A DNA stretch of 64,000 nt from Acidobacteriota bacterium (GTDB lineage: Bacteria > Acidobacteriota > Holophagae > Holophagales > Holophagaceae), in NCBI GenBank assembly GCA_016213735.1, contig JACQZU010000020.1, positions 124,001 to 188,000 of the forward strand. The letters are read 5' to 3'. Under the pieces are notes generated by a model, which was not told the DNA's origin, did no database searches, and was given only the letters and a program-made list of their open reading frames with translations. Both the position numbers and the translations under genes were made by a program. Positions 1 to 64,000 of the stretch are shown here, one piece after another; position 1 is the stretch's first letter, and each line of letters opens with the position of its first letter.

Positions 1-114
1 CGGGAGGCCTTCCTCAGGACGGGCGAGACCCTCGCCCTCGTCGCCAGCCCCCAGGACCACCCTACCTGGGGGCGATCCTGGGTCCTCGAGACCTTCCTCG
101 GGGAGGCGACTTGA
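1..114 (+). CDS. C-terminal end of an unidentified protein (partial)
   Basis: Frame 1 is open from the window edge to a TGA at 112-114 and encodes 37 residues ending in WVLETFLGEAT. The stop overlaps the TTG start of the next gene (TTGA), so the two are probably translationally coupled in an LPS-export operon. In many diderms a KDO-pathway gene precedes lptC, but the visible tail carries no motif that identifies the family. I give no function. Confidence 0.6.
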   Translation, partial: REAFLRTGETLALVASPQDHPTWGRSWVLETFLGEAT

Positions 115-1835
115 GCTTCCTCCGTTCCCTTCCCGCCACGCGGAGCCCAGTCTGGACCCTTCTGGGATCCCTGGTCCTCCTGGGGACCCTGGGGGCGACC
201 TTCCTCTTCTCCGGCCGCAGGGTGGGGCCCACGGCCATCACCCACGGCCAGGGCGGGAGCGTCACCCCCGGGGCCTTCGGAAGCCTGGGCACCTTGACCG
301 AACGGATGGGCGAATCCCGTTTCGACCTCCACTACGCCCGCATCCGCGGGGAGGAGAGGGACCTCAGCCTGGAGGAGGTGCGCGGGCGCCTCACCGAGTC
401 CCAGGCCTCCTGGGAGCTGGACGCTCCGTCGGCCCGCAGGGCGGAACAGGGCATCTGGGCGATGGACGCCCCCGTGGCCATTCGCGGGCTGGACCTCGGA
501 GGGCGGGTGCTGGGGCAGGGCGAGATCCTCGGGGAGGGCGAGGCCCTCCGCTGGGAGAAGGGCGTCTGGCGCGGCCTGGCCCCCCTGACCTGGGAGTCCA
601 CCGAAGGCCGGGGGAAGGGCCGGTGGCATCTGCCGGCGGGGTGGCGCCGGGATTCGGAGGGGGTCCTCCTGGTGGATCACGGCCCCGTGGTCTGGGAGGC
701 GGCCCCGGGAGGCAGCATCCTCCGCCTGGAATCCCAGCGCCTGAGCCTGGGGCCCGCCTTTCTCACGGGAAGGATGTACGAGGTCCGGGCGCAGCTCACG
801 GAGGGGCGCCTGCAGGCCCCCATGGCCGAATTCACGCCGGACCGGGTGCGATGGGCCGCCCCCCTCCATTTCGATCACATGGAGGGTTGGTCGGGCGAGG
901 CGGACGGGGGCAACGCCCCCCGCCCGGCCCCAGGGGCAGGAGTGGAGCGATTGGAATTCATGAAGTTCCGTGGCTCCAGGGCCACCCCAGCCGGCCCGGA
1001 ACGCATCCAGGCCGAGGGGGCCCGGTGGACCCCCGCCGGCTTCCGCCTCGAGGGATCGGTGGCCTGGGATCAGCCCCTCGAGGGGCAGCGTCTCAAACTC
1101 CAGGCCCCGGTGGTCCTGATGCGCGAAGGCCCCGGAGAGGACCTGCCCGCGGACCTCCCGGTGGGCATCGGCCGCGCCGAAGGGCACCCCGTCCTGAGCT
1201 GGGGTTCCCGCAGCCTCACGGGGCCCCGGATGGAGGCCGACCGCGCCCGCCGGACCTGGACCATCCAGGGCCCCGTCCTGGGCCGCGCCGAGGAAGGAAC
1301 CTTCCAGGCCCGTTCGGGATCCGGGAACCCCAGCGCCTGGTCCTTTGAAGGTCCCGTGACCCTCAGCCTGTCCAAGGGTGGAGAACTTCGGGGCCTCCGC
1401 CTGGCCTGGGAGGGCACCACCTGGACCATGACGGGTCGCCCCGCCACCTGGTCCCGGCTCCGAGAGCGGCTCTCAGGGCACCGCATCGTGCGCCGAGGGG
1501 AGAACATCCTCTTCCCGGAGGGGCTGAGTGCGGCCCTCTCCACCTCGGAGGGCGACCTGAGCCTCCAGGCGGACCGGGGCGAGCGGTCGGAAGGATCCCT
1601 GCTGGTGGAAGGGCACGTGGACTGCCAGGGAAGGGGCTGGCGGCTTCGGGCGGATCGCCTTCGGGCCGAGTTGGGGCCGGGGCGGACGGTCCTGAAAGTC
1701 CAGGCGAAGGGACGGGTGAGCCTGCAGGGGAACCTGGGTGAGGGGCGGGGTGATTCTCTGGAACTCGAGATCGCCGGCCGCAAGGTGAACTGGTCGGGCC
1801 GGGTCCATGGCTACGCCGAGACCCAGCCGTGGTAA
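111..1835 (+). CDS. lptC: LptC/LptA-like LPS export protein, membrane-anchored, 574 aa
   Basis: One hydrophobic segment at about residues 15-35 (LLGSLVLLGTLGATFLF) is followed by a long, beta-rich periplasmic region typical of OstA/LptC-type proteins. It probably links the inner-membrane LPS transporter to the periplasmic bridge. At 574 aa it is about three times the length of E. coli LptC (about 190 aa). No separate lptA lies between it and lptB, so the protein may combine LptC and LptA-like jellyroll modules. The TTG start overlaps the upstream stop, and the 3' end overlaps the first possible start of lptB. The assignment rests on gene order and architecture, because the sequence itself is divergent. 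Confidence 0.7.
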   Translation: MSFLRSLPATRSPVWTLLGSLVLLGTLGATFLFSGRRVGPTAITHGQGGSVTPGAFGSLGTLTERMGESRFDLHYARIRGEERDLSLEEVRGRLTESQASWELDAPSARRAEQGIWAMDAPVAIRGLDLGGRVLGQGEILGEGEALRWEKGVWRGLAPLTWESTEGRGKGRWHLPAGWRRDSEGVLLVDHGPVVWEAAPGGSILRLESQRLSLGPAFLTGRMYEVRAQLTEGRLQAPMAEFTPDRVRWAAPLHFDHMEGWSGEADGGNAPRPAPGAGVERLEFMKFRGSRATPAGPERIQAEGARWTPAGFRLEGSVAWDQPLEGQRLKLQAPVVLMREGPGEDLPADLPVGIGRAEGHPVLSWGSRSLTGPRMEADRARRTWTIQGPVLGRAEEGTFQARSGSGNPSAWSFEGPVTLSLSKGGELRGLRLAWEGTTWTMTGRPATWSRLRERLSGHRIVRRGENILFPEGLSAALSTSEGDLSLQADRGERSEGSLLVEGHVDCQGRGWRLRADRLRAELGPGRTVLKVQAKGRVSLQGNLGEGRGDSLELEIAGRKVNWSGRVHGYAETQPW

Positions 1836-2580
1836 GTCTGTTGCCGTGAACCCTACCCCCTGCCTCGAGGCGACCGGGCTCCAGAAGAGCTACGGCGACC
1901 GGACCGTGGTCCGGGGGGTCTCCCTCTGCATGTCGCCCGGAGAGGTGGTCGGGCTCCTTGGACCCAACGGGGCAGGTAAGACCACGACCTTCTACATGGT
2001 GGTGGGCGTGGAGGCCCCCGACGACGGACGGATCTCCTGGCTCGGCCAGGACATCACCGGCGAACCCATGCACCGGCGGGCGCGCCTGGGCATCGGGTAC
2101 CTTCCGCAGGAGTCCAGTGTCTTCAGGGGCCTGAGCGTCTGGGAAAACCTCATGGCCTTGGCCGAGGTTCAGCCCATCCCACCTTCGGAGCGCCTCTCCA
2201 GGTGCCAGAGGCTGCTGGAGGAGTTCCATCTCCAGAAGGTCCGGAACACCCTCGGCCGGAGTCTGTCGGGGGGGGAGCGCCGCCGCTGCGAACTGGCGCG
2301 GGCCCTCGTGACCCAGCCCAGGATCATGCTCCTGGACGAGCCCTTCGCGGGAGTGGATCCCAAATCCGTGGGGGAGATCCAGGGGCTCATCGCGGAGTTG
2401 AAAGCCCGGGGAATCGGGGTTCTCATCACCGACCACAATGTCCGGGAGACCTTGCAGATCGCCGACCGCGCCTATATCTTGGCGGATGGAATGATCATGA
2501 AACACGGCCTTCCCAGCGAGATCGCGGAGGATCCTGACATTCGCAGGGTCTACCTGGGCGATCGCTTCCGGCTGGATTGA
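1807..2580 (+). CDS. lptB: LPS export ABC transporter ATP-binding protein LptB
   Basis: This cytoplasmic ATPase powers LPS extraction by LptF/LptG. It has a Walker A (GPNGAGKTT), a Q-loop (YLPQESSVF), the signature LSGGERRR, a Walker B with catalytic Glu (IMLLDEPFAGVDP) and the H-loop ITDHNVRE, all in the order and spacing typical of LptB. The ATG at 1807 gives 257 aa and a 29-nt overlap with the LptC-like gene. An in-frame GTG at 1846, 10 nt after that gene's stop, gives a more standard N terminus and may be the real start. Its permease partner lies at 7695-9878. Confidence 0.95.
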   Translation: MATPRPSRGKSVAVNPTPCLEATGLQKSYGDRTVVRGVSLCMSPGEVVGLLGPNGAGKTTTFYMVVGVEAPDDGRISWLGQDITGEPMHRRARLGIGYLPQESSVFRGLSVWENLMALAEVQPIPPSERLSRCQRLLEEFHLQKVRNTLGRSLSGGERRRCELARALVTQPRIMLLDEPFAGVDPKSVGEIQGLIAELKARGIGVLITDHNVRETLQIADRAYILADGMIMKHGLPSEIAEDPDIRRVYLGDRFRLD

Positions 2581-4154
2581 TGGCGAACCTCGGTCCCCAC
2601 CTCGCGCACCGTCTGACCCAGAGCCAGACCCTGGCCCTGACGCCGGCCATGCAGCTCAAGCTCAAGCTCTGGCAGATGAACCTGATGGAGCTGAGCCAGA
2701 CCATTGAGCGGGAACTGGAAGAGAATCCCCTCCTGGACCGTCTCGAGGAGGGGGAGGAAGTCCCGACCCTCGAGGCCATCGAGGAGGGCCGGGACAGCGA
2801 GGTGCGGGAGGACGCCCCGGCCCAGGAGGGGGTGGAGCTTCCTGAAGGTATTGATACAGTTGATCTTGGAGCCATCCTGGAAACCGCCCAGGAGATGAAT
2901 CCCGAAAGCAACCTGGAGGCCTTCACCGAGGAGGGAGTGGCCCAGGTCCAGGAGACCGAGATCGGGGCCGAGAACAGCTGGGACACTGACATTCCGCGCA
3001 CCAGCAGCATCCCCGAGGACGAGCGCGGCAGCTGGGAGGACCGCATCTCCAGCAGCGAGACCCTCCAGGAGCACCTGGTCGCCCAGCTCTACCAGACCCT
3101 GGAGTTCGAGGACCCCCGGGCCCCCCTCCTGGAACGCCTCATCGGCCAGGTGGATCCCAAGGGCTTCCTCCGCCTGGACCCCGCGGATCCCGGGCTCGAG
3201 ACCACCCCGGATCGCCTGGCCCAGGAACTGGGGATGGGCCTGGAACAACTCCTCGATCTCCTCGAGATCCTCCAGGACTTCGATCCAAGCGGCATCGGCT
3301 GTTTCACGGTCCAGGAGAGCCTGCTCCTCCAACTGCGCCAGGCCGGGTTCGAGCCCGACGATCTTCCCGTGAGGATCGTCCGGGACTTCTCCGAACAGCT
3401 CAGCCAGCGGGACAACTCCAAGCTCCGCAAGGTCCTCGGGTGCAGCGAGGACGAATTGACCGAAGCCCTGAGCGTGCTCCGGCACCTCCATCCCGCCCCG
3501 GGCCGGGCCTTCGACCCCGAGGGGGACAGGGTGGTGAAACCGGATGTCGTCGTCCTGAAGGGGGATGACGGGAACTGGAAGGTCTACCTCAACGACGAAG
3601 GGATCCCCCGCCTGCGGGTGAGCGGGGAGTACCGGAGCTTTCTCAACTCCGCCGACTCCAAGCCCGACAAGGATTTCATCCGGGACCGGTACCGCAGCGC
3701 CCGGGATTTCATCCGGGGGGTGGAGGATCGCAACCGCACCGTCCTGAGGGTGTCCGCGGCCATCGTGGAACTCCAGAAGGAATTCATGGAGCACGGCATC
3801 GAACGCCTCCGCCCCATGGTCCTCCGGGACGTGGCCGAGGCCACGGGTTTCCACGAGAGCACGATCTCGCGGGTGGTGAAGGCCAAGACCATCCACACCC
3901 CCCAGGGACTCTTCGACCTCAACTACTTCTTCAGCGCGTCCCTGGGTTCAGAACACGGGGACGATGTTTCGGCGACGGTCGTGAAGCACAAGATCAAGGC
4001 CCTCGTGCAAAGCGAGGACCCTGCCAAACCCCTTTCGGACGAGACCATCGCCAAAGTCCTGGCCCGGGACGGGATCCAGGTGGCAAGGAGGACGGTGAAC
4101 AAATACCGGGAAGAGCTTAAGATTCCTCCAGCATCCCGTCGGCGGCGCCGATAA
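2580..4154 (+). CDS. rpoN: RNA polymerase sigma-54 factor RpoN
   Basis: Sigma-54 directs transcription from -24/-12 promoters with bacterial enhancer-binding proteins. The N-terminal Gln/Leu-rich region I (QSQTLALTPAMQLKLKLWQM) contacts activators. An acidic linker at about residues 50-140 precedes the core-binding domain, then comes a helix-turn-helix (LRDVAEATGFHESTISRVVK), and the protein ends with a canonical RpoN box (ARRTVNKYREELKIP). The start is ATG at 2580, overlapping the lptB stop as TGATG. The order lptB-rpoN-hpf is conserved across many diderm bacteria. Confidence 0.97.
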   Translation: MANLGPHLAHRLTQSQTLALTPAMQLKLKLWQMNLMELSQTIERELEENPLLDRLEEGEEVPTLEAIEEGRDSEVREDAPAQEGVELPEGIDTVDLGAILETAQEMNPESNLEAFTEEGVAQVQETEIGAENSWDTDIPRTSSIPEDERGSWEDRISSSETLQEHLVAQLYQTLEFEDPRAPLLERLIGQVDPKGFLRLDPADPGLETTPDRLAQELGMGLEQLLDLLEILQDFDPSGIGCFTVQESLLLQLRQAGFEPDDLPVRIVRDFSEQLSQRDNSKLRKVLGCSEDELTEALSVLRHLHPAPGRAFDPEGDRVVKPDVVVLKGDDGNWKVYLNDEGIPRLRVSGEYRSFLNSADSKPDKDFIRDRYRSARDFIRGVEDRNRTVLRVSAAIVELQKEFMEHGIERLRPMVLRDVAEATGFHESTISRVVKAKTIHTPQGLFDLNYFFSASLGSEHGDDVSATVVKHKIKALVQSEDPAKPLSDETIAKVLARDGIQVARRTVNKYREELKIPPASRRRRR

Positions 4155-4267
4155 GGAATCCGGAACGAGAACCCCGTCCCACTTGGAGGCACCTGGTCTG
4201 AGGATGGTCCCGCAGGGCGTCAATCCAATTCCACCGGGCCGCCAGGCCCCCTTTCAAGGAGTCCGTG

Positions 4268-4594
4268 ATGAAGGTCCACTTCACCGGCCGCCATGTCGAA
4301 GTCTCTGAGGCGCTCCGCAACCTCGCGAACGAGCGGACCAAGCGCCTGAGCCACTACCTGGACGACATCATGGACGTCCACGTGGTGCTCACCGTGGAGA
4401 AACACCGCCACCAGGCGGAGGTGACCCTCAAGACCCGCCAGGGCAGCTTCGTGGCCAGCGCGGAAACCGACGACATGTACGTCAGCCTCGGCCAGGCCAT
4501 GGACCGCCTCCAGAACCAGACCCACCGCCACCAGGAGCGGAAGAACACGAAAGAGCACACCAGCGTCCGGATGCAGCCGGCCCCGGCCGAGTGA
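4268..4594 (+). CDS. hpf: Ribosome hibernation-promoting factor HPF, short form
   Basis: HPF/YfiA proteins bind the 30S decoding region and inactivate ribosomes in stationary phase. The 108-aa product has the family's N-terminal pattern (HFTGRHVEVSEALRNLANER), a basic helix and the conserved AETDDMYVSLGQAMDRL segment. It lacks the C-terminal dimerisation domain of long HPF. AAGGAG at 4256-4261 sits 6 nt before the ATG. A strong stem-loop follows the gene. A second, divergent HPF/RaiA-like gene lies at 23216-23644. Confidence 0.93.
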   Translation: MKVHFTGRHVEVSEALRNLANERTKRLSHYLDDIMDVHVVLTVEKHRHQAEVTLKTRQGSFVASAETDDMYVSLGQAMDRLQNQTHRHQERKNTKEHTSVRMQPAPAE

Positions 4595-4612
4595 CGGCCG
4601 GCCGAGGATCCT

Positions 4613-4643
4613 GCGAAAGGCCCGGGATGCCCGGGCCTTTCGC
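4613..4643 (+). terminator. Perfect 14-bp stem-loop after hpf
   Basis: The arms GCGAAAGGCCCGGG (4613-4626) and CCCGGGCCTTTCGC (4630-4643) are perfectly complementary around a 3-nt loop, 19 nt after the hpf stop. Only a weak TT-containing tail follows, so termination could be inefficient or Rho-assisted. It may instead protect the 3' end of the mRNA. Confidence 0.7.
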
Positions 4644-4706
4644 TTCCAGGGATGCCGGGGCTATCCGGGGAGCGGGCCTTGGCGGGATAATGAGGCGGGA
4701 GGAACC

Positions 4707-4871
4707 ATGCCCGATCCCACGCACCTCTACGCCCCGAAGGACTGCACGGAACCGACGAAAGTCTGCGACAAGTGCCGGCAGCCCTACACGCTGGGGCACT
4801 TCGCCCACGGGGTGGAGGGCCAGGACGCCGTCTGCCGGCGCTGCCTCCAGGTGATGGGCTACCAGGCGTGA
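4707..4871 (+). CDS. 54-aa protein with two CxxC pairs, coupled to mqnC
   Basis: A short frame starts at ATG 4707 and is preceded by GGAGG about 5 nt upstream. The peptide carries Cys13, Cys20-x2-Cys23, His31, His34 and Cys43-x2-Cys46, the layout of a small zinc-ribbon or treble-clef knuckle. Its TGA overlaps the GTG start of mqnC (GTGA), which suggests translational coupling. I do not recognise the family. It could be a metal-binding accessory factor or an unrelated small regulator. The cysteine spacing, ribosome-binding site and overlap argue that it is a real gene. Confidence 0.7.
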   Translation: MPDPTHLYAPKDCTEPTKVCDKCRQPYTLGHFAHGVEGQDAVCRRCLQVMGYQA

Positions 4872-5980
4872 AGGGCGGCGATCCGGAGGTCCTGGCGCTC
4901 CTGGAACGGGTGGGGCAGGGGGGCCGCATCGACGATGCCGGGGCCCTTCGGCTCCTGGAACGCGCCTCGCTGACGGAACTCTCCTGGGCGGCCACCGCCG
5001 TCCGGCGGAGGCATGCGGACCCCGGGCGGGTCAGTTTCGTGGTGGACCGGAACGTGAACTACACGGACGTGTGCAATGTCTACTGCACCTTCTGCGCCTT
5101 CTACCACCGGCCCGGAGACGCACGGGGGTACGTGCTCACCCGGGACCAGCTGCGTCGGAAAGCCGAGGAGACCCGGGCCCTGGGCGGGACCGGCTTCCTC
5201 CTCCAGGGGGGTGTGAACCCGGACCTCCCCTGGGAGTACTACCTCGACCTGGTGGACTTCCTCCACCGCGAGCTCGGCATCTGGGTGCACGGCTTCTCGC
5301 CGGTGGAGATCCAGATGATGTCCCGGCTGTCGGGCCTCTCCCTCCGCGGGACCATCGCCCGCTTGAAGGCCGCGGGGCTGGGCTCGATCCCCGGGGGCGG
5401 CGCGGAGATCCTGGTGGACCGGATCCGGAAGAAGATCGCGCCCCTCAAGGGAGGGGTGGAGAAGTGGATCGAGGTGATGGAGGCCGCCCACGAGGAGGGC
5501 ATGCGCACCACGGCCACGATGATGTTCGGCATCACCGAGACCCTCGAAGAGCGCGTCGAGCACCTTCGCCACCTCCGGCAGCAGCAGGACCGGGCCCTGG
5601 CCCGGGGCAACGGGGGGGGGCACACCGCCTTCGCGGCCTGGCCCTTCCAGAGCGGCCACACCGTGTGGGAGGGGAAGGTGCCCCGGCCCACGGACGCGGA
5701 ATACCTGAGGACGGTGGCGGTCTCCAGGATCTACCTGGACAACTTCCCCCACGTGCAGAGTTCCTGGGTGACCATGGGGCGCAAGACCGGGCAGGCGGCG
5801 CTCCACTACGGCTGCGACGACATGGGCAGCCTCATGCTCGAGGAGAACGTGGTGAGCGCCGCGGGAACCTGCTTCACGGTGAACCGGGAGGAGATGATCC
5901 GGATGATCGAAGGGGCCGGGTTCCGGTGGTGGCAGCGGGACAACGTCTACGGAGCGGTGGAGGCTCCGCCTGCGGCCTGA
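4868..5980 (+). CDS. mqnC: Dehypoxanthine futalosine cyclase MqnC (radical SAM)
   Basis: MqnC makes cyclic dehypoxanthine futalosine in the futalosine route to menaquinone. The radical-SAM cluster motif CNVYCTFCAF lies at about residue 70. It is followed by the CofH/MqnC-type signatures LLQGGVNPDLPWEYYLDL and IPGGGAEILVDRIR, and by the C-terminal SWVTMGRKTGQ segment. The GTG at 4868 overlaps the stop of the upstream CxxC peptide and gives a family-typical N terminus. An open frame extends further upstream to 4772 but would run through that peptide gene. The partner enzyme MqnE is encoded at 57748-58899. Confidence 0.92.
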   Translation: MKGGDPEVLALLERVGQGGRIDDAGALRLLERASLTELSWAATAVRRRHADPGRVSFVVDRNVNYTDVCNVYCTFCAFYHRPGDARGYVLTRDQLRRKAEETRALGGTGFLLQGGVNPDLPWEYYLDLVDFLHRELGIWVHGFSPVEIQMMSRLSGLSLRGTIARLKAAGLGSIPGGGAEILVDRIRKKIAPLKGGVEKWIEVMEAAHEEGMRTTATMMFGITETLEERVEHLRHLRQQQDRALARGNGGGHTAFAAWPFQSGHTVWEGKVPRPTDAEYLRTVAVSRIYLDNFPHVQSSWVTMGRKTGQAALHYGCDDMGSLMLEENVVSAAGTCFTVNREEMIRMIEGAGFRWWQRDNVYGAVEAPPAA

Positions 5981-5990
5981 ATCTGCTCCT

Positions 5991-6617
5991 TCAGGCGATC
6001 CCCTCCCGCCGGGGACCGGTCATCTTGAATCGGATGAGCTCCACCAGGCGACCCGCCAGGGAGGCCAGGGAACCCGACTCCAGGAGGAACTGCCGTTCCA
6101 CAGGGTCGAAGTCGAGCGCGAGGCCCAGGGTGTTCAGGAGGACGTCCTCGTCCAGGTCCAGGTCCAGAAGCTCCTGGAGCTGGCCCTGGATCCCCCCGCT
6201 CCGGGCGTAGGCCTCGAGGGCTTCGAAGAACCCCTGTTTGTCCACGCGGCTCCAGGGACTTCCATTCTCGAAGGGGTGCGGGCGGTGCGTTCCCTGTCGG
6301 TAGGGGGCCTCGGTCTCCACCTCCTGGATGTCCACCGCCAGGATCCCCTGCACCAACAGGTTCCACCGCCCGTCCACCATGGGCTCCGCGCGGACGATGC
6401 GGGTCAGGGTCCCCAGGGTGCTGATGGGAGCCCCGGGGGGCAGGGGGTCGCTGGCCTCAGGGTCGGTCGCCAGGGCCAGGAGGAAGTGGTGGTGGGTGCC
6501 CAGCACCTCCCGGGTCATCGCCTGGTAGCGCGGCTCGAAAATGTGCAGGGGCAGGAAGGTGCGCGGAAAGAGCACCGTCCGGGCCAAAGGAAAGAGGGGC
6601 AGGATGGCTGGTAGCAT
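5991..6617 (-). CDS. LON substrate-binding (N-terminal) domain protein
   Basis: The 208-aa protein matches the LON N-terminal domain: LPLFPLARTVLFPRTFLPLHIFEPRY-type opening, then the TLGTLTRIV strand and a helical C-terminal half. It lacks the AAA+ and protease domains, so it is a stand-alone LON-domain protein, probably a substrate- or protein-binding adaptor of unknown target. It converges on mqnC with a 10-nt gap and diverges from kdsD with a 34-nt gap, leaving little room for independent signals. Confidence 0.88.
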   Translation of the reverse strand: MLPAILPLFPLARTVLFPRTFLPLHIFEPRYQAMTREVLGTHHHFLLALATDPEASDPLPPGAPISTLGTLTRIVRAEPMVDGRWNLLVQGILAVDIQEVETEAPYRQGTHRPHPFENGSPWSRVDKQGFFEALEAYARSGGIQGQLQELLDLDLDEDVLLNTLGLALDFDPVERQFLLESGSLASLAGRLVELIRFKMTGPRREGIA

Positions 6618-6651
6618 GAAGGCCTGCTAGCGTCCCATCGGAGCGGAGTGC

Positions 6652-7650
6652 ATGAAGCATGAACCTGGTGTTCCTTCCCCCGCCAAGGGGCAGGATGTAC
6701 CCGGGACGACCCTTCTGGAGGCGGTCCAGGCCGCCCTCGGGACCCTCCGGGAGGATTTCGATCCGGCCTTCGTGGAGGCCTGGGTGGCCCAGATTCTGGG
6801 CCTCCGGGGGCGGGTGGTCCTGTCCGGGATGGGGAAGTCCGGCCTGGTGGCCCAGAAGATCGCCGCGACCCTGGCCTCCACCGGGACCCCCAGCCTTTTC
6901 CTCCACCCCGCGGAGGCCCTCCACGGGGACCTGGGGATGGTCACGGGGGACGACGGGGTGCTCCTTCTCTCCAACAGCGGGGAGACCGAGGAGATCCTCC
7001 ACCTGCTCCCCAGCCTGCTCCGCCTCGGAGTGCCCCTGGGGGCCATCACCTCGAGAAAGGACAGCACCTTGGGCAGGTCCGTGGCCTGGTGCTTCACCTA
7101 CCGGCTGCCGGCCGGGGAGGGGTGCCCCCTGGACCTGGCCCCCATGACGAGCACCACCTGCCAGATGGTCTGGGGGGACCTGCTGGCCTCCCACCTCATG
7201 GTCCGGCGGGGGTTCACGCCGGAACACTTCGCCGCCTTCCACCCGGCCGGGGCGCTGGGGGTGAAATTCCTCCGGACCCGGGACCTCATGCACCGGGACT
7301 GGCCGCGGGTCACCCCGGAGACGGGTCTGCTGGGCCTCCTGGAAGCCATGTCGGAAGGCAAGCTCGGGATGGCCACCGTCGAGGGTCCGGACGGCGTGAC
7401 CGGGGTCGTCAGCGACGGGGACATCCGGCGGGGCATCCAGCGGCTTCGTTCCACCAACGGGAATCCCCTGGCCCTGACGGCCGCGGACATCATGTCCACC
7501 CGGCCCGCCGTGGTGGAGGCCGAATCCTGGGCCGTGGAAGCCGCGGGAATGATGGAGGCCCGGAAGATCACCTTCCTCGTGGTCCGGGAGGGGGAGCGCC
7601 CGGTGGGCATCCTCCACATCCACGACCTTCTCCAGGCAAAGGTGCTTTGA
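6652..7650 (+). CDS. kdsD: Arabinose-5-phosphate isomerase KdsD (KpsF/GutQ family)
   Basis: The enzyme interconverts ribulose-5-P and arabinose-5-P, the first step to KDO for LPS. An N-terminal SIS domain at about residues 35-185 contains VLSGMGKSGLVAQKIAATL, HPAEALHGDLGMV and SNSGETEEI. Two CBS domains follow (about 205-265 and 275-332, for example ILHIHDLLQAKVL). Length 332 aa is normal. Its neighbours are genes of LPS export. Confidence 0.95.
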   Translation: MKHEPGVPSPAKGQDVPGTTLLEAVQAALGTLREDFDPAFVEAWVAQILGLRGRVVLSGMGKSGLVAQKIAATLASTGTPSLFLHPAEALHGDLGMVTGDDGVLLLSNSGETEEILHLLPSLLRLGVPLGAITSRKDSTLGRSVAWCFTYRLPAGEGCPLDLAPMTSTTCQMVWGDLLASHLMVRRGFTPEHFAAFHPAGALGVKFLRTRDLMHRDWPRVTPETGLLGLLEAMSEGKLGMATVEGPDGVTGVVSDGDIRRGIQRLRSTNGNPLALTAADIMSTRPAVVEAESWAVEAAGMMEARKITFLVVREGERPVGILHIHDLLQAKVL

Positions 7651-7660
7651 GGCATGGTTC

Positions 7661-7697
7661 AAAATAGGTTACATAATATACATTATCGAAACCTATG
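7661..7697 (+). promoter_or_regulatory. AT-rich nested dyad covering the lptFG start codon
   Basis: The gap before lptFG is AT-rich and has no Shine-Dalgarno sequence. ATAGGTT (7664-7670) and AACCTAT (7690-7696) form an outer repeat. Inside it, ATAAT (7673-7677) and ATTAT (7682-7686) flank ATAC. The outer right arm includes the AT of the ATG at 7695. It may hold a promoter -10 region, an operator or an RNA hairpin limiting initiation. The function is inferred. Confidence 0.4.
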
Positions 7698-9878
7698 CAG
7701 CACCCCACGACGCTGACCCGCTACGCCCTCCGGCGGATCCTCTGGCCCCTTCTCGGGGCCGGGCTGTTCTATGGCGGATTGCTGCTGGCCAACGAGCTCA
7801 TCCGGATCTCCCGGCAGCTCTTCAGCCTGGGGGCTCCCTACCGCTGGCTCCTGCCCATGCTGGCGACCATGCTCCCCGAAGTGTTCGGATTCGTCCTGCC
7901 CATGGCGGCGGTCCTGGGCGGGCTGTGGGCCGCCCAGGAACTCAGCCAGGATTCCGAGCTGGTCTCCTCCCAGGGCCTCGGGGTCGGCAAGGGTCCCTTC
8001 CTCCGGGCCTGGGCCATCCTCTCGATCCTTCTCGTGGGGCTCGCCGGCCTGGATTTCCACTGGGTCATCCCTTGGGCGGCCAGACTCCAAGGGCAGCAGC
8101 AGGTCCGGATGTACGAAGAGGCCAGGCTCCGCTTCCTCAAGCCCGGCGGCCCCCCGCGTTTCGAGGATGGGGTCCAGCACCGGGCGGTCTGGATGGCCCC
8201 GGAAGGACGGGTGCATCTGGTGGAAGTGGGCCCAAGCCAGATTCAGCACTTGATCGGAAACAAATTACAAGTTGTTTTAAATCAAAATAATGAAAAACAA
8301 AATTCAATCTCATTGAAATTGAATGAAATCCAGGGAATCCTCCTTCACCGGGAAACGGGCCGGGTCGCCCTGGTGAGCCAGGCTTCCCAGGACCTGAGTT
8401 TCCAGTTGCCCGGGTCCGGCGCCAGGCTCTCCAAAAGCCCCCTCCCGCACCTGGATACGAAAGACCTGTTGGCCCGGGAGGAACCCGAGGCCCGGGTGGA
8501 ACTGGGACGGCGCCTGGCCCTGCCCTTCGCCGCCGCCGCCTTCCTCATGCTCGGACTGGCGCTCGGACTGGCCCACCCCCGCTTCCCCCGCGGGGCCCCC
8601 ATGCTGAAAAGCCTTGGAATCATTGTTTTTTATTATGTTGTTTTAAAATACTTAGAAGAAAAATTGAAAATCGGGTCCTGGTGGAGCCTGGCCCCCATCC
8701 TGTTGCTTCCCTTCGCATTCCTGGCCTGGGGCACCTGGCTATTCCGAAACCGATTCCTTCCCCACCGCAGCGGGCGCCTGGGGCCCAGGCTCCTCTCCCT
8801 CCTTCAGAAGGTGGTCCGATGGCGGGCTCCCGTGGGCTCAGGCCAGCACCCTGCCTCGGAGTCCCAGCCTGGATTTTCTCCCAGGAGCGGCATCCTGCGC
8901 CGCTGGGCGTCCCGCGCCTGGCTCCGGAACTGGGCCGGGGTCCTGGCCTCCCTGCTGGTGATGAACCTCATCATCGAATACGCGAGCCTGGCCGGCGACC
9001 TCGCGCAGAATCGGACCCCCCTCTCCCTCTTCTTCCTGTACTGGGCCTGGAACCTGCCTCCGTTCCTGGTGGTGGTCCTGCCCACCGCCTTCCTCCTGGC
9101 GGGAACCCTGGCGGCCTCGGAGGCCGCCCTGAACCGGGAATGGACCGCCCTTCGGGCGGGCGGAGGGGGCCTGCTCCGGCTGCTCCGGTCCTCCGCCCCG
9201 GCCTGGGTCTCCGTGCTCCTGGCCACCTTCATCCTGCAAGTGTTCGCGGCTCCCCCGGCCTTCGGCCGCGCCGATGCCTATTACCGGAGGATCCTGCAAC
9301 GCCCCCCCCGGTCGGCCCAGGCCAGGCCGTGGATGCACCTGGGCCGGACCGGGGCGCTCTGGCACCTGGAAGGTGCGGTCCGCTGGGGTTTCCCCCTCGT
9401 CGCCCCGGGGACCGCACCGGCCCTCCTCCGGTGGCAGCTCGGAGAGGAATACTCCACGGGGATTCCCTGGGGAGAGCACCGTTTCGTCCAGGGGCCGAGG
9501 GCCCAGGTTCTCTTCCCGGACGATTCCCTCCGCAGTTCCTCGGCCCCGGAGGGGACCTCCACCCGGGACCTTCTGGGCTGGCAGCGCTGGGCTCCCGACC
9601 CAGGACACTCGGTCCTGCTCTGGGAGCGATTCCTGGGCTGGCTGGCGGGCCCCGCCCTGTTCTTCGCGATGGTGGCCTCGGCCTTTCCCCGGCCCCGGGA
9701 GGGCCGCGGCCGGGCCCTGGGTTCGGCGCTGACCGTGGGCCTCTGCTTCCTGGGCCTCCAGGCCCTCTTCGGGGGTGCGGCCCGGGCGGGGGAAATCCCC
9801 GCGGCCTGGGGGGTGGCGGCTCCCCTCCTGCTCCTGGCGGCGCTCGGATTCCTCCGCATGAGGGGATTGAGGACCTGA
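7695..9878 (+). CDS. lptFG: Fused LptF-LptG LPS export permease, 727 aa
   Basis: Two YjgP/YjgQ-type halves lie in one reading frame. The first (about residues 1-345) has TM helices, a periplasmic beta-jellyroll and the ELSQDSELVSSQGLG coupling-helix region. The second (about 400-727) starts again with TM segments (AGVLASLLVMNLIIEYASLA), a second coupling region (EAALNREWTALRAGGGG) and closing helices. E. coli uses two proteins of about 360 aa. A single chain would supply both permease halves to LptB. No frameshift or stop is visible at the junction. Residues about 187-213 and 306-325 are encoded by AT-rich rare-codon islands. Confidence 0.85.
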   Translation: MQHPTTLTRYALRRILWPLLGAGLFYGGLLLANELIRISRQLFSLGAPYRWLLPMLATMLPEVFGFVLPMAAVLGGLWAAQELSQDSELVSSQGLGVGKGPFLRAWAILSILLVGLAGLDFHWVIPWAARLQGQQQVRMYEEARLRFLKPGGPPRFEDGVQHRAVWMAPEGRVHLVEVGPSQIQHLIGNKLQVVLNQNNEKQNSISLKLNEIQGILLHRETGRVALVSQASQDLSFQLPGSGARLSKSPLPHLDTKDLLAREEPEARVELGRRLALPFAAAAFLMLGLALGLAHPRFPRGAPMLKSLGIIVFYYVVLKYLEEKLKIGSWWSLAPILLLPFAFLAWGTWLFRNRFLPHRSGRLGPRLLSLLQKVVRWRAPVGSGQHPASESQPGFSPRSGILRRWASRAWLRNWAGVLASLLVMNLIIEYASLAGDLAQNRTPLSLFFLYWAWNLPPFLVVVLPTAFLLAGTLAASEAALNREWTALRAGGGGLLRLLRSSAPAWVSVLLATFILQVFAAPPAFGRADAYYRRILQRPPRSAQARPWMHLGRTGALWHLEGAVRWGFPLVAPGTAPALLRWQLGEEYSTGIPWGEHRFVQGPRAQVLFPDDSLRSSSAPEGTSTRDLLGWQRWAPDPGHSVLLWERFLGWLAGPALFFAMVASAFPRPREGRGRALGSALTVGLCFLGLQALFGGAARAGEIPAAWGVAAPLLLLAALGFLRMRGLRT
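8255..8333 (+). other. AT-rich rare-codon island inside lptFG (first)
   Basis: About 80 nt within the first periplasmic domain switch abruptly from GC-ending to AT-ending codons (runs of TTA, AAT, AAA, CAA, GAA, TCA) while the frame stays open. A second stretch occurs at about 8614-8670 (ATTGTTTTTTATTATG-type codons) over a TM helix. The flanking codons are typical of the genome. Confidence 0.7.
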
Positions 9879-9974
9879 GGGTGCCCGGCGGGCTTCGCGT
9901 ATCCTTTCGGGCATGCGATGTCCTGAGGATGCGCTTCCTTGCCTCCCCCCGGCAGCTTCCGAGGAGGGGGAACC

Positions 9975-11135
9975 TTGATCCTCCCTGATCTGGAGAGGAG
10001 GGAGGATCCCCTGCTCCAGGATCTGCAGCTCCCGCAAGGGCTTCGCCCCGGTTCCAGGATCCTGGTGGCCATGTCGGGGGGGCTGGACAGCTCCATGTGC
10101 GCCGCGCTCCTGCATCGGGCGGGGTTCGAGGTGGTGGGGGTCTCCATGAATCTTTTCCCGAAGGGCCCCGGGACCGTCGGTGGATCCTGTTGCACCCTGG
10201 AGGACTTCCAGGGGGCCCGGAAACTGGCCCATGAGATCGGGTTTCCCCACTTCATCCTGGATCTGGAAAAGGAATTCGACGCCCAGGTGATCCAGACCTT
10301 CGCCCAGGCTTATGTTCATGGATTAACGCCAAGTCCATGCATACTTTGTAATCAATATTTAAAATTTGATCTTCTCATGTCCCACGCCCGGGAAATCGGG
10401 GCGTCCCACCTGGCCACGGGGCACTACGCCCGGATCCTTCATGATGCTGGCCCCTTTCGGCTCCACCGCTCCAAAGACCTCCGGAAGGACCAGAGCTATT
10501 TCCTGTTCGGACTGGATCAAGCCCGGTTGGGCTCTTTGCTCTTTCCCCTGGGCGCCCTGTCGAAGGATGAAGTCCGGCGGCGGGCGGGCCTGCTCGAGCT
10601 GGCGGTAGCCTCCAAGCCGGAAAGCCAAGACATTTGTTTTGTTCCGCCTGAAGGCTACGCCTCCTTCCTTGAAGCTCGTGGGGTGGTCCCGAAGGCGGGG
10701 CTTCCAGGGCCCATCCGCCATCGGGATGGGAGGATCCTCGGGACGCACCGGGGACATTGGAACTTCACGGTCGGGCAGCGCCGGGGGATCGGCGTAGCCT
10801 TTCAGTCTCCACTTTATGTAATTGAGATAGATGCTGTATCCAATACTGTTTGGGTTGGAGAATCTTCCCACCTGTTGTGCCGGGGCCTGGTGGCGGGGAA
10901 CACCTCCTGGATCTCGGGAACACCCCCTGCCCCGGCTCCATTCCGATGCCAGGCCAAGGTCCGCTCCACAGCCTCTCTGGTAGCGGTGGAAGCCTCCGCC
11001 GTGGGGGATCGCCTCACCCTGGCCTTCGACGACCCGCAGCCCGCCGTGGCCCCCGGACAGGCCGTGGTTCTTTACCAGGGGGACGAGGTGCTGGGAGGCG
11101 CCTGGATCGAGAAGGGCCTGCCTCCCAGCCCTTGA
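9975..11135 (+). CDS. mnmA: tRNA-specific 2-thiouridylase MnmA
   Basis: MnmA thiolates U34 of Lys, Glu and Gln tRNAs. It has the PP-loop AMSGGLDSS, the catalytic Cys122 in TPSPCILCNQYLKF and the second Cys in SQDICF, followed by the C-terminal barrel (WNFTVGQRRGIGV). The likely start is TTG at 9975, 7 nt after a strong GAGGAGG (9961-9967). The product is 386 aa, slightly long. Codons around Cys122 (10310-10376) and around residues 278-296 (about 10805-10860) are strikingly AT-rich. Confidence 0.93.
   Translation: MILPDLERREDPLLQDLQLPQGLRPGSRILVAMSGGLDSSMCAALLHRAGFEVVGVSMNLFPKGPGTVGGSCCTLEDFQGARKLAHEIGFPHFILDLEKEFDAQVIQTFAQAYVHGLTPSPCILCNQYLKFDLLMSHAREIGASHLATGHYARILHDAGPFRLHRSKDLRKDQSYFLFGLDQARLGSLLFPLGALSKDEVRRRAGLLELAVASKPESQDICFVPPEGYASFLEARGVVPKAGLPGPIRHRDGRILGTHRGHWNFTVGQRRGIGVAFQSPLYVIEIDAVSNTVWVGESSHLLCRGLVAGNTSWISGTPPAPAPFRCQAKVRSTASLVAVEASAVGDRLTLAFDDPQPAVAPGQAVVLYQGDEVLGGAWIEKGLPPSP
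10310..10376 (+). other. AT-rich rare-codon island over the MnmA active-site motif
   Basis: Codons for YVHGLTPSPCILCNQYLKF are nearly all A/T-ending (GGA TTA ACG CCA AGT CCA TGC ATA CTT), with a sharp return to GC-ending codons afterwards. The protein motif is fully conserved, so the change is essentially synonymous. Confidence 0.65.
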
Positions 11136-11613
11136 ACTCAAGTCCCCTCCCCAGGGACCCGGGGGGGCCGGACCGATCCGAAACAAGGGGGGAGGGCTCG
11201 AAGAGCCAAGCTCTCTCGAACCTGGAAGGTGGCAGGAATTCCTACTCCCCGCTGGACCTGCAGGCCGGCCACAACGGGACGATCTCTTTGAGGCCGAGCG
11301 CCTCCGGGTGTCCTTTCTCCTGATTTCGACCGCAGGCACCTCGGTTTGACCCACGGAGGCTGGAACCCGAATTCTCATCAGGTTCCAGCCCTGCCTTCCT
11401 GGAGGCGTCTTGGCCCGCGGCTCTGCCTGGCTCTCCTTCCCTTCATGGAGTCCCGGGGGGAAAAGGTCCTGACTCTCGACCAGGCCTGTCCGTGGGTCCC
11501 CGGGAACCTTGGCCTATTTAATTGGTTGTATAAAAAGAGTTATCCGATTTCCGGAACGCCCAGTTGGGGGCACCCGATCAGGTTTCACCTCCAAACCGGC
11601 AAGCCGCCAGGGG
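11136..11613. other. 478-nt intergenic region between mnmA and the MFS gene
   Basis: The region lies between two convergent genes. I see no convincing gene. A short AGAGC-CAA-GCTCT hairpin lies near 11208-11220. An AT-rich patch occurs at about 11511-11553 (TATTTAATTGGTTGTATAAA). No clear terminator with a T-tract is visible. Confidence 0.5.
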
Positions 11614-13260
11614 CTATTCATGTTGGTAGGTGCTGATGTCCCGGTCCTTGGTCTCCTTAAGGAAGAGACCGCCAATGACGAATGTCATGGTCGCCACAAT
11701 CACGGGATACCAGAGTCCGTAATAAATATTCCCCTTGGCCGCCACGATGGCGGTGGCGAAAAGTGGCAGCATGCCGCCGAACCATCCGTTCCCGATGTGG
11801 TAGGGAAGCGACATGGACGTGTACCTGATGTTGGTGGGGAAGAGTTCCACCAGGAAGGCTGCGATGGGGCCGTACACCATCGTCACGAGGATCAGGAAGA
11901 CGAACAGGATGACCTCGATCATGAAGTAGTTGATCTTGTCCTTGTTGGCAGCCTGAGGAAGGCCGGCATCGGTCATGGCCTTCTTGAGGGTGGCCTCCTG
12001 ATCCTTGCCCCAACCTTCCACCCGGGTTGTTCCCAACTTGGTGGTGACGGTGACCACCACCGGCTTGTCGCCATCCTTGGGAGCCTTGGTGAAGTTCAAC
12101 CCCTGCTTGCCGATGAAGTCGTTGGCCCGGTCGACGGGATTGAATTTGCTCCAGGGGCCGGCAAACAGGTTGAAATTCTCGTCCTGGGGGTCGGCCGAAA
12201 CCACGATTTGGCTGCTGTTCTGGAAGGCCTCCAATTCCGGGTTCGCGTAGTGGAGGAGGGCTTTGAACAAGGGGAAGTAGACCAGAGAGGCGATCAAACA
12301 GCCGGCAAGGATGATTTTCAGACGGCCGATCTTGTCCGACAGCCATCCGAACACGATGAAGAAGGGCGTCCCAAGGATCAGGGAGATCGCAATCAAGGTG
12401 TAGGTCGTCTGGTAGTCCAGCTTGCAGTACAAGGATAGGAAGAACAGTGCGTAAAACTGACCTGTGTACCAGACCACTCCCTGGCCAGCCGTGGCCCCCA
12501 GGAGGGCGAGCAGGGCGTACTTGTTGTTCGGATACTTCAAGAAGCTGTCGGACAGAGGGGCCTTCGAGGTCTTGCCTTCCGACTTCATCTTCTGGAAGAT
12601 GGGCGACTCGTGGAGTTTCAGCCTGATCCAGACGGAAACGGCCAGCAGTGCGGCCGATGCCCAGAACGGGATGCGCCAGCCCCAGTTGGCAAAGGCCTCT
12701 TTGGTCATCCCCTCGCGACAGCCCATGATCACGGCCAATGACAAGAAAAACCCCACGGTGGCCGTGGTCTGGATCCAGGCGGTGTTGTAGCCGCGGCGAT
12801 CGTGGGCGCTATGCTCGGCCACGTAGGTGGCGGCGCCGCCGTACTCCCCGCCCAGGGCGAGGCCCTGGAGCAGGCGCAATGTCACCAGAATGAACGGCGC
12901 GGTCCACCCGATGTGCTCGAAGGTCGGCATGAGGCCGACACCGAAGGTGGACACACCCATGACCACGATGGTCACCAGGAAGGTGTACTTCCGGCCGATC
13001 AGGTCGCCGATCCGCCCGAACACCAGCGCGCCGAAAGGGCGCACCAGGAATCCCGCGGCAGAGGCTGCGAATGCAGAAAGCAGGGCGGCAGTCTGGTTGC
13101 CCTTCGGAAAGAACAGGGCGGCAAAGAACGGCGCCAAGGTGGCATAGAGGTAGAAGTCGTACCACTCGAAGACGGTTCCGACCGACGAGGCCACGATGAC
13201 CAGTCGTTCTTCCTTCGTGAGGGGCTGTTTTACGGCTACTTGTCCAGTTTCAATGGCCAT
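11614..13260 (-). CDS. MFS transporter of the metabolite:H+ symporter (MHS) type
   Basis: A 548-aa permease with MHS hallmarks: SSVGTVFEWYDFYLYATLAP in TM1, then RPFGALVFGRIGDLIGRKYTF, LRLLQGLALGGEYGGAATYV and FGWLSDKIGR. Between two late TM helices sits a hydrophilic insert of roughly 100 residues (about 340-445), absent from typical members of about 430-440 aa. ProP, ShiA and dicarboxylate carriers belong to this family, so the substrate cannot be read from sequence. Because of the osmolyte genes downstream, a solute importer is plausible. AGGAGG precedes the ATG. Confidence 0.85.
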   Translation of the reverse strand: MAIETGQVAVKQPLTKEERLVIVASSVGTVFEWYDFYLYATLAPFFAALFFPKGNQTAALLSAFAASAAGFLVRPFGALVFGRIGDLIGRKYTFLVTIVVMGVSTFGVGLMPTFEHIGWTAPFILVTLRLLQGLALGGEYGGAATYVAEHSAHDRRGYNTAWIQTTATVGFFLSLAVIMGCREGMTKEAFANWGWRIPFWASAALLAVSVWIRLKLHESPIFQKMKSEGKTSKAPLSDSFLKYPNNKYALLALLGATAGQGVVWYTGQFYALFFLSLYCKLDYQTTYTLIAISLILGTPFFIVFGWLSDKIGRLKIILAGCLIASLVYFPLFKALLHYANPELEAFQNSSQIVVSADPQDENFNLFAGPWSKFNPVDRANDFIGKQGLNFTKAPKDGDKPVVVTVTTKLGTTRVEGWGKDQEATLKKAMTDAGLPQAANKDKINYFMIEVILFVFLILVTMVYGPIAAFLVELFPTNIRYTSMSLPYHIGNGWFGGMLPLFATAIVAAKGNIYYGLWYPVIVATMTFVIGGLFLKETKDRDISTYQHE

Positions 13261-13791
13261 TTCGTGTCGCCTCCTAAGCGAGATGGGTCGGTGGTTGTGG
13301 GTCGGTCATCGCCAGCGAGATTTCAGGTCGTTTCCCTCGTGCCTCCCTTCGTTCAACCCGACTTGCCTGGCATCAGGTGGGGCAACAGACCTCGAACGAT
13401 TCGAGGTCCATGGAATTCTCAAATGGCGGACAGGATGGAGAAGCCCGCGGGCAGGGTGGAATCCCCTGGGATCGGATGCTCCTTGCCGAATTCCAGGTCG
13501 GGGTTCTCCTTCCGGAGAAGGGTGAACCGGCCCGGGGGTGGCCTGATCAGGGACCCAGACTTTTCGGCCGGCCGAGGGCGAGGAATCCCCTCGGTGGGCC
13601 CGACAATCGGAAGGAATTCCGACGTGGCCCTTGACTGGTCCTGGGGACCCCGAGGCAGGACAACCGCCGGGGAGCATCCGACCCCCGCCGGGATGGAGGT
13701 CGGAAGAACCGGAAGTCGAAGCTCCCGAAGGGAGGGAGGGCTCATGGTGGTTCCTCCAAAAAAAGGGTGTCGAGGAGACCCTTGCCTCTCG
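13261..13791. promoter_or_regulatory. 531-nt region upstream of the MFS gene, with a 21-nt perfect dyad
   Basis: This stretch lies between the MFS start and the end of pal. GACCTCGAA (13388-13396) and TTCGAGGTC (13400-13408) form a perfect inverted repeat with a CGA centre, about 128 nt upstream of the MFS ATG. It is a good operator candidate. A short A-tract occurs at 13758-13764 just beyond pal. I found no convincing coding sequence here. Confidence 0.45.
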
Positions 13792-14382
13792 TCATTTCCT
13801 CAGGACGAAGTGGGCACGGCGGTTCCGGCTCCAGCAGCTTTCGTCCGGATCCGTGCAAAGAGGGCGCTCCTTGCCATAGCTGATGGTCGAGCAGCGGTCG
13901 CGCGAAGACCCAAGCCCGACGAGGTAATTCACGGTCGATGCCGCCCGGCGGTCCCCGAGGGAGATGTTGTACTCCACCGTGCCCCGTTCGTCGCAATGGC
14001 CCTCGACCTGGAGCTTCGCCTGCGGATAGGACCGCATGAAATCGGCGATCCCCTGCAGGGTCGCCTTGTCTTCGGGCTTGATGTCCGACTGGTCGTAGTC
14101 GAAATGGATGTCCTTCAGGGCGGCTTCAGCGGCGCGCTGGAAGGCCTTGGCTTTCTCCATGTCCGCAAGACGCGCCTTCTCGGCCCGCTCCTGCTCCTCC
14201 CGCTTCCGGCGGGCTTCCTCTTCCGCCTTCCGGCGGGCCTCCGTCTCGGCGCGGGCCCGGGCGTCCGAGTCATCGACCTTGGGTTTGGGTGCCGGTACAG
14301 GCTCCGGCTTCTTGCAGCCGAGGCCAAGGGACAGACTCATCCCCGCGACCAGCATGGCGGCGACGATGGTTGATTTGCTCAT
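13792..14382 (-). CDS. pal: Peptidoglycan-associated lipoprotein Pal (OmpA-like)
   Basis: Pal anchors the outer membrane to peptidoglycan. The ATG at 14382 follows AAGGAGG and yields a signal peptide with lipobox-like LGLGC. A charged Arg/Glu/Ala coiled-coil (about residues 45-90) follows, then an OmpA C-terminal domain (IHFDYDQSDIKPEDKATL, VEGHCDERGTVEYNISLGDRRA). The coiled-coil linker is longer than in E. coli Pal. It is the last gene of clcA-tolB-pal. TolQ, TolR and TolA are not in this window. Confidence 0.93.
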   Translation of the reverse strand: MSKSTIVAAMLVAGMSLSLGLGCKKPEPVPAPKPKVDDSDARARAETEARRKAEEEARRKREEQERAEKARLADMEKAKAFQRAAEAALKDIHFDYDQSDIKPEDKATLQGIADFMRSYPQAKLQVEGHCDERGTVEYNISLGDRRAASTVNYLVGLGSSRDRCSTISYGKERPLCTDPDESCWSRNRRAHFVLRK

Positions 14383-14401
14383 GATTCCCTCCTTGGGGGC
14401 A

Positions 14402-15697
14402 TTAACGGGAACGGGTCCATTCCGGGGATTGTGTGGGAGAAATGTCCGAGAGCTGCTGGGGGGCATTCCCGGCCAGATCGGTGGTGTAGAGACGCGAGGA
14501 ACCGCTCGCGTTGTTGGTGTAAACGAGGAACCTGCCGTCCGGAGACCATGCAGGAGACTCAGAGCTCCCAGGTCCTCGGGTCAATTGGTACGCCTTGCCT
14601 TCCGCGAGCTTGTAAACAAACAGGTCGAAGCCGGACTCGAACCTGGAAACGTAGGCAATCATGGACCCGTCAGGGCTCCAGGCCGGGCTGGCATTGTACT
14701 TCCCCTCGCTCGTGAGCCTGCGGACATTCGAGCCGTCGTCCTCCATGAGGTAGATGTCCGGATAGCCGGCCCGATCCGAGGTGAAGGCGATCTGGGTTCC
14801 GGAGGGGTTCCACGCCGGTTCCGTGTTGATCCCGCTCTTGTCGGTCAGGAGGCGAACCCGGCGGGAGGCGATGTCCAAAACCTTGATGTTGGTGTTTCCC
14901 CGCCGGTCCCCTTCCACGAAGGCCAAGCGCTTCCCATCTGGCGACCAGACGGGGGTGGAGATGGTGCCACCCTGACTCGGCTTGGACGGATAGAGCCGGA
15001 TGAAGGGTCCGTCAGGCTGCTGCTGCCCCCACAATTCGGGCGGTCCAGCCTTGTAGGTCAGGAACGCCAAGCGGCCGTCCGCGGACACGGACGGGGTGAT
15101 GGTCAGGGAACCCAACCGGGTGAGCGGCCTGACCGAATGGCCATCCCGGTCCACCTGATACAGCTCCTTCACACCCGAGCTGATCTCCTTCGCGAACAGG
15201 ATTCTGGATTCAGCAACCCCGCGCAACCCTGTGATCCGGGCCACCAGGTCGTCCACCAGACGGTGCGCCATCCGTCTCAGGACAGCCTCGGACCCGGTGT
15301 AGGACTTGCCGAAAATGGATTTTCCCGCCCGAGGGTCCAAGGTCTCGGCCTGGGCGGAATAGCCTCCGGATGCCGATTTCCCCAGACTCACCTTGAGAAA
15401 CAGGTGGTGGCCATTCGCGAAGGGGGACTCCATTTCTGCTTTGACATTCGGATCCTGGGGAGATGGAACAGGCATCTCCCTGAACACCCCCGTGAGGCTC
15501 AGGTCCTTTCGAATGACATCGCCGAAGTGGACGTTGGCCCAGTCGAGGTCCAATCCGTCCTGGGTCGACAGGGAAAAGGCGATGGCCTGAAGGGACCCTG
15601 TCCTGGCTTCCAGGTTGACTTGGGTCTCCTGCCCTGCGGCAGGAAGGGCCAGGAGGGCCAGCAGGATCGGGAATGGGATTGAGGGAGCGATGATCAT
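14402..15697 (-). CDS. tolB: Tol-Pal system protein TolB
   Basis: A 431-aa periplasmic beta-propeller protein. An N-terminal signal (ILLALLALPAAGQ) precedes the TolB N domain, followed by repeats of the WSPDGKRLAFVE / WNPSGTQIAFTSDR / WSPDGSMIAYVSR type from about residue 200 to the end. It works with Pal in outer-membrane constriction. Its ATG overlaps the clcA stop by 4 nt and pal follows 19 nt later, so the three form one transcription unit. Confidence 0.95.
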   Translation of the reverse strand: MIIAPSIPFPILLALLALPAAGQETQVNLEARTGSLQAIAFSLSTQDGLDLDWANVHFGDVIRKDLSLTGVFREMPVPSPQDPNVKAEMESPFANGHHLFLKVSLGKSASGGYSAQAETLDPRAGKSIFGKSYTGSEAVLRRMAHRLVDDLVARITGLRGVAESRILFAKEISSGVKELYQVDRDGHSVRPLTRLGSLTITPSVSADGRLAFLTYKAGPPELWGQQQPDGPFIRLYPSKPSQGGTISTPVWSPDGKRLAFVEGDRRGNTNIKVLDIASRRVRLLTDKSGINTEPAWNPSGTQIAFTSDRAGYPDIYLMEDDGSNVRRLTSEGKYNASPAWSPDGSMIAYVSRFESGFDLFVYKLAEGKAYQLTRGPGSSESPAWSPDGRFLVYTNNASGSSRLYTTDLAGNAPQQLSDISPTQSPEWTRSR

Positions 15698-17046
15698 GGT
15701 TTCTGCGGGTTCCGCTTGAAGGAATTGAGGAGCTTCAGAAATCGACTCGAAATTCCCCTCTCCCGGTCCAGGTAGGTGGCGTGGAGGTTCTCCATTTCCT
15801 GGCCCACGGGGACATTCAATGAGGAAGATTTCCGGATGGAGAGGATCTGGGATGGATAAACGCTTCGGTGACCCGTCATGAGGAAGCTGATCACGCAGGC
15901 GACGGTTGCATAGGGGGCCACCGCAGGGCCGAACAGTTCAACGGCCAGAATGCTTGCGGCGATCGGGGTGTTGGCCGCGCCCGCCAGGAGGCTGGTGAGG
16001 CCGATGGCCGAGAAGGTGGCCACATGCAGGTGGAACAAGGACGCGAAAAAAGCGCCGGATGTCGCGCCGACGAAGAAGATCGGGGTGACGATTCCGCCGC
16101 TCCCGCCGAAATTCAGGGTGAGGCTCGTGTACACCGGCTTTGCAATGAACGCGTACCAGGGCGCAGGGGAGCCACGAAGGCAGGACTCGATGGTTTCCAA
16201 GCCAAGACCGAGGTACTGGCGGGACAGGGTGAAGGCCAGGACCAGGAGGATGCCCCCCCCGATCAGGCCCTTGAGGGGATTCCATAACTTGATCCGCTTC
16301 GAGGCCGCTTCTCCAAGCTTCAGGGTCTCGATCAGGAGAACGGAAACGAGCCCGAAGAATACCCCTGCAAGGACCACCTTCAGGAAAAACATTTCGCTGA
16401 AGATCGGGACGAAATCCAGGTTGTGGGTGAAGTACTTCACCCCCAGGGCCTTCGCAATCTGGAAGCTGGTGATCCCCGCGATGAAGGACGGCAGGAGAAC
16501 CTCGTAGAGGATCGAACCGACGAAAAGGACCTCCACGCCGAAGATCGACCCCGCGATCGGAGTCCCGAATACGGCTGCAAAGCCGGCGCTGATTCCGCAA
16601 ATGACGAGTTTCTTCCGGTCTTCGTTGTTGAACCGGAGGACGTCCGCAAACAGGGAAGAAAGCCCCGCACCGATCTGGGCACAGGGGCCTTCCTTCCCGG
16701 CGGAGCCTCCGAGGGCCAGGGTCATGACGGTGGCCACCAGTTTGACGGGGACCACAGCGGCCTTGATCTTCCCGAAGCGCCGGTGGAGAGCCTCGATGAC
16801 TTTTTCGGTGCCGTGGCCCTCAGCCTCCGGCGCCAGGTACTTGACCATGAGGGCGCTCAGGAACAGGGCGGCCGGGAGCAGGAAAAGGGTCCAGGACCGG
16901 CTTCCGGTCATGGAGGTGGCCCAGGCCAGGAGTTTAAGGAAGCCAGTGGTGGCGAGCCCGACGATGGAGCCTACGGCTGTGGCCAGCGCCACCCACTTGA
17001 TGATGCTGATGAACAGGACGCTTTCCTCGGCGATCTTCTGCCTCAT
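15694..17046 (-). CDS. clcA: ClC-family chloride channel / H+-Cl- antiporter
   Basis: A 450-aa membrane protein with the ClC selectivity motifs GSAGKEGPCAQIG (including the gating Glu) and GISAGFAAVFGTPIAG, a third (NFGGSGGIVTPIFFVGA) and a TM count of 10 or more. It has no CBS domains. Such proteins exchange Cl- for H+ and aid acid and ionic stress responses. It opens the operon with tolB and pal, an unusual partner choice, and diverges from marR1 across a 157-nt gap. Confidence 0.92.
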   Translation of the reverse strand: MRQKIAEESVLFISIIKWVALATAVGSIVGLATTGFLKLLAWATSMTGSRSWTLFLLPAALFLSALMVKYLAPEAEGHGTEKVIEALHRRFGKIKAAVVPVKLVATVMTLALGGSAGKEGPCAQIGAGLSSLFADVLRFNNEDRKKLVICGISAGFAAVFGTPIAGSIFGVEVLFVGSILYEVLLPSFIAGITSFQIAKALGVKYFTHNLDFVPIFSEMFFLKVVLAGVFFGLVSVLLIETLKLGEAASKRIKLWNPLKGLIGGGILLVLAFTLSRQYLGLGLETIESCLRGSPAPWYAFIAKPVYTSLTLNFGGSGGIVTPIFFVGATSGAFFASLFHLHVATFSAIGLTSLLAGAANTPIAASILAVELFGPAVAPYATVACVISFLMTGHRSVYPSQILSIRKSSSLNVPVGQEMENLHATYLDRERGISSRFLKLLNSFKRNPQKP

Positions 17047-17168
17047 TCCATCAACCCTTCGGGCGGCCCTGCCCGGAATGCCGGCGGGAAGAGGGCGTGC
17101 AACAAGGTCTGCTTGCGCGGGGATGCCTTGGGGTCATGGGGGGGAGGCTCCGATTTCCCAAGTATGGG

Positions 17169-17201
17169 TTGACAAATTAGCTTTGCAACCCAAATTATTA
17201 T
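17169..17201 (+). promoter_or_regulatory. Promoter upstream of marR1
   Basis: TTGACA (17169-17174) is followed after 17 nt by AAATTA (17192-17197), or after 21 nt by TATTAT (17196-17201). The ATG is at 17204 with no Shine-Dalgarno, so the transcript is probably leaderless or nearly so. The spacer contains AATTAGCTTTGC (17175-17186), matching 11 of 12 bases of the spacer of the promoter at 19749. That shared motif is a candidate MarR operator. Confidence 0.65.
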
Positions 17202-17203
17202 GC

Positions 17204-17689
17204 ATGGCAACCAAAGCGCTTTGTCGCGAGGACCTCGTTGCCGAGTCCATCCAGGACCTTCGACGCGTGGTGAAGGCCATCGAGGACTACTCCCGCAAGG
17301 TGGAGCACCGTTTTGGGCTCACCGGACCCCAGGCATGGACCCTCTGGGAAATGGGAATAGGCGGTCCGCAAAGTTTGAAGGAACTCGCCGCACGCATGGC
17401 CATGGACCCGAGCACCCTGGTGGGGGTCATCGATCGACTGCTGGTCAAGGGTCTGGTCCTCAAGAGCAAGGACGGCGAGGATCGACGGCAGGTCTCCCTG
17501 CGTCCCAGCGCAAAGGGATGGGATCTTCTGGCCGAGGCTCCCCACCCTTCCCAGGGGTGCCTCCGGCAGGGACTGGAGCAGATGGAAACGCGCGACATCC
17601 AGCAATTGCATCGCTCGATGCAATTGCTGGTCGATGTCCTGGAGACCGGCCCGTTCCGCCCATCCTTCGTTTTCGGGGAGAACAAATAG
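17204..17689 (+). CDS. MarR-family transcriptional regulator (first paralogue)
   Basis: A 161-aa winged-helix protein: dimerisation helix (LRRVVKAIEDYSRKVEHRFGL), HTH (LKELAARMAMDPSTLVGVIDRL) and wing (KDGEDRRQVSLRPSAKG). It closely resembles the regulator at 20336-20815, sharing QxLRRxVKAxEDYSR and LTGPQxWxLWE, so the two arose by duplication. It diverges from clcA and probably autoregulates through the motif in its promoter. The ligand is unknown. Confidence 0.9.
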   Translation: MATKALCREDLVAESIQDLRRVVKAIEDYSRKVEHRFGLTGPQAWTLWEMGIGGPQSLKELAARMAMDPSTLVGVIDRLLVKGLVLKSKDGEDRRQVSLRPSAKGWDLLAEAPHPSQGCLRQGLEQMETRDIQQLHRSMQLLVDVLETGPFRPSFVFGENK

Positions 17690-18062
17690 GACGGGGGCTT
17701 TCCCTTGCCCATGAGTGGAGTCCCAGGATCCGGCCTGGAAGGGCCCCTTCCCTCCCCGGCATCTCCCCTTTTCTGGTGCAGCTTCGCTCCAAGGGACCCC
17801 CACGAGAGGGAGGGGTGGATGCGTGAACTCCCCCTTCGCGCGAGGGACCGCCGGGCCTGGTCCTCAGCACCCCCGGCGTGGTGGCCTGGCCTGGGATGGG
17901 GGGGCCCCTCTGTTCCTGTTTTTTCGTCGCCCGCAATACCTTTGCCCAGGCTCGCTCACAGGAGAGGGTGGTGGAGGCCCAAGGATTGGGACGGGCCCCC
18001 CGATCCTTCGTTGGAGGAAGAGGGTGAAATCGAAAACCTCAACCAGGGTGTTGGGGCTCGCA
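17690..18062. other. 373-nt convergent gap after marR1
   Basis: The gap separates the ends of marR1 (+) and the anti-sigma gene (-). The frames that cross it have repetitive Gly/Pro/Arg composition typical of noncoding GC-rich DNA. I see no motif, tRNA or clear terminator. Confidence 0.4.
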
Positions 18063-18680
18063 TCAGAAACGAGGTTGGATCGGCGGCTCGGCAAGGATGT
18101 ACCCCCTGCCATTCTCATTCCAGGCGCTGGCCTGGTGGCCGGAGGCAAGGATCACCGGACGCATCTTGGAATCGGCCTCCAGGCCTTTGAAGGGGCGGTC
18201 AAAGACGAATACGGCGCGTCCGTCCTTGAGGACATAGCAGGCGGCTCGGGCGGAATCGACCGTGCAGGCGCACCCTCCCTTGAGGGGCTGGTCGGCCAGA
18301 CGCGTCGGCAGGGGGGCGGAGAATCCCACAGCCTTGATGGACCATTGCCTGCAGCGCTCCATGCACTGTTCCACAGAATCCCCGGCGGAGTCGTCCACCG
18401 TGAAATCGAGGCGCGGGGCGACCATGAATTCCTGCAGGGCTGCCCTGGCGAAACGCTCCCCTTCATGGGAGTTTCGATGAGCCATCCAACCCAAGAAACC
18501 GGTTCCGAACAGAAACGTGATAGCGGCGGCGATGCCCAAGGCAGGCCACGAGCTTCGGGAGGGGTGCCTTTGGGCAGCCCTGATCAGGCTGCGTCGCAAA
18601 TCCTCGGGAGCCTGGCCGGGACGAAGGATTCCTGCAAGGTGTTGATCGAAGTCGGGGGTGGTGGTCGTTTTCCCGTTCAT
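18063..18680 (-). CDS. Probable membrane-anchored anti-sigma factor with a cysteine-rich periplasmic domain
   Basis: Short helical N-terminal region (about residues 8-40), one TM helix (ALGIAAAITFLFGTGFLGWM) and an extracytoplasmic domain of about 130 aa with CMERC, CAC and a later Cys. The gene overlaps the ECF sigma gene by 4 nt, the usual sigma/anti-sigma arrangement. No zinc-binding HxxxCxxC ZAS motif is visible in the N terminus. The Cys cluster in the sensing domain could bind metal or respond to thiol oxidation (inference). The family is not recognised by name. Confidence 0.7.
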   Translation of the reverse strand: MNGKTTTTPDFDQHLAGILRPGQAPEDLRRSLIRAAQRHPSRSSWPALGIAAAITFLFGTGFLGWMAHRNSHEGERFARAALQEFMVAPRLDFTVDDSAGDSVEQCMERCRQWSIKAVGFSAPLPTRLADQPLKGGCACTVDSARAACYVLKDGRAVFVFDRPFKGLEADSKMRPVILASGHQASAWNENGRGYILAEPPIQPRF

Positions 18681-19189
18681 GCCGCACCTCCATTCAACGA
18701 TTCGCCGTTCGGATCCAGGGCGGCCTTCAAGGCTGCCTTGGCCCTGAAAAGCCTGCTTTGGACCGTCCCCAGAGGCAGCTCCAGGTGGCTTGCGATTTGT
18801 TCATAGGAAAGCTCCTGCTGGTAGCGCAGGAGGATGAGGGTCCGGGCGGCCGGTGCAATTCGGGCAAGCGCATCAGGCAGCCCTTCAAGCAGAGACGGGT
18901 CGATGGTTCCATCCTCCTCGGGGTCCGGCAGGACCTCGAAGTCTTCCGGATCCCAGACCTCGAACCGGGAACTGCTTCTGAACTCCATGGCGATCTCGTG
19001 GCTGAGAATGGAGAGGAGCCAGGACCGGGCTGCTGAAGCATCCCGCAACTGTCTGCGTTTCTCGAATGCCTTCAGGAAGGTCCGTTGGACGAGTTCCCGG
19101 GCGAGGTCCTCCTGCCGGAGTTTCATCCGGGCGAATGCATAAACACCATCGAGATGCTCGTTCACCAGGGCTTCACAGGTTGGGGTCAA
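18677..19189 (-). CDS. ECF-type RNA polymerase sigma factor
   Basis: A 170-aa sigma-70 family protein. Region 2 has VYAFARMKLRQEDLARELVQ and TFLKAFEKRRQLRD. Region 4 has LRYQQELSYEQIASHLELP and LGTVQSRLFRAKAALK. An acidic linker (WDPEDFEVLPDPEEDGTID) joins the two. It is followed, with a 4-nt overlap, by its probable anti-sigma factor and preceded by a small secreted Cys/His/Met peptide gene. Confidence 0.92.
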   Translation of the reverse strand: MTPTCEALVNEHLDGVYAFARMKLRQEDLARELVQRTFLKAFEKRRQLRDASAARSWLLSILSHEIAMEFRSSSRFEVWDPEDFEVLPDPEEDGTIDPSLLEGLPDALARIAPAARTLILLRYQQELSYEQIASHLELPLGTVQSRLFRAKAALKAALDPNGESLNGGAA

Positions 19190-19245
19190 TGGGCTTCCTG
19201 AGGGCAGGATCGTCCGGGATGGAGGATGCTTCCGGGAAAAGAATG

Positions 19246-19267
19246 GCGGGACGGCGAACCGTCCCGC
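19246..19267 (-). terminator. Rho-independent terminator with a UUCG tetraloop
   Basis: Read on the minus strand, GCGGGACGG pairs with CCGTCCCGC around TTCG, followed by CATTCTTTT. It lies 21 nt after the stop of the small secreted-peptide gene and before the ECF sigma gene. It should raise the peptide-to-sigma expression ratio or separate the two units. Confidence 0.75.
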
Positions 19268-19288
19268 GGAGGTTTCATGGTAGGGCCT

Positions 19289-19534
19289 TCAGAGGTGATG
19301 GAGGCCCTCCAGCGTGTAATACGGTGGCTTTCCAGATTCCTGGTCCGAGGGCTTGAGGGTCGGGCTTTCCGCGCAGCACCCGCTGGGCGTGCATGGATTC
19401 CCAGCCCCCATCCGGTGCATGGACATCCCGGAGTCTGCTGGGTGATGCGTGGCGGCCTTTCCCCCGTCCTCCGCAAAGACAAGCGTGAATGAGGCCAAGG
19501 CCAGGATGGATAGAAGCGTTCGGGTGAAGTTCAT
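19289..19534 (-). CDS. 81-aa secreted peptide rich in Cys, His and Met
   Basis: The ATG at 19534 follows AAGGAG. A Sec signal (residues about 1-20, LLSILALASFTLVFA) is followed by a short mature chain with HH, MSMHRM, then CTPSGCC and a C-terminal LHHL. The residues resemble soft-metal ligands such as Cu, Zn or Hg. I do not recognise the family. It lies immediately upstream of an ECF sigma/anti-sigma pair, which suggests an ECF-controlled metal or redox buffer. The function is inference. Confidence 0.7.
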   Translation of the reverse strand: MNFTRTLLSILALASFTLVFAEDGGKAATHHPADSGMSMHRMGAGNPCTPSGCCAESPTLKPSDQESGKPPYYTLEGLHHL

Positions 19535-19748
19535 GGGAATCTCCTTGGGTGAGGCCAACCTTCTTGGCGGCTCTACTGATGGATGCCCCGGGACACCTTT
19601 TGTTCCGCCCTTTTTTTGGGAGGGTCCGCCGACCCCCAGTCGCCTTGCATTCCCGAAGGGATATCTCCGGGAATCCCCCGCCCGACGTGGAACCTCCGAG
19701 CAGGACTTCGGCGCCTGGAAGTCATCGAAGAAGGAGCCGAGGCTGGGC

Positions 19749-19777
19749 TTGACAAAATAATTAGCATTGCCTATTAT
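19749..19777 (+). promoter_or_regulatory. Near-consensus sigma-70 promoter for the exported protein-marR2 unit
   Basis: TTGACA (19749-19754), a 17-nt spacer and TATTAT (19772-19777). The ATG at 19795 follows only about 10 nt after the expected start site, with no Shine-Dalgarno. The spacer holds AATTAGCATTGC (19759-19770), nearly identical to the spacer of the marR1 promoter. Confidence 0.8.
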
Positions 19778-19794
19778 TGGTATTGGAATTAAAA

Positions 19795-20304
19795 ATGACC
19801 TCCTCCCTCCTGCTTGCCCCCGAACAGCCCATGACCTGGCTGGTCTGGGTGGTCTGGGCCTTCCTGTGCGCGTTGTCCTTTCCTGCACTCGCGGCCTCGG
19901 CCGGGAGAGCCCATCCTCCCCAGGTTCCTTATTCCACCTGGGCTCAGGTCGAGACCGGGTACGACGCATCCAGTCTGGCCAGCTTCGACGGCGTCATCGC
20001 CAAGGTCCGGTTATTCCAATTCGCCGCCCGGGGGCCGGCGTTGGGGGTGGAAATCCCCAACGGCGAACGCACCACCCTGGTGTTGATCGCGCCGATGAGT
20101 TACCTCGCCTCCAAAGGCAGGCTGGTCGGGCGGGGCCTCCGCATCAAGGGATCGGGGTCCCGCCAAACATTGGCCTTCGGAGACCTGATCATTGCCCGGG
20201 AGGTCACCCTGCAAGGTCGACCGTTGAAGCTTCGGGATGAATGCGGGAGGCATGTCTGGAACCCCCGTCGACCCAAACCACCCATCTCGGACGATGATCA
20301 TTAG
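19795..20304 (+). CDS. Exported protein of unknown function upstream of marR2
   Basis: A 169-aa product with an N-terminal hydrophobic signal or anchor (MTWLVWVVWAFLCALSFPALAA) and a mainly beta-type mature part of about 130 aa (VIAKVRLFQFAARGPALGVE, LIIAREVTLQGRPLKL). The alternation of short strands suggests a small OB-like fold, but I cannot name the family. It shares the strong promoter at 19749 with the second MarR gene, which starts 31 nt after its stop, so it is probably a target of that regulator. Confidence 0.65.
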   Translation: MTSSLLLAPEQPMTWLVWVVWAFLCALSFPALAASAGRAHPPQVPYSTWAQVETGYDASSLASFDGVIAKVRLFQFAARGPALGVEIPNGERTTLVLIAPMSYLASKGRLVGRGLRIKGSGSRQTLAFGDLIIAREVTLQGRPLKLRDECGRHVWNPRRPKPPISDDDH

Positions 20305-20335
20305 GATGAGAATCAGCTCGATCCAAGAGGCCCCG

Positions 20336-20815
20336 ATGCCCGCTGCCCGGACAAAATCTCAACTGATCCAGGAATCCATGCAGAGCCTGCGACGGATCGT
20401 GAAGGCCCTGGAGGACTATTCCCGCGACGTGGAGCAGCAGTTCGGTCTCACCGGGCCGCAGTTGTGGGCGCTGTGGGAGCTGGGCCACGAAGGTCCGCTC
20501 TCCCTGAAGGACCTGGCGGCGCGGATGCACCTGGAATCCAGCACCGTCGTGGGGGTGGTGGATCGGCTCGTGGCAAAAGGGCTCATCGTGAGAAACCCCG
20601 ATCCCCTCGATCGGAGGAAAGTATCCCTGGCTCCAACCCCCAAGGGAGATCAAATCCTCGCAGCCGCACCTCCGCCCGCCCAGGGACACCTCTTGCAGGG
20701 GCTCGAGTCCATGCATCGCAAGCGCGTGGAGAGTCTCCACGAATCGCTCCAGACCCTCGAACAGGTGCTTGGGGCCAGGAAACTGAAAGCGCCGTTCTTT
20801 TTTGCTAAGGAGTGA
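20336..20815 (+). CDS. MarR-family transcriptional regulator (second paralogue)
   Basis: A 159-aa winged-helix regulator with LRRIVKALEDYSRDVEQQFG, the HTH LKDLAARMHLESSTVVGVVD and the wing DPLDRRKVSLAPTPKG. The start chosen is ATG 20336 with AAGAGG 5 nt upstream, which makes it the same length as its paralogue at 17204. In-frame ATGs at 20294 and 20306 are possible. It follows the exported-protein gene in the same transcript and precedes the stress and osmolyte cluster. Confidence 0.9.
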   Translation: MPAARTKSQLIQESMQSLRRIVKALEDYSRDVEQQFGLTGPQLWALWELGHEGPLSLKDLAARMHLESSTVVGVVDRLVAKGLIVRNPDPLDRRKVSLAPTPKGDQILAAAPPPAQGHLLQGLESMHRKRVESLHESLQTLEQVLGARKLKAPFFFAKE

Positions 20816-20964
20816 GAACAATCCGTCGTGGCCTGAGGGCTGGGGCGGCAACAGCCGCTGAAAAAAAATTCGATTCACAAGGGTGCGCCACATCCTGTGG
20901 CACAGGTACCGGGTAGGTCGGGCCGCCTCCTTTCCAGGCGACGTGCGTCGCATGGGAGGTGCCT

Positions 20965-21711
20965 ATGACCCTGTCTGGCAGCGCAAACCAGAACGCTCAT
21001 CATCCCGGAGCCGAAGGACATTCCAGTCGCCTCCAAGCATTGAAGGCCCATCGGCCCGAATCCCCCGAGGTCTTCGATCAGGGCCGGTGCCTCCAACCCG
21101 GCTGGCTCCTGCGCCCCAGGCGAGGAGGCGACCACGAAGGCATCCGCCTGCTCATGCAGCGGGTGTATCCCCCCCCACATGGTCCGGAATGCGTCTGGTC
21201 TGAGGCAGCCTTGGACCAGCACCTACGGCATTTCCCGAATGGACAATTCGTCATCCAGGACGATCGGGGAATCCTGCGGGCGACTTCATCCACCATGCGG
21301 GTGAATCGAGAACGGGCCCTTGCCCCCCACACCTGGCTGGAGATCACCGGAATGGGAACCCTGAGGACCCACGAACCCGGAGGGGAAATTCTTTACGGGG
21401 TCAACATCGCCGTGGATCCTTCGTTCCAGGGCCGGGGACTTGGTCGCACCCTCTACGATTCCCGGTTCGGGCTCGCCCGAAGCCTGGGATGCACGGCCTT
21501 TGCCGCAGGAGCGAGGATTCCCGGCTTTCATCGCGTGGCCGGCTGGTGCACCCCAGAGGACTACATCCGCAAGGTCGTAGCGGGTGAACTCCGGGACCCG
21601 ACGCTCAGCAAGCAACTTGCCCTTGGCTTCCAGGTGGCCGGGGTGCTCCTGGACTACGCCTACGACCACGAAACCCTGGGGCACGCAGCCCTGATCGTCA
21701 AGAACCTGTGA
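20965..21711 (+). CDS. GNAT-family N-acetyltransferase
   Basis: The acetyl-CoA binding core is visible as YGVNIAVDPSFQGRGLGRTLYDSR (V-x-P-x-x-Q-x-R-G-x-G) near residue 150. GGAGGT precedes the ATG at 20965. Its stop overlaps the start of a carbon-nitrogen hydrolase gene by 4 nt. In Bacillus YhcX-type proteins the same two domains are fused, so these two genes probably act as one functional unit on a shared metabolite, which is unknown. Confidence 0.88.
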   Translation: MTLSGSANQNAHHPGAEGHSSRLQALKAHRPESPEVFDQGRCLQPGWLLRPRRGGDHEGIRLLMQRVYPPPHGPECVWSEAALDQHLRHFPNGQFVIQDDRGILRATSSTMRVNRERALAPHTWLEITGMGTLRTHEPGGEILYGVNIAVDPSFQGRGLGRTLYDSRFGLARSLGCTAFAAGARIPGFHRVAGWCTPEDYIRKVVAGELRDPTLSKQLALGFQVAGVLLDYAYDHETLGHAALIVKNL

Positions 21712-22661
21712 GGTACACGATGAGATTCAAATCCCCCCAGTCGGTCATGTCACGGCCCGTGAGGGTCTGTTCCATCCAGTACGCCCTGAGGCCCCTCTCC
21801 ACCTTCGACGCCTTTGCCGAACAGGTGGAACGGTTCGTGGACGTGGGCGACGACTACGACTGCGACATCGTCCTGTTCCCGGAACTGCTCGGAGCCCAGC
21901 TTCTCGGTTGCCTCGACCCGGACCTGGAACCCGCCGATGCCATGAGGGGTGTGGCCGAGTCGTTCTCTGGAATGTTCGACGACCTGATGACCTATCTTGC
22001 CCGGGAATACGACCGGATCATCGTGGCTGGGACTTTCCCCAGGTTCAGGGGGGAGCGTCTCCAAAACGTGAGTTCCATCTTCGTTCCCGGACAGGAACCC
22101 GTTCACCAGCCGAAGCTCCACCTCACCCCTGCCGAACGCAGCACCTGGAACTTCGCCCCTGGCCATTCGCTGGATTTCGTGGAGACCGATTTCGGCCGTT
22201 TCGCCGTGAGTGTCTGCTACGACATCCAGTTCCCGGAAATCGCCCGGGTGCTCGCGGCCCAGGGTGTCCAGCTCCTGCTCGTTCCCTGCCTGACGGATGA
22301 CCTTCGTGGGCACCACCGGGTGACCCTCTGTGCCCAGGCGCGGGCGGTGGAGACCCAGATTTTCGTCGTCACCGCCGGCATGGTCGGCAGCCTCCCCCTG
22401 GTGACGGACCTCACGGCCCAGTATGCCCAAAGCGGCATTTTCACCCCCTCGGACTATGCCTTCCCCCCCCACGGGGTCGCCACCCAGGCGGCTCCGAACG
22501 TCGAGATGGTCATCGTGGCGGACCTCGACCTGGCCCTGCTCGATCACGTGCGCGAATCCGGGTCGGTCCTGAACCACCGGGATGCGGATTCCGACGACCT
22601 GCACGTGACCTTCCAGGGATCGATTGTTCTTCACCAGTGTCCCTGGCTTGAGACGGCCTGA
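21708..22661 (+). CDS. Carbon-nitrogen hydrolase (nitrilase superfamily)
   Basis: The nitrilase triad motifs are present: Glu in LFPELLGAQ, Lys in HQPKLHLTPAER and Cys in VSVCYDIQFPEIAR. Such enzymes hydrolyse amides, ureides or nitriles. The GTG at 21708 overlaps the GNAT stop. ATGs at 21720 and 21747 (MSRPVRVCSIQYALRP) are equally possible starts. It is coupled to the GNAT gene. Confidence 0.9.
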   Translation: MRYTMRFKSPQSVMSRPVRVCSIQYALRPLSTFDAFAEQVERFVDVGDDYDCDIVLFPELLGAQLLGCLDPDLEPADAMRGVAESFSGMFDDLMTYLAREYDRIIVAGTFPRFRGERLQNVSSIFVPGQEPVHQPKLHLTPAERSTWNFAPGHSLDFVETDFGRFAVSVCYDIQFPEIARVLAAQGVQLLLVPCLTDDLRGHHRVTLCAQARAVETQIFVVTAGMVGSLPLVTDLTAQYAQSGIFTPSDYAFPPHGVATQAAPNVEMVIVADLDLALLDHVRESGSVLNHRDADSDDLHVTFQGSIVLHQCPWLETA

Positions 22662-22717
22662 ACCCAGGGATCCCCGTGTTGCACGGCCCCTGCGCACCCA
22701 AACGAAAGGAGAATCCG

Positions 22718-23158
22718 GTGATTGAACGCGTGATTGTTGGCATCGATTTTTCAGAAGGTTCCAGGGCTGCGCTCCTGGAAGGCGAGGACCTTGCGGAACA
22801 GTTCGGCGTGCCCTGCCTGGCGGTGCATGTCCTTCCATCCGGCGGCCCCCTTTTCCCCGAGGCACTGCCTGTCCACATGGATCCCCTCTGGTACCAGGCC
22901 GAGGATCTGGAACGCCTGGAACACCTTCAGGAGTGGGTCTCTCCCCTCCCGCAGGCGATTGCCAAGGTCGTGACCGGGGAACCCGCGGATCAACTGGTGA
23001 GAACCGCGGACCCCAACGCCCTGCTTGTTCTTGGACGGGAGCATCACTCCCCGATAGGGGCCCTGTTTGCCGGATCGACCACCCGCTGGATCCTCAACCA
23101 CGCCCCCTGCCCCGTGATGGTGGTTCCGGCGAGTCCCGCCCAACCCGGAAAGGAATAG
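22718..23158 (+). CDS. Universal stress protein (UspA domain)
   Basis: A 146-aa single-domain protein starting at GTG 22718 after AAAGGAGA. It has VIVGIDFSEGSRAALLEGEDLA at the N terminus and a C-terminal nucleotide-binding stretch (LVLGREHHSPIGALFAGSTTRW, CPVMVVP) matching the ATP-binding UspA pattern. It sits between the nitrilase and HPF-like genes at the start of the stress cluster. Confidence 0.9.
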   Translation: MIERVIVGIDFSEGSRAALLEGEDLAEQFGVPCLAVHVLPSGGPLFPEALPVHMDPLWYQAEDLERLEHLQEWVSPLPQAIAKVVTGEPADQLVRTADPNALLVLGREHHSPIGALFAGSTTRWILNHAPCPVMVVPASPAQPGKE

Positions 23159-23215
23159 TGGATTCCGACCGGGCTCACCCCATTCCTTCGCCGATTCCCC
23201 TTTCAAGGAACGCCC

Positions 23216-23644
23216 ATGAGATACAACCCCAATTCCCACCAGCGTCGCTCCGCATTCCCGCCTGCCGGCACCCGGCCCCGCTCTGAAACGTTGGGTCGGA
23301 CCACCACCGAGCAGACCCCCCTTTGGGTCCGGACCTTCGGTCTGGCAGGCATCCCGGACGCACGCACCTATGTCCGGCGCCATGCGGGATTCAAGCTTGG
23401 CAAATTCGCCTATCACATCGAAGGTCTTCAGGTCCGGATGAAGAACGAGAGCGGCCCCAAGGGCGCTCCTCTGGCGGTATGCACGATCACCGTCGACCTT
23501 GCCCGGGCGGGCATCGTGGTCGTGGAACAGGCTTCCCAGAGCCCCATGGCGGCATTCGATCTGGCCCTGGACAGCGCCGAACGCAGCGTGCGCCGAACCC
23601 TCCAGAAGATCGGCGACCGGAAGCGGCAGCCAAAACCGGAATAA
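23216..23644 (+). CDS. HPF/RaiA-like ribosome-associated protein
   Basis: A 142-aa protein with a basic disordered N terminus (residues 1-40) and a HPF/RaiA-type beta-alpha-beta domain (ARTYVRRHAGFKLGKF, IEGLQVRMKNESGPKG, MAAFDLALDSAERSVRRTLQK). It is more divergent than the canonical hpf at 4268. Co-location with a universal stress protein suggests that ribosome protection is part of the stress programme. The assignment rests on pattern only. Confidence 0.75.
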   Translation: MRYNPNSHQRRSAFPPAGTRPRSETLGRTTTEQTPLWVRTFGLAGIPDARTYVRRHAGFKLGKFAYHIEGLQVRMKNESGPKGAPLAVCTITVDLARAGIVVVEQASQSPMAAFDLALDSAERSVRRTLQKIGDRKRQPKPE

Positions 23645-23686
23645 GGCCGTTGTCCCCGTGAATCGAACGCTCCACCGGAGGTATCC

Positions 23687-24901
23687 ATGTCCGACTTCTT
23701 CCAGACCGGTCTCGTCGCCACCCTCCATCGTTTGGTCCCCCAGGGCTCGGAACGCCTGGAGAAGGAATTGGGGGAATACTCCACCCTGCGGCCCATCGCC
23801 CTTGTCCTCCCCGCGCTATACAGCGAATTCGAGGGGCCGGCCCTCAAGCACATCCTCGAAGAACTCCGCCATGTCCGATACCTCAAGCAGGTGATCTTCA
23901 CCATCAGCGGGGCGGATGAAGTTCAGTACGCCAGGGCCCGGGACATGGCGTCGATGCTGCCGCAGGATGTCTCCTTCCTATGGAACAGCGGCCCCCGGAT
24001 CCAGGGGCTGTACCAGAAGCTCAAGGACAACAACCTGCCGGTGGGAGAGGATGGCAAGGGTCGATCCTGCTGGATGGCCTACGGTTACGTGCTGGCCACC
24101 CGGAAGGCCGACGTCATAGCCCTGCACGACTGCGACATCCTGACTTTCGACCGCGAATTCCTGGCACGGCTCTGCTACCCGGTGGCCAACCCCAACCTGA
24201 TCTTCGAGTTCAGCAAGGGTTACTACGCCCGGGTCACCGACCGGATGCATGGACGAGCCACCCGGCTCCTCGTGACTCCCTTGATTCGGTCCCTGGAGCG
24301 GATTATGGGATACCTCCCCTTCCTGGTCTTCCTCGACAGTTTTCGGTACCCCCTCGCCGGGGAATTCTGCATGGACGCAGACCTTGCGCGTGTGAATCGG
24401 ATTCCCGGCGACTGGGGTTTGGAAATGGGAGTGCTGGCCGAGATCTACCGGAACTGCTCCGTGAAGCGGGTCTGCCAGACCGAGTTGTGCGATACCTACG
24501 ACCACAAGCACCAGGACCTGTCGCAAGGCGATCCAGCGAAGGGCCTGATGAAGATGGCCGTGGACATCTGCAAGACCTTGTTCAGGACCCTCGCCGCCGA
24601 AGGAGCCATTCTGGATGCGGGGGTGTTCCGGACCCTGCAATCGAGGTACATCCGGGCGGCCGAGGACACCATCACCCGCTACCACGCCGATGCCCTCATC
24701 GATGGCCTCGGGTTCGACCGCCACATGGAGGAGGTGGCCGTGGAAACCTTCGCCAAGGCGCTCCGCCTGGCCGGGGATGCCTTCCTGGAGGACCCCCTGG
24801 GCCAGCCGCTCATCCCGAACTGGAACCGCGTCACGGCAGCGCTGCCCAACTTCCTGGAAGAGCTCAGGGTCCAGGTCGACCAGGACAATGGGAGGCCCTG
24901 A
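23687..24901 (+). CDS. gpgS: Glucosyl-3-phosphoglycerate synthase-like glycosyltransferase (GT81 type)
   Basis: A GT-A fold enzyme of 404 aa. ALVLPALYSEFEG opens the nucleotide-sugar domain and the DxD-like IALHDCDILTFD gives the metal site. FSKGYYARVTDRMHGRATRL, YPLAGEF and IPGDWGLEMGVL match the longer GpgS-type synthases. These transfer glucose from NDP-glucose to 3-phosphoglycerate. The next gene is an MPGP-type phosphatase, the expected partner. A mannosyl donor cannot be excluded. GGAGG precedes the ATG. Confidence 0.8.
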   Translation: MSDFFQTGLVATLHRLVPQGSERLEKELGEYSTLRPIALVLPALYSEFEGPALKHILEELRHVRYLKQVIFTISGADEVQYARARDMASMLPQDVSFLWNSGPRIQGLYQKLKDNNLPVGEDGKGRSCWMAYGYVLATRKADVIALHDCDILTFDREFLARLCYPVANPNLIFEFSKGYYARVTDRMHGRATRLLVTPLIRSLERIMGYLPFLVFLDSFRYPLAGEFCMDADLARVNRIPGDWGLEMGVLAEIYRNCSVKRVCQTELCDTYDHKHQDLSQGDPAKGLMKMAVDICKTLFRTLAAEGAILDAGVFRTLQSRYIRAAEDTITRYHADALIDGLGFDRHMEEVAVETFAKALRLAGDAFLEDPLGQPLIPNWNRVTAALPNFLEELRVQVDQDNGRP

Positions 24902-24904
24902 ACC

Positions 24905-25735
24905 ATGCCGCGTCCCTTTGACCTCCTTTTCACCGACCTCGACGGGACCCTTCTGGAAGAGCGGACCTATTCCTTCGAGGCCGCCCGGCCGGCCCTCAGG
25001 CACCTCCAGACCCTGAGGATTCCCATCATCTTTTGCACCAGCAAGACGATTTCAGAGACCGTGGCGATCCAGGAACGGCTTGGGCTGGAGGATCCGTTCA
25101 TTGTCGAAAACGGCGGGGCCGTCTATTTCCGCCCGGGCCAGTTGACCGAGGCCCCGCTTCCGATCCAGCGATCCGGTGCGTGGCACCGCCTCAGCTTGGG
25201 TTATTCGTATTCCAGGCTGGTTTCCAACCTGCTGAAGATCCAGGCCCAGCTCGGGTGCCGCTTGCTCGGCTTTTCGGACATGAATGCCACCGAGATTTCC
25301 CAGGCGTGCGGGCTTTCCGTGGAGGAGGCCCTTCGGGCCAAGGACCGTCAGTACGACGAACCCTTCATCGTGGAGAACGAGACCCCGGAATTGATGGACG
25401 CGCTTGAACGGGTTGCCTCCGACCATGGCCTGAGGGTCACGCGGGGGGGCCGCTTCCATCACTTGACCGGGCCCAACGACAAGGGCCAGGCCGTCGGATT
25501 GGTCCTTGGCGCCTATGCCCGTTCTCTTCACGGAACCCGTTGTGTCGCCCTCGGAGACAGCCCGAACGACCTCTCCATGCTGTTGGCCGCGGACCTGCCC
25601 GTGGTTGTTCAGCGTCCCGACGGCTCCTGGGACCCCCGGCTCCTGGACCGCCTGCCCGAGGCCATCAAGGCGGAAGGGATCGGTCCGGTGGGATGGAACC
25701 AGGCCGTGTTGACCCTCCTCGGGGAAGGGGGGTGA
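24905..25735 (+). CDS. Mannosyl/glucosyl-3-phosphoglycerate phosphatase (HAD-IIB, MPGP family)
   Basis: HAD motif I FTDLDGTLLEE, motif II in FCTSKTISETVAIQ, the MPGP signature DPFIVENGGAVYF, Lys in NDKGQAVGLV and motif IV VALGDSPNDLSMLL. It should dephosphorylate the product of the preceding synthase to glucosylglycerate or mannosylglycerate. It starts 4 nt after the synthase stop, so the pair is coupled. Confidence 0.88.
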   Translation: MPRPFDLLFTDLDGTLLEERTYSFEAARPALRHLQTLRIPIIFCTSKTISETVAIQERLGLEDPFIVENGGAVYFRPGQLTEAPLPIQRSGAWHRLSLGYSYSRLVSNLLKIQAQLGCRLLGFSDMNATEISQACGLSVEEALRAKDRQYDEPFIVENETPELMDALERVASDHGLRVTRGGRFHHLTGPNDKGQAVGLVLGAYARSLHGTRCVALGDSPNDLSMLLAADLPVVVQRPDGSWDPRLLDRLPEAIKAEGIGPVGWNQAVLTLLGEGG

Positions 25736-25739
25736 GCGG

Positions 25740-27020
25740 ATGAGGAGCCACATCACCCTCGATCCAATCCTCAAGCAGCAGCTACGGGTGATCGGGAAGG
25801 CGGACCTGGTCCTGGGCATCCCCAGCTTCAACAATGTCACCACCATCGCCCACGTGGTCCGAGCCGCCCAGGCCGGGTTGACCAAGTACTTCCCTGGATC
25901 GAGGGCCGTCCTGGTGAATTCGGACGGGGGTTCCACGGACGGGACCCAGGAGGCGGTGCGGGAGGCCTCCGTTGGGGATTCCCGGTCCATCCTCGCCTCC
26001 CATCCCCTCTTTCCCGTGCATCGAATCGTGACCCCCTACCACGGCATTCCGGGGAAGGGCAGCGCCCTCCGGACGATTTTCCAGGCCGCCCAGGAACTGG
26101 AGGCAACCGCCTGCGCCGTGGTGGATGCGGACCTTCGGAGCATCACCCCGGCCTGGATGGATTTCCTGCTCGGCCCCGTGGTCCATGAACAGTTCGATTT
26201 CGTGGCCCCCCTCTACCTCCGCCACAAGTACGACGGGACGATCACCAACAGCATCGTCTACCCCATGACCCGTTCGCTCTACGGACTCCGGGTCCGGCAG
26301 CCCATCGGGGGAGACTTCGGCCTTTCCCGGAAGCTGGTCTCCCATTACCTGGAGCAGGATGTGTGGGACACGGATGTCGCCCGGTTCGGCATCGACATCT
26401 GGATGAGCACCACGGCCATCGCGGACGGGTTCAAGGTCTGCCAGGCCTTCATGGGTGCCAAGATCCACGACGCCAAGGATCCTGGGCTCCAGCTCGCCCA
26501 GATGCTGCAGCAAGTGATGAGCGCCTTTTTCGATCTCACCCTGGCACGCGAGGAGACCTGGAAAACCATTCGCGGGTCGGTCCCCGTTCCCCTTTTCGGA
26601 ATGGAACATGCCGTTGGCCTGGAACCCGTCAAGGTGGACCAGGCCAGGATGACCCGCTCCTTCCAAAGCGGCCTCCGGGACCTGGGTGCCATCTGGAGCC
26701 TATTTCTCCGGCCCGAGGTCATGAGGGGATTGCAGACGATGGGTTCGGAACCGGCTTCGGGATTCCACATTCCCATGGATCTCTGGGTGCGCACCCTTCA
26801 CGACTTCGCACTGGCCTATCGGGAAAAAACCATCGGGCGGGAGCACCTGCTCCAGTCCCTTACCCCCATCTACCTGGGCCAAGTGGCGTCCTTCATGGTC
26901 CAGGCCCGGGAGGCTGACGCCACCGAGGCCGAAGCTCTTCTCGAGGACCTCTGTCTGGCCTTCGAACGTCTGAAACCCGAATTCGTAGACCTCTGGGAGA
27001 GGCCTGGGAGGCGCCCATGA
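25740..27020 (+). CDS. Second GT-A glycosyltransferase of the solute cluster
   Basis: A 426-aa protein with the nucleotide-binding start LGIPSFNNVTTIAHVVRAAQ, STDGTQEA, GKGSALRTIF, a DxD-like VVDADLRSITPAW and the acceptor-loop region VRQPIGGDFGLSRKL. The C terminus is alpha-helical. The layout recalls mannosylglycerate synthases (GT78) and related family 2 enzymes. Its position directly after the GpgS/phosphatase pair suggests that it adds a second sugar to glucosylglycerate or makes a related solute. The exact reaction is unknown. Confidence 0.7.
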   Translation: MRSHITLDPILKQQLRVIGKADLVLGIPSFNNVTTIAHVVRAAQAGLTKYFPGSRAVLVNSDGGSTDGTQEAVREASVGDSRSILASHPLFPVHRIVTPYHGIPGKGSALRTIFQAAQELEATACAVVDADLRSITPAWMDFLLGPVVHEQFDFVAPLYLRHKYDGTITNSIVYPMTRSLYGLRVRQPIGGDFGLSRKLVSHYLEQDVWDTDVARFGIDIWMSTTAIADGFKVCQAFMGAKIHDAKDPGLQLAQMLQQVMSAFFDLTLAREETWKTIRGSVPVPLFGMEHAVGLEPVKVDQARMTRSFQSGLRDLGAIWSLFLRPEVMRGLQTMGSEPASGFHIPMDLWVRTLHDFALAYREKTIGREHLLQSLTPIYLGQVASFMVQAREADATEAEALLEDLCLAFERLKPEFVDLWERPGRRP

Positions 27021-27718
27021 TCAACGCCATGCTCGCAATTCTCGAGAAGGTCTGGCACACCTTCCTCGGCAAGGTGATCTTTTTCACCCCCAGACTCATG
27101 GCCGCCCTGGTGGTGATTGCCGTCGGTATCGCCCTGGGCCTGGTGATCCGGAAGGTCTCCCAACGGATCCTCCATTCGGGCAGATTCGACACCTGGGTTG
27201 AACGCATGGGTGTGGGATTGCTCCTTCGCCGCGCGGGGCTCTCCCTCTCGCCGGGTGCCTGCCTGTCGGCGACCCTCTTCTGGGTGATTCTCGCCTGCGC
27301 GGCCATGCTGTCCCTCACGGCGTTCGAACTTCCGATCCTGGACCGCATGGCCACCGAGTTCTTCCTGTTCCTGCCTCGGCTCGCGGTGGCCATTCTCATC
27401 ATGGGCTTCGGCTTCCTGCTTGCCGGCTTCCTGGCCAGGGCGGCTCTCCTCGCCGCGGTGAACGCGGAACTTCCAGCTCCGCGTGTGACGAGCACGGTGG
27501 TCCGCTTCCTGGTGATCGTCCTGAGCTCGGCCATGGCCCTGGAACAGGTGGGCGTCGCCACCGCCATCGTGAGCACGGCCTTCGCCATCACGTTCGGCGG
27601 CCTCATGCTCGGGCTGGCCCTGGCCTTCGGTCTTGGCGGGCGCCGGGCCGCACAGGCCCTGCTCGACCGGGGACTGGAAACCAAGGATGAATCGTCTCGA
27701 GCCGTGAAGCATTTCTGA
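27017..27718 (+). CDS. Membrane protein with mechanosensitive-channel-like conserved TM helices
   Basis: Five predicted TM segments, including PRLMAALVVIAVGIALGLVI and a C-terminal glycine-rich FGGLMLGLALAFGLGGRRAA, which resembles the conserved TM repeats found near MscS-like channels. It lacks the MscS beta domain. The ATG overlaps the preceding glycosyltransferase stop (ATGA). It is likely a small channel or channel-associated protein that joins solute synthesis to solute release. Confidence 0.65.
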   Translation: MINAMLAILEKVWHTFLGKVIFFTPRLMAALVVIAVGIALGLVIRKVSQRILHSGRFDTWVERMGVGLLLRRAGLSLSPGACLSATLFWVILACAAMLSLTAFELPILDRMATEFFLFLPRLAVAILIMGFGFLLAGFLARAALLAAVNAELPAPRVTSTVVRFLVIVLSSAMALEQVGVATAIVSTAFAITFGGLMLGLALAFGLGGRRAAQALLDRGLETKDESSRAVKHF

Positions 27719-27761
27719 TGACCCGCTTCTCGAATTCCACCCTCTGCACCAGGGAGCCGTT

Positions 27762-29033
27762 GTGACTGTTGGCCTGCTCATCTCAGATCCCTTCGCCTCG
27801 AGCCTTCTGCTGCTCGCGCTGCTTTGGCTGTCCGCCAAAGTTGGGGGGGAAATTGCCTATTGGCTCCGCCTTCCAACCGTCGCGGGGGAATTGCTGATGG
27901 GGGTCGCCCTGGCCGCCTTGCACCAGAAGTACCCGATCTGGCCGGACGTTGCGGCTTCCCCGGAGGCCAGTGTGCTGGCCTACCTGGGCATGGTGGTCCT
28001 GATGTTCGCGGTCGGGCTCGAATCGACGGTGCCCCAGATGGTGAAAGTCGGATTCGCCTCCCTCCGTGTCGCCCTCGTGGGGGTGGTCGCGCCCATGGCC
28101 CTCTGCCTGCTCGGCACCCGCCTGTTGATGCCGGGGCTCGGGGCGTGGTCCAAAGACCTCTTCATCGCCGCCTGTCTGAGCGCCACCTCCATCGGCATCA
28201 GCGTCCAGGTCCTGCGTGAGAGAGGGGCCGAGAATTCTCCCGAAGGCAGGGTCATCGTGGGGGCCGCGGTGCTCGACGACATCCTCGGCCTATTGGTCCT
28301 GGTGGCCGTCAGCGGAATGGTTTTGGCTTCCGCTGACGGGACCTCCATCCCCTGGATGATCCTGGGCACCAAGATGTTCGTAGCCATCGGGTTCCTGGCC
28401 CTGGCCTTCAGCCTTGGCGGGGCGATGACGCCGGTCCTTTTCAAGATCGCCAGCCGACTCCGCGGCGAGGAACTCCTCCTGCCCCTGGGGCTTGCCTTCG
28501 CCTTCCTTCTCGCCTACCTGGGGAATCTGGCCGGCCTGGCACCCATTGTCGGCGCCTACGCCGCGGGGCTCATCCTGGAACCCGCCCATATTCGTCTGCT
28601 GGAGGAACGCGAAGCCCACGGCCTGCAGGACCTTCTCCGTCCCCTGGTGGTCGTTCTCGCGCCACTCTTCTTCATTCAGATGGGGTCACGGGTGGATCCC
28701 GTCGCCCTGGTCTCGGCAACGGCCATCCAATTGGCCCTCCTGCTTACCATCCTCGGGGTCATGGGCAAATTCATTGCGGGGTATGCCTCGGGCAGGGGAA
28801 TCCGCTCTTCAGTCGTGGGATGGGGCATGGTTCCGCGGGGCGAAGTCGGCCTCATCTTCGTCGCAGTGGGGGCCACCTTGGGCGTGGATGGAGGTCCCCT
28901 GCTGAGCCCGGAAATCAAGGCGGGCGTGGTTGGAGCCTTGCTCCTGACCACCGTCGCCGGACCCATCGGATTGTCATTTGTCCTCCCCGGAAGCCTGCGG
29001 GAAAAGGCTGTCGATCGGACGCCCGGATCCTGA
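27762..29033 (+). CDS. CPA2-family cation/proton antiporter (Kef/NapA type)
   Basis: A 423-aa protein with 11-13 TM helices. It has LPTVAGELLMGVALA, a GLE motif (FAVGLESTVPQM), the paired Asp region AAVLDDILGLLVLV and MVPRGEVGLIFVAVG. No TrkA-N domain is present. It would exchange Na+ or K+ for H+ during ionic stress. GTG start with a weak AGGGA about 6 nt upstream. Confidence 0.88.
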   Translation: MTVGLLISDPFASSLLLLALLWLSAKVGGEIAYWLRLPTVAGELLMGVALAALHQKYPIWPDVAASPEASVLAYLGMVVLMFAVGLESTVPQMVKVGFASLRVALVGVVAPMALCLLGTRLLMPGLGAWSKDLFIAACLSATSIGISVQVLRERGAENSPEGRVIVGAAVLDDILGLLVLVAVSGMVLASADGTSIPWMILGTKMFVAIGFLALAFSLGGAMTPVLFKIASRLRGEELLLPLGLAFAFLLAYLGNLAGLAPIVGAYAAGLILEPAHIRLLEEREAHGLQDLLRPLVVVLAPLFFIQMGSRVDPVALVSATAIQLALLLTILGVMGKFIAGYASGRGIRSSVVGWGMVPRGEVGLIFVAVGATLGVDGGPLLSPEIKAGVVGALLLTTVAGPIGLSFVLPGSLREKAVDRTPGS

Positions 29034-29068
29034 CCCGGTGTTGAAGGCCCTTTGAAAGGAGGTCCCCC

Positions 29069-30304
29069 ATGAAGTTTCCACGCGTCCTTGCCATGGTCTT
29101 GGCAGGAGGTGAGGGAAAGCGCCTCCACCCCCTTACCGCGGAACGGTCCAAACCGGCGGTTCCCTTTGCGGGACGCTACCGCGTCGTGGACTTCGTGCTG
29201 AGCAATCTGGTCAATTCAGGGATCCAGGCCATCTACCTGCTTGTGCAATACAAATCCCAGTCCCTGATCGAGCACGTGGACCGCGCCTGGGTGTTCTCCC
29301 CCATCCTCCCCGACCAGTTCGTCACGGTGGTCCCAGCCCAGATGCGGGAGGGCCCGGAGTGGTATCAGGGGACCGCCGATGCGGTGTATCAGAACCTGAA
29401 TCTGATCGAGCGGCATGCACCCGAGCTGGTGGCGGTGTTCGGGGCGGACCATATCTACCGGATGGACATCCGGCAGATGGTCGATTTCCACAAGCAGAGC
29501 GGGGCTCACGCCACGGTGGCTGCCATTCCCTTTCCGGTCGCCCAGGCCTCTCATTTCGGTGTCATTGAAACGGAGGGGGCAGGACGGATCACCGGCTTTC
29601 AGGAAAAACCGACGGATCCCCGCCCCATGCCGGGCAATCCGAAGCAGGCGCTCTGCTCCATGGGGAACTACCTGTTCGACCGGGACGTCCTGGTGAACGC
29701 CCTCAAGGAGGCTCGGGAGCGGGGCGATTCCGATTTTGGCCACCACGTCCTCCCCAACCTCCTCCACAGCCATCGCCTCTTTGCCTACAACTTCCGGGAG
29801 AACCTGGTCCCCGGAGTCCGGGAATACGAAGAAGCCAGTTACTTCCGGGACATTGGTTCCCTTGATGCCTATTTCGCAGCCAATCAGGATCTTCTCGGCA
29901 ATGAGCCGCGCTTCAACTTGTTCAATCCGCGCTGGCCCATCTATTCCAGTGCCTACCAGGGGCCCGGGCTCCGCGTTCTTCAGGGGGATCTCGGGCAATC
30001 CCTCATCGGAGCAGGAACCCTGGTCAAAGGCGGGAGAATCCGAAAATCGGTGATCCGTCAGGAAGCAGTTATCGGAGATGGAGCCGAGTTGGATGAATGC
30101 GTCATCATGGACCACTGCGTCATTCGAGAAGGCACCCGGCTCCGGCGGGTCATCGTCGACCAGTCCAACGTCCTGGACCCTGGTACCACCATCGGCTTCG
30201 ATCCCGAAGCGGACCGGCGGGATTACCACGTGACCGAGGGTGGCATCACCGTGGTGCCCCAGGGCCGAAACGGAAGGCCCAGCGAGAGCTATTTCCAGCC
30301 CTGA
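29069..30304 (+). CDS. glgC: Glucose-1-phosphate adenylyltransferase GlgC
   Basis: The nucleotidyltransferase domain has LAGGEGKRLHPLTAERSKPA and WYQGTADAVYQNL, then the glucose-1-P site HFGVIETEGAGRITGFQEKP. A C-terminal left-handed beta-helix (IRKSVIRQEAVIGDGAELDE) follows. It forms ADP-glucose from ATP and Glc-1-P. With no glycogen synthase nearby it may supply NDP-glucose for OtsA or GpgS (inference). AAAGGAGGT lies ahead of the ATG. Confidence 0.93.
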   Translation: MKFPRVLAMVLAGGEGKRLHPLTAERSKPAVPFAGRYRVVDFVLSNLVNSGIQAIYLLVQYKSQSLIEHVDRAWVFSPILPDQFVTVVPAQMREGPEWYQGTADAVYQNLNLIERHAPELVAVFGADHIYRMDIRQMVDFHKQSGAHATVAAIPFPVAQASHFGVIETEGAGRITGFQEKPTDPRPMPGNPKQALCSMGNYLFDRDVLVNALKEARERGDSDFGHHVLPNLLHSHRLFAYNFRENLVPGVREYEEASYFRDIGSLDAYFAANQDLLGNEPRFNLFNPRWPIYSSAYQGPGLRVLQGDLGQSLIGAGTLVKGGRIRKSVIRQEAVIGDGAELDECVIMDHCVIREGTRLRRVIVDQSNVLDPGTTIGFDPEADRRDYHVTEGGITVVPQGRNGRPSESYFQP

Positions 30305-30362
30305 CCTGAAACACAGTTTCCCTGGAACGACGCCACCCGCCCCTTGCCACACCGGAAACCCG

Positions 30363-30911
30363 ATGACCCAAACCCGCCTCCGAACCCAATTCCTGTCGAT
30401 CGCGGTCAGCGTGGCGCTCTGGGGTGGTCTGGCTTGGCTGGACCTTTCCACCGGAACGAGAATCCGCCTTGGGCCGGTCTACGCGCTACCGGTCATGCTC
30501 ACCTCCTGGAACCTCGGACGGACCTGGGGGATCGCCGCTGCACTTTTTTCCGCCCTGCTTTGGCACGGCATCCAGGTCTTCGTCCTGCATGAATCGGGAA
30601 TCCCCTTCTACCGCCACTGGGACATGGCCAACGGTCTCCTTTCCTTCCTGGCCATCTCCTACGCAGTGATTTGGGCCAAGCAGATCCTGCTTCGGGTGGA
30701 AGAGGCAAATGTCCATCTCCAGGAGGCCCTGGAACAGGTCCGTACCCTGGAGGGAATGCTCCCCATTTGCGCCTGGTGCCACAAGGTCCGGGATGACCAA
30801 GGACTGTGGGAACAGGTGGAGTCCTATGTGTCGAAGCACTCCAAGGCCCAGTGGACCCACGGCATTTGTCCGTCCTGTGCCGAGAAGATCAAGCAAGAAG
30901 GCCCCACCTGA
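30363..30911 (+). CDS. Membrane protein with a C-terminal four-Cys sensor-associated motif
   Basis: Residues 1-110 hold about three or four TM helices (VALWGGLAWLDL, ALPVMLTSWNLGRTWGIAAA, LLSFLAISYAVIWAK), then a short coiled-coil (residues 115-135) and the stretch ICAWCHKVRDDQGLWEQV ending in HGICPSCAEK. This CxxC...CxxC block commonly ends PAS or GGDEF sensor proteins and is probably a zinc-type knuckle. No catalytic domain is present. It lies between GlgC and MscS and could be a membrane sensor. Confidence 0.7.
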   Translation: MTQTRLRTQFLSIAVSVALWGGLAWLDLSTGTRIRLGPVYALPVMLTSWNLGRTWGIAAALFSALLWHGIQVFVLHESGIPFYRHWDMANGLLSFLAISYAVIWAKQILLRVEEANVHLQEALEQVRTLEGMLPICAWCHKVRDDQGLWEQVESYVSKHSKAQWTHGICPSCAEKIKQEGPT

Positions 30912-30958
30912 CGGAGGGGAAACGCTGCTGTACCGCAATCACCGCCAAGAGGAACGGA

Positions 30959-32038
30959 ATGGAACTTCTGGCCCGGATCTACCTAGGGAACACGCTTCAT
31001 GAATGGCTCCTCGCCATGGGCACAGCGTTCGGGGTCCTGCTGCTTCTCAGGTTGACCCAGAGGGTCGGCTTCCGCCGGTTGTCGGTTCTTGCCAAGCGCA
31101 CCGAAACCGACCTGGACGACCTCCTGATCGACGTGCTTTACCGCACGCGCTGGTTCGCCCTGCTGGCCGTTTCCATCTATGCCGGCACCAGGTTGCTCAG
31201 GTCTTCACCGGGAGTCGAACGCTTCATTCATGCCATTTTGTTCCTGGCCCTGCTGCTCCAGGTCACGCTCTGGTCCAATGCGGCCATTTCCCTGGTCATC
31301 CAGCGCATGGTCCAGAAGCGGATGGAAGGCGATGCCGCCAAGGCGACGGCCCTCTCCGTGCTGGGTTTCGCGGCCAAGGTTGCGCTGTGGTCGGTTTTCC
31401 TCATGCTTGGCCTGGACAATCTCGGGATCAATGTAACCGGCCTTGTCGCAGGACTCGGCATCGGCGGACTGGCCGTGGCCTTTGCCCTCCAGACCATCCT
31501 CGGGGACCTGTTCGCCTCACTGTCGATCGTTCTGGACAGCCCCTTCGCCATCGGCGATTTCCTGGTCGTCGGCGAGGTGATGGGCACCGTTGAGCACATC
31601 GGCCTTAAAACCACTCGACTTCGCAGCCTTTCCGGAGAGCAGATCGTCTTCCCCAACGGGGAGCTCCTGAAGAGCCGAATCCGCAACTTCCAGCACCTGT
31701 CCGAGCGAAGGATCGCGTTCAACCTGGGGGTGACCTACCAGACAACCCAGAAGCAACTCCAATCCATCGGTCCCATGATCCGCGGCAGCGTGGACGCGCA
31801 ACCCGGAGTTCGCTTCGATCGGGCCCACCTGACGGCATTCGGTGATTCCGACCTGACCTTCGAGATCGTGTATTTCGTCCTGTCACCTGACTACAACACT
31901 TACAGGGACGCCCACCAGGCCATTCTCCTGGAGGTGGTCAGGCAGTTCGCATCTGCGGGAATTGACTTCGCCTACCCCACCCGCACGCTGCACCTCTCCC
32001 ATGACCCCGCCGGGGCGACCGTTCCGGGAAATCCCTAG
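30959..32038 (+). CDS. mscS: MscS-type small-conductance mechanosensitive channel
   Basis: A 359-aa protein with four TM segments. The pore-lining Gly/Ala-rich TM3 (GLGIGGLAVAFALQTILGD) runs into the beta domain (LDSPFAIGDFLVVGEVMGTV, LRSLSGEQIVFPNGEL) and the alpha-beta domain ending near YPTRTLHL. It releases solutes upon hypo-osmotic shock, a natural counterpart to the solute-synthesis genes. AAGAGGA precedes the ATG at 30959. Confidence 0.93.
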   Translation: MELLARIYLGNTLHEWLLAMGTAFGVLLLLRLTQRVGFRRLSVLAKRTETDLDDLLIDVLYRTRWFALLAVSIYAGTRLLRSSPGVERFIHAILFLALLLQVTLWSNAAISLVIQRMVQKRMEGDAAKATALSVLGFAAKVALWSVFLMLGLDNLGINVTGLVAGLGIGGLAVAFALQTILGDLFASLSIVLDSPFAIGDFLVVGEVMGTVEHIGLKTTRLRSLSGEQIVFPNGELLKSRIRNFQHLSERRIAFNLGVTYQTTQKQLQSIGPMIRGSVDAQPGVRFDRAHLTAFGDSDLTFEIVYFVLSPDYNTYRDAHQAILLEVVRQFASAGIDFAYPTRTLHLSHDPAGATVPGNP

Positions 32039-32122
32039 CAGCCTTGACCCCGGGTCCCCGGGACCTCGGCCTTGACTGTACCGACCTCCGTCCATCCCTG
32101 ATTCCACACCTGCAGGCACCCC

Positions 32123-34375
32123 ATGCGCTTATCTCTACGGTTCATCCTCCCCCTCCTCATCGCCCTGGCGGCCATCGCCTACGGCGTCGTGCCCATGGTC
32201 GACGGCCTCACCTTGCGCTGGTCGACCCGGGACCTCGACAGTCGTTCATCCATGATCGCCACCACCCTTCAGGACCCGCTCGCCGAACTTATCGAGAAGG
32301 GGAATCGGGAGAAAATCTTCCTCTACTTCGACAAGATCACTCAGGATGAACGGCTGTTCGCGCTAGGGTATTGCCCCGCAGGTCCCGGAGGCCTGATCGC
32401 GACACGGACCTTCCCGGCATCACTGAATTGCGAGAGCCTGGCCGCGGGTCGGCACCCCCAAGCCAAGCTGCTGACCAGCGTTTCGGGCCTTCTGCACGTC
32501 TCCTCGAAGGAAGTTCTCATCGGTGGTCGCAGTGCCGGCTGGCTGATCCTTGTCCATGACATGAGCTTCGTCCAGCGCCGCTCGGAGGAGACCCGTCGCT
32601 ACGTTTTCTACTTTTTCATCGGGATGGGCGCGATCGTCTCGCTGATCACCGTGATCATCGCCCAACTCAGCTGGAGAGGATGGAACCACGGGATGCGTGC
32701 CCTGTTGCGCGGCGAGGGACTGGTCCGACCCATGGAACGGTTCGTCCAACCGGAGTTGCGTCCCCTGGCTCGAGACCTTCGCACCTTGATCAACGAGATC
32801 GAATCCGAGCACCGGACACGGGATGTCAGCATGGTCACCTGGACCCCTGATTCCCTGAGGCGGATCCTCCACGAGGAACTCAAGGGGGATGACGTTATCG
32901 TCGTGTCGAACCGCGAGCCCTACATTCACGTTTCGAAGGACGGGCGCCTCGAGGTCCATCGTCCCGCCAGCGGTCTCGTCACCGCCCTGGAACCGGTCAT
33001 GAGGGCGTGTTCCGGCGTGTGGATAGCCCATGGAAGCGGGTCGGGCGATCAAGAGGCCGTAGATGCCCAGGATCGCGTGGCCGTGCCCCCGGAAAACCCC
33101 GCCTACCAGCTTCGCCGGGTCTGGCTGACCAAGGAGGAGGAGGCGGGGTACTACTACGGGTTCTCAAACGAAGGGCTCTGGCCCCTGTGCCACATCGCCC
33201 ATGTCCGCCCCACCTTCCGCACCCGGGACTGGGAACACTATGTTGCGGTGAATCGGAAGTTCGCCGAGGTGGTGAAGGAAGAGGCAAAGACCGATGACCC
33301 CATCGTCCTGGTCCAGGACTACCACTTCGCGCTGCTTCCGCGGATGATCCGGGAACTCCTCCCCCGGGCCACCGTCATCAGCTTCTGGCACATCCCCTGG
33401 CCAAACTCCGAAGCCATCTCCATTTGTCCATGGCGCATGGAACTCCTCGATGGGATGCTGGGAAGCAGCATCCTCGGCTTCCATACGCAGTCCCACTGCA
33501 ACAATTTCCTCGACACGGTCGACCGTCTTCTGGAAGCACGGGTCGACCGGGAGGCGCTCACCGTCACCTACCGGAGAGAGCCCTCCTCCATCCACAGATA
33601 CCCCATCTCCATCGCCTGGCCGCCCCCGGAGGAAATCCACTGCGACCCCGTCCCGGCATGCCGGGCCAAGATCCGGCGACGATATCATCTCGCGGAGGAT
33701 CAACGGGTCGGGATCGGGGTCGACCGTTTGGACTACACAAAAGGGATCCTTGAACGATTCAAAGCGGTCGAGCGGCTGCTCGAGGCTGAGCCCTCGTGGA
33801 TCGGACGTTTCACGTTCCTGCAGATCGCGGCTCCCTCTCGCAGCAGCATCGAGCAGTACCAGGATTTCGAGCTTCGGGTCAGGGCCTTGGAAGGCCGCAT
33901 CAACGCGCGGTTCGGAAAGGGCGATTGGCTCCCCATCCTGCTCAAGATCGAGCACTACGAACCGGAAGCCGTGCATGAGCACTATCGAGCCGCCGAATTC
34001 TGCTATGTCAGCAGCCTGCACGACGGGATGAACCTGGTCGCCAAGGAATTCGTCGCCTCCAGGAACGACGAACGGGGTGTCCTGATCCTGAGCCAATTCG
34101 CAGGAGCCTCCAGGGAATTGCCAGAGGCCTTGATCGTCAATCCCTATGACATCGACCAGTGTGCTGCGGCCATGCACCTGGCCCTGACCATGCCCCAGGC
34201 CGAGCAAAGGGCCAGGATGCGGCTCATGCGGGGACTGATCCAGGAGTTCAACGTCTATCGCTGGGCCGGGAAGATGCTGCTGGACGCTGCCCACATGCGC
34301 ATGCGCGGGCGCCTGACGCAATACAAGGGGGACATCCCCGGAGAAGCCCCGCCTTCAGGAGAGGTGATCCCGTGA
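32123..34375 (+). CDS. otsA: Trehalose-6-phosphate synthase OtsA fused to an N-terminal membrane sensor-like module
   Basis: Residues about 1-200 contain TM1 ([19 protein letters not shown]), a periplasmic region of about 130 aa and TM2 ([19 protein letters not shown]) with a HAMP-like follow-on, the arrangement of a sensor protein. From about residue 260 a full GT20 domain follows: [50 protein letters not shown]. Canonical OtsA is about 470 aa and soluble. The fusion would tether trehalose-6-P synthesis to the membrane. It is coupled to otsB (4-nt overlap). Confidence 0.9.
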
Positions 34376-35145
34376 CCGTGCCCAGGGCAACGGTGGAAGA
34401 TTTGGTCCCTCTCATTCGGCATGCTCTTTTTTTCGACGTGGACGGAACCCTGCTCGAATTCCAGGACCGTCCGGAACAGGTCCTATCGAACGCTGGGCTG
34501 AACGGAATTCTTGAGGTCCTGCTGGTCCGCACCCGAGGGGCCGTTGCCCTGGTCAGTGGCCGAGGCCTGGCTGATCTCGACCGGATTTTCTCCCCTCTCG
34601 TTCTGACCGCTGTCGGTCTGCACGGAGCCGTCGTCCGAGGGGCGACCGGGGTTGTCGAACGGCTACCGATCGAAAATGGGCGACTGGGCCAACTCAAGTG
34701 CGCCATGTCCTCGTGGATCAGAAGCAAACCCGGGCTCCTGCTTGAGGACAAGGGGGCCAGCGTGGCGGTCCATTTCCGTCAGGTTCCGGAACTGGCCGAT
34801 GAGGTCCGCTCCAGGATGCAGGCCTGGCATGCGGAGTTCGGCGACGGATTCGAACTCCAGCCGGGCAAGATGGTCCTCGAAGCCCGACCGGCTGGCGTCG
34901 GCAAAGGCGGAGGCATTCGCGACCTGATGGCCGCTCCTCCGTTCCATGGACGAATTCCGGTTTTTTTCGGGGATGACGATACCGACGAGGATGCCTTCCT
35001 GGCGGTCCGGGATCTTAGGGGATGCAGCATCAAGGTCGGCAGTGGTCCAACCTGCGCAATTCGTTCGATTCCCGACCCGGCCGCGGTGCGGTCCTTGCTC
35101 CGAAATGTCGTTGCTTCCGTAGCTTCCTTCCCATCCCTCCCTTGA
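34372..35145 (+). CDS. otsB: Trehalose-6-phosphate phosphatase OtsB
   Basis: A 257-aa HAD-family enzyme. It has motif I FFDVDGTLLEF, ALVSGRGLADLDR, the trehalose-6-P region GLHGAVV, KGGGIRDLM and the metal-binding FFGDDDTDEDAF. It completes trehalose synthesis with OtsA. The GTG at 34372 overlaps the otsA stop. Confidence 0.94.
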   Translation: MTVPRATVEDLVPLIRHALFFDVDGTLLEFQDRPEQVLSNAGLNGILEVLLVRTRGAVALVSGRGLADLDRIFSPLVLTAVGLHGAVVRGATGVVERLPIENGRLGQLKCAMSSWIRSKPGLLLEDKGASVAVHFRQVPELADEVRSRMQAWHAEFGDGFELQPGKMVLEARPAGVGKGGGIRDLMAAPPFHGRIPVFFGDDDTDEDAFLAVRDLRGCSIKVGSGPTCAIRSIPDPAAVRSLLRNVVASVASFPSLP

Positions 35146-35167
35146 CCTTCCTCCAGGAAAGGCTGCA

Positions 35168-36973
35168 ATGTCCCCTTCCTACGATGTCCCGACCCTAGAT
35201 CATGGTTTGATCGGCAACGGCAATCTGCTGGCCCTGGTCTCACCCACCAGCGCCATCGAGTGGATGTGCCTGCCCCGGTTCGATTCACCCTCGATTTTCG
35301 GCCGCCTGCTGGACCATGAGAAGGGGGGGGTATTCCGCTTCCTGCACGCGGGTGAGGAGGTCAAGGGAGACCTGTCCTACCTCCCCAACACCAACATCCT
35401 GAGAAACCGGTTCCAGCACGAAGGCGGCTCGTGGGAATTGATTGACTTCGCTCCCCGGCTTCCACAGGAGTGGAGTGTGGAAGCACCCTTGCGGCTGGTG
35501 AGGCTGCTCCGGCCGCTGCACGGGGTGGTGCGGCTCCAGGTCGATTTCAACCCGAGGCTGAACTACGCCCGTGGCGAGACCCGGCAGGTTGCCCTTCCCG
35601 AGGGTATTGAAGTCCAGGGCATGGGAGGCCCCCTGTTCCTTCAGAGCAACCTCCCCATCAATTACGTTGCACACGGGCGGGAGTTCGTCCTCGACGGCCC
35701 TGTCTGGTTCGATCTCTCCTTCGGCATCCGGACCCGGATGACCACGACTCACGTGAGCCATGAGCTCGAACTGACCACCAAGGGCTGGCTGCAGTTCGCC
35801 AAGACCTGCGCCCTGCCCCTCTACCAGCCGGACCTGGTGCTCCGGTCGGCGCTCTGCCTCAAGCTGCACGCGTGCGAGGACACCGGCGCCATCATCGCCG
35901 CCGCGACGACGAGCATCCCCGAAGCCCTTGGCACCCATCGCACCTGGGACTACCGGTACTGCTGGCTGCGGGACGCGGCCTTTGTTGTCGAAGCCCTGCG
36001 CCGCCTGAGCCACCTCCGCGAAGGCGAGCGTTTCCTGCGATTCCTCCGCAACGTGGCCGAGGCGGGGCCGCTTCGCCCCCTGTATGCCCTCGACGGAGAC
36101 CCCACGGCCCCCGAGGAGATCCTGGAGCACCTCTCGGGATTCGGGGGAAACGGCCCCGTCCGGATCGGCAACGCGGCCATCGAGCAGCGGCAGCATGACC
36201 TGATGGGAGAACTCGTGCTCTGCCTGGAGACCCTGCTGCGCGATCCCAGGCTCGTACACGATGAAGAGGATTTACGTTTCTTCCCCTTGGTGCGGCGGCT
36301 GGTGGAGGAAGCCATCCGCAGCGCCCCGCTCCCCGATACCTCGATCTGGGAGTTCCGAACCCTCTTCCGGAACTACACCTTCTCGCGCGCCATGTGCTGG
36401 GTCGCCGTCCATCGCGGTGCCGCGATAGCCAGGCGATTCGGCGAGCTCGACCTCGCCGCCCGCTGGGAGGCCTGGGCCGCGAAGGAGCAGGTGGAGATCC
36501 TTGATCGGGGGTTCAATTCGAAGCGGGGATTCTTCACCCAATCCATCGACGGAGAGTACCCGGATGCCTCGATTCTCCTGCTTCCCACCCTGGGCTTGCT
36601 GGATCCCCACGATCCAAGGTTCCTTTCGACCCTGGACGCCTACGGAAGAATCCTGACTGAGGAAGGGCTCATGTTCCGTTATCGCAACGACGACGATTTC
36701 GGACAGACGACCTCGGCGTTCACCATCTGCTCCTTCTGGTGGGCGGAGGCGCTCGCCCTGGCGGGCCGACTGGACGAAGCGATCGAGGTCTTCGAACGGG
36801 TCAGCCGCTTTGCCAACCCCCTCGGACTGTTTTCGGAGGACGTCGACCCTAAGACCGGCCGCCTCCTGGGCAATTTCCCCCAGGCCTACACCCACGTCGG
36901 CCTGATCCACGCGGCCATCACCATCGGCGAGCATCTGGAGGCCCGGGAAGGCAAAGTCCGGGCATGGTCATGA
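35168..36973 (+). CDS. Glycoside hydrolase family 15 protein (glucoamylase/trehalase-like)
   Basis: A 601-aa protein with the N-terminal super-beta-sandwich ([34 protein letters not shown]) and an (alpha/alpha)6 barrel. Barrel motifs are [47 protein letters not shown] and [12 protein letters not shown]. The general acid is present (Glu of IWEFR). The general-base position, normally Glu in an E-T-A-F type motif, reads TTSAF (Thr515). It could still be active, or be a binding or regulatory protein. It lies directly after otsB, so trehalose is a likely ligand. Confidence 0.85.
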
Positions 36974-37019
36974 CCGTAAAACCCCCGGGAGTGAGAGGCG
37001 AGAAGGAACACCTCCCCAG

Positions 37020-38033
37020 ATGCCGGGAATCGCTGAAGGACAACCGGAGACCCTGATGCCCCATGCCATTGGAACCGCTTCGATGCTCCTGGGTGGAGCT
37101 GTCCTTTTGTTTTCAGGGGCGGAGTGGCTGGTGCGCGGCGGGGCCGGGATCGCCCGCCGCCTCGGCGTCTCCCCGCTGATCGTCGGTCTCACGGTGGTGG
37201 CCTACGGGACCTCGGCCCCCGAAGTCATCGTGGGCATCCAGGCCGGATGGAGCGGCCACGGGGATCTCGCGATGGGCAACGTCCTCGGCAGCAACATCGC
37301 CAATCTGGGCCTGATCCTGGGCCTTACGGTCGTCCTGAGGCCGACGCCCGTCCAACGCCCCCTCGTGCGCCACGAGGTGCCGGTGCTGCTGTTGTCGACC
37401 TTGGCCCTTCTCCTCATGCTCGCGAATGGCCGGATTTCAAGCCTTGAAGCCTCGGTCCTTCTTTCTTTTGCCGTTGTCTACAGTGGCTGGATGATGCTCC
37501 GGGTGAAACGGGACAAGGAGACCGATGTCCACCTCGCCGTGACCGAAGCCGCCGCCGAAACCGCGGGCGCCCCTTCAGGAGGGTCCCTGCTGCGTCTGGG
37601 CACGCTGGTGTTGGTTGGACTGGTGCTTCTGGTCCTGGGGGGCGATTTCCTCGTCCACGGCGCCACCCGGCTGGCCAAGTCCATGGGCTTGAGCGAGAGG
37701 CTGATCGGCCTCACCATCGTCGCGGTCGGAACTTCCATTCCCGAACTCGCCACCTCGGCCATCGCAGCCTGGCGCGGGCACACCGACATGGCTGTGGGCA
37801 ATGTGGTGGGCTCGAACATATTCAATGTCCTGCTGTGCCTCGGTCTCTCCGGGTTGCCTGGAACCATCGCCGCTCCGTCCCTCCTGGCCAACCCGGACCT
37901 CCAGGCCCTTGTGGCGATGACCCTGCTCGCGGTCTTGTTTCTCCGAACTCAACGCACCATCCGGCGCTGGGAAGGCGGGGCCCTGCTGGCCTCCTACGGC
38001 ATCTACATGGCCTGGGCCATCGCCCGAGGGTGA
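37020..38033 (+). CDS. Na+/Ca2+ exchanger family protein (CaxA/YrbG type)
   Basis: Two alpha repeats typical of the family: [13 protein letters not shown] with [16 protein letters not shown], and [13 protein letters not shown] with [16 protein letters not shown]. About 10 TM helices flank a hydrophilic loop near residue 180. It exchanges Ca2+ or K+ with Na+. It ends the stress cluster. ATG 37020 is used; ATG 37056 ([12 protein letters not shown]) is a reasonable alternative. Confidence 0.92.
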
Positions 38034-38248
38034 TGGGGGACTTTCGCGGTTCCCTGGCAGGTTCAGGCTGGATTCGCCCTGAGAGGGTCCTCCAGGGTCA
38101 CGGGCTGGACCTGCCGCCTTCAAAGGCAACAAGGGCCCTCTGGTGACGGCCCCGAAACTCCCCCAAAGTCAGGGGAGGCGATTCTCCCGCAGCGACCCCT
38201 GCAATGGTTTCCAGGGGCGCCAAATCGGGGGGCCTGGTCGGACTTCGC

Positions 38249-38266
38249 AAAAAAAATCGATTTTTC
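38249..38266 (-). terminator. T-tract after tRNA-Cys
   Basis: The minus strand after the tRNA CCA reads AGAAAAATCGATTTTTTTT: an AAAAATCGATTTTT palindrome ending in eight T. It probably terminates the tRNA transcript. Confidence 0.6.
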
Positions 38267-38341
38267 TGGAGGCGCCGGTCGGAATCGAACCGACGAATCA
38301 GGGATTTGCAGTCCCGTGCCTTACCACTTGGCTACGGCGCC
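38267..38341 (-). tRNA. tRNA-Cys (GCA)
   Basis: Full cloverleaf: acceptor GGCGCCG/CGGCGCC, discriminator U, encoded CCA, anticodon loop CTGCAAA with a GCA anticodon, and the T-loop GGTTCGATTCC. It lies 40 nt downstream of tRNA-Gly on the same strand. Confidence 0.97.
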
Positions 38342-38381
38342 CGTTTGAAAAAGATCGAGCCGCTGGTGGCGGCCCGGGGGG

Positions 38382-38920
<539 letters not shown>

Positions 38921-38968
38921 GCATAAAAGCATGCCCAGACCCTTCGATTCTGGATATGGTTTGCTGCC

Positions 38969-40708
38969 ATGGATGCGCCTGTCCCACGCCGTAGAGGCTC
39001 CTCCCAGCCGACGGCCCCGCCCTTTCTCCCGCTCGCGTTCCGGTTCGGCGCCAGTTTCGGCTTGCTGGTGCTCCACCTGTCCCTTCCCTCCCCTGTGGAA
39101 GGTTCCCTGCCCGGCAATGCGGTCTACCTCGCCGGGCTGACCCTCTTCTTTCTCGAGGCGGCCTGGGAGGGCGCCCGGTTCCAGGCCGCCCTGGGAGCTC
39201 CCTTCGGCACCCCGTCCCTCCCCTGGGTCAGGGCCAACCTCCTCCTGGACCTCGCCCTGGTGGTTTTCCTGATCGCCTTCCAGGGGGTGGACCAGGAGCG
39301 TTTCGCCACCCTCTACATTTTTCCCGTCCTGGCCTCCGCCTTCTACCTGTCGATGCCGGAGATCGTGGGGATGGGCATTCTCTCCTCCGCCGTCCACATC
39401 GGGGCCGTGATGGGCTTTGCCTCCGGCGTTCTTCCGGCCTTCGGGCTTTCGGGCTCCGAGGCCGATCCCGACCCCTCCCGGAAGGCCTTCGTGCTGGCCT
39501 TCGCGACCCTCCAGGTCTTCGGGGCCACCCTGGTGGTGATGCTGATCCGGCGGAGCATGGAGAGTCTCCGGCGGACCCTGAACGAGTCCGAGGCCGCGGC
39601 CGACGACCTGTCCGCCCTCCACCGGCGGGTGGTGGAGTCCCTGTTCTCGGGTCTCATCACCACGGACCTGGAGGGCCGGGTCACCTCGGCGAACCCCGCC
39701 GCAGAAGTGATTCTCATGCGGCCCCTTCCCGCAGGCCTGCCCCTGTCGGAGCTGCTGCCCGCGGACCTGGCCCAGGGGCGGACCCAGCCTCACGAACGCC
39801 GTTTCGAGTGCGCCCTGCGCACCCCTTCCGGGACGGAGAAGCTCGTGGGAGGCAATGTGGCGCCGGTGCGCTCGGCGGAAGGGGGCCAGGTCGGGTTCCT
39901 CCTCCTCTTCCAGGACCTCACGGAGATCAAGGCCCTGGAGGAACGGACCCGGCTCAGCGAGAAACTGGCGGCGGTGGGAGAGCTGTCCTCCGGCCTGGCC
40001 CATGAACTCCGGAACCCCCTGGCATCCATCCTCGGGTGCGTCCAGATCCTGAAGGGCCAGGGGCAGAACCAGGCCATGCTGGAGCGGGTCCTGGGGATCC
40101 TGGGAAGGGAATCCGAACGGGTCAGCGCCATCCTCACCCGATTCCTGGACTACGCCCGGCAGGACGCCCTGAAGCTGGAGTCCCTCTGGCTGCCCACGCT
40201 CATCCGGGAGCTCCGGGAGAGCTGGGACACCGACGCCAGGAACCGGGAGGTCACCCTGGAGGTCGGGCCCATACCCGAGCGGTGGGTGTCCGGGGATTCC
40301 CTCAGCGTCCACCAGGTGTTCACGAACCTCCTGAGCAACGCCCGGAAGGCCCTGGGGGAATCGGGGGTTCGACGGCTGACCCTGGGCTTCGAGGAGGGGG
40401 AGGGCGTCATCACCGCGACCGTCGCGGATTCGGGCCGGGGCATGAACGCGGAGCAGCTGGGCCGCCTCTTCGTGCCTTTCGCGGGGTTCTTCGAGGAAGG
40501 AACCGGGCTGGGGATGAGCCTCGTGTACCAGTTCACGCGGCGGATGGGGTGGGACATCCGGGTGCAGAGTGAACCGGGACGCGGGACCGCCGTTTCCCTG
40601 GACATGCCGGCCGCGCCGCCCCCGTCGGCGGCGGGGGACGGGCAGGATAGACTGGCCGGAGCAACCCCGCCCGCGTCCTTCCCCCCTTCCGAGGGAGCCT
40701 CCCCATGA
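38969..40708 (+). CDS. PAS-containing membrane sensor histidine kinase
   Basis: Five or six TM helices (residues about 25-190), a PAS domain at about 215-325 (VVESLFSGLITTDLEGRVTS), HisKA with phospho-His in GLAHELRNPLASI and HATPase_c (NLLSNARKA, DSGRGM, GTGLGMS). The layout resembles PilS/NtrB-type kinases, which often signal to sigma-54 activators. No cognate response regulator is adjacent. The stop overlaps hfq by 4 nt. Confidence 0.93.
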   Translation: MDAPVPRRRGSSQPTAPPFLPLAFRFGASFGLLVLHLSLPSPVEGSLPGNAVYLAGLTLFFLEAAWEGARFQAALGAPFGTPSLPWVRANLLLDLALVVFLIAFQGVDQERFATLYIFPVLASAFYLSMPEIVGMGILSSAVHIGAVMGFASGVLPAFGLSGSEADPDPSRKAFVLAFATLQVFGATLVVMLIRRSMESLRRTLNESEAAADDLSALHRRVVESLFSGLITTDLEGRVTSANPAAEVILMRPLPAGLPLSELLPADLAQGRTQPHERRFECALRTPSGTEKLVGGNVAPVRSAEGGQVGFLLLFQDLTEIKALEERTRLSEKLAAVGELSSGLAHELRNPLASILGCVQILKGQGQNQAMLERVLGILGRESERVSAILTRFLDYARQDALKLESLWLPTLIRELRESWDTDARNREVTLEVGPIPERWVSGDSLSVHQVFTNLLSNARKALGESGVRRLTLGFEEGEGVITATVADSGRGMNAEQLGRLFVPFAGFFEEGTGLGMSLVYQFTRRMGWDIRVQSEPGRGTAVSLDMPAAPPPSAAGDGQDRLAGATPPASFPPSEGASP

Positions 40709-41166
40709 ACCGGAAACTGATCCGACCCGACTTCCAGGAGATCAAGGAGAGGATCGGCCGCGCCCCCCGGACCCAGGCCCTCCCCGAGGCCCTCCCGCAG
40801 GCCCTGGCCGCCGGAGGGGACCCCTCGGGGACCGGCCCCCTGGCACCCCAGGCCCCGGGGAGCCCCCGGCGCAAGATCGCGCCCCCTGAACAGACCAACG
40901 CCGAGAGCTTCTACTACCTGAAGCAGATGCAGGCCCGGACCCCCATCGTGGTGGTCCTGCAGAACGACGAGAAGCTCCGGGGCGTCATCGAGTGGTACGA
41001 CAAGCACTGCCTCAAGATCAACCGCATCAAGGAGCCCAACCTCCTGGTTCCCAAGCACAACATCAAGTACATCTACAAGCAGGAGGAGGAGCCCCGGATC
41101 CGCCGCTCCCGCCCCGGGAAGAAGGATGAGGCCCCCGCGGGAGGGGACCCCGACCTCTTCGACTGA
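40705..41166 (+). CDS. hfq: Hfq-family RNA chaperone with an N-terminal extension
   Basis: The Sm core is in residues about 65-125: AESFYYLKQMQARTPIVVVL, LRGVIEWYDKHCLKIN and the Sm2-like LLVPKHNIKYIYK. A Pro/Ala-rich 60-residue extension and an acidic tail (PAGGDPDLFD) flank it. Hfq mediates sRNA-mRNA pairing. The KHNI Sm2 motif replaces the proteobacterial YKHA, as seen in divergent Hfq families. It is located between a sensor kinase and pdxA. Confidence 0.8.
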   Translation: MNRKLIRPDFQEIKERIGRAPRTQALPEALPQALAAGGDPSGTGPLAPQAPGSPRRKIAPPEQTNAESFYYLKQMQARTPIVVVLQNDEKLRGVIEWYDKHCLKINRIKEPNLLVPKHNIKYIYKQEEEPRIRRSRPGKKDEAPAGGDPDLFD

Positions 41167-41168
41167 CC

Positions 41169-42467
41169 ATGGAGCGCCGCCCTCGTCTCGTCATCACCCT
41201 GGGGGACCCCTGCGGCATCGGGGCGGAGCTGTTGGCCCGGAGTCTCTGCGCCATCAACCGCTGGGCGGATGTGGTGGTGGTGGGGGCCAGGGCCGCCCTG
41301 GACCTCCTTCCGTCCCAGGGGGAACATGCCCGCGTGCACTGGCGGTGGGGCGCACCCCCTTCGCTGCCCTTCCCCCTTCCGGACGGATCAAAAGGGTTCG
41401 GGCTCTGGACCAGTTCCACCCCGAGTTTCCAGGCCAGTGCCCCCAACCTCCTGGGCCACGCGCTCTGGGTCGATCCCACGCCGGAGATCCAGGCCGGGTC
41501 GCTCAGGCTCGGGGAGAACCTTTCCGCCGGAGGGCGGGCCGCCGTAGAAGCCGTCCGTGTGGGGGCGGGCCTGGTCATGGACGGGCACGGGGACGCCCTG
41601 GTGACCCTTCCCCTCTCCAAGGCGGCGGCCCACCTGGCGGGCTACGACCTCCCGGGGCACACCGAGTTCCTGCAGCAGCTCTCCGGGACCCCCATCACCC
41701 GGATGGCCTTCGTCAGCCCCAGGCTGAGCGTCGTGCTTCACTCGGTGCACCAGAGCCTCCGTTCCGTGCTCGACGAACTGGACCAGGACGCGGTGGCTGA
41801 GACCCTTTCCTTCGCCGCGGACCGATTCATCCAGCTCACGGGCAAGTCGGACCTCCGGGTGGCCCTTTGCGCCCTCAATCCCCACGCCGGGGAGGAGGGA
41901 GCCTTCGGGGACGAGGAAATCGCCCTGGCGGACGCGGTCACCCAGGCCCAGGCCTCCTTCCTGGATTTCACCTTCGACGAGGGGAGTGGCCCCTTCGCCC
42001 ACGTCCAGAGCCCCTTCGATCCGGGGCCCGTGCCCGCCGGGTGGGAGATCTTTCCGGTCCGGAACCAGGGCATGCCCCTCCTGGGGGGGCAGCAGGACAT
42101 GGAGGTCCTCCGCCTCGGTCCGGAGGCCAGGCCTTCCTCCCGCCCGGCCCCCAGGTTCTTCGGCCCCTTCCCGGCCGACACCCTCTTCCACCGCGCGGCC
42201 CGGGGGGACTTCGATCTGGTGGTGGCCCTCTACCACGATCAGGGGCTCATCCCCATCAAGCTCCTGGAACCGTCCCGGGCGGTGAACCTCACCCTGGGCC
42301 TGCCCTTCATCCGCACCAGCCCCGACCACGGCACGGCGTTCGACATCGCGGGCCTCTGGCAGGCGGATCCCGCCAACTTCCTCGAGGCCGCGGCCCTGGC
42401 GGTCCGCCTCGCCGGCCGGGCCCACCGCCAGATCTGGGAGGCCGATCCCTCCTCGGGGAACCTGTGA
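41169..42467 (+). CDS. pdxA: 4-hydroxythreonine-4-phosphate dehydrogenase PdxA, enlarged
   Basis: PdxA oxidises 4-phosphohydroxy-threonine in pyridoxal phosphate synthesis. It has ITLGDPCGIGAELLAR, GHTEFLQQLSG, CALNPHAGEEGAFGDEE, the ADTLFHRAARGDFDLVV segment and metal-ligand YHDQGLIPIKLL. At 432 aa it is about 100 residues longer than typical PdxA. Inserts lie at about 55-115 and 260-325. The start is 3 nt after hfq. Confidence 0.93.
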   Translation: MERRPRLVITLGDPCGIGAELLARSLCAINRWADVVVVGARAALDLLPSQGEHARVHWRWGAPPSLPFPLPDGSKGFGLWTSSTPSFQASAPNLLGHALWVDPTPEIQAGSLRLGENLSAGGRAAVEAVRVGAGLVMDGHGDALVTLPLSKAAAHLAGYDLPGHTEFLQQLSGTPITRMAFVSPRLSVVLHSVHQSLRSVLDELDQDAVAETLSFAADRFIQLTGKSDLRVALCALNPHAGEEGAFGDEEIALADAVTQAQASFLDFTFDEGSGPFAHVQSPFDPGPVPAGWEIFPVRNQGMPLLGGQQDMEVLRLGPEARPSSRPAPRFFGPFPADTLFHRAARGDFDLVVALYHDQGLIPIKLLEPSRAVNLTLGLPFIRTSPDHGTAFDIAGLWQADPANFLEAAALAVRLAGRAHRQIWEADPSSGNL

Positions 42468-44455
42468 TCCCCCGGGACCTCCTGCTGGCCCTCCTGTTGC
42501 CCCTTCCACCCTGGCTGGGGTTCTGGGTGTTCCGCCTCAAAGGGCGGGTGGGGCTGAGTTACGGCTATTTCCTGGGGGGCATCCTGGCCCTGCTGGCCAT
42601 GCCCTGGACCGCCCTCACCTCCCGGGCCATCCCCTCGGCGCAGCTCGGCGGGGCCCTCTTCGGGTTCAGCCTGTTCTTCCAGGCCCACCGGGAAGGCCGC
42701 ACGGGCATCCGGCGCATGGCCGTGGGCGTGGGCGGGGCCAGCCTCTTCGCCTGGGCCCTGGGATCCTCCGCCGGGGTCCCCATGGGTTCCCTGGCGCTCT
42801 TCTGGGGGACGGGCATCCTCTCGGCCCTGGTCTGGCTGGGGCTTTCGGATCTGGGCTACCGGGTGGCCAAGGGGAAATACCTCGAGCTGCGCCTTCCGGC
42901 GGTGGGGGCCCTGAGCTTCCTCCTCACCAACCTCGCCCACCGCTTCCTCCCCCTGGGGGGGCCCGTGTTTTCCTGGCCTTCCTCCCTGGTGGCCGGTGCC
43001 CTCCTGGGCCTGGTGGCCCTTCACCAGCTGCGCTGGCTCCGCAGCCAGGGGGACTGGGTCGAGGGGCGGGGGGATGGCTTCCGGGTGGCCCTGTCTGCCC
43101 TGGAAAGCGATCTTCCCCCGGCCCAGCCGGCCCTCGCCTACCGCATCGAGGCCCAGCAGCCCATCGTCCTGGTGGATGGGCGGGGGATGATCTTCGAGGC
43201 CAACGAGGCCTTCGCACGGGAGGTGGGCCTGCAGCGCCACCAGATCCGGGGCTTCGAACTCGAGGGGGTGCTCCAGGGACGGACCCGCGGAGTCTGGGGG
43301 CTCCTCCGCCAGCAACTCCTCCAGCAAGCCCATGCAAGCGCCAGCGCCTCCCTGGTGCGGGCGGACGGGACCTTCCGGGACCTGGCCCTGGAGGGCGTCG
43401 CCTTCGACCGGAACATGGCCCTCCTCTGGATTGCGGACCCATCCCCGGGAACCCTGGCGGTGAGGTCCAGGGAGCAGGCGGGGCTGTTCCTGGAGGCCGG
43501 GTCCCGGAGGGAGGCGCTGGTGAATGCCCTGGGAACCCTTCTTCCCGCCACCGACCAACTCCTGGCGGAACCGGACACACCCGACCGGGCCGCCACCGCC
43601 GGGCTGGCCCGCGCCGCGGCCCTGAAACTTTCCGCCCTGCTCGGGCGGGCCCAGGAGACGGAAGCCCAGGCCCCCCTGGATCCCCTTCCCATCCTGGAGG
43701 GACTGCGGCCTCGCCTCGGCCCCCTCCTGTCCAGCGATCAGACGCTCGAACTGCAGTGCGGCGTTCCGAACCTCCTGGTGGGGGCCGACGTTATCGAACG
43801 CCTCGTGATCCAGCTCTTCCTCCACGCCCGGCAGGGTGGAGGGGCCGGCCCGATCATCCTCCGCCTGGACCCGGTCCACCTTGGGGGGCGCCCCTGGGCT
43901 CTCCTTCAGGTTCAGCCCCCGGGGGCCGAGGAACCCGCCGCCTTCCTGGGCATCAGCTGGCTGCAGCGGGAGGTGGGCCAGGCCCGGGGAATGTTGGAAC
44001 TCGTGGATTCCGGCGGGGGGATCCATCCCCTGGTCTACCTCCCGGCCGGGGGGCCCGGGTTCCAGCCCTCGGCGGAACCCCTGCTCGGACGGAGCGTATG
44101 GATCCTGGAGCCGGATCCCCTTCTGCGGGAAGCCCTGGGGGGCCTGGTCCGGCAGGCCCTGGGCCACGCCGAGGCCTTCCCCACCCTGGGAGCTCTTCTC
44201 AAGGCTTCCCGGACGCGCCCCCTGCCCGACCTGCTGGTGCTGGAACGCCACCCCAGGCTGGAGCGTCTTCACGGAGCCCTGAAGCGCCTGGGAGTTTCCT
44301 TCCCCCCGACCCTCCTCCTGGGGAGCGGGGAACTTCTTCCCCCGGGGGGCTTGGCGACCACCGCCGGCAAGGTGGGCCACCTGGAGAAGCCCTTCTTCGG
44401 GCCCGAGTTCATCCAGAGCCTCCTGGCCCTGCTGGATCCCCCCGCCGCGGGTTAG
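42464..44455 (+). CDS. Degenerate sensor kinase with PAS and pseudo-receiver domains
   Basis: GTG 42464 overlaps the pdxA stop. Residues about 1-195 form 6-7 TM helices. A PAS-like domain follows at 225-330 (IVLVDGRGMIFEANEAFARE). A kinase-like region at about 350-530 lacks an H-box phospho-His and canonical N/G boxes. A receiver-like domain occupies 545-663. In it the usual phospho-Asp is Glu594 (LLVLERHP), while the conserved Lys642 (EKPFF) remains. Probably a signalling scaffold locked in one state. The function is unknown. Confidence 0.7.
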   Translation: MIPRDLLLALLLPLPPWLGFWVFRLKGRVGLSYGYFLGGILALLAMPWTALTSRAIPSAQLGGALFGFSLFFQAHREGRTGIRRMAVGVGGASLFAWALGSSAGVPMGSLALFWGTGILSALVWLGLSDLGYRVAKGKYLELRLPAVGALSFLLTNLAHRFLPLGGPVFSWPSSLVAGALLGLVALHQLRWLRSQGDWVEGRGDGFRVALSALESDLPPAQPALAYRIEAQQPIVLVDGRGMIFEANEAFAREVGLQRHQIRGFELEGVLQGRTRGVWGLLRQQLLQQAHASASASLVRADGTFRDLALEGVAFDRNMALLWIADPSPGTLAVRSREQAGLFLEAGSRREALVNALGTLLPATDQLLAEPDTPDRAATAGLARAAALKLSALLGRAQETEAQAPLDPLPILEGLRPRLGPLLSSDQTLELQCGVPNLLVGADVIERLVIQLFLHARQGGGAGPIILRLDPVHLGGRPWALLQVQPPGAEEPAAFLGISWLQREVGQARGMLELVDSGGGIHPLVYLPAGGPGFQPSAEPLLGRSVWILEPDPLLREALGGLVRQALGHAEAFPTLGALLKASRTRPLPDLLVLERHPRLERLHGALKRLGVSFPPTLLLGSGELLPPGGLATTAGKVGHLEKPFFGPEFIQSLLALLDPPAAG

Positions 44456-44476
44456 GCTGGTTGCGGGAGTTTTCGC

Positions 44477-45868
44477 ATGAGCATGGTGGCGGTGATCCTG
44501 GCGGCGGGCCTCGGAACCCGGATGAAATCGCGCCTGCCCAAGGTGCTCCACCCCATCCTGGGGGACCCCTCCCTCCTCTGGGTTCTCCGGAGCCTGCCCC
44601 CCCGGGTCTCCCGGGCCCTGGTGGTGGTCCACCACGGGAAGGACCGGGTGCAGGCGGCCCTGGCGGGGTGGGAGGCGGGCGGCCTGCTGCCCTGCCCTGT
44701 CCAGGCGGTGGACCAGGGAGAGCCCCTCGGGACCGGTCACGCGCTCCAGGCCTGCATTCCCAGCCTGGATGGGTGTGGGGCCGAGCGCGTCCTGATCCTC
44801 AGTGGGGACGTTCCCCTCCTCCCCTCCGGGAGGGTGGAGGCCCTGCTCGACCGTCCGGCGGCCCTCCTGGCCATGGAACTGGAGAATCCCGGGAGTTACG
44901 GACGCGTGCTCCTGGGGGCCGCAGGGACCCTGCAGGGGATCGTGGAAGCCCGGGATCTCCCTTCGGGGCTGCCGGAGCAGCGCCTGGTCAACGGCGGCGC
45001 CTACCACCTGCCCTGGGAGGGGCTTCGACAGGCCCTCGGCCGGCTCAAGGCCGCCAACGCCCAGGGGGAGTACTACCTGACCGATGCCGTGACGGACCTG
45101 GCCGCCTCGCTGCCTGTGGAGGTCCTGCGCGGTGATGCATCCGAACTGGCAGGCATGAATTCCCGCCGGGACCAGGCCGCCCTCGAGGCCCTCGCCGCCG
45201 AACGGATCAACATGGCCTGGATGGACGAAGGGGTGAGCTTCCTGGACCCCGGTTCCGCCCGGATCGGCCCCCGGGTCAGCCTGGCATCCGATGTCACGGT
45301 GGAGGCCGGGGTTCGGGTGGAGGGGGCCTCGGCGATCTCCGCGGGGTGCGTGCTCGGGCAGGGCTGCGTCCTCCGGGACTGCAGGATCGGTGGGGACACG
45401 GTCCTGCGGCCCTATTCGGTCCTGGAGGGCGCCGAGATCGGCGAGGGATGCGTGGTGGGCCCCTTCGCCCGGCTGCGGGAAGGCACGAGGATGGCCCCCG
45501 GCTCCCACGTGGGGAATTTCGTGGAGACCAAGCAGGCCCGGCTGGGCCCCGGGGTGAAGGCCAACCACCTGAGCTACCTGGGGGACTGCGAGGTCGGGGA
45601 GGGCACCAACGTGGGGGCGGGGGTCATCACCTGCAATTACGATGGCTTCCGCAAGCACCGCACGGTGATCGGAAAGGGGGTCTTCATCGGCTCGGACTCC
45701 CAGCTGGTGGCTCCCGTGACCCTGGGGGACGGGGCCATCGTGGGGGCCGGCACCACCGTCACCGAGGATGTGCCGGCGGACGCCTTGGCCCTCGCCCGCG
45801 CACCGCTCACCCTGAAGGATGGCGCCGCTGGCCGGCTCCGGGCCAGGCTTCGGAGCCGCATGGGTTAA
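44477..45868 (+). CDS. glmU: Bifunctional UDP-GlcNAc pyrophosphorylase / GlcN-1-P acetyltransferase GlmU
   Basis: The uridylyltransferase domain starts with VILAAGLGTRMKSRLPKVLH and has QGEPLGTGHALQ and NGGAYHL. The left-handed beta-helix acetyltransferase domain (from about residue 240) has VGNFVETKQARLGPGVKANH and CNYDGFRKHRTVIG. It makes UDP-GlcNAc for peptidoglycan and LPS. Length 463 aa is normal. Confidence 0.97.
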   Translation: MSMVAVILAAGLGTRMKSRLPKVLHPILGDPSLLWVLRSLPPRVSRALVVVHHGKDRVQAALAGWEAGGLLPCPVQAVDQGEPLGTGHALQACIPSLDGCGAERVLILSGDVPLLPSGRVEALLDRPAALLAMELENPGSYGRVLLGAAGTLQGIVEARDLPSGLPEQRLVNGGAYHLPWEGLRQALGRLKAANAQGEYYLTDAVTDLAASLPVEVLRGDASELAGMNSRRDQAALEALAAERINMAWMDEGVSFLDPGSARIGPRVSLASDVTVEAGVRVEGASAISAGCVLGQGCVLRDCRIGGDTVLRPYSVLEGAEIGEGCVVGPFARLREGTRMAPGSHVGNFVETKQARLGPGVKANHLSYLGDCEVGEGTNVGAGVITCNYDGFRKHRTVIGKGVFIGSDSQLVAPVTLGDGAIVGAGTTVTEDVPADALALARAPLTLKDGAAGRLRARLRSRMG

Positions 45869-45898
45869 AGTGGGATTGGCGCGTCCACCGGGAGAGGC

Positions 45899-46675
45899 AT
45901 GATCGTCCGTGCATTGGACAAAATCGGGGCAAAGCTGCTGGTCATGATGGACCAGGCCGGGGATTTCGCCCTCCTCTCCGGGCGAACCTTTGCGGCCATC
46001 CCCCGCAGCCCCTTCGACACCCCCAACCTGATGAGGCAGTTCCTGGCCGTGGGGGTGAACTCCATCCCCGTGGTCGTGCTCACCTCCCTGGCGGTGAGCA
46101 TGGTGTTCGCGGTGCAGCTCTCCTTCGGCTTCAAGCAGTTCCAGGCCGAGGGCCTGGCCAGCCAGGTCGAGGGCCTGGCGGTGGTCCGGGAGCTGGCCCC
46201 GGTGATCACGGGCCTGATGATGAGCGGCCGGGTGGGCAGCGCCATGGCCGCGGAACTGGGGACCATGCAGGTCACCGAGCAGATCGACGCCCTCGAATGC
46301 CTCGCCACGGACCCCATCCACTACCTCTTCGTGCCCCGTCTCCTGGCCGCCGCCATCATGCTGCCCCTCCTCACCGGGCTCTCGATCTACGTCGGGTACT
46401 GGGGCGGCTACGGCCTCCTGGTGGGGGTGGAGGGACAGAGCTCCTTCGTCTACCAGGCGGAATTCTTCAAGCTCCTGGGCTTCCGGGATCTCCGCATCGC
46501 CCTCACCAAGGGCCTGGTCTTCGGGGTCATCATCGCCCTCGTGGGCTGCTGGCGAGGCTACCGCACCCAGGGCGGGGCGGAGGGCGTGGGCAACGCCCCC
46601 ACCAGCAGCGTGGTCACGAGCAGCCTGTGGATCCTGATCGCCGACTTCTTCCTCACCAAGCTGCTGCTGGTATGA
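45899..46675 (+). CDS. mlaE: Phospholipid ABC transporter permease MlaE
   Basis: A 258-aa membrane protein with the MlaE signatures VRELAPVITGLMMSGRVGSA and AAELGTMQVTEQIDAL, and five to six TM helices. It works with MlaF and MlaD to move phospholipids between membranes and keep outer-membrane asymmetry. Its stop overlaps mlaF by 4 nt. Confidence 0.95.
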   Translation: MIVRALDKIGAKLLVMMDQAGDFALLSGRTFAAIPRSPFDTPNLMRQFLAVGVNSIPVVVLTSLAVSMVFAVQLSFGFKQFQAEGLASQVEGLAVVRELAPVITGLMMSGRVGSAMAAELGTMQVTEQIDALECLATDPIHYLFVPRLLAAAIMLPLLTGLSIYVGYWGGYGLLVGVEGQSSFVYQAEFFKLLGFRDLRIALTKGLVFGVIIALVGCWRGYRTQGGAEGVGNAPTSSVVTSSLWILIADFFLTKLLLV

Positions 46676-47484
46676 ACGCGCAGCCGGTCATCGACGTCGT
46701 CAACCTCTCCAAGGCCTTCGGCCCCAAGGTGGTGCTGTCCAACGTGAACCTCCAGGTCCGGGAGGGGGAGAGCCTGGTGGTCCTGGGGGGATCCGGCACC
46801 GGCAAGACCGTCCTGCTCCGGAACATCATGGGCCTGCTCAAGCCCGACGCGGGCCACGTGGCCGTGGAAGGCAAGATCATCGCCCAGCTCGACCGGGAAG
46901 AACTCTTCAAGGTCCGCCAGAAGATCGGGATGTGCTTCCAGATGGCGGCCCTCTTCGACTCCATGTCGGTGGAGGAGAACGTGGGCTTCTCCCTCAAGCG
47001 GCACACCACCATGACCCGGGCCGAGGTGGCCGACCGGGTGGACGAGTGCCTCGGCCTGGTGGGGCTCAAGGGAACCAATCACCTGCGTCCTTCGGAGCTG
47101 TCGGGCGGAATGAAGCGCCGCGTGGGCTTCGCCAGGGCCATCGCCCTGAAACCCGAGATCCTTCTCTTCGACGAGCCCACCACGGGCCTGGACCCCGTGA
47201 TGACCGACGTGATCGGGCGGGTGATCCTGGACCTCAAGCACGAACTGGGGGTCACGACCATCACGATCACCCACGACCTCAAGAGCGCCTTCGAGATCGC
47301 CGACCGCATCGCCCTGCTCTTCCGAGGCGAGTGCATCGCCTGCGAGGCGCCCGCGGACTTCCGGCGCAATCCGAACCCCGTGGTCCAGCAGTTCCTCAAG
47401 GGGGACGCCGACGGCCCCTTCCTGCAGGACCCGCCTCCCCCCAAGCGCGCCATGAGCCGCGCCCTCCACCCCCCGCCAGCCTGA
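46672..47484 (+). CDS. mlaF: Phospholipid ABC transporter ATPase MlaF
   Basis: Walker A LGGSGTGKTVLLRNIMGL, Q-loop region IGMCFQMAALFDSMSV, signature LSGGMKRRVGFARAI and Walker B ILLFDEPTTGLDP, all of MlaF type. The C-terminal tail (DPPPPKRAMSRALHPPPA) is proline-rich. The start is ATG 46672 within the mlaE stop. Confidence 0.95.
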   Translation: MNAQPVIDVVNLSKAFGPKVVLSNVNLQVREGESLVVLGGSGTGKTVLLRNIMGLLKPDAGHVAVEGKIIAQLDREELFKVRQKIGMCFQMAALFDSMSVEENVGFSLKRHTTMTRAEVADRVDECLGLVGLKGTNHLRPSELSGGMKRRVGFARAIALKPEILLFDEPTTGLDPVMTDVIGRVILDLKHELGVTTITITHDLKSAFEIADRIALLFRGECIACEAPADFRRNPNPVVQQFLKGDADGPFLQDPPPPKRAMSRALHPPPA

Positions 47485-47499
47485 GCCCAGGAATCGTCC

Positions 47500-48966
47500 A
47501 TGAAACTCGAAACCAAGGTCGGTGCCTTTTTCATCCTCACCATCGTCGTCATCGGGGTTCTCGTCCTCCGGGTCGAGAAGCTCGAGCTGGGATCCAACAA
47601 GGGCGCCGTGGAGCTGCACACCTACTTCGACCAGGTGGCCGGCCTGGCGGTGCAGAGCGCCATCCGGGTGGCCGGCGTGAAGGTCGGGGAGGTCCGCAAG
47701 ATCGACCTGGAGGGGCGCCGGGCCAAGGTGACCCTGTTCCTCCAGAAGGACAAGGTGAAGGTCTACCGGGACGCCGTGGCGTCCCTCAGCTCCATCGGGA
47801 TCCTCGGTGAGAAATACATCGAGCTGGACCCGGGTCATCCCGCGGCGGGGGACCAGGAGGCGGCGGCCCCCATCCGGAGCAAGACCGGCATCAGCCTGGA
47901 CAACCTCATGGAGACCATGGGGATCATCGGAGAGGACCTCAAGGGCATCTCCTACGCCCTGAACAAGACCATCGGCGGAGAGGATGGGCGCCAGAAGCTG
48001 GACGAGATCGTGAACAACATCCGGGTCCTCACCGCGGAGTTCCGCGCCATGGCCCAGGAGAACCACGGGAGCATCAACCGGACCCTGGGCAACGTGGAGG
48101 CCATCACCGCGGAACTCAAGGACAAGCTTCCCAAGCTGGCCTCGCAGTTCGACGAGCTGGGGAGGAACCTGAACCAGCTCATCGCGGAGAACCGCCCTGA
48201 GATCAAGGGCGTCGTGGGCGACGTCCGCCGCCTGGCCACCAGCTTCCAGGCCACCTCGGACAACCTCAAGTCCATCACCGCCAAGCTGGACAAGGGCGAG
48301 GGGACCATCGGGAAGCTGCTGACCGACGAGACCACCATCAAGAAGATCAACACGGCGGTGGACAATGTGAACGACATGCTCGGCGGGTTCCGGAACATGC
48401 AGCTGAACCTGGACCTGAACGCCGCCCGCTGGACCGCTCGGGGAGACAGCAAGACCGGCGTGGGCATCGACATCGTCCCCCGGAAGGACTACTGGTACGC
48501 CCTGGAGCTGAACAGCACGCCCGACGGGAAGATCCAGGATTCCACCCGAACCGTGACCAAGCTGGACCCCGCCACCGGGAAGCCGGTGGAGACCACGGAA
48601 CGGGTGCGCAGCGTCACGGCGGACCAGTCCCTCACCGTCTCCGCCCAATTCGCCAAGCGGCTGGGGGACGCGGTGTTCACGGCTGGGATCGTGGAGGGCA
48701 AGGGCGGCGGCGGGGCCGAACTCCGTTTCTTCGACGACCGTCTGCGCCTCGGGGCCCTGGCCTACGACTTCACCAAGCGGGACGACAAGCCCAAGGTCCG
48801 GGTCCGCGCCACCACGAGCCTGGAAGTCTGGAAGGGCTTCTACCTCCAGGCGGGGGGCCAGGACCTGGCCAACAAGGAGCTTCGCAGCTTCTTCCTGGGC
48901 GGCGGCATCCGCTGGAAGGATGACGACCTGAAGAAGCTCGTGGGCCTGGCGGGAGCCGCCAAATGA
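47500..48966 (+). CDS. mlaD: MCE-domain lipid-binding protein MlaD, long form
   Basis: The N-terminal TM helix (FILTIVVIGVLVLRVEKL) is followed by an MCE domain (YFDQVAGLAVQSAIRVAGVK, LSSIGILGEKYIELD). Unlike E. coli MlaD (183 aa), the 488-aa chain continues with a coiled-coil (about residues 150-290) and a beta-rich C terminus (SVTADQSLTVSAQFAKRLGD) that looks like an outer-membrane-type segment. It may span the periplasm, like other long MCE proteins. Confidence 0.9.
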   Translation: MKLETKVGAFFILTIVVIGVLVLRVEKLELGSNKGAVELHTYFDQVAGLAVQSAIRVAGVKVGEVRKIDLEGRRAKVTLFLQKDKVKVYRDAVASLSSIGILGEKYIELDPGHPAAGDQEAAAPIRSKTGISLDNLMETMGIIGEDLKGISYALNKTIGGEDGRQKLDEIVNNIRVLTAEFRAMAQENHGSINRTLGNVEAITAELKDKLPKLASQFDELGRNLNQLIAENRPEIKGVVGDVRRLATSFQATSDNLKSITAKLDKGEGTIGKLLTDETTIKKINTAVDNVNDMLGGFRNMQLNLDLNAARWTARGDSKTGVGIDIVPRKDYWYALELNSTPDGKIQDSTRTVTKLDPATGKPVETTERVRSVTADQSLTVSAQFAKRLGDAVFTAGIVEGKGGGGAELRFFDDRLRLGALAYDFTKRDDKPKVRVRATTSLEVWKGFYLQAGGQDLANKELRSFFLGGGIRWKDDDLKKLVGLAGAAK

Positions 48967-49742
48967 CCCCTGGCCCGGAGAACGCCCTGCTTCGCCCCTA
49001 CGAGGGGCACGCGGGCTTCCTCTGGGTCCGGCGGGGCCTTCCTCTCCTCCTGGCCTCCCTCTCCGGCGGGGCGGCCCTTCTCGTCCCTGCCTGGCGGGGA
49101 TGGTTCGTGCTGGCCGCCGCCGCCTTCTTCGGGGTGGCCTGGCCCACCTTCAAGCGAGGGGAGGCCTACCTCCGGGCTCGTCCCGCGATTCTCCGCTTCG
49201 ACACCTTCCTGGTCCGCGGGCTCCGCCCCCTGGCGCGCATCCTGGGCCGGGAGGACGCCTGGATCCTCTCCTTCTGCGGCTGGAACAACCTCCGGGTGCG
49301 GGCCGCCTTCCAGGCCCCCAAGAGCCGGCGCACCCTCATCCTCCTGCCCCACTGCGTTCAGGCGGCCCACTGCCGGGCGGACGTCTTCGCCGACCTGCAG
49401 AACTGCTACGCCTGCGGACTCTGCTCCGTGGAGGACGTGATGAAGGGGGTCCTGGAGCGGCGCTGGGAGGTTTCCATCACGAACCGGAGCTACAAGGCCT
49501 ACCGGGAGGCCCGGGCCTACCGTCCCGACCTGGTCGTGGCGGTGAGCTGCACCGACCGGCTGCTCAAGGGCCTGGCGAAGCTCTCGGAGGTGCCGGCCTA
49601 CGTGCTCCCCCTTGCCCTGCCCCGGGGCATGTGTGTGGACACCACCTTCGACTTCGCCGCACTGCAGGCGGCCATGGAAGCCCTGGCGGATCCCCGTCCA
49701 CCCGCCGGCGTGATGCCCCTGGGCAGGATCGGCGCCGCCTAG
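48963..49742 (+). CDS. DUF116-family protein
   Basis: A 259-aa protein with hydrophobic segments near residues 25-60 and the DUF116 Cys pattern: LLPHCVQAAHCRADVF, CYACGLCSVEDVM and further Cys in VVAVSCTDRL and RGMCVDTT. The Cys set suggests an Fe-S or metal centre. It overlaps mlaD by 4 nt and the prenyltransferase start by 1 nt. The role is unknown. Confidence 0.85.
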   Translation: MTPGPENALLRPYEGHAGFLWVRRGLPLLLASLSGGAALLVPAWRGWFVLAAAAFFGVAWPTFKRGEAYLRARPAILRFDTFLVRGLRPLARILGREDAWILSFCGWNNLRVRAAFQAPKSRRTLILLPHCVQAAHCRADVFADLQNCYACGLCSVEDVMKGVLERRWEVSITNRSYKAYREARAYRPDLVVAVSCTDRLLKGLAKLSEVPAYVLPLALPRGMCVDTTFDFAALQAAMEALADPRPPAGVMPLGRIGAA

Positions 49743-50659
49743 TGGGCCCCGGGGACCTCAGGCTGCGCAGGATCGCGGGGCGCGTCTTCGGAACCCGGGC
49801 GCTCCCCTACCTGCTCCACCTCCGCCCCATGGAGTGGCCCATCATGAGCGCCCACTTCCTCCTGGGCACCCTCCTGGCGGCCGGCTGGAACCTCCCCCTG
49901 GGGCTCACCCTCCTGGCCTGGACGTCCTTCGTGGTCGCCCTGAACGGGGGGACCCTGGCCATCAACAGCGCCTTCGACAAGGACGAGGGAGACATCGGCT
50001 ACCTCCGCCAGCCCCCCCCGCCTCCCAGGCACCTCCTGGCCTTCTCGTCCGGGCTGCTGCTCCTCGCCCTCCTGATGGCCCTTCCCTTTTTCGCCGTGCC
50101 GCCCGCCGGGGACCGCTTCTTCTGGATCGTGGCCGCCTGCGTGGCCATGAGCGTGCTCTATTCGGTCCCTCCGGCCCGGCTCAAGGCACGGGCCGGCTGG
50201 GACCTGCTGATCAACTGCGCCGGGTTCGGCCTCCTCACCCCCCTGGGGGGCTGGGCCCTGACCGGACGCCCCTTCACGCCGGCCATCCTCTGGGCCGCCT
50301 GGGGCTTCTTCCTCCTCTTCGCCGCCCTCTACCCCATGACCCAGATCTACCAGGTGCAGGAGGACCGGGCCCGGGGGGACCGCACCCTGGTCATCCGGCT
50401 CGGGGAGGGCCCTTCCCTTGCCCTGGCCCTGGTGGCCGCCCTGGGGGCCCACGCCTGCATCCTCCGCGCCCTCCTTCACGCGGGCCGCCCGGCCCTTCCC
50501 CTGCTCCTCTCCCTGGGGGCCTGGGTGCTGGTGATCCTCCCCTGGCAACTGCGCTGGCGGCGCATGAGCCAGGACCAGCACCAGGCGGGGATGTACCGGG
50601 GCCTGGGGGCCTGGGCGGTGACGGACCTCAGCGTCCTCCTGCTCCTCTGGCCGCGGTGA
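49742..50659 (+). CDS. UbiA-family prenyltransferase-like membrane protein
   Basis: The first Asp-rich motif (NSAFDKDEGDIGYL) and the second (VQEDRARGDRTLVIRLG) of the UbiA superfamily are present, with eight or nine TM helices. GTG 49742 overlaps the DUF116 stop (TAGTG). Because mqnC and mqnE are in this genome, the prenyl-transfer step of the futalosine route (MqnP) is one possibility, but its motif differs from classical NDxxDxxxD and the substrate is unknown. Confidence 0.82.
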   Translation: MGPGDLRLRRIAGRVFGTRALPYLLHLRPMEWPIMSAHFLLGTLLAAGWNLPLGLTLLAWTSFVVALNGGTLAINSAFDKDEGDIGYLRQPPPPPRHLLAFSSGLLLLALLMALPFFAVPPAGDRFFWIVAACVAMSVLYSVPPARLKARAGWDLLINCAGFGLLTPLGGWALTGRPFTPAILWAAWGFFLLFAALYPMTQIYQVQEDRARGDRTLVIRLGEGPSLALALVAALGAHACILRALLHAGRPALPLLLSLGAWVLVILPWQLRWRRMSQDQHQAGMYRGLGAWAVTDLSVLLLLWPR

Positions 50660-51297
50660 TCCTCCCGCCCTCCAGCCCTGATGCCGGCTTCCCCATGGCC
50701 TGGGGTTTCTCGACGCGCCTGGACGCCGAGCCTCCGCCCGAACGCCGCCTGCACCAGATCCACGGCTGCCGGATCGTGGAGGACGACGGACGGGTCCACG
50801 AGGCGGACGGGATCGTGACGACGCAGCGCGGACGCCGCATCGGGGTCCGCGTGGCCGATTGTGTGCCCATCCTCCTGGCTGGCCTCCTTCCGGGGGAACG
50901 GCCCTGGGTGGCCGCGCTCCACGCCGGGTGGCGGGGGGCCGTGGCCGGAATCCTCCGGGAGGGCGCCGCGGTGTTCCGGGCGCAGGGGGGCCGCACCTCG
51001 GACCTCGCCTGGTCCCTCGGCCCGGCGATCCTCGCCTGCCACTTCGAGGTGGGACCGGAGGTGGTCGAGGCGGCCCGGGGAGACCGGGCATGGGCGGATT
51101 CCATGGCCTCGGTGGGGCCCCGAGGGCGCCCGCACCTGGACCTGCACGCCTTCCTGCGAGGGCAGGCTTTGGACGAGGGTTTCGACCCTGGCCGGGAGTG
51201 TTCCGTCCCCCTCTGCACCTTCTGCCGCGGAGATCTCTTCCACTCCCACCGCCGGGGGGACCCCGGCCGGCAGTGGGGCTGGGTGGAAATCCTCTGA
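50656..51297 (+). CDS. pgeF: Peptidoglycan editing factor PgeF (YfiH, laccase-domain)
   Basis: Multicopper-oxidase-like YfiH fold protein of 213 aa: VADCVPILLA, ALHAGWRGAVAGI, LGPAILACHFEVGPEVVEA and the final CTFCRGDLFHSHRRGDPGRQ. The Cys and His residues form the zinc site of the family. It hydrolyses or edits mispaired peptidoglycan precursors in E. coli. GTG 50656 overlaps the prenyltransferase stop. Confidence 0.92.
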   Translation: MILPPSSPDAGFPMAWGFSTRLDAEPPPERRLHQIHGCRIVEDDGRVHEADGIVTTQRGRRIGVRVADCVPILLAGLLPGERPWVAALHAGWRGAVAGILREGAAVFRAQGGRTSDLAWSLGPAILACHFEVGPEVVEAARGDRAWADSMASVGPRGRPHLDLHAFLRGQALDEGFDPGRECSVPLCTFCRGDLFHSHRRGDPGRQWGWVEIL

Positions 51298-51334
51298 GGC
51301 CAAGGGCGTACCCTTCTTCGAAGTGGGAAGGTCC

Positions 51335-51454
51335 ACCGCCAAGGCGCCAAGCACGCCAGGAGCCGCATGAATATTTCGTTGCCTTCCCTTGGCATCCTCT
51401 GGGAATCTGCTTTGCCGATTCACGAGGCACGATGAAATCTGGAGTCTTGGCGGT
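51335..51454. repeat. Small repeat element with 9-bp terminal inverted repeats
   Basis: ACCGCCAAG (51335-51343) and CTTGGCGGT (51446-51454) flank about 100 nt. The left end carries iterated CGCCAAG-type units (CACCGCCAAGGCGCCAAGCA), the pattern of repeats dispersed in many environmental genomes. It is noncoding and sits in the pgeF-spoVG gap. No second copy was seen in this window. Confidence 0.5.
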
Positions 51455-51535
51455 AGCTCCCGGCTCATTGAAGGGATTTCCGTCAGGGGCCCCGGCCGCA
51501 TCGACAAGGCGCCCTCCAGGCCTGAGAATGGGCCC

Positions 51536-51898
51536 ATGATCGACATCACCGACGTCCGCATCTCCAAGATCGAAGGGGACGAGAAGCTCCGGGCCTTCGC
51601 CACCATCATCCTTTCGGACTCCTTCCTCGTGGGGGACCTGAGGGTGGTCGAGGGCGAGGACGGATTCTTCGTCGCCATGCCCAGCAAGCGCAAACGGGAC
51701 GGATCCTTCAAGGACATCGCCTACCCTCTGAACAACGAGGTCCGGGCCCTGATCGAAGAGCGGGTGCTCCAGGCCTACGAGGCCGCCACGGGGAACCGCG
51801 CCATCAGCCGCCTCGAGAAGGGCGAGCCCGGCCCGGTCCGGCCCGACCTGCTGGGCGTCGAGGAGTTCGGTTTCACCCCGAAGACGAATCCGAACTGA
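51536..51898 (+). CDS. spoVG: SpoVG-family RNA/DNA-binding regulator
   Basis: A 120-aa protein starting MIDITDVRISKIEGDEKLRA and continuing ATIILSDSFLVGDLRVVEGE and MPSKRKRDGSFKDIAYPLN, the SpoVG core. The C terminus is extended by about 20 residues. SpoVG regulates gene expression by nucleic acid binding in Firmicutes, Borrelia and other phyla. Confidence 0.95.
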   Translation: MIDITDVRISKIEGDEKLRAFATIILSDSFLVGDLRVVEGEDGFFVAMPSKRKRDGSFKDIAYPLNNEVRALIEERVLQAYEAATGNRAISRLEKGEPGPVRPDLLGVEEFGFTPKTNPN

Positions 51899-51935
51899 TC
51901 CCTTGCGGACCGCCTTCCGGAATTGGGCTCGGCAT

Positions 51936-52102
51936 CACCTCCACGTGACTCGGGCCCTTCCTGTGCCCTCGCCCTTCGGGCGGCCATCGCCTGCGGCGAT
52001 TCCGTCCGCGTCCAGGATGGGCCTCGTCACCACCTCCTCGTGACTCGGGCACTTCCTGTGCCCTCGCCCTTCGGGCGGCCATCGCCTGCGGCGATTCCGT
52101 CC
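51936..52102. repeat. Tandem duplication with a 95-bp period
   Basis: Copies at 51936-52007 and 52031-52102 are about 72 bp long and differ at only a few positions. Each contains two hairpin-forming blocks: GCCCTTCGGGC and ATCGCCTGCGGCGAT. They lie between spoVG and the CAU tRNA. The function is unknown. They might be a REP-like element or a structured RNA. Confidence 0.75.
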
Positions 52103-52122
52103 TATCTCGCAATCCTGCTCGA

Positions 52123-52198
52123 TGGTGGCCCCGCAGGGATTCGAACCCTGGACCAGGCGGTTATGAGCCGCCAGCTCTGACCGCTGAGCTACAGGGCC
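52123..52198 (-). tRNA. tRNA with CAU anticodon, probably tRNA-Ile2
   Basis: A 76-nt cloverleaf with encoded CCA, acceptor GGCCCTG/CGGGGCC, anticodon arm GGCGG-CTCATAA-CCGCC and T-arm CAGGGTTCGAATCCCTG. G1-C72 pairing and the lack of three consecutive G-C pairs at the base of the anticodon stem exclude initiator Met. C4-G69 and C5-G68, and the GGCC...GGGGCCACCA ends, resemble Ile2 substrates of TilS. Elongator Met is the alternative. Confidence 0.85.
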
Positions 52199-52273
52199 AT
52201 TCCGATGATAGCCAGGGACGGGCGCGGCCCGCCATGGACGAAAACCCGCGCCCACGCTAGGATTGAGGGCCTC

Positions 52274-52347
52274 TGGGGAGTCGCCAAGTGGTAAGGCAGC
52301 GGGTTTTGGTCCCGCCACCGAGGGTTCGAATCCTTCCTCCCCAGCCA
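52274..52347 (+). tRNA. tRNA-Gln (UUG)
   Basis: A 74-nt cloverleaf: acceptor TGGGGAG/CTCCCCA, discriminator G, encoded CCA, anticodon arm GCGGG-TTTTGGT-CCCGC (TTG in the DNA) and T-arm GAGGGTTCGAATCCTTC. It diverges from the CAU tRNA. Confidence 0.96.
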
Positions 52348-52429
52348 ATGTATTCCGGGGGACCGCGCTGCGCGCTACACCCCCGGGCCCCCGCGCTCGG
52401 GGCGGGGAACCCGCCCCTCGCTTCGTGCG

Positions 52430-52448
52430 TGGGGAGGAAGGATTCGAA
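52430..52448 (-). repeat. 19-bp inverted copy of the tRNA-Gln 3' end
   Basis: TGGGGAGGAAGGATTCGAA is the exact reverse complement of 52325-52343, which is the T-arm and acceptor of tRNA-Gln. It lies about 86 nt downstream and upstream of the cyclophilin gene. It may be a remnant of a tRNA-targeted insertion, or create a long RNA stem. Confidence 0.8.
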
Positions 52449-52503
52449 TCGGACCTGGCGCGGGTGGATGCTACTTTCAAAGGACATTTATCCTGGAGCC
52501 CTC

Positions 52504-53073
52504 GTGCGAATCCTGCTGGCCCTATTCCTCGCCCTGCCTCTCCTCTCCGCCACCCCCCGGCCCCGGGTCCTGTTCACGACCAGCCTGGGCTCTTTCACGG
52601 TGGAACTGGCGCCGGACGCGGCGCCCAAGACCGTGGAGAACTTCCTGGGCTACGTGCGGTCGGGGCACTACAAGGGCACCGTCTTCCACCGGGTCATCAA
52701 GGACTTCATGGTCCAGGGAGGCGGCTTCACCGAGGACCTGGCCCGGAAGGACACGCGGAGCGCCGTCGACAACGAGGCGGACCAGGCCAAGGCCAAGGGC
52801 TGGACCCACAAGCGGGGGACCCTGGCCATGGCCCTGCCCCAGAACAACCCCTTCGGCGCCACGGCCCAGTTCTTCATCAACGTGAAGGACAATCCCAGCC
52901 TGGACTTCAAGGCCAAGACCATGAAGGACTATGGCTACTGCGTCTTTGGCAAGGTGGTCGCCGGCATGGACACCGTGGACAAGATCCGGTCCGTCAAGAC
53001 GGGGCTTCAGAAAGGCATGAAGGACGTCCCGGTGAAACCCGTGGTGATCACCGAGGCCAAGGAACTCAAGTAG
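52504..53073 (+). CDS. Secreted cyclophilin-type peptidyl-prolyl isomerase
   Basis: GTG 52504 with GGAG about 6 nt upstream gives a signal peptide (ILLALFLALPLLSA) and a cyclophilin domain: FTTSLGSFTVELAPDAAPKT, GTVFHRVIKDFMVQGG and ATAQFFINVKDNPSLD. It would assist folding of exported proteins. Length 189 aa is normal for PpiA-type enzymes. Confidence 0.93.
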   Translation: MRILLALFLALPLLSATPRPRVLFTTSLGSFTVELAPDAAPKTVENFLGYVRSGHYKGTVFHRVIKDFMVQGGGFTEDLARKDTRSAVDNEADQAKAKGWTHKRGTLAMALPQNNPFGATAQFFINVKDNPSLDFKAKTMKDYGYCVFGKVVAGMDTVDKIRSVKTGLQKGMKDVPVKPVVITEAKELK

Positions 53074-53104
53074 GGGCCTTGCCCGTGGCGGCCAGGGGGC
53101 GCAT

Positions 53105-53124
53105 AATTCAACATCTGTTGAATT
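53105..53124 (+). promoter_or_regulatory. Palindromic TetR operator
   Basis: AATTCAACA (53105-53113) and TGTTGAATT (53116-53124) form a perfect 9-bp inverted repeat with a TC centre. It ends 4 nt before the GTG of the TetR gene. The site fits autoregulation of the regulator and its ABC operon. Confidence 0.8.
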
Positions 53125-53128
53125 TCCC

Positions 53129-53797
53129 GTGAGTCCAACCGCCCAGCGCTCCGCATCCCGAGGCCCCCGCCCCTCCCCAGTGGCAACGGGGGCGATCCTG
53201 GACGCTGCCCAGGAGGTCTTCTCGCGTTCGGGGTTGGAGGGCGGAAGCCTCCGGGCCATCGCCCGGCGGGCCGGGTGTGATCCCGCCCTGATCTACTATC
53301 ACTTCGCCAACAAGGAGGCCCTGTTCCTGGCCCTCGTAGACCGGCGACTCCCACCCCTTGGGGCGGACTTGGAGCGCCTGGCCGCCGATCCAGGACCCGG
53401 GAACCTCGAAACGCGTCTCTGGGCGGTCCTGGAGACCTTCCGTCGGCATCTGGGGGAGGACCTGGGCTTCCGGACCCTGCTCCGGGGTCAGGTGGCCCAG
53501 GGCACGGACAGTGTCCGCAACGCGGTGGAGCATCACCTCCGGCGCATCGCCACTCCGGTTTCCCAAATCCTTTGCCAGGGCATGGCCTCGGGAGAGGTCC
53601 GGAAGGACCTCGACCCCCTGCTGACCACCTTCTTCATCCTCCGCATGCACCTGGAGATCCTGGACCTGTTTCCCTCCCTCGGGGGACGCCTGACGGGCAT
53701 GCGCGGACCCCGGGCTCTGGAGCAGGCCCGGAGAACCTGGCTCGAATTCGTCCTGCGGGCCCTAGCTCCCCCATCCCCTCCCGAGGTCCGGCCATGA
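53129..53797 (+). CDS. TetR-family regulator of the downstream ABC operon
   Basis: The N-terminal HTH is ILDAAQEVFSRSGLEGGSLR with AIARRAGCDPALIYYHFANK, followed by a variable ligand-binding domain. The GTG at 53129 lies just after a palindromic operator. It overlaps the HlyD gene by 4 nt. The order TetR-HlyD-ATPase-permease resembles E. coli cecR-ybhGFSR. The ligand is unknown. Confidence 0.92.
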   Translation: MSPTAQRSASRGPRPSPVATGAILDAAQEVFSRSGLEGGSLRAIARRAGCDPALIYYHFANKEALFLALVDRRLPPLGADLERLAADPGPGNLETRLWAVLETFRRHLGEDLGFRTLLRGQVAQGTDSVRNAVEHHLRRIATPVSQILCQGMASGEVRKDLDPLLTTFFILRMHLEILDLFPSLGGRLTGMRGPRALEQARRTWLEFVLRALAPPSPPEVRP

Positions 53798-54753
53798 GAA
53801 CCCCGTCCCTGATCCTCATCCTCTCTCTGGTCCTGCCGGGGATCGCATGTCGCCGGCAGGACAGCACCCTCCTGGACGGCCGTCTGGAGGCCTACCAGAG
53901 CGACCTCGGCCCCCGGGTGGCCGGGCGCCTGAAGGATGTGCGGGTCCAGGAGGGGCAGCGGGTCAAAGCCGGAGACCTGCTGGCCCTGGTGGAGGCCGAG
54001 GAACTGGATGCCGCGGTGGCGCGGGACCTGGCCGCCCTGGACGGGGCCCGGGCCCGGAAGCTCCAGGTGGATCGGGGCAACCGGGCGGAGGACATCGCCC
54101 AGGGGGAGGCGCGGGTCCAGGACGCCCAGGCGGCCCTCTCCCTGGCGGAAGAAAACCTCGGCCGGGCCCGGCGGCTCCACCAGGAACGCATCCTCTCCCA
54201 GGCGGACCTGGACGGCGCACGGACCGCCCGGGACCGGGCGGCCGCGAACCTCGAACTCCAGCGCAAGGCCCTCGCGGAACTGGTGGCGGGCGCCCGGGTG
54301 GAGGAACGGATGGCCTCCGACGCCCAGGCGCGGCAGGCCCAGGCGGTGCTGCAACAGACCCGGACCAGCGCGGGCTTCACCGAGATCCGGGCGCCATTCG
54401 ACGGGGTGGTGCTTCACCGCCTCCGGGAACCGGGGACCGTCCTGGGAGCGGGTCAGCCCGTGCTCACCCTGGCCCGGGGGGACGCCCTCTGGGTCCGCGT
54501 CTACATCCCCCAGACCCTCCAGGTGAGGGTGAGCGTGGGGCAGGCGGCCACCGTGGAAACCCTGGACGGTCGGCGCCTGGAGGGCCGCCTTACCGAGCTC
54601 TCCAGGGATCCCGAATTCACCCCCAAGGTCGTCGAGACCGCCGAGGAGCGGGTCAACCTGGTGTACCCCGGAAGGGTGACCCTGCCCCTGGCCTGGGAGA
54701 AATCCCTCGCCCCGGGCCAGGCGGTGAAGGTCCGGATCCAGGCCGCTCCGTGA
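53794..54753 (+). CDS. HlyD/YbhG-type periplasmic adaptor lipoprotein
   Basis: A signal peptide with lipobox LPGIAC is followed by a beta-barrel/lipoyl segment (VQEGQRVKAGDLLALVEAEE), a long alpha-helical hairpin (about residues 75-190) and a second lipoyl half (FTEIRAPFDGVVLHRLREPG). It links the inner-membrane ABC transporter to an outer-membrane factor. No outer-membrane channel gene is near. Confidence 0.9.
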   Translation: MRTPSLILILSLVLPGIACRRQDSTLLDGRLEAYQSDLGPRVAGRLKDVRVQEGQRVKAGDLLALVEAEELDAAVARDLAALDGARARKLQVDRGNRAEDIAQGEARVQDAQAALSLAEENLGRARRLHQERILSQADLDGARTARDRAAANLELQRKALAELVAGARVEERMASDAQARQAQAVLQQTRTSAGFTEIRAPFDGVVLHRLREPGTVLGAGQPVLTLARGDALWVRVYIPQTLQVRVSVGQAATVETLDGRRLEGRLTELSRDPEFTPKVVETAEERVNLVYPGRVTLPLAWEKSLAPGQAVKVRIQAAP

Positions 54754-55643
54754 CCCTCCTCCTCCGGGCGCAGGGCCTCACCCTCACCTACCCGGGGGGC
54801 ACCCGGGCCGTGCGGGGTCTGGACCTGGAGCTGCGGGCGGGGGACCTCCTGGGCCTCATCGGACCCGACGGGGCCGGCAAGAGCAGCGTCTTTCGCATGC
54901 TCGTCAGGCTCCTGCGCCCCACCGCCGGGCGCCTCGAACACCCTCTGGGGGCCCGCGGAATCGGTTATGTGCCTCAATCGTTCAGCCTGGCGCCGGATCT
55001 CAGCGTGGAGGAGAACCTGCGACTTCAGGCAGGGCTCTTCGGACTCCAGGCCCCGGAGACCCGCATGGGCGAACTCCTGGAATCGGTGGGCCTGGCCTCC
55101 TTCCGGGCCCGCCCCGCCGGAGCCCTCTCCGGGGGCATGAAGCAGAAACTCTCCCTCTGCTCCGCCTTGCTGCCCTCCCCGGCGCTGCTCCTCCTGGACG
55201 AGCCCACCACGGGGGTGGACCCCGTGTCCCGCCGCGAGTTCTGGGACCTTCTCCACGGCGTCCACGAGGAGGGCGTGGCCATTCTCTTTTCCACCCCCTA
55301 CATGGACGAAGCCGAATACGCCCACCGGGTGATGTTCATGGAGGCGGGTCGGATCCTTGATTCCGGAACCCTCGAAGAATTGCGAAGCCGATTGCCCGGA
55401 CTCATGGTGAGGATGATGGCGCGGGACCGTGAGACCGCGATGGCCAGGCTCCGGGAGTTCTCCCCCCTCGAGGCCTTCGGCGAAGGGGAGGAACTGCGGG
55501 TGCGCTTCCCCGACCAGGATCCCGATGCCCTCCTCTCCCGGCTGGCCTCATGTCCGGAACTGAAGCATCCCCGCCTCTGCCCCATCTCCCTCGAGGACGT
55601 GTTCCTCCACCTGCTCGGGCAGGGGGAGGGGGTCCATGCCTGA
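54750..55643 (+). CDS. ABC transporter ATPase, first of pair
   Basis: Walker A GPDGAGKSS, signature ALSGGMKQKLSLCSALL, Walker B LLLLDEPTTGVDP and H-loop-like FSTPYMDEAEYA. It is homologous to the N-terminal half of the dual ATPase YbhF. GTG 54750 overlaps the adaptor stop. It overlaps the next ATPase by 8 nt. Confidence 0.92.
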   Translation: MTLLLRAQGLTLTYPGGTRAVRGLDLELRAGDLLGLIGPDGAGKSSVFRMLVRLLRPTAGRLEHPLGARGIGYVPQSFSLAPDLSVEENLRLQAGLFGLQAPETRMGELLESVGLASFRARPAGALSGGMKQKLSLCSALLPSPALLLLDEPTTGVDPVSRREFWDLLHGVHEEGVAILFSTPYMDEAEYAHRVMFMEAGRILDSGTLEELRSRLPGLMVRMMARDRETAMARLREFSPLEAFGEGEELRVRFPDQDPDALLSRLASCPELKHPRLCPISLEDVFLHLLGQGEGVHA

Positions 55644-56571
55644 ATCCGTCCTCCAGGTGGAGCGGCTCACCAAGCGCTTCGGTGATTTCACCGCGGTGCG
55701 TGAGGTGAGCTTCGACATCGCCCAGGGGGAGATCTTCGGATTCCTCGGACCCAACGGCGCCGGGAAGAGCACCACCATCCGGATGCTCTGCGGCGTGCTG
55801 GCCCCCACCGCGGGACGGGCCTCGGCCCTGGGGAGGGACCTCTTCACCCAGGCCGACCAGGTCCGGGGCCGCATGGGCTACATGAGCCAGAAGTTCAGCC
55901 TCCTGCCCGACCTCAGCGTGGAGGAGAACCTCCGCTTCTTCGGAGGGCTGTACGGCCTGGCGGGGTCGCGCCTGGACTCGGAACTGGAATTCCGCCTCAA
56001 GGAGATGCAGGTGCTGGCCATTCGCCACCAGCTGGTGTCCGGCCTGAGCACCGGGGAGCGGCAACGGGTGAGCCTGGCGGCCAGCACCCTCCACCGCCCC
56101 GAGGTCCTCTTCCTGGACGAGCCCACCAGCGGCGTGGATCCTCTCCGCCGGCGCCAGTTCTGGGACGCCATGAAGGAATTGGTGCGGGAAGGCATCACCA
56201 TCCTCGTCACCACCCACAACCTGGCCGAGGCGGATCAGTGCGACCGGCTGGCCTTCATCCTGGGGGGGGCCCTCCGGGCCACCGGCCGCCCCAGGGACCT
56301 GAAGGAGGGCCTGGGACAGCAGGTGCTCGTGCTTCGGGGAGACGCCTACCGTGGGCTTCGGGCCGCCGCCGCCGGGATGCCGGGAGTCCTTTCCGCCGTC
56401 CTCCAGGGGCGCTCGGTGCGCCTGGCCCTGCCGGCCAAGGCCGATCCCGGAGGCATCCTGGATTCCCTGGCCGCCCTCGGCCTGGACTTCGAGGCCTCGG
56501 AGCCCGAACTTCCCTCCCTCGAGGATCTTTTCGTGGACCTGGTCCGCCTGGACCGGAAGGAGGCCGCCTGA
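55636..56571 (+). CDS. ABC transporter ATPase, second of pair
   Basis: Walker A GPNGAGKSTTIRMLCGVL, signature LSTGERQRVSLAAST, Walker B LFLDEPTSGVDP and H-loop VTTHNLAEAD. It matches the C-terminal half of YbhF. Encoding the halves as separate overlapping genes implies a heterodimer. The next gene starts within its stop. Confidence 0.92.
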   Translation: MPESVLQVERLTKRFGDFTAVREVSFDIAQGEIFGFLGPNGAGKSTTIRMLCGVLAPTAGRASALGRDLFTQADQVRGRMGYMSQKFSLLPDLSVEENLRFFGGLYGLAGSRLDSELEFRLKEMQVLAIRHQLVSGLSTGERQRVSLAASTLHRPEVLFLDEPTSGVDPLRRRQFWDAMKELVREGITILVTTHNLAEADQCDRLAFILGGALRATGRPRDLKEGLGQQVLVLRGDAYRGLRAAAAGMPGVLSAVLQGRSVRLALPAKADPGGILDSLAALGLDFEASEPELPSLEDLFVDLVRLDRKEAA

Positions 56572-57698
56572 TGTGGACCCGCGTGAAGGCCCTCGTCTGG
56601 AAGGAGTTTCTCCAGCTCCGCCGCGACCGCTTCACCCTCGCCTTCGTGGTGGGCATGCCCCTCATGCAGCTGGTGATATTCGGCTTTGCGATCAACTATG
56701 ACGTGAAGCACCTGCCCGCGGTGGTCCTGGACGAGTCCCACAGCCAGGAGAGCCGCAGCTTCGTGGACGGCCTGGAGGCCACCCAGTACTTCGACGTGAA
56801 GCACCAGGTGGCCTCGGAGTCTGACCTGCGGAAGGAGATCGACACGGGGCGGGCCAAGGTGGGGGTGTGGTTCCCCCCGGACTACGCCCGCATGCTCCGC
56901 TCGGGGCAGACGGCCCAGGTGATGGTCGTGGTCAACGCCTCCGACCCCACCACCTCCGGCTCCGCCATTTCAACTGTGACCGGGGTGGCCAACCTCAGGA
57001 GCACTCAGGTCCTCTTCGACCGCATGGGCCTGGGACCCTCCTCCAGGCCGCCCGTGCCCATCGAGGTGCGGGTGCGCCCCTGGTACAACCCCAACATGCG
57101 CAGCCCCACCTTCATTGTTCCCGGACTCATCGGGATCATGATGGCCATGACCTGTGTGGTCTACGCCTCCGCCAGCATCGTGAAGGAGCGCGAGCGGGGC
57201 ACCCTGGACCAGATCCTGGTGACGCCCGTGAGCCCCCTGGAACTCTTCCTGGGCAAGGCCATCCCCGTGGTGATCATGGCCTACATCCAGCTGAGCTTCC
57301 TCACCCTGGTGGGCTACCTCGTCTTCCAGGTGCCCGTGACCGGCTCCCTGCCCCTGCTCTACCTCTGCGCGGTCTTCTTCATCGTGCCCATGCTGGGCAT
57401 CGGGATCCTCATCAGCACCAAGGCCCAGACCCAGGCCCAGTCCAACCAGATGGGCATGCTCACCTTCATGCCCATGGTCTTTCTCAGCGGCTACGTCTTT
57501 CCGATCGAGGGCATGCCCCTCTTCTTCCAGGGCATCAGCCAGGTCATCCCCCTCACCCACTTCATCAACATCGTGCGGGCCATCGTCCTGCGCGGGGTGG
57601 GCCTGGAGGCCTTCTGGCCGTCCATCGTGAAACTCCTGGTGCTCACCCTGGTGATCTGGACCGCGGCGCTGCGGAGCATGCGGCGGGCCAGCGCCTGA
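56571..57698 (+). CDS. ABC-2 type permease
   Basis: A 375-aa protein with N-terminal TM helix (FTLAFVVGMPLMQLVIFGFA), a periplasmic domain of about 130 aa and five C-terminal TM helices including YASASIVKERERGTLDQILV. It corresponds to YbhS or YbhR. E. coli has two such permeases and here only one is present, so it probably homodimerises. Substrate is probably drug-like or lipid-like (inference). Confidence 0.9.
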   Translation: MWTRVKALVWKEFLQLRRDRFTLAFVVGMPLMQLVIFGFAINYDVKHLPAVVLDESHSQESRSFVDGLEATQYFDVKHQVASESDLRKEIDTGRAKVGVWFPPDYARMLRSGQTAQVMVVVNASDPTTSGSAISTVTGVANLRSTQVLFDRMGLGPSSRPPVPIEVRVRPWYNPNMRSPTFIVPGLIGIMMAMTCVVYASASIVKERERGTLDQILVTPVSPLELFLGKAIPVVIMAYIQLSFLTLVGYLVFQVPVTGSLPLLYLCAVFFIVPMLGIGILISTKAQTQAQSNQMGMLTFMPMVFLSGYVFPIEGMPLFFQGISQVIPLTHFINIVRAIVLRGVGLEAFWPSIVKLLVLTLVIWTAALRSMRRASA

Positions 57699-57747
57699 GG
57701 GCCTCGAGGACCCACGGGTCCTCTTCGTCTCGTGCCCGACCGCTACA

Positions 57748-58899
57748 ATGGGACCCGAGGTCTGGATGCCCGACGCCGCCCCGCACCTGGAACGATTCGT
57801 GACCGACCCGGACCTTCTTCCCGTGGCCCGGAAAATCGCCGCCGGCGAACGCCTCTCCTTCGAGGACGGGCTCCTGCTCTACCAGACGGGGGACCTGACG
57901 GGTGTGGGCGCCCTGGCGCATCACGTCCGCCTCCAGAAGCACGGCCTCCGCACCTATTACGTGGCCAGCCGCCGCCTGAGCTACACCAACATCTGCTACA
58001 CCCACTGCCAGTTCTGCGCCTTCCAGGCCAAGCCCGGGGACCCCCGGGCCTACGTGCTCAGCGCCGAGGATATCGTCCGGGAGCTGGAGAAACCCGAGAG
58101 CCGGGGGGTGCGCGAGCTGCACATGGTGGCGGGCCACTACCCCAAGCTGAAGATCGAGTACTTCGAGGACCTCTTCCGGAAGGTCAAGGCCGCCTTCCCG
58201 CAGATCCACCTTAAGGTCTTCACCATGGTGGAGATGGACTACTACGCCCGGAACAGCCGGATCTCCGTGGAGGCATTCCTGGACCGGTGCGTGGCCGCGG
58301 GCCTGGAGAGCTGTCCCGGCGGCGGCGCGGAGATCTTCGACGAGGGCATCCGGGAGCAGATCTGCATCGGCAAGAAGGACGCCGAGACCTGGCTGCGGGT
58401 GGCGGAGATCTGCCACCGCCGGGGCGTGCCCACCAACTGCACCATGCTCTACGGGCACATCGAGAAGCCCGAGCACAAGGTGGACCACCTGCTGCGGCTG
58501 CGGGAGCTCCAGGACCGCACCGGGGGCTTCCTGGCCTACATCCCCCTGGCCTACCAGGTGGAGGACAACGAACTGGGCCGCACCCACGAGATCCACGAAA
58601 CCACGGGCACGGCGGACCTTCGGGAGATCGCGGTGGCCCGCCTCCTTCTCGACAACGTGCCCCACATCAAGGCCTACTGGGTGATGATCACCGAGGGCCT
58701 GGCCCAGGTGGGGCTCAGCTACGGCGCCAACGACCTGGACGGCACCATCGTGGAAGAAGAAATCGCCCACCGGGCGGGCGCCAAGACCCCCCAGGCGCTC
58801 TCCCGGTCCGAGCTGGCGCGCCTCATCACCGAGGCGGGCTTCGAGGCCGTGGAGCGGGACAACCTCTACCACGAGGTTCCCCAGGCCCTCCCGGCCTGA
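57748..58899 (+). CDS. mqnE: Aminofutalosine synthase MqnE (radical SAM)
   Basis: MqnE converts the chorismate-derived vinyl ether made by MqnA to aminofutalosine. The cluster motif is CYTHCQFCAF. Other MqnE features are HMVAGHYPKLKIEYFEDL, SCPGGGAEIFDEGIREQIC and TNCTMLYGHIEKPEHKVDH. Its homologue MqnC is 53 kb away. The other futalosine enzymes (MqnA, MqnB, MqnD) are not visible here. ATG 57748 is used; ATG 57766 is possible. Confidence 0.93.
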   Translation: MGPEVWMPDAAPHLERFVTDPDLLPVARKIAAGERLSFEDGLLLYQTGDLTGVGALAHHVRLQKHGLRTYYVASRRLSYTNICYTHCQFCAFQAKPGDPRAYVLSAEDIVRELEKPESRGVRELHMVAGHYPKLKIEYFEDLFRKVKAAFPQIHLKVFTMVEMDYYARNSRISVEAFLDRCVAAGLESCPGGGAEIFDEGIREQICIGKKDAETWLRVAEICHRRGVPTNCTMLYGHIEKPEHKVDHLLRLRELQDRTGGFLAYIPLAYQVEDNELGRTHEIHETTGTADLREIAVARLLLDNVPHIKAYWVMITEGLAQVGLSYGANDLDGTIVEEEIAHRAGAKTPQALSRSELARLITEAGFEAVERDNLYHEVPQALPA

Positions 58900-58902
58900 A
58901 CC

Positions 58903-59556
58903 ATGGCCCGCCGCCCCCTCGTGAAGGTGTGCTGCATCGCCAGCCTCGCGGAGGCGGGGCTGGCCCAGGCCCACGGCGCCTCCGCCCTGGGCCTGGTCTC
59001 GGCCATGCCCTCGGGGCCCGGAGTCATCCCCGAGCAGCTCATCGCGGAGATCGCCGGGGCCCTGCCGGCGGTGGACACCTTCCTCCTCACCGCCCTCCGG
59101 AACGCGGAGGACCTGGCCGCCCAGCACCGGCGCTGCCGGACCCGCACGCTCCAGCTCGTGGACCGCGTGGACGCCGTCGAACTTCGCAAACTCCGAGGCC
59201 TCCTTCCCGCGGTCCGCCTCGTCCAGGTGGTCCATGTCCAGGGCCCCCGCTCCGTGGACGAAGCCCTCGCGGTGGCCCCCCTGGTGGACGCCCTGCTGCT
59301 GGATTCGGGGAACCCCGCCCTGGAGAGGAAGGAACTGGGGGGAACCGGACGCACCCACGACTGGCTCCTGAGCCGGAGGATCCGCGAGGAGGCTGGCCGG
59401 CCCGTGTGGCTCGCCGGCGGGCTCCATCCAGGCAACGTGGCCGAGGCCGTGGCCTGCGTCGAACCCCATGGGGTGGACGTCTGCTCGGGGCTCCGCCGCG
59501 GCGGAGTCCTGGACCCCGGGCTCCTGGCGGCCTTCTTCGCGGCCCTGCCCGCATGA
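58903..59556 (+). CDS. trpF: Phosphoribosylanthranilate isomerase TrpF-like
   Basis: The TIM-barrel motifs of TrpF are present: VKVCCIASLAEA (normally KICGIT), GASALGLV, LLLDSGNPALERKELGGTGR and WLAGGLHPGNVAEA followed by GVDVCSGLRRGG. The catalytic Cys in strand 1 and Asp in LLLD are kept. The second Cys in VKVCC is unusual. No other trp gene is nearby, so the substrate should be treated as likely rather than certain. Confidence 0.8.
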   Translation: MARRPLVKVCCIASLAEAGLAQAHGASALGLVSAMPSGPGVIPEQLIAEIAGALPAVDTFLLTALRNAEDLAAQHRRCRTRTLQLVDRVDAVELRKLRGLLPAVRLVQVVHVQGPRSVDEALAVAPLVDALLLDSGNPALERKELGGTGRTHDWLLSRRIREEAGRPVWLAGGLHPGNVAEAVACVEPHGVDVCSGLRRGGVLDPGLLAAFFAALPA

Positions 59557-60125
59557 GCGCCGAACGGGATGGGCTCCGCCAGCACTTCCAGGCCCTGCGG
59601 GAGGGCATCCCCGAGGGGCGGGCTGCCGCGGCTTCGGGGATCATCGGCGGGCGGATCGAGGCCTTCTGCGTCTCCAGGCGCCTCCGGCGGATCGGGGTCT
59701 TCTGGCCCCGTCCAGGAGAGGTGGACTTGCGCCCGCTGATCCGGAAACGGAGCGATTGGCTCTGGTACTTCCCCCGGGTGGCGAGCACCCACCCCCCTCG
59801 CCTGGCCTGGGGCACGGAGCCTCTGCAGGAAGGCCTGTGGGGACGGAAGGAACCGGTGCTGACCCAGCATTTCCTTCCTCCGGTGGACCTCCTGCTCGTG
59901 GCCGGGCTGGCCTTCGACGAGGCGGGCTACCGCCTGGGTGAGGGGGAGGGCTACGTCAACGCCCTGCTGGAGCGTCTGGACGCGAAGGTCCAGGCCTACG
60001 GAGTGGCTTTCGAGGCCCAGGTGGTCGGGGGCCTCCCGCTGGAGCCCCGGGACCTTCCACTCTCAGGGCTCTTCACGGAAACAAGGCTGCGCCGATTCTC
60101 GGCCCCGGAGGACGGGGAAGTCTAG
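59553..60125 (+). CDS. 5-formyltetrahydrofolate cyclo-ligase family protein
   Basis: A 190-aa protein with the family's fold: IGVFWPRPGEVDLRPLI, VDLLLVAGLAFDEAGYRLGE and the degenerate GEGEGYVNALLERL in place of GxGGGYYDRFL. The altered nucleotide-binding loop suggests a divergent member, although the C-terminal substrate region is kept. It overlaps trpF by 4 nt. Confidence 0.82.
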   Translation: MSAERDGLRQHFQALREGIPEGRAAAASGIIGGRIEAFCVSRRLRRIGVFWPRPGEVDLRPLIRKRSDWLWYFPRVASTHPPRLAWGTEPLQEGLWGRKEPVLTQHFLPPVDLLLVAGLAFDEAGYRLGEGEGYVNALLERLDAKVQAYGVAFEAQVVGGLPLEPRDLPLSGLFTETRLRRFSAPEDGEV

Positions 60126-60150
60126 AATGGGCCCGTTCGAGGGACGGGCC

Positions 60151-61566
60151 ATGGAGACCTTCTTCCACCTTCGGGAACGGGGCAGCAGCGTCCGGACGGA
60201 ATGTCTGGCGGGCCTGACCACCTTCCTCACGATGGCCTACATCGTGTTCGTCAATCCGGGGATCCTCGCCGCCGCCGGGGTGCCATTCGCCGGGGCCGCC
60301 ACCGCCACGGCGATCGGGGCGGGCCTCATGTGCATCGCCATGGGCCTGGCCACCAACCTGCCCATCGCCATGGCCCCGGGCATGGGCCTCAATGCCGCCC
60401 TGGCCTTTTCCGTCATCGGGGTGGCCCAGGCCTATGCTCCCTGGCAGGCGGGCATGGCGGTGATCCTGGCGGAGGGCCTGATCATGCTGGTGCTGGTGGC
60501 CACGGGGCTGCGGGAGGCCGTGATGAATGCCATCCCCCTGGACCTCAAGCGGGCCATCGGGGTGGGGATCGGCCTGTTCATCGCCCTCATCGGCCTCAAC
60601 CAGGGAGGCCTGATCCGCCCAGCCCCCATCACCCTGGTCACCCTCGGGGACTTCCGCTCGCCGGTGGTCTGGGTGACCGTCCTCGGCCTGGTGGCCGTGC
60701 TGGCCCTGATGGCCCTCCGGGTGAAGGGAGCCATCCTATGGGCCCTCCTTCTCGCCACCCTGGCGGCCCTGGTCCTGGGCCTTGCGCGCCTTCCCACCGC
60801 CTTGGCGGCCGCCCCCCGCTTCGAGACCTTTTTCGCTCCCTTCCAGCGGGTGGGGGGCACCCTGGCCCTGGCGCGGCTCCTGGAACCCGTGCTGCTCATG
60901 GGCGTCTTCGCCATCCTGCTCACCGACTTCTTCGACACCATGGGCAGCGTGGTGGCCATCGGGGAGCAGGCGGGCTTCGTGGAGAAGGACGGCCGTGTAC
61001 CTGGGATCCAGCGCATCCTCACCGTGGACGCCAGCGCCGCGGCCACCGGCGGCCTCTTCGGCTGCAGTTCCATCACCTGCTACATCGAAAGCGCCGCGGG
61101 GATCGCCGCGGGGGGCCGCACGGGGCTCGGCCCGATCGTGGCCGGCCTGCTCTTCCTCCTGTCAGCCTTCTTCACCCCCCTGATCGAGCTGGTGGGAGGC
61201 GGGGTGCAGGTGCCCAACTCCACCCATTACACCCTCTTCGCCAAGGGTGGCTTCCAGGTGGCCCAGGGTTCTGCCTTCCTCTATCCGGTGACCGCGGGGG
61301 TCCTGATCGTGGTGGGCTTCCTCATGATGCAGACCGCCCGGGAGCTGGACTGGGGCGCCCTGGAGACGGGCTTTCCCGCCTTCCTCATCCTGCTGGGCAT
61401 CCCCCTCACCTACAGCATCGCCCACGGCATCGGTCTGGGCTTCCTGAGCCACGTCCTGATCATGGCCTTCCGGGGCCGGGCCCGCGAGGTCCACCCCCTC
61501 ATGTGGGGCTTCAGCGCGGCCTTCCTTGCGCTCTTCCTGTGGCACAGCTTCGGTGGCGGCCACTGA
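60151..61566 (+). CDS. AzgA-type NCS2 purine permease
   Basis: The family hallmarks are ECLAGLTTFLTMAYIVFVNP, MAPGMGLNAALAFSV, DFFDTMGSVVAIGEQAGF and SSITCYIESAAGIAAGGRTG. It has 12-14 TM helices and likely imports adenine, guanine or hypoxanthine with protons. ATG 60151 is preferred over 60127 because of GAGGG upstream and a family-typical N terminus. Confidence 0.92.
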   Translation: METFFHLRERGSSVRTECLAGLTTFLTMAYIVFVNPGILAAAGVPFAGAATATAIGAGLMCIAMGLATNLPIAMAPGMGLNAALAFSVIGVAQAYAPWQAGMAVILAEGLIMLVLVATGLREAVMNAIPLDLKRAIGVGIGLFIALIGLNQGGLIRPAPITLVTLGDFRSPVVWVTVLGLVAVLALMALRVKGAILWALLLATLAALVLGLARLPTALAAAPRFETFFAPFQRVGGTLALARLLEPVLLMGVFAILLTDFFDTMGSVVAIGEQAGFVEKDGRVPGIQRILTVDASAAATGGLFGCSSITCYIESAAGIAAGGRTGLGPIVAGLLFLLSAFFTPLIELVGGGVQVPNSTHYTLFAKGGFQVAQGSAFLYPVTAGVLIVVGFLMMQTARELDWGALETGFPAFLILLGIPLTYSIAHGIGLGFLSHVLIMAFRGRAREVHPLMWGFSAAFLALFLWHSFGGGH

Positions 61567-61803
61567 ACCTGCAGGTCCGACAGAGGGTTTCCTTTCATCC
61601 GGAGCGGCTTCCGAGGCTTCAGCTTGCGGAGCAGGTCCCGGCGAGGGCGGGGACCCGGGGAGGGGCACTCCCCTGGGCCCGCGGCCCGGGCTGTCAGCCT
61701 TGTGCCCTGCCCGGCCTTCTGGTGGCGGAATTCCACATCCCCGGAGGTCCATCCGGGTCCCCCTCCCCTCCGCGCCCGGGTACGCTGGGGTGGCCCGACC
61801 AGG

Positions 61804-63516
61804 ATGCCCATGAGCCTTGACGCCGCCCGCGCCTACCTCGCCTCGCCCCACCTGGAGCCCGAACTCCGGGCCGAGTTGCAGCCCCTCCTGGACGCCGCCT
61901 CCGGCGGGGACGGGGGAGCCCTCGCGGACCTTCAGGACCGCTTCTCCGAACCCCTGGCCTTCGGCACCGGAGGTCTGCGCGGGGTGATGGGCGCGGGGCT
62001 GCGGCGCATGAACCTGCCGAACGTGCGCCGAGCCACCCTGGCCCTGGCCTCCGTGGCCCGCCGGCGGGCGCCGGAGGGGCGCTCGGCCATCGTGGGCTTC
62101 GACACCCGGATCAACAGCGCCGCCTTCGGCCGGGAGGCCGCGCGGGTGCTGGCCGCGGCGGGTTACACGGTGTACCTCGGGGACCGGCCCCTTCCCACGC
62201 CCTTCCTCTGCTACGCCATGCGCCGCCTGGGCACCGCCTGCGGGGTCATCGTCACGGCCAGTCACAATCCCAAGATCTACAACGGCTACAAGGCCTACGA
62301 CGACCAGGGGGGGCAGGTGGTGGCCCCCTGGGACGCCGAAGTCGAGGCGGCCATGAATGCCCTGCCCCTGGTGCCCTCCCCCCCGTCCACCGAAGGAGAC
62401 GCCCGGATTCTCCCGATCCCCCCTGCGGTGGAGGAGGCCTTCCTGGAAATGAGCCTGGGTTTCCGGGCCCATCCGAAGGTCTTCACGCCGGCCAGGGTCC
62501 TCTACACTCCTTTCCACGGCACCGGGATCGCGTTCGTGCCCGAACTCTTTCGCCGCGCAGGACTCCCGCTCGAAATCTGCGAGGCCCAGGCGGTGCAGGA
62601 CGGCACCTTCCCCACGGCGCCCCGGCCCAACCCGGAAGAGATGGCGGCCTTCGAGGTCACCTTGAAGGATGCCGAAGCCAAGGGGGTGGAGGTGATCCTC
62701 GCCAGCGATCCCGACGCCGACCGCCTTGGCATCGTCCTCAAGCACCGGGGCCAGTGGATCCAGATGACGGGCAACGACACGGCGGCCCTGGCGCTGGACT
62801 ACCTGGCTCGCGAAAAAGGGGTGAAGGGCACGGTGGTCACCACCGTGGTCACCTCGGACTTCCTGGCAGAAACGGGCCGCCTGCATGGGATGCCCACCGT
62901 GTGGACCCTCACGGGGTTCAAGAACATCGCCGTCTGCATGCACCGGCTCGTCGCCCTGGGGGAGACCTACGCCTTCGGCGCCGAGGAGAGCATCGGAATG
63001 TGCCCCAGCGCGGAGTTGCGGGACAAGGACGGCGTCACCGCCGCCCTCCTGGTGGCGGAGATGGTGGGCCATTACCAGGCGCGGGGTCTTGACCTGATGG
63101 ATGCCGTCGAGGGGCTCCAGGAGCGGGTCGGGAGCTTCCACAACAGGCTCGTGAACCTCGAGGATCCCCGCCCCGGCGGAGCCCAGCGCTTCGCCGAGGC
63201 CATGTCGCGAATCCGCGCCGCGGGCCTCCGGAGTTTCGCGGGGGAGGAGGTGACCTCCTGGGAGGATTTCGCGAGCGGGGAATGGCGGGATGCCGCGGGC
63301 CGCGTGGAGCCCATCCTCGACCGGCCCGACCGGCGGGACCTCGCCCTGCCCATCGAGCGGAGCAATGTCCTGAAGTTCCGTTTCGGGAGCGGGGCCTTCG
63401 CCGCCTTCCGCCCCAGCGGGACGGAACCCAAGCTCAAGGTCTACCTGCAGAGCCGCACGGGCCCCGGGCTCCTGGATCGGATGGAGGCTCAGGCCAGGAG
63501 CCTCCTGGGACTCTGA
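61804..63516 (+). CDS. Phospho-sugar mutase (phosphoglucomutase/phosphomannomutase family)
   Basis: An alpha-D-phosphohexomutase of 570 aa. It has FGTGGLRGVMGAGLRRMN, the phosphoserine loop VTASHNPKIYNGYKAY, the metal loop ASDPDADRLGIVLK, the sugar-binding GAEESIGM and the phosphate-binding RPSGTEPKLKVYL. It probably interconverts Glc-1-P and Glc-6-P, which links to GlgC and the solute genes. ATG 61810 is an alternative start. Confidence 0.93.
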   Translation: MPMSLDAARAYLASPHLEPELRAELQPLLDAASGGDGGALADLQDRFSEPLAFGTGGLRGVMGAGLRRMNLPNVRRATLALASVARRRAPEGRSAIVGFDTRINSAAFGREAARVLAAAGYTVYLGDRPLPTPFLCYAMRRLGTACGVIVTASHNPKIYNGYKAYDDQGGQVVAPWDAEVEAAMNALPLVPSPPSTEGDARILPIPPAVEEAFLEMSLGFRAHPKVFTPARVLYTPFHGTGIAFVPELFRRAGLPLEICEAQAVQDGTFPTAPRPNPEEMAAFEVTLKDAEAKGVEVILASDPDADRLGIVLKHRGQWIQMTGNDTAALALDYLAREKGVKGTVVTTVVTSDFLAETGRLHGMPTVWTLTGFKNIAVCMHRLVALGETYAFGAEESIGMCPSAELRDKDGVTAALLVAEMVGHYQARGLDLMDAVEGLQERVGSFHNRLVNLEDPRPGGAQRFAEAMSRIRAAGLRSFAGEEVTSWEDFASGEWRDAAGRVEPILDRPDRRDLALPIERSNVLKFRFGSGAFAAFRPSGTEPKLKVYLQSRTGPGLLDRMEAQARSLLGL

Positions 63517-64000
63517 TGGCCGACGCGAGGGTCGACGTCGCCGTCGTGGGGGCAGGGCCCGCAGGGGGCCACCTCGCCCGGCTTCTGGTGGAGCGGGGGC
63601 TGAAAGTGCTGCTCGCCGATCGCCTCCCCGACCTCCGGAAGAACGCCTTCTCCAGCGCCGGAACCACTCTGGAGGCCCTGGACCGCTTCCGGCTCCCGGG
63701 CCATCTGGTGGGGGCCTTCTGGAAAAACCTGAGCGCCCGGAGTTCGAACGAGGAGGGCCACTGGAGCGGGGTTGGGGTCTCGGGGGCGGTTCTGGATTTC
63801 GGGAGCCTGCGCGAGCACCTCGCCCGCGAAGCGGAGAAGGGCGGTGCCCAACTGTGCCTCGGGTGCAAGGCAACCTCCTGGGAAGGGGGCCTCGGCGAGG
63901 CGAGGCTCCGCCTGGAACGGGGGGCCGAGCGTTTCGAGGTCAAGACCGGAATCCTGGTGGACGCCACGGGCCCGGCCCGGGGGCTCATGCGGCGCGCCGC
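63516..64000 (+). CDS. FAD-dependent oxidoreductase, N-terminal part (runs off window)
   Basis: ATG 63516 overlaps the mutase stop. The Rossmann motif VAVVGAGPAGGHLARLLVER and a later DATGPARGLM match the FAD oxidoreductases of the geranylgeranyl-reductase family. That would fit reduction of the menaquinone side chain, but this cannot be confirmed because the C terminus is missing. Confidence 0.85.
   Translation, partial: MADARVDVAVVGAGPAGGHLARLLVERGLKVLLADRLPDLRKNAFSSAGTTLEALDRFRLPGHLVGAFWKNLSARSSNEEGHWSGVGVSGAVLDFGSLREHLAREAEKGGAQLCLGCKATSWEGGLGEARLRLERGAERFEVKTGILVDATGPARGLMRRA

Follow-up and report, generated by a model that had tools for sequence, protein, structure and literature searches.

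The window, a 64,000-nucleotide stretch of an Acidobacteriota genome (GenBank assembly GCA_016213735.1, contig JACQZU010000020.1, positions 124,001 to 188,000), encodes a predicted trehalose-6-phosphate (T6P) synthase whose GT20 catalytic domain lies behind a membrane module, here called the N-module. The gene belongs to a co-directional run (22676-38033) that also holds Usp, a GpgS-like protein, an MPGP-family phosphatase, a GT, two MscS-type proteins, a CPA2 antiporter, GlgC, OtsB, a GH15 protein, and a Ca/Na antiporter. Two compatible-solute pathways, glucosyl/mannosyl-glycerate and trehalose, thus sit in one run beside a pair of MscS-type channels and a pair of cation antiporters. The genes around the synthase were assigned as follows:

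23687..24901 (+): glucosyl-3-phosphoglycerate synthase-like GT (GpgS_Meth 351 bits, under the 700-bit cut-off)
24905..25735 (+): mannosyl/glucosyl-3-phosphoglycerate phosphatase family (TIGR01486 above cut-off)
27017..27718 (+): small MscS-related channel protein (conserved TM helix family)
27762..29033 (+): CPA2-type monovalent cation:proton antiporter (profile search)
29069..30304 (+): GlgC, glucose-1-phosphate adenylyltransferase (PRK00844 555 bits, cut-off 458)
30959..32038 (+): MscS-type mechanosensitive channel, directly upstream of the synthase (profile search)
34372..35145 (+): OtsB, trehalose-6-phosphate phosphatase; its frame overlaps the stop codon of the synthase (TIGR00685 121.8 bits, cut-off 68)
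35168..36973 (+): GH15 trehalase/glucoamylase-like protein (PF00723 and TREH_N)
37020..38033 (+): calcium/sodium antiporter, final gene in the run (profile search)

The synthase is the sole GT20 protein in its genome, where the N-module occurs in this gene only and where no TreS or TreY was found over the cut-off. Relatives are encoded by 582 stretches, of which the best 80 were kept as a locus sample. Across these 80 loci, OtsB was found on the same strand in 71 and GH15 in 47. The channel, antiporter, and GpgS genes were generally unlinked to the synthase, the channel and antiporter genes being linked outside the window in no more than a few loci, so the run suggests an osmotic role here and not a conserved set of partners. 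Promoter and terminator signals showed no excess over shuffled sequence. At 30363-30911, the window encodes a multi-TM protein with a weak DUF4118 match and a Cys-rich end (ICAWC...ICPSC), likely a sensor remnant or a zinc-binding tail. A MarR-like regulator is encoded at 20237-20815, and regulators of this kind are found close to the sensor-fused synthase in 8/80 loci (among them L046, L038, and L003).

The GT20 domain and its membrane module

The following features were assigned to the synthase, and proteins of this predicted architecture are referred to as sensor-fused:

32123..34375 (+): sensor-fused trehalose-6-phosphate synthase, whole ORF including stop (ATG start, 750 aa)
32144..32200 (+): TM helix 1, residues 8-26 (hydropathy 2.39; AF2 helix 2-59; N-terminus predicted cytoplasmic)
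32201..32602 (+): predicted extracytoplasmic Cache/PAS-like domain and helical stalk, residues 27-160 (AF2 helix-helix-beta sheet, Foldseek)
32372..32374 (+): Cys84, extracytoplasmic and co-conserved with Cys103 (sequence alignment)
32429..32431 (+): Cys103, partner of Cys84 (sequence alignment)
32603..32659 (+): TM helix 2, residues 161-179 (hydropathy 2.49; AF2 helix 148-195)
32660..32836 (+): likely derived HAMP-type linker, residues 180-238 (transitive HMM comparison, AF2; direct Pfam HAMP negative)
32894..34285 (+): GT20 catalytic domain, residues 258-721 (GT-B fold; no substitution at any active-site position checked)

The initial annotation had described a complete GT20 domain with its catalytic motifs, and this was confirmed. 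PF00982 (GT20) covered the domain at 386 bits against a cut-off of 32.5, and 13/13 of the E. coli OtsA ligand and catalytic positions that could be placed were identical in 54/54 aligned homologs (R9, G22, Y76, W85, D130, H154, R262, K267, R300, D361, N364, L365, and E369, in E. coli OtsA numbering). Positions were mapped through a computed alignment to E. coli OtsA (locus L210), in which one further Trp was not placeable; the residues and their numbers are those which we take to bind UDP-glucose and G6P. The nearest solved structures were T6P synthases (30-35% identity). The protein scored below the cut-offs of TIGR02400, the NCBIfam OtsA equivalog (426 bits vs. 564.85), and of PRK14501 (487 bits vs. 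634), while the glucosylglycerol-phosphate synthase (GgpS) model reached only 287 bits, far under the 426 of the OtsA model, which places this GT20 in a divergent T6P-synthase subfamily. Judged by its domain and active-site positions, the window protein is a T6P synthase in its predicted activity.

Topology prediction bore out the proposal in the same annotation that two TM helices flank a periplasmic domain. Hydropathy gave exactly two TM segments, both N-terminal to the GT20 domain, with a domain of ~130 aa between them. Exactly two segments were likewise found in 80/81 family rows, and in 0 rows did a segment fall within the GT20 part. The N-terminus was positively charged and arginines followed TM2; the positive-inside signal was weak, as the 20 residues outside the TMs equaled the inner side in K/R content. 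A cleaved signal peptide was also considered, against which stand the continuous helix 2-59 predicted by AF2 and the near-invariant residues F7, P10, W33, and D37 across the would-be cleavage region.

AF2 with 54 homologs gave a mean pLDDT of 79 (about 85-93 in the sheet region); the full-length model had a pTM of 0.64, with the linker at low confidence. The predicted fold starts with a long helix (2-59) and another helix, continues through a beta-sheet region (80-146), and leads into a helix that spans TM2 (148-195). The top Foldseek matches in the PDB were all extracytoplasmic sensors, namely WalK (3e-6; the matched entry is an integrative model), Tlp3 (6e-4), and Mlp24 (1e-3), with further matches to PctA, KinD, DctB, and LuxQ. 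These sensor matches had TM-scores of 0.34-0.56 and high rmsd, with E below 0.001 in only three. Because the TM-scores are modest, the assignment to a Cache/PAS fold is good, short of conclusive. Both TM segments and a similarity to sensor folds were found in the N-terminal region, and the part between the TMs is predicted to be a Cache/PAS-like sensor domain. The sensor-like periplasmic module of the initial annotation is favored in this form by AF2 and Foldseek, with no match to the Cache Pfam models in the window protein at E up to 1 and weak, sub-threshold sCache matches in divergent members only.

A profile of the N-module found a sensor histidine kinase (L135; architecture TM-sensor-TM-HAMP-HisKA-HATPase-REC) at E 4e-6, and the module is distantly related to this true sensor kinase. 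Among solved structures, a sequence profile of the module gave no credible match. Weak Pfam matches to CHASE4 and Adeno_E3B among the homologs were put down to noise from hydrophobic segments, or at best count as weak support. Within the extracytoplasmic domain, Cys84 and Cys103 were both kept in 95/96 main-clade sequences and lost together in the remaining one; the pair may form a disulfide. W33, D37, D146, and R153 were near-invariant and P214 invariant in the 96 main-clade sequences.

Behind TM2, a HAMP-like linker had been proposed, together with a search against HAMP and sensor profiles. This search was run: neither the HAMP model PF00672 nor any Cache model matched the window protein, even with E allowed up to 1; HAMP was also absent from the 25 Pfam families listed for the 54 homologs. 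AF2 drew the linker as a helix, a low-confidence connector with G197 (pLDDT below 50 at residues 201-208), and a second cytoplasmic helix (210-235, extended to 210-237 in the feature assignment) with P214. In hhalign comparisons, each single and uncalibrated, the window-clade linker scored 4% against HAMP domains from the same genome, linkers from eight divergent sensor-fused GT20 proteins scored 90.5% against same-genome HAMP, and the window-clade linker scored 95.3% against the divergent-clade linkers, with controls at 0.6% (reversed) and 1.4% (TM1). Since the HAMP link appears solely via divergent relatives, we describe the linker as a likely derived HAMP; the proposed HAMP-like character is supported indirectly, by way of those relatives, and fails as a direct Pfam match.

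Conservation, distribution, and phylogeny

The whole N-module was present, end to end, in all of the best 80 loci (40-61% identity), a sample biased towards the N-module because 2/6 search peptides came from it. The module was under purifying selection (dN 0.04-0.12, dS 0.44-1.03, dN/dS about 0.05-0.14). Chance, a frameshift, or an assembly artefact was ruled out by this selection and by the same architecture in 80 loci. A less biased sample, with the GT20 core alone as query, matched 130/396 genomes of the phylum. Among the loci read, the sensor-fused form occurred in at least 35 genomes (16 strong, 21 divergent, two with both). The fusion was found in Pseudomonadota, Nitrospirota, Thermodesulfobacteriota, Bdellovibrionota, Gemmatimonadota, and Acidobacteriota.

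A GT20 tree of 94 rows was built by a quick method with SH-aLRT support. The main sensor-fused group required two changes on this tree, and the divergent sensor-fused proteins formed one group (SH-aLRT 93). Members without the sensor (L202, L186, L093) were nested in or beside the sensor-fused groups, and such members inside the clade indicate that the GT20 enzyme can work without a sensor. The window protein paired with a protein from a Myxococcota MAG (L003), away from most same-family genomes, which suggests that the synthase was acquired by horizontal transfer. A separate, Acidobacteriota clade (SH-aLRT 100; L179-L185, L187-L189) carried an in-frame front of 9-11 TMs. This front matched Pfam Na_H_Exchanger at about 1e-20 in L185 (1421-4342, +) and L188 (3356-6112, −), and TM count and clade membership point to a CPA2 Na+/H+ exchanger front in the other eight members.

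Two reduced forms were also observed. The protein at L093:5842-7659 (Aminobacter plasmid; about 56% identity) is without the periplasmic domain and has a short hydrophobic N-terminus only. In a sensor-fused GT20 at L203:1978-3894 (−), the periplasmic domain is almost wholly deleted and both TMs and the linker are retained, so that it appears to be a natural sensor-less variant.

A candidate receptor-enzyme and its alternatives

Several known systems share features with the window protein. Soluble OtsA (E. coli 1GZ5/1UQU, M. thermoresistibile 5JIO) shares the GT20 domain, active-site residues, GT-B fold, and neighboring otsB, but begins at GT20, whereas the window protein adds 257 N-terminal residues as a two-TM sensor-like module. 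Cache transmembrane receptors (KinD, DctB, Tlp3, Mlp24, LuxQ) share the arrangement of TM, Cache/PAS-like domain, TM, and helical linker, as predicted by AF2 and Foldseek. Their outputs are signaling ones, cataloged as kinases, chemoreceptors, GGDEF/EAL/HD, phosphatases, cyclases, transcription factors, and ion channels (PMC4822843), whereas the output here is a compatible-solute biosynthetic glycosyltransferase and no Cache Pfam match lies above cut-off. Since the models of that catalog came only from signaling-output proteins, a metabolic output falls outside it. HAMP-linked diguanylate cyclases and class III adenylate cyclases offer a working analogy, a membrane receptor joined directly to a soluble catalytic domain; they make second messengers, whereas the window protein is a metabolic enzyme with a likely derived HAMP missed by Pfam. 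The multi-TM GT20 fusions of Acidobacteriota similarly place a related GT20 core in frame behind a membrane module, but differ by their 9-11-TM front and separate clade. Bifunctional OtsA-OtsB and TPS/TPP fusions (PMC1769515) are GT20 fusions too, but with a phosphatase as partner and no membrane module.

We consider it fairly probable that the window protein is a membrane-anchored, one-component receptor-enzyme in which a signal from the envelope adjusts T6P synthesis. On the outer side of the inner membrane, the Cache/PAS-like domain between the two TMs would detect some extracytoplasmic state, for which an osmotic, ionic, or small-solute cue is the most plausible. TM2 and the helical linker of derived HAMP type would relay the change to GT20 in the cytoplasm, whose altered activity would give T6P on demand with no kinase or regulator between; the co-encoded OtsB would then dephosphorylate the T6P. 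The analysis established the anatomy of the protein, its conservation, and its gene linkage; that the domain binds or senses something, that the signal reaches the active site, in which direction it shifts activity, and what the cue is, we infer. That an envelope signal gates T6P synthesis with no separate transducer appears to be the most economical reading. The two-TM topology, sensor fold, kinship to the L135 kinase, linker HMM comparisons, and intact active site suggest it, as do selection on the N-module, the near-invariant residues, otsB linkage, the osmoadaptation run, the sole GT20, and the acquisition of a different membrane front (9-11 TMs) by a separate GT20 clade. Against it stand the lack of a curated HAMP or Cache model at cut-off, the modest TM-scores, the pTM of 0.64, sensor-less clade members, and the weak positive-inside signal.

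The N-module could instead be an anchor only, keeping the synthase at the inner membrane, possibly close to the channels and antiporters encoded alongside it, with expression and metabolites regulating the enzyme and the Cache-like fold surviving from a receptor whose front part was captured. Anchoring by the TMs is certain and ligand binding putative, the HAMP linker has diverged too far for Pfam to recognize, and sensor-less relatives occur in the clade; the multi-TM front of an unrelated clade implies that membrane location itself may be the selected trait. A bare anchor, however, needs no extracytoplasmic domain of ~130 aa with near-invariant residues and a Cys pair across 96 sequences, nor does it sit well with strong purifying selection over the whole N-module, and we regard this account as unlikely, though it is the leading alternative. 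The frequent same-strand otsB (71/80 loci) and GH15 (47/80), together with the MscS-type channel directly upstream in the window, would also fit a scaffold that recruits OtsB, GH15, and the channel to a complex at the membrane, with the signal acting on the complex or on product export and not on the active site. This appears improbable, as channel and antiporter genes are linked in the window and few other loci only and otsA-otsB operon linkage is usual for soluble OtsA too.

The name trehalose-6-phosphate synthase would itself be wrong or incomplete if the GT20 domain made another product, such as glucosylglycerol phosphate, or took ADP-glucose supplied by the neighboring GlgC. Scores below the equivalog cut-offs (TIGR02400 426 vs. 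565, PRK14501 487 vs. 634), the glgC gene in the same run, and the preference of some OtsA for ADP-glucose (PMC11046441) speak for this. The lower GgpS score (287 vs. 426 bits), checked G6P and donor positions equal to those of E. coli OtsA, closest structures that are T6P synthases (30-35% identity), and the adjoining otsB make it very improbable.

Trehalose synthesis is generally seen as controlled by transcription and metabolite levels. If the synthase is wired to an extracytoplasmic sensor, as the receptor-enzyme reading holds, this would be a direct, fast path from an envelope condition to protectant synthesis, and Cache/HAMP outputs would extend from signaling enzymes to a biosynthetic glycosyltransferase. 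Its presence in several phyla means that the fusion may govern desiccation and salt tolerance in common soil and water bacteria. More tentatively, metabolic receptor-enzymes could be widespread, with a Cache-type domain or, in the separate clade, a CPA2-type exchanger domain directly controlling trehalose synthesis as a transcription-independent osmotic or ionic response.

A word search of PMC1769515 gave no mention of a transmembrane TPS, and no paper on a HAMP- or sensor-fused T6P synthase was found in the open literature, subscription journals being outside the scope. The fusion of GT20 to a sensor-like membrane module is widespread, conserved, and apparently undescribed. Its sequences can be found in public genomes, and one annotated relative, on a plasmid, carries the plain name trehalose-6-phosphate synthase.
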